Positions 1-8,777 of a stretch of 8,777 nt of DNA are shown piece by piece. A model generated the notes under the pieces. The model was given only the letters and a program-made list of their open reading frames with translations, did not search any database and had not been told where the DNA came from. Position 1 is the first letter of the stretch. Each line of letters starts with the position of its first letter. A program made the translations under genes and the position numbers. The stretch comes from Acidimicrobiaceae bacterium (GTDB lineage Bacteria; Actinomycetota; Acidimicrobiia; Acidimicrobiales; RAAP-2). The stretch is from contig PMFY01000364.1 in NCBI GenBank assembly GCA_003157945.1, forward strand, positions 1 to 8,777, written 5' to 3'.

Positions 1-549
1 GTGGGCATGTCGCTCGGCGGGGCCACCTCGATCGCCCTGGCCACGCGGCACCCGCACCTGGTGCACCGGCTCCTGCTGGTCGACATCACCCCGGGTGTCG
101 ATGGCGACAAGACATCGGACATCGCGGCCTTCCTGTCCGGTCCGGAGACGTTCGCCACCTTCGACGAGATCCTCGACCGGACGATCCAGTTCAACCCGAC
201 CCGGTCGGTGTCCTCACTCCGACGCGGCGTCCTCCACAATTCGGTCCAGTTGCCGGACGGCACGTGGGCCTGGCGTCACCAGGTGGGGCGACCGCCGGCC
301 GACACGGGCCTGCACGTGGAGCGGGCCGACTTCCAGTCCCTGTGGGACGCCCTCGAGGCCATCCCGGTGCCGGTGCTCCTGGCCCGGGGGAGCCGGTCGC
401 CGGTCGTGGACGACGCCGATGTGGCCGAGTTCCGCCGGCGCCGCCCCGATGACGCGGTCATCCTGGTCGAGGACGCCGGACACAGCATCCAGGGCGACCG
501 GCCGCTCGAATTGGCGACGATCATCGAGGATTTCGCCGCGCCGGATTGA
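1..549 (+). CDS. alpha/beta-fold hydrolase, C-terminal part (5'-truncated by window edge)
   Basis: This is the C-terminal part (about 182 residues) of an alpha/beta-hydrolase. The nucleophile elbow G-M-S-L-G lies at residues 2-6 of the visible part, with Ser4 as the predicted nucleophile. The acid residue is probably Asp137 or Asp138, after the strand PVLLARG. The catalytic histidine is His161 in GHSIQGD. All three triad members are therefore present in the expected order, with a cap region between about residues 35 and 115. Family members usually have about 100 residues before the elbow, including the oxyanion HG motif, so the true start lies left of the window and the GTG at base 1 is simply the edge. 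Substrate cannot be read from sequence; esterase, lactonase, epoxide hydrolase and haloperoxidase relatives all share this pattern. The stop codon abuts the first Pho-box repeat of the pst promoter. There is no sign that this gene belongs to the phosphate system. Confidence 0.85.
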   Translation: MGMSLGGATSIALATRHPHLVHRLLLVDITPGVDGDKTSDIAAFLSGPETFATFDEILDRTIQFNPTRSVSSLRRGVLHNSVQLPDGTWAWRHQVGRPPADTGLHVERADFQSLWDALEAIPVPVLLARGSRSPVVDDADVAEFRRRRPDDAVILVEDAGHSIQGDRPLELATIIEDFAAPD

Positions 550-615
550 GTTCATCGCGAACTCCCCGGATGTTCGTGTCCCGTTCACTCCTGGTTCACT
601 CTGCGTTCAGATGGC
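550..615 (+). promoter_or_regulatory. PHO box array, six 11-bp direct-repeat units, pst operon
   Basis: Six consecutive 11-bp units start at 550, 561, 572, 583, 594 and 605. Five begin with GTTC (GTTCATCGCGA, GTTCGTGTCCC, GTTCACTCCTG, GTTCACTCTGC, GTTCAGATGGC). The second (ACTCCCCGGAT) is degenerate. The strict 11-bp phase and the GTTCAC core match the direct-repeat-unit operators of PhoP in Streptomyces and PhoB/PhoP-type regulators generally. The array lies directly upstream of pstS, the classic phosphate-starvation target. Either response regulator in this window could be the binder; this is inference. Confidence 0.9.
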
Positions 616-620
616 CTCGG

Positions 621-626
621 TACCGT
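621..626 (+). promoter_or_regulatory. -10 element of the pst operon promoter
   Basis: TACCGT lies 5 nt after the last Pho-box unit, and 16 nt separate the starts of the two elements. The same spacing and nearly the same hexamer recur at two other Pho-box promoters in this window. No good -35 hexamer is visible, as expected for a promoter where the activator-bound repeats replace it. The predicted transcript start is near 632-635, giving a 5' UTR of about 72-75 nt before pstS. Confidence 0.65.
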
Positions 627-706
627 CGGTCGCGAGGACGGGCCCCCGCCGAATGACGGAGGGATCCCGTCCTCACCCGGTCACGAACACGGAGGACAGG
701 ACCCTG

Positions 707-1894
707 ATGAGAACCCGGAATGCCACGTTTGCCCGCAGCGGTCGACGCACGGCGTCGCTCGCGGCGATCGGCCTGGCTGCCGCAGCCCTGCTGTCGGCGT
801 GCAGTTCGTCGTCGTCGAGCTCGACCACGACGACCACCACCGCACCCGGCGGCACGCTCGCCGGCAACAACGCGGCCTACCTGGCCGCCGACCTGAAGGC
901 ACCGGGCGGCTCGCTCAACGCCTCGGGGTCCACCTTCGTCCAGCCGTTCTTCAGTGCGGCCTTCTACAAGTACACCGGTCTCAACCAGGCCCTGCAGGTC
1001 AACTACCAGGGGGTCGGCTCGGGCGCCGGCATCACCGCCTTCCAGTCGGGCACGGTGGCCTTCGCCGCCTCGGACGTGCCCATGGCGGCGGCGGACCTGG
1101 CCAAGATGCCGGCCAACTCCGGCCCGGTGGTCCAGGTCCCGGACATCCTGGGCGGTGTCGCCGTGGCCTACAACCTTCCCGGCGTCTCGACCCGGCTCAA
1201 GCTGGACGGACCGACGCTGGCCGGCATCTTCGACGGCACCATCACCACGTGGAACGCCTCGCAGATCACGGCCCTCAACCCCGGCGTCAACCTGCCGTCC
1301 CATGCCATCACCCCGGAGGTCCGGGCCGACAGCTCGGGCACGACGTACATCTTCACGGACTACCTGAAGTCGGCCGACCCGACGACATGGACGCTCGGCA
1401 CGTCCAAGACCATCGCCTGGCCGTCGTCGGCGGTGCAGACCCCGAAGAACTCGGGCGTGGCGTCGTCGATCCTCTCCACCCCGTACTCGATCGGTTACGT
1501 CGAGCTGTCGTACGCCATCCAGAACAAGATGAGCTACGCGGCCGTCAAGAACTCGGCCGGCACCTACGTGGTGCCCAGTCCGACCACGGTCGCCGCCGAC
1601 GCCGACCAGAAGACGGGCGTGTCGTCGACGGACTTCTCCATCGTGAACCAGGCCGGCACCTCCAGCTACCCGATCGCCGGGTACAGCTGGGCCATCCTGC
1701 TGCAGAAGCAGACCAGCGCCACCACGGGCGCCCAGGTGGTCAAGGTCCTGGACTGGACCACCCACTCCGGGGGCGGACAGGACCTGGCGTCGGGCCTCCA
1801 CTACGTGCCGCTGCCCCCGGCTGTGCAGAACCAGAACCGGACGCAGCTGCTGACCGTGACCGGCCCGAGCGGTCAGGCCCTGCTGACCAAGTGA
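707..1894 (+). CDS. pstS: phosphate ABC transporter substrate-binding lipoprotein PstS
   Basis: PstS is the extracellular, membrane-anchored phosphate receptor that hands phosphate to PstC/PstA. The reading frame is open far upstream, but the ATG at 707 is chosen because GGAGG lies 11 nt before it and it begins a proper lipoprotein signal: R-rich start, hydrophobic stretch (residues 16-30), lipobox L-S-A-C with Cys32. Seven serines and six threonines (33-45) follow, a low-complexity tether between lipid anchor and domain. The mature domain carries phosphate-binding signatures: ASGSTFVQPFF (72-82), GVGSGAGI (102-109), ASDVPM (121-126) and the RADSSGTT loop (206-213), where Arg and Ser/Gly/Thr contact the oxyanion. 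The length of 395 residues is normal for Gram-positive PstS. It is first gene of the operon, under the Pho-box promoter, and a stem-loop follows its stop codon. Confidence 0.95.
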   Translation: MRTRNATFARSGRRTASLAAIGLAAAALLSACSSSSSSSTTTTTTAPGGTLAGNNAAYLAADLKAPGGSLNASGSTFVQPFFSAAFYKYTGLNQALQVNYQGVGSGAGITAFQSGTVAFAASDVPMAAADLAKMPANSGPVVQVPDILGGVAVAYNLPGVSTRLKLDGPTLAGIFDGTITTWNASQITALNPGVNLPSHAITPEVRADSSGTTYIFTDYLKSADPTTWTLGTSKTIAWPSSAVQTPKNSGVASSILSTPYSIGYVELSYAIQNKMSYAAVKNSAGTYVVPSPTTVAADADQKTGVSSTDFSIVNQAGTSSYPIAGYSWAILLQKQTSATTGAQVVKVLDWTTHSGGGQDLASGLHYVPLPPAVQNQNRTQLLTVTGPSGQALLTK

Positions 1895-1920
1895 TCCGTC
1901 CGACGGATCCGGGTCGACCC
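1893..1920 (+). other. intercistronic stem-loop between pstS and pstC
   Basis: GATCCGT (1893-1899) and ACGGATC (1903-1909) form a perfect 7-bp stem around a 3-nt loop, starting inside the pstS stop codon. The palindrome GGGTCGACCC (1911-1920) follows directly. There is no T-run, so this is not a canonical terminator. It more likely stabilises the pstS 3' end or partly attenuates read-through, giving more PstS than PstCAB; that role is inferred. Confidence 0.6.
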
Positions 1921-1942
1921 CGGGCGGCGTGAGGCCCCCCGG

Positions 1943-2914
1943 ATGACCGTCGTCGAGGCATCGCCGTCCGCGCCCCTGGGGCGCGGACGGCGGCGCGCCC
2001 TGCCCGACCGGTGGTACCGCTCGCTGCTGGGCGTCATGGCCCTCCTGTTCGGGGCGCTGGCGGTCTGGTTCCTCGTCGCCATCATCATCCAGGCCAAGCC
2101 GGCGTTCTCCACGCTCGGGTTCTCCTGGATCTTCGGCAAGGTCTGGAATCCCGCCCACAACCAGTACGGTCTGCTCCCGTTCATCCTCGGGACGATCGAG
2201 TCGACGGCGATCGCCGTGGTGTTGGCGGTACCGATCGGCCTGGGCACGGCCATCTCACTGGCCTTCCTGGTGCCGTCCCGGGTACGGCCGTTCCTCTCCA
2301 CCACCGTCGAACTGCTGGCCGCGGTGCCGAGCGTCGTCTACGGCCTGTGGGGCCTCATCGTGCTGGCGCCCTGGTTCCGCGAGACCGTCGAGCCCTTCCT
2401 CACCTCGGCGTTCGGCTGGACCGGGCTGTTCGACGGTCCCAACCGGGGCGTCGGCCTGCTGCTGGCCGGCGTGATCCTGGCCATCATGATCCTCCCCACC
2501 ATGGTGGCCATCTCGCGCGACGTGCTCATCGTGGTGCCGAACGAGCAGGTCGAGGGGGCCATGGCCCTGGGCGCCACCCGCTGGCAGGTCCTGCGCAAGG
2601 TCGTGGTGCCCGGCGCCCGCACCGGCATCCTGGGGGCGTTCACCCTGGCCACCGGCCGTGCGCTCGGGGAGACGGTGGCCGTGGCCATGGTGATCGGTAA
2701 CGCACCCTTCATCGCCCACTCCCTCAAATCGCCGGCCGCCACGCTTCCCTCCCTCATCGTGAACAACTTCGGCGAGTCGACGGGCACCGAGCTGAGTGCC
2801 CTGTTCGGTGCCGGTCTCGTCCTCCTCGTCATCGGCGTGCTCGTCAACTCGGCCGCCCGCTGGCTGGTGTGGTCCACGGGAGCCGACGTCACCGGCACGG
2901 AGCTGGGCCGATGA
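1943..2914 (+). CDS. pstC: phosphate ABC transporter permease PstC
   Basis: PstC is one of the two integral-membrane subunits forming the phosphate translocation path. The 323-residue protein shows a cytoplasmic, basic N-terminus (1-25), a first membrane helix at about 28-50 and further hydrophobic segments near 78-108, 122-142, 170-190, 228-252 and 285-305, matching the six-helix PstC fold. The EAA-type coupling loop, which docks on the ATPase, is at 204-226 (EGAMALGATRWQ followed by VVVPGARTGI). It begins 48 nt after pstS, with a modest GAGG ribosome site at 1931-1934 before ATG 1943. Its stop overlaps the pstA start as ATGA, implying translational coupling. The operon order S-C-A-B is the usual one. 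Confidence 0.95.
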   Translation: MTVVEASPSAPLGRGRRRALPDRWYRSLLGVMALLFGALAVWFLVAIIIQAKPAFSTLGFSWIFGKVWNPAHNQYGLLPFILGTIESTAIAVVLAVPIGLGTAISLAFLVPSRVRPFLSTTVELLAAVPSVVYGLWGLIVLAPWFRETVEPFLTSAFGWTGLFDGPNRGVGLLLAGVILAIMILPTMVAISRDVLIVVPNEQVEGAMALGATRWQVLRKVVVPGARTGILGAFTLATGRALGETVAVAMVIGNAPFIAHSLKSPAATLPSLIVNNFGESTGTELSALFGAGLVLLVIGVLVNSAARWLVWSTGADVTGTELGR

Positions 2915-3822
2915 CAGCCGTCCTCGATCCGCCGGCCGACCCGGTCGTCGAGCGGCGACGGGCCGTACAGGCCGCCGCGGCATCGAGCCTGGGGAGGCGC
3001 AAGGTCGCGTCGACGGTGGCCCTCGGGATCTGCTGGCTCTTCCTGGCCATCGCCATCATCCCGCTGGTGGCGGTCATCGCCTACGTGATCGCCAAGGGAC
3101 TGCCGGCCTGGAACCGCGACTTCTTCACCCACTCGACCGTGCCCGAGGGCTACCCGGGCGGCGGCGTGTGGAACGCCATCGTCGGGACGGCGGTGATCAC
3201 CGCCGTCGCCACCGCCGTGGCGGTTCCCGTCGGCCTGACCTGCGGGCTCTTCCTCGCCGAGTCCGACGGCCGGGCCGCGGCCACGCTGCGGTTCACCGCC
3301 GACGTGATGACGGGTATCCCGTCGATCATCGTCGGCATCTTCGGCTACATCGCCATCGTGCGGAACTTCGGCGGCTACAGCGGCTTCGCCGGTGCCTTCG
3401 CCATCGGCTTCATCATGCTGCCGGTGATCACCCGGGCCGGGGAGACGGCCTTCCGCGGCGTGCCGCGCTCGCTCAACGAGGCGGCCCTCGCCCTCGGGGC
3501 CCGTCGCTCCACCGTGGCCCGGAAGGTCGTGGTGCCGACGGCGCTCCCCGGGGTCATCACCGGCGTGCTGCTGGCCGTGGCCCGCGGCCTCGGTGAGACG
3601 GCGCCCCTCCTGCTCACCATCTTCGGCAACCAGTACCTGCAGTGGAATCCGGCCAAGTCGATGGAGGCCCTGCCCATCCTCATCTACAACTACTCGAACC
3701 AGCCCTACGCCGATCTCGTGCAGGTGGCCTGGGGCGCGGCCCTGTTGCTGATGACCGTGGTGCTCGTCCTCAGCATCGGTAGCCGCGTGCTCGCCGCCTA
3801 CCTTCGTAAGGAGCGCCGATGA
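2911..3822 (+). CDS. pstA: phosphate ABC transporter permease PstA
   Basis: PstA is the second permease subunit, pairing with PstC. The frame is open from 2869, but the ATG at 2911 is preferred because it overlaps the pstC stop codon (ATGA) and has GGAG at 2899-2902. This gives 303 residues. The N-terminus is hydrophilic (1-32), with a first membrane helix at about 34-62 and further hydrophobic segments near 88-116, 131-150, 158-174, 212-238 and 268-298. The EAA loop is at 190-213 ([12 protein letters not shown] followed by [13 protein letters not shown]), and [10 protein letters not shown] (226-235) is a typical PstA stretch. It overlaps pstB by ATGA at the 3' end, so C, A and B are likely made stoichiometrically. 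Confidence 0.95.
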
Positions 3823-4676
3823 CCGACGCCAGATCCCGAATCCCCCACCTCGAGGAGTCACTGACCGTGCGAGCCGAACAGGCCATCATCGAGCCGCCCA
3901 CCGGCGAGGTGGTGATGACGCTGCGCGACGTGGCCGTGGCCTTCAGCGGCCGCACCGCCGTCCGTGACGTGACCTTCGACGTCGCCGCCGGCGAGGTGAC
4001 CGCCCTCATCGGCCCGTCCGGTTCCGGCAAGACCACCCTGCTGCGGGCCCTCAACCGCATGCACGACACCGTGCGGACGGCGTCGGTGACCGGGGCGATC
4101 CATCTCGGCGACCTCGACGTCTACGGCCCCGACACCGATGCCACCCTGCTGCGCAGCCGCGTGGGGATGGTGTTCCAGCGCCCCAATCCCTTCCCCACGA
4201 TGAGCATCTACGACAACGCCGTGTCGGGGCTCCGCTTCAACGGTGTACGGAAGAAGGCCCTGCTCGACGAAGCCGCCGAGTCCTCGCTGATCGCCGCCGC
4301 ACTGTGGGACAGCGTCAAGGACCGCCTGAAGGCGCACGGCAGCACCCTGTCGGGCGGCGAGCAGCAGCGCCTCTGCATCGCCCGCGCCCTCGCCGTGGAG
4401 CCGGAGGTGCTGCTGATGGACGAGCCCACCTCGGCCCTCGACCCCATCGCCACCAAGCGGATCGAGGAGCTGGTGGGTGAGCTCAAGGACCGCGTGACGA
4501 TCGTGATCGTGACCCACAACATGCAGCAGGCCATGCGCGTGTCCGACCGCTGCGCGTTCCTGCTGATGGGGGACGACAAGGCCGGCGAACTGATCGAGTT
4601 CGGCCCCACGGCCAAGGTCTTCAGCGAGCCGAAGGATCCGCGCACCCTCGACTACGTCAACGGCCGCTTCGGCTGA
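3819..4676 (+). CDS. pstB: phosphate ABC transporter ATP-binding protein PstB
   Basis: PstB is the cytoplasmic ATPase that powers phosphate import through PstC/PstA. All ABC motifs are intact in its 285 residues: Walker A GPSGSGKT (65-72), Q-loop Gln120 within [18 protein letters not shown], the signature LSGGEQQ (177-183), Walker B VLLMDE (about 197-202), D-loop SALD (205-208) and switch His233 in VTHNM. The [14 protein letters not shown] stretch and the terminal [13 protein letters not shown] are characteristic of PstB rather than other ABC ATPases. The ATG at 3819 is chosen because it overlaps the pstA stop (ATGA) and has AAGGAG at 3808-3813, 5 nt upstream. This leaves about 30 extra residues before the ABC core. 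A phoU gene commonly follows pstB but does not here; the next gene is convergent, 14 bp away. Confidence 0.96.
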
Positions 4677-4690
4677 GGGACCGTTCGGCG

Positions 4691-5536
4691 TCAGGCGGTC
4701 ACCGTCTCGTCGGCGTCCCGGCCACCGGCGGGTGGCGGCTCACCGAAGGTCCCGTCCGGGTCGATGCGGAAGCCGACCCCGCGCACCGTCACGATGAACC
4801 GGGGCTCCGTCGGCACCGGTTCCAGCTTCGACCGGAGACGGTGGATGTGGGTGTCGAGCGTCCGGGTGTCCGTCAGGTAGGTGTCGGGCCAGAGCAGGTC
4901 GATCAGCTCGTCGCGTGACCGGACGCGTCGGGCCGGGTGGAGGAGGACCGCCAGCAGGTCGAACTCCTTGCGGGACAGGTGGACCGGGGTACCGCCCACC
5001 GTCACTTCGCGTCGCACGTAGTCGACGCTCACCGAGCCGAACCGGGCGACCCGGTCGGCCGAGGACGCGTCGCCGCGCGTCGACCCGAGGTCGTGCGGCC
5101 AGGCGGGACCGTCGGTGACGACCGGGGGTGCCAGCGGCAGCGGACCGAGGCCGTGGGGGGAGACCCGGCGAAGGATGGCGTGCATCCGGGCGACGAGCTC
5201 GCGGAGCCGGAACGGTTTGGTGACGTATCCGGAGGCGCCGAGTTCGAGACCGAGGACGACGTCGAGCTCGCTGTCGACGGCGCTCACCATGAGGATCGGC
5301 ACCTCCGAGACGGCCCGCAACCTGCGGCAGACGTCGATGCCGTGCATGCCGGGGAGCAGCATGTCGAGGAGCACGATGTCGGGACGGTGCTCCTCGAAGC
5401 GACGGATCCCCTCGGGGCCGTCCTCGGCCAGGATCACGTCGAAGCCCTCGCGGCCCAGCCCGGAGGCGAGGGCCTGGCGGTAGGACTCCTCGTCCTCCAC
5501 GACGAGGACCTTGACGGCTGCATGCTCCGGCGGCAC
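4691..5536 (-). CDS. OmpR/PhoB-family response regulator RR1 (PhoP/RegX3-like), candidate phosphate regulator
   Basis: This is a DNA-binding response regulator of 281 residues. The receiver domain (about 8-125) has acidic residues Glu14 and Asp15, phosphoacceptor Asp58 in LLDMLLPGMHG, Ser85 and Lys107 in TKPF. The C-terminal winged helix (about 165-258) shows SRKEFDLLAVLL, the recognition region TRTLDTHIHRLRSKLE, and VRGVGFR. The linker (about 126-164) is long and Pro/Gly-rich, making the protein longer than the usual 225-240 residues. The GTG start at 5536 has a strong GGAAGGAGG site (5542-5550) 5 nt upstream. The gene has a Pho-box promoter like that of pst, which implies autoregulation and argues that it is the PhoP/PhoB equivalent. 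No partner histidine kinase lies in the window. It is convergent with pstB across 14 bp, with no clear terminator between. Confidence 0.93.
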   Translation of the reverse strand: MPPEHAAVKVLVVEDEESYRQALASGLGREGFDVILAEDGPEGIRRFEEHRPDIVLLDMLLPGMHGIDVCRRLRAVSEVPILMVSAVDSELDVVLGLELGASGYVTKPFRLRELVARMHAILRRVSPHGLGPLPLAPPVVTDGPAWPHDLGSTRGDASSADRVARFGSVSVDYVRREVTVGGTPVHLSRKEFDLLAVLLHPARRVRSRDELIDLLWPDTYLTDTRTLDTHIHRLRSKLEPVPTEPRFIVTVRGVGFRIDPDGTFGEPPPAGGRDADETVTA

Positions 5537-5556
5537 CGGCGCCTCCTTCCCCGGAC

Positions 5557-5562
5557 ACGGTA
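5557..5562 (-). promoter_or_regulatory. -10 element of the RR1 promoter
   Basis: On the minus strand TACCGT follows the last Pho-box unit after 5 nt, with 16 nt between element starts, exactly as at pstS. The predicted transcript start is near 5549-5551. That leaves a leader of about 14 nt which consists mostly of the ribosome-binding site. Confidence 0.65.
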
Positions 5563-5567
5563 CGGAG

Positions 5568-5622
5568 GCCAGGTGAACGCCGGACGATCCGAGGGGAACC
5601 CCCGGGTGATCGTTCTGTGAAC
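5568..5622 (-). promoter_or_regulatory. PHO box array, five 11-bp units, RR1 promoter
   Basis: Reading the minus strand, five contiguous 11-bp units start at 5622, 5611, 5600, 5589 and 5578: GTTCACAGAAC, GATCACCCGGG, GGTTCCCCTCG, GATCGTCCGGC and GTTCACCTGGC. The outer units are near-perfect Pho-box units and the middle one is degenerate. The last unit and its flank (GTTCANNTGGCCTC then TACCGT) are almost identical to the pst promoter. This implies that the pst regulator also controls RR1. Confidence 0.82.
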
Positions 5623-5645
5623 GTCAGGTGGCAATCGACGGACTC

Positions 5646-5673
5646 CCTGGTCAGCGACGGGCCGCCGACCAGG
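5646..5673 (-). terminator. stem-loop after the fluoride-channel pair, possible terminator
   Basis: CCTGGTC (5646-5652) and GACCAGG (5667-5673) form a perfect 7-bp stem with a 14-nt loop, 2 bp beyond the stop codon of the downstream fluoride-channel gene on the minus strand. There is no T-run, so it is a weak or factor-assisted terminator at best. Its place between that stop and the RR1 Pho box fits insulation of RR1 from upstream transcription. Confidence 0.45.
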
Positions 5674-5675
5674 TG

Positions 5676-6044
5676 TCAGAGGGCGACGCCGGCCAGGAGG
5701 CCGAGCGCGGCGGCGCCGAGCCCGAGCACGAGGCTGGCTCCGACGTTGGCCGCCGCCCCACCGGGCCGTCCGCGCTCGGCCAGGCCCACGGTGTCGAAGG
5801 CGAAGGTCGAGAACGTGGTGAACGCGCCGAGCAGTCCCGTCCCCACCACGGTGAGGACCGCGCCGGGAACGCCCCGGTGGTCGGCCAGGCCGGTGAGCAG
5901 CCCGAGGACGAACGCGCCCGTGACGTTGATGACCAGGGTGCCCCAGGGGAACTCGGGCCCGAGGCGTCGCCGGACGTGCAGCTCCACCTCGTAGCGCAGG
6001 AGCGCCCCGACGGCCCCGGCCAGGAGCAGTCCGACCACGATCAC
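5676..6044 (-). CDS. crcB: fluoride ion channel CrcB/FluC, second gene of a tandem pair
   Basis: This is a small membrane protein of 122 residues, the usual size for CrcB/FluC, which lets fluoride leave the cell. It has four hydrophobic segments (about 1-17, 35-54, 62-87 and 98-121). Family signatures are GALLRYEVE near the N-terminus, WGTLVINVTGAFVLG (34-48) with the conserved Asn40, and GAFTTFSTFAFD (73-84), which holds the phenylalanine/threonine pore residues and the turn that binds the central sodium ion. The start is the GTG at 6044, which overlaps the stop codon of the preceding crcB copy by 4 bp (GTGA), so translation is probably coupled. Fluc channels are dual-topology dimers; paired genes in Gram-positive bacteria may form heterodimers. 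The pairing here suggests that but does not prove it. Confidence 0.93.
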   Translation of the reverse strand: MIVVGLLLAGAVGALLRYEVELHVRRRLGPEFPWGTLVINVTGAFVLGLLTGLADHRGVPGAVLTVVGTGLLGAFTTFSTFAFDTVGLAERGRPGGAAANVGASLVLGLGAAALGLLAGVAL

Positions 6045-6610
6045 GACGCGTCACCCGGTCCCGTCGTCCGGGGAGCCGCCTCGCCCGGGTCGTCACCGGC
6101 CAGGAGGTCGGGGTCGACCGGGCCCGGGCCACCCGGAGCGGGCAGCACCCGGCCGCGGGCGAGGGTGATGCCGGCCAGGGCCGCGCCGAGGCCGGCGAGG
6201 AGGCTGGCCGCCAAATAGGCCGCGGCGGCACCGGAGTGGCCGTGGCGGATCCGCTGGTCGATCTCGACGGCGAAGGTCGAGAAGGTGGTGAACCCGCCGC
6301 AGAACCCGACGGCCACGAGGGGCCGGAGGTACCGGTCACGGGGCCACCGCTCCGTCACCAGGGTCACCACCACACCCAGCACGAACGAGCCGATGACGTT
6401 GACGGACAGCGTCGCCCACGGGATGCCGGAGGGGTCGGCGACGACGGACCGCTCGAACGCGTACCGGGCGAGCGTGCCGAGGGTACCGCCCACACCGATG
6501 GCGGCCAGGGGCCCGGGTCCGTGGTGGGGGTGGAGGACGGCGCGGGCCTGCCGGGTTGCGTCCGCGTGGTCGGCGCTGGCCTGTCCGTCCGTCCCGGTCG
6601 ACTCGGGCAC
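6041..6610 (-). CDS. crcB: fluoride ion channel CrcB/FluC with extended N- and C-termini, first gene of the pair
   Basis: This CrcB/FluC homologue has 189 residues. The core (about 34-153) carries GGTLGTLARYAFE (41-53), WATLSVNVIGSFVLG (65-79) with the conserved Asn71, and GFCGGFTTFSTFAVE (102-116), the pore-lining Phe/Thr box. It is longer than typical CrcB because of a hydrophilic, His/Ala-rich N-terminal tail of about 33 residues and a Pro/Gly/Asp-rich C-terminal tail of about 35 residues. The frame is open to 6787, but the GTG at 6610 is chosen because AAGGAG lies 5 nt upstream; the upstream extension is Arg/Pro-rich with no family similarity. The GTGA overlap couples it to the downstream copy. 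The gap to RR2 is 216 nt, so either an own promoter or read-through is possible. A weak fluoride-riboswitch resemblance in that gap is discussed in the findings. Confidence 0.9.
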   Translation of the reverse strand: MPESTGTDGQASADHADATRQARAVLHPHHGPGPLAAIGVGGTLGTLARYAFERSVVADPSGIPWATLSVNVIGSFVLGVVVTLVTERWPRDRYLRPLVAVGFCGGFTTFSTFAVEIDQRIRHGHSGAAAAYLAASLLAGLGAALAGITLARGRVLPAPGGPGPVDPDLLAGDDPGEAAPRTTGPGDAS

Positions 6611-6751
6611 CGCTGCTCCTTCGGGTGGCGACGCATGCCGGGCCGTCGGCGGGGCGCGGACCCCTCGGGCGGGTCCGGTCGTCGTGCCGCTCGGCCGTCG
6701 GCCCGAGGAGTCTACGGCAGGGTGCCCCGGGCGCCGTGGACGTCCCTCACC

Positions 6752-6832
6752 CCGTAGGGGCCCGCCCGGGGGCCACGCGACGTCCACTGGGGGAGGGCAG
6801 GGGCGGACGCGGCGCCGGGCGGGCCCCTACGG
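6752..6832. repeat. 18-bp perfect inverted repeat with 45-nt spacer, at the RR2 3' end
   Basis: The left arm is CCGTAGGGGCCCGCCCGG (6752-6769) and the right arm its exact reverse complement (6815-6832). The right arm contains the RR2 stop codon (TAG, read at 6829-6827). As RNA the arms would form a very GC-rich 18-bp stem. A second pair, GTGGACGTC (6736-6744) and GACGTCCAC (6779-6787), straddles the left arm, so mutually exclusive folds are possible. There is no T-run on the minus strand after the stem. It may terminate or attenuate transcription between RR2 and the crcB pair, or be a copy of a dispersed palindromic element. Confidence 0.85.
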
Positions 6833-7576
6833 TTTGAAGCGGTAGCCCACGCCTCGGACGGTGATGAGGTGGACGGGCTCGGCCGGGTTCAGTTCGATCT
6901 TCTTCCGCAGCCGCTTGACGTGGGTGTCGAGGGTCCGGCTGTCCCCCTTCTTGCGGTCCCGCCAGATGCGGTCCATGCACTGCTTGCGGGTCACGACGTG
7001 GCCGGCCTCCGACACCAGCAGCGTCAGCAGGTCGAACTCCTTGCGGGACAGCTCCAGGTCGCGCCCGTGCATCGAGGCCTCACGCCGCGACACGTCGACG
7101 GTGACGGGTCCGAAGGTGTAGGTGCCGTTCGGAGCGGGAGAAGCCGTGTGCTGGGGCTGGCGGCCCACCCGGCGCAGGACGGCGCGGATGCGGGCCGTGA
7201 GCTCGCGCGGTCGGGGAGGTTTGGTGATGTGGTCGGCCGCTCCGGCCTCGAGGGCCAGGACGGCGTCGAGCTCATCGTCCTCGTCGGTGATCATGATGAC
7301 GGGGAGCCAGGGGGTGGCCGTGGTGATCCGACGGAAGACCGCGAACCCCTCGGAGTCGCCGATCTGGGTGTCGAGGATCACCAGCGACGGGGACCCGGTG
7401 GCCGCCAGGGCGATGCCCTCGGCGCCGGTGGACGCGGTGATCACGTCGAACCCCTCGATCGAGAGGGTGGCGGCGAGTGAGTCGCGGGTGAGGTGGTCGT
7501 CGTCGATGATGAGGATGACGGGGGCCTCCTCGCCGGGGACGGCCCGTTGCTCGACTTCGCGGAACGTCAAGGTCAC
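6827..7576 (-). CDS. OmpR/PhoB-family response regulator RR2
   Basis: This is a second DNA-binding response regulator, 249 residues from the chosen start. The receiver domain (about 18-136) has Asp25 and Asp26, phosphoacceptor Asp69 in LVILDTQIGDSEG, Thr97 and Lys119. The usual KPF after the lysine is KPP here, and the post-Thr position is Asp instead of Ala. The winged helix (about 155-249) has SRKEFDLLTLLVSEAG, SRTLDTHVKRLRKKIELN and the terminal VRGVGYRFKP. The start is uncertain. The GTG at 7576 has no strong ribosome site but overlaps the stop of an 80-codon ORF by GTGA. An in-frame GTG at 7792 would add 72 low-complexity residues and is less likely. A Pho-box-like promoter lies upstream. 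No histidine kinase is adjacent. Similarity to RR1 in the winged helix suggests a related operator, but the target is unknown. Confidence 0.9.
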   Translation of the reverse strand: MTLTFREVEQRAVPGEEAPVILIIDDDHLTRDSLAATLSIEGFDVITASTGAEGIALAATGSPSLVILDTQIGDSEGFAVFRRITTATPWLPVIMITDEDDELDAVLALEAGAADHITKPPRPRELTARIRAVLRRVGRQPQHTASPAPNGTYTFGPVTVDVSRREASMHGRDLELSRKEFDLLTLLVSEAGHVVTRKQCMDRIWRDRKKGDSRTLDTHVKRLRKKIELNPAEPVHLITVRGVGYRFKP

Positions 7577-7815
7577 CGACGGGCCCTGACGTCCCGGAAC
7601 AGGGTGCACGCCGCCGCGCCGCCGACGTGGCGGCGGGACCGGGCGGACACGCCGCTGCTGGACTGCCGGACCGGCGGGACCGGTGCCGGCCGGGTCGCCG
7701 TGAGAGGCGCCGGGGTCCATGCCCCGGGACGGCAGGTGGTGGTGCGTGCGGTGTCCGGCGCGGGCCCGGCGGCCCGGCGGGAACGCTGACACTGGGCCTG
7801 GTGGTGCGCTGCCAT
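7573..7815 (-). CDS. hypothetical 80-residue leader protein overlapping the RR2 start (uncertain)
   Basis: This small ORF starts with an ATG at 7815 and ends with a TGA (7575-7573) that overlaps the RR2 GTG as GTGA, the same junction style used elsewhere in the window. The predicted transcript start of the Pho-box promoter is near 7817, so its mRNA would be leaderless or nearly so, a common arrangement in actinomycetes. Hand-counted third-position G+C is about 89 percent, slightly higher than in the competing frame (about 82 percent). The product is basic and rich in Ala, Arg and Pro, with three cysteines, and shows no recognisable domain, signal peptide or membrane helix. Against it, composition of this kind also arises by chance in GC-rich DNA. 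The ORF may be a real small protein, a coupling leader for RR2, or nothing. Confidence 0.35.
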   Translation of the reverse strand: MAAHHQAQCQRSRRAAGPAPDTARTTTCRPGAWTPAPLTATRPAPVPPVRQSSSGVSARSRRHVGGAAACTLFRDVRARR

Positions 7816-7823
7816 CCCTGTGG

Positions 7824-7829
7824 ACAGTA
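7824..7829 (-). promoter_or_regulatory. -10 element of the predicted RR2 promoter
   Basis: On the minus strand TACTGT follows the last repeat unit after GTCCG (5 nt), with 16 nt between element starts, matching the pst and RR1 promoters exactly. The predicted start of transcription, near 7817, falls 1-3 nt before an ATG (7815). The RR2 GTG lies about 240 nt downstream. Confidence 0.5.
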
Positions 7830-7834
7830 CGGAC

Positions 7835-7889
7835 GGTAGGTGAACAGGACGCGATCGCTCTGTTATCGGACGGTAATCATTGGTGAATT
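7835..7889 (-). promoter_or_regulatory. PHO-box-like array, five 11-bp units, upstream of RR2
   Basis: Reading the minus strand, units start at 7889, 7878, 7867, 7856 and 7845: AATTCACCAAT, GATTACCGTCC, GATAACAGAGC, GATCGCGTCCT and GTTCACCTACC. The first and last carry the TTCACC core and the three middle ones are degenerate but begin GAT in phase. The promoter-proximal unit and flank resemble the RR1 promoter closely (GTTCACCT, then CCGTAC, then GT). It is weaker than the other two arrays when taken alone. Confidence 0.6.
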
Positions 7890-7915
7890 TTCTCCACGGG
7901 CGCGGCCGGCTTGCC

Positions 7916-7921
7916 TACAGT
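7916..7921 (+). promoter_or_regulatory. possible -10 element for pgi
   Basis: TACAGT on the plus strand is 50 nt upstream of the pgi ATG and is the best -10-like hexamer downstream of the Pho-box-like array. No convincing -35 hexamer is found at the usual distance, so this is only a suggestion. Confidence 0.22.
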
Positions 7922-7930
7922 CGGTTGCCG

Positions 7931-7971
7931 GGCCCCGTCGGGGCCGACGGATGGACGGGAGCGGACGCTGA
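7931..7971 (+). other. pgi leader: GC hairpin and six-codon upstream ORF
   Basis: GGCCCC (7931-7936) and GGGGCC (7940-7945) form a 6-bp stem with a 3-nt loop. ATGGACGGGA at 7951 is repeated exactly at 7971, where it is the pgi start. The first copy opens a six-codon frame (MDGSGR) whose TGA (7969-7971) overlaps the pgi ATG as TGATG. Whether it is translated is unknown; GGGAG at 7957-7961 inside it is also the likely pgi ribosome-binding site. Confidence 0.35.
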
Positions 7972-8777
7972 TGGACGGGAACACCGTGGTGGATCTCCGG
8001 GGGACCGAGGAGTGGCGGGCCGTGACCGGGCACCACGACCGCATCCGGGAGGTGCACCTGCGCTCGCTGTTCGCCGACGACCCGACCCGGGGGAAGAGCA
8101 TGGTGGCCCGGGCCGGCGATCTGGTCCTCGACTACTCCAAGCACCGTGTCGACCGAGGTGCGCTCGACGCCCTGCTGGCGGTGGCGCGGCGGGCCGGCGT
8201 GGCCGAGCGGCGCGACGCCATGTTCCGTGGCGACCGCATCAACACCACCGAGGACCGCGCCGTGCTCCACGTGGCCCTGCGCATGCCGCGCGACGCGACC
8301 CTGGTCGTCGACGGGCGTGACGTGGTGGTCGACGTGCACACCGTGCTCGACGCCATGGGCGCGGTGGCTGAGCGGATCCGGTCCGGTGCGTGGACCGGCC
8401 ACACCGGCCAGCGGATCCGATCCGTGGTGAACATCGGCATCGGCGGCTCCGACCTGGGGCCGGCCATGGCCCACGAGGCCCTGCGCGACTACGCGGACCC
8501 CGCCATCGAGTGCCGCTTCGTCTCGAACGTCGACCCCGTCGACCTGTACGCCAAGACCCATGACCTCGACCCGGCCACCACGCTGTTCGTGGTCTCCTCC
8601 AAGACGTTCACGACCCAGGAGACGCTCACCAACGCCCGGGCGGCGCGGACCTGGCTGTTGGACGGTCTCGCCTGCGGTGACGAGGCCGTCGCCCGCCACT
8701 TCGTGGCCGTGTCCACCAACCGGGCCGGAGTCGTCGACTTCGGGATCGACCCCGACAACATGTTCGGCTTCTGGGAC
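7971..8777 (+). CDS. pgi: glucose-6-phosphate isomerase, N-terminal part (3'-truncated by window edge)
   Basis: Pgi interconverts glucose 6-phosphate and fructose 6-phosphate in the cytoplasm, in glycolysis and gluconeogenesis. The 269 visible codons are about half of the usual length (around 540-550 residues), and the frame stays open to the window end. Diagnostic motifs appear in order: [15 protein letters not shown] (90-104), [11 protein letters not shown] (154-164) in the sugar-phosphate site, SNVD (185-188), [10 protein letters not shown] (209-218), which binds the phosphate group, and NMFGFWD (263-269), which normally leads straight into the VGGRYS active-site signature just outside the window. 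The ATG at 7971 fits the family N-terminus and has GGGAG at 7957-7961. The gene is divergent from RR2, with the Pho-box-like array between them. Confidence 0.95.

Follow-up and report, generated by a model that had tools for sequence, protein, structure and literature searches.

Three promoters lie within the stretch of DNA analysed here (the window; 8,777 nucleotides of an Acidimicrobiaceae contig), upstream of pst and of two response regulator genes, RR1 and RR2. Each has a last GTTCA repeat beginning at the same distance from the -10 hexamer. The question raised by this locus is what fixes that distance, and whether the shared pattern identifies a phosphate regulon beyond the locus.

Analysis of the genes revealed pstS (707..1894, plus strand; TIGR00975, 305.7 bits against a cut-off of 205) and pstC, pstA and pstB (1943..4676, plus strand; TIGR02138, TIGR00974 and TIGR00972, each above its cut-off). 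RR1 (4691..5536, minus strand; GTG start with GGAAGGAGG upstream) and RR2 (6827..7576, minus strand; 249 amino acids from the GTG at 7576, before which no Shine-Dalgarno motif was seen) are OmpR-family response regulators and paralogues, with 108 of 237 aligned residues identical. The RR2 query sequence began three codons upstream of the true GTG, which we judged harmless. Both proteins scored below the cut-off of the NCBIfam PhoB equivalog TIGR02154 (296.2 bits; RR1 185.8, RR2 160.2). The PhoB positions D53, K105, W184, R193, T194, H198, R201, R203, T217 and R219 are kept in both, so that the receiver aspartate and lysine (D53 and K105 equivalents) are present; among the others are DNA-contacting positions of PhoB. 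R200 is kept by neither, and among W184, G185, V190 and D192, linked to polymerase contact in PhoB, only W184 is kept. No sensor kinase was found beside RR1 or RR2 in relatives, a layout that differs from PhoBR and SenX3-RegX3 operons; none of the ten scanned open reading frames of the window was named as a kinase. For one kinase family, HisKA, no member was present on the locus contig in four of five relatives (contigs of 47-142 kb), and the fifth carries one about 66 kb from the locus; each genome had 8-10 HisKA kinases in all. PhoU-like genes are located elsewhere. Rfam at gathering thresholds gave no match in the window, and hence no known fluoride riboswitch near crcB.

The pst promoter (550..626, plus strand) has half-sites at 550, 572 (GTTCG), 583, 594 and 605 and a weak one at 561, all in an 11-nt register, with TACCGT at 621-626 as -10. 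The RR1 promoter (5557..5622, minus strand) has half-sites at 5622, 5611 (GATCA), 5600 (GGTTC), 5589 (GATCG) and 5578 and TACCGT at 5562-5557; the RR2 promoter (7824..7878, minus strand) has half-sites at 7878 (GATTA), 7867 (GATAA), 7856 (GATCG) and 7845 and TACTGT at 7829-7824. The head-to-tail 11-nt direct repeats are strong at pst, and some half-sites at RR1 and RR2 are weak. The last repeat reads GTTCACC at RR1 and RR2, and at pst GTTCACT/GTTCAGA is found, like the actinobacterial GTTCACC half-site. An earlier note had reported identical spacing at the three promoters and the absence of a -35 hexamer, and both observations hold: each hexamer starts (621, 5562 and 7829) exactly 16 nt past the GTTCA start, and no -35 hexamer is visible. 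A fixed distance from last repeat to -10 without a -35 hexamer, and a position before phosphate genes, are features of class-II PHO-box promoters that these sites share.

GTTCA-N11-TACYGT matched three times in the window (GTTCA starts 605 plus, 5578 minus and 7845 minus), and the same three matches were obtained with one mismatch allowed. Across 200 dinucleotide shuffles the mean was 0.03 matches and none reached three. Three of the five TACYGT copies on the two strands occupy the 16-nt position. Since TACYGT was picked after the sites had been seen, relatives provide the independent test. With the window included, TANNNT was found at offset 16 in all 11 pst, all nine RR1 and all seven RR2 promoters; elsewhere between offsets 6 and 29 it occurred in only two RR2 promoters, both at offset 7. 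The RR1 and RR2 sites of relatives were located with a pattern that already contains the spacing; as the site is present in every fetched acidimicrobial locus with a tblastn match to the RR1 orthologue (8/8) or to RR2 (6/6), none was dropped by this pattern. The shuffles and the conserved spacing bear out the claim that the arrangement is beyond chance. At pst, between 2.91 and 4.73 of the 5 letters of GTTCA were matched on average at the register positions -55, -44, -33, -22, -11 and 0, compared with 1.04 off register, and the half-sites at RR1 -11 and -22 and RR2 -22 were no better than the best off-register offsets.

A genome-wide search with GTTCA-N11-TACYGT, proposed as a regulon signature with matches concentrated upstream of phosphate genes, failed in its literal form and succeeded in a refined one. 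The literal pattern gave 17 matches in 11 related genomes: 11 at pst, RR1 or RR2 of the fetched loci, one before another OmpR regulator, and five equal to the mean of 5.0 per spacing over twelve other spacings. It was rejected as a signature because matches away from the locus are at background level. In the nearest genome by PstS (G001) and in G002 all three literal matches are the locus itself; in the second nearest (G011) only one of three is, because the -10 letters of pst and RR1 differ. A relaxed pattern searched genome-wide placed 10 of 10 matches at the pst/RR1/RR2 locus. The refined signature, GTTCACCT-N4-YYC-N-TANNNT, relaxes the -10 to TANNNT and extends the repeat to GTTCACCT...YYC. 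Among 100 family genomes it gave 53 matches at 16 nt against six across six other spacings. A response-regulator, pst or phosphonate-type gene follows in 48 of these 53 cases, and in 35 of 40 when only genomes outside the derivation of the signature are counted; for the remaining five of the 53 the downstream genes are without evident phosphate link. Of the targets that had been named (phosphatases, phoU, glycerophosphodiesterases and polyphosphate genes), none appears among the 48 as classified. The refined form is thus a regulon signature in family genomes and the literal form is not. Outside the family, in a phylum sample of 296 genomes minus the family members G001, G020 and G049, 12 matches at 16 nt were found against 35 over six other spacings; enrichment of the exact letters is weak there, and these letters are largely family-specific. 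Tandem GTTCAY alone (35 matches against four for a reversed control) was rejected as a Pho marker because several of the inspected sites adjoin non-phosphate genes, for example in the gap between glutamine synthetase-like and NAD synthetase genes; the repeat alone is therefore not Pho-specific. A spacing search around tandem GTTCAY was set aside because coding periodicity distorts the counts.

Such sites would also be expected if the repeats served as operator for a different member of the OmpR family that uses tandem half-sites of 11 nt, MtrA-like or GlnR-like, the phosphate link being incidental. The top NCBIfam model for RR1 is MtrA, likewise under its cut-off, and PMC5650626 describes short direct repeats, also 5 nt apart, for MtrA of Streptomyces coelicolor. 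We consider this unlikely, as the half-sites fit GTTCACC and not the consensus given there for MtrA, the best solved relative of RR1 is RegX3 (2oqr), and matches with a -10 at 16 nt precede pst, phosphonate-type and regulator genes. It is far less probable that the three sites, all inside 7.3 kb and two of them before paralogous genes, arose by recent copying of a single DNA segment, with spacing equal by ancestry rather than functional constraint: the letters between repeat and -10 vary among the three and drift across relatives while 16 nt stays constant, and the same spacing is seen at further pst promoters, at phosphonate-type promoters and in E. coli. A chance coincidence picked post hoc, conceivable because hexamer and spacing were selected once the sites had been seen, is refuted by conservation of offset 16 in relatives, besides the shuffles, the relaxed matches and the family counts, and its probability is negligible.

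Overall, our analysis suggests that the three sites are very probably class-II PHO-box promoters, which serve pstSCAB and the genes of two orphan OmpR-family regulators. When phosphate is limiting, the 11-nt repeats are most likely occupied head-to-tail by a phosphorylated regulator, which would be RR1, RR2 or both, and there its promoter-proximal subunit would stand in for a -35 element and recruit the housekeeping sigma factor, which would take TANNNT as -10. A rigid contact between regulator and polymerase would fix the distance at 16 nt. The outputs would be the PstSCAB transporter and RR1 and RR2 themselves, giving positive feedback.

From its sequence, the RR2 promoter appears to yield a leaderless mRNA that opens with an unannotated open reading frame of 80 codons (7573..7815, minus strand). 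Its ATG lies 8 nt past the -10 and its TGA overlaps the RR2 GTG, and this layout recurs in front of related regulators. A protein-database search with the leader at E 0.01 (10 candidates) yielded no relative, Pfam gave no match, and covariation did not support a fold of the leader RNA (term of +1.23 from six sequences). In a column shuffle of the leader alignment 0 of 2000 reached the observed identity and 19 of 2000 were without a stop; the shuffle also scatters clusters of conserved columns, so the identity result was not counted as coding proof. The NTGA overlap alone is weak evidence, because most bases preceding TGA form a start codon, and the reading frame was therefore checked too. It is possible, though somewhat short of probable, that in this family the PHO-box promoters of many response regulators produce leaderless mRNAs beginning with a leader of 26-118 codons, and that the overlap (NTGA) of the leader stop with the regulator start codon makes regulator synthesis dependent on leader translation. 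If so, the leader would gate translation of a phosphate regulator that controls its own gene, perhaps in response to translation state, in combination with two self-feeding orphan regulators. The leader before the regulators is now pointed out and is directly testable.

Three known systems come closest to this locus. As in mycobacterial SenX3-RegX3, RegX3 is the best match of RR1 among solved structures and many RR2 relatives carry RegX3 as source label, whereas no kinase partner was found beside either gene. PMC4415409 defines the PHO box by a pair of 11-nt direct repeats, which read GTTCACC in S. coelicolor, and describes Streptomyces PhoP operators whose unit number and organisation vary, as here; this comparison covered the repeats, and the regulators here are not adjacent to a kinase. 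For E. coli, a strict spacing between pho box and core promoter (PMC10294691) and PhoB sites overlapping the -35 at phoA (PMC3348028) are described. The class-II promoters of PhoB share with this locus the tandem 11-nt repeats, the last over the -35 zone, and targets that include pst and the regulator's own gene; they differ in reading TGTCA instead of GTTCA, and the phoB-like genes here are two orphan paralogues without an adjacent phoR-like kinase. A mechanical best-TATAAT scan placed the last TGTCA 16 nt from the -10 at E. coli pstS, phoA and phoB, and to call the architecture peculiar to this locus was therefore too strong. The 16-nt spacing itself is not new: it is the E. coli design in a soil actinobacterium from a little-studied group. 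Phosphate genes of uncultured Acidimicrobiaceae can now be searched for with a promoter signature that is specific, and the E. coli pho-box geometry is valid in a distant phylum despite other half-site letters.

Analysis of the window revealed the literal pattern GTTCA-N11-TACYGT at 605 (+), 5578 (-) and 7845 (-), within the promoters of the pst genes (550..626, +) and of the OmpR-family response regulators RR1 (5557..5622, -) and RR2 (7824..7878, -). The same 16 nt between the start of the last repeat and the start of the -10, claimed for these three promoters in an earlier note, were thus found at all of them, and at least three matches were reached by none of 200 shuffles. Genes in the window are an alpha/beta hydrolase-like gene (3' end), pstS-pstC-pstA-pstB (+), RR1 (4691..5536, -), two crcB genes (-), RR2 (6827..7576, -) and glucose-6-phosphate isomerase (5' part, +). 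The crcB (fluoride exporter) genes (5676-6787, -) separate the two phosphate-type regulators, and their region gave no riboswitch match in Rfam.

The last repeat was found to be a single unit of a longer array in 11-nt register. Among 11 pst promoters, positions -55, -44, -33, -22, -11 and 0 showed means of 4.73, 2.91, 3.55, 4.64, 3.64 and 4.73 of five GTTCA matches, and off-register positions a mean of 1.04. The RR1 array has strong half-sites at 0, -33 and -44, while its -11 and -22 positions (2.33 each) do not exceed the best off-register offsets; in the RR2 array half-sites are visible at 0, -33 and -11, and -22 (2.71) is level with one off-register offset.

A total of 11 acidimicrobial loci of the 34 found, all from metagenome-assembled genomes of Acidimicrobiaceae/Acidimicrobiales with a PstS identity of 69-91%, were used for comparison; the 23 more distant loci (33-47% in the best segment) were left out. 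The pst promoter was readable in 10 of the 11, locus L010 being cut upstream of pstS. With the window included, TANNNT occurs at offset 16 in 11/11 pst, 9/9 RR1 and 7/7 RR2 promoters, the relatives' RR1 and RR2 sites having been located by a pattern that already contains the spacing. Every locus with an RR1 (8/8) or RR2 (6/6) orthologue by tblastn carries a site, and tblastn detected no such orthologue in the remaining fetched loci. The last pst repeat is exactly GTTCA in nine of 11 promoters (GTTTA in L007, GTTTC in L008), and the -10 letters vary within TANNNT (TACCGT, TACTGT, TACGGT, TAGGGT, TAGCGT and others).

In the genomes of the 11 relatives the literal pattern gave 17 matches versus four for the reversed control; across N5 to N17, the spacings other than N11 (twelve in all) gave 60 (mean 5.0 per spacing, N12 highest with 12). 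Eleven of the 17 map to the fetched loci, at pst, RR1 or RR2, and one (genome G008) lies upstream of an OmpR regulator; the other five, background level in number, fall within predicted ORFs (two) or outside them (three). All three matches in each of G001 and G002 belong to this locus, as does one of three in G011. Relaxing the pattern to GWTCR-N6-GTTCA-N11-TANNNT gave 10 matches, all at this locus (control 1), and none in five of the 11 genomes.

A refined pattern, GTTCACCT-N4-YYC-N-TANNNT, built from the relatives' RR1 and RR2 promoters, gave 53 matches in 40 of 100 family genomes, zero in the other 60, and zero in the reversed control. Widening N4 to N1-N7 gave 59 matches, 53 of them at N4 (16 nt) and the rest at N2 (1), N3 (1), N6 (3) and N7 (1), with eight in the reversed control for all seven spacings summed. 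An OmpR regulator matching RR1/RR2 by tblastn follows on the same strand in 33 of the 53, and PstS or PstB in 10. Five more were placed as phosphate-type by judgement: a regulator truncated by the contig end (G062, assigned by eye); a PstS-family protein (G022; PBP_like_2 above cut-off, TIGR02136 below it at 44.5 bits); a binding protein nearest 2-aminoethylphosphonate models (G032; 66.8 bits, below cut-off); a protein similar to the latter (G042, by eye only); and a PhnY-like hydroxylase with, after it, a PhnZ-like HD oxygenase (G083; 230.1 and 195.1 bits, each under its cut-off). Hence 48 of 53 matches precede regulator, pst or phosphonate-type genes, the regulators' role in phosphate response being probable. 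The remaining five precede a collagen-like gene (G024), a VIT family gene (G087) or genes without clear assignment (G052:C51, G061, G073:C218). Thirteen matches fall in the 11 genomes from which the pattern was derived; excluding these, 35 of 40 are of the same types. Of the 20 among all 53 that tblastn did not call regulators, 14 are pst- or phosphonate-type. The searchable regulon signature proposed earlier, with matches concentrated upstream of phosphate genes, therefore fails in its literal form, whose non-locus, non-regulator matches equal background, whereas the corrected form works across the family. In G049:C13, G095:C14 and G098:C3, pstB and pstS are each preceded by a PHO-box promoter, the two promoters pointing the same way at a distance of 925 bp.

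RR1 and RR2 are identical at 108/237 positions, and match E. coli PhoB at 87/226 and 71/222, respectively. The receiver aspartate and the lysine are retained in both, as are most positions of the recognition helix; of four PhoB residues linked to polymerase contact, W184 alone is conserved. Both score below the NCBIfam PhoB cut-off, and RegX3 (2oqr) is the best solved relative of RR1. A HisKA search of five relatives' genomes found none on the locus contig except in G007, about 66 kb off, and no kinase was found among the ten of twelve L001 flanking ORFs that were scanned in Pfam, one of the ten matching nothing. PhoU-like genes are present in 11/11 genomes, all scoring below cut-off, and lie away from the locus contig in all 10 genomes with a known locus contig number.

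An 80-codon leader ORF (7815-7573, -) begins at ATG 7815, 8 nt past the RR2 -10, and its stop TGA (7575-7573) overlaps the RR2 GTG at 7576. No relative was found in a database search. Its frame is open in 8/8 aligned species, window included (80 codons in seven, 78 in one). Among six aligned species, frame 0 contains no stops and the two alternative frames contain 5 and 3, amino acid identity is 0.489 against 0.400 and 0.389, and the substitution counts per codon position are 425, 389 and 534. Overall, this constitutes moderate evidence that the leader is translated. No Shine-Dalgarno motif occurs at the RR2 GTG; the RR1 start has one (GGAAGGAGG). Analysis of 23 promoters (21 family matches, the window and L002) with a start codon 28-30 nt past GTTCA and a regulator downstream revealed 17 in which the frame opened by the NTG at the leader stop leads into a receiver domain within 90 residues, the NTG and the stop overlapping; three of these have a Shine-Dalgarno-like motif at that start. 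G077 reaches the domain at residue 94, and no such reading was found in G084, G079, G053, G030 and G042. The remaining regulator promoters, including that of RR1, show no start codon with such an overlap at the same place. Because the start codon lies 6-8 nt past the -10, RR2-type promoters probably produce leaderless mRNA. At G083:C8:147652, G032:C342:5915, G042:C41:20722, G031:C27:16210 and G087:C28:41142 the downstream gene's own ATG lies 28-30 nt past GTTCA, and these mRNAs would also be leaderless. Titles and abstract beginnings of open-licence literature gave nothing on leaderless or leader-peptide coupling of phosphate-starvation response regulators. The overlapping leader ORF is the one new lead, worth testing.

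Other repeats were observed in relatives. In two genomes (L126 5099, L127 4673) the gap separating NAD synthetase from a glutamine synthetase-like gene carries tandem GTTCAY repeats; in L126, GTAAC-N6-GAAAC, similar to a GlnR box, comes after them. The array TTACCCTACGTTCACC is common to three genomes (L119 4760, L121 4416, L123 5199), in L119 upstream of a PAS-GAF-HD-domain protein, and GTTCACACGGCGTTCAY occurs in five of 11 (L118, L120, L122, L124, G005:C172).

No paper joining 'Acidimicrobi' with 'PHO box' was found in the open-licence literature. Published work describes a PHO box made up of a pair of 11-nt direct repeats, with GTTCACC as the S. coelicolor unit (PMC4415409), PhoB sites overlapping the -35 of phoA (PMC3348028), and a strict spacing from pho box to core promoter backed by structural models (PMC10294691). 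The promoter design is of a known kind, confirmed, conserved and functional-looking. Scanning MG1655 for the best TATAAT match 8-26 nt from the last TGTCA core placed the -10 of pstS (TATAAC), phoA (TATAGT) and phoB (CATAAT) at 16 nt, equal to the three promoters of the window. Together with the PHO-box papers, this identifies the fixed spacing of the earlier note as the already known class-II pho-box rule.
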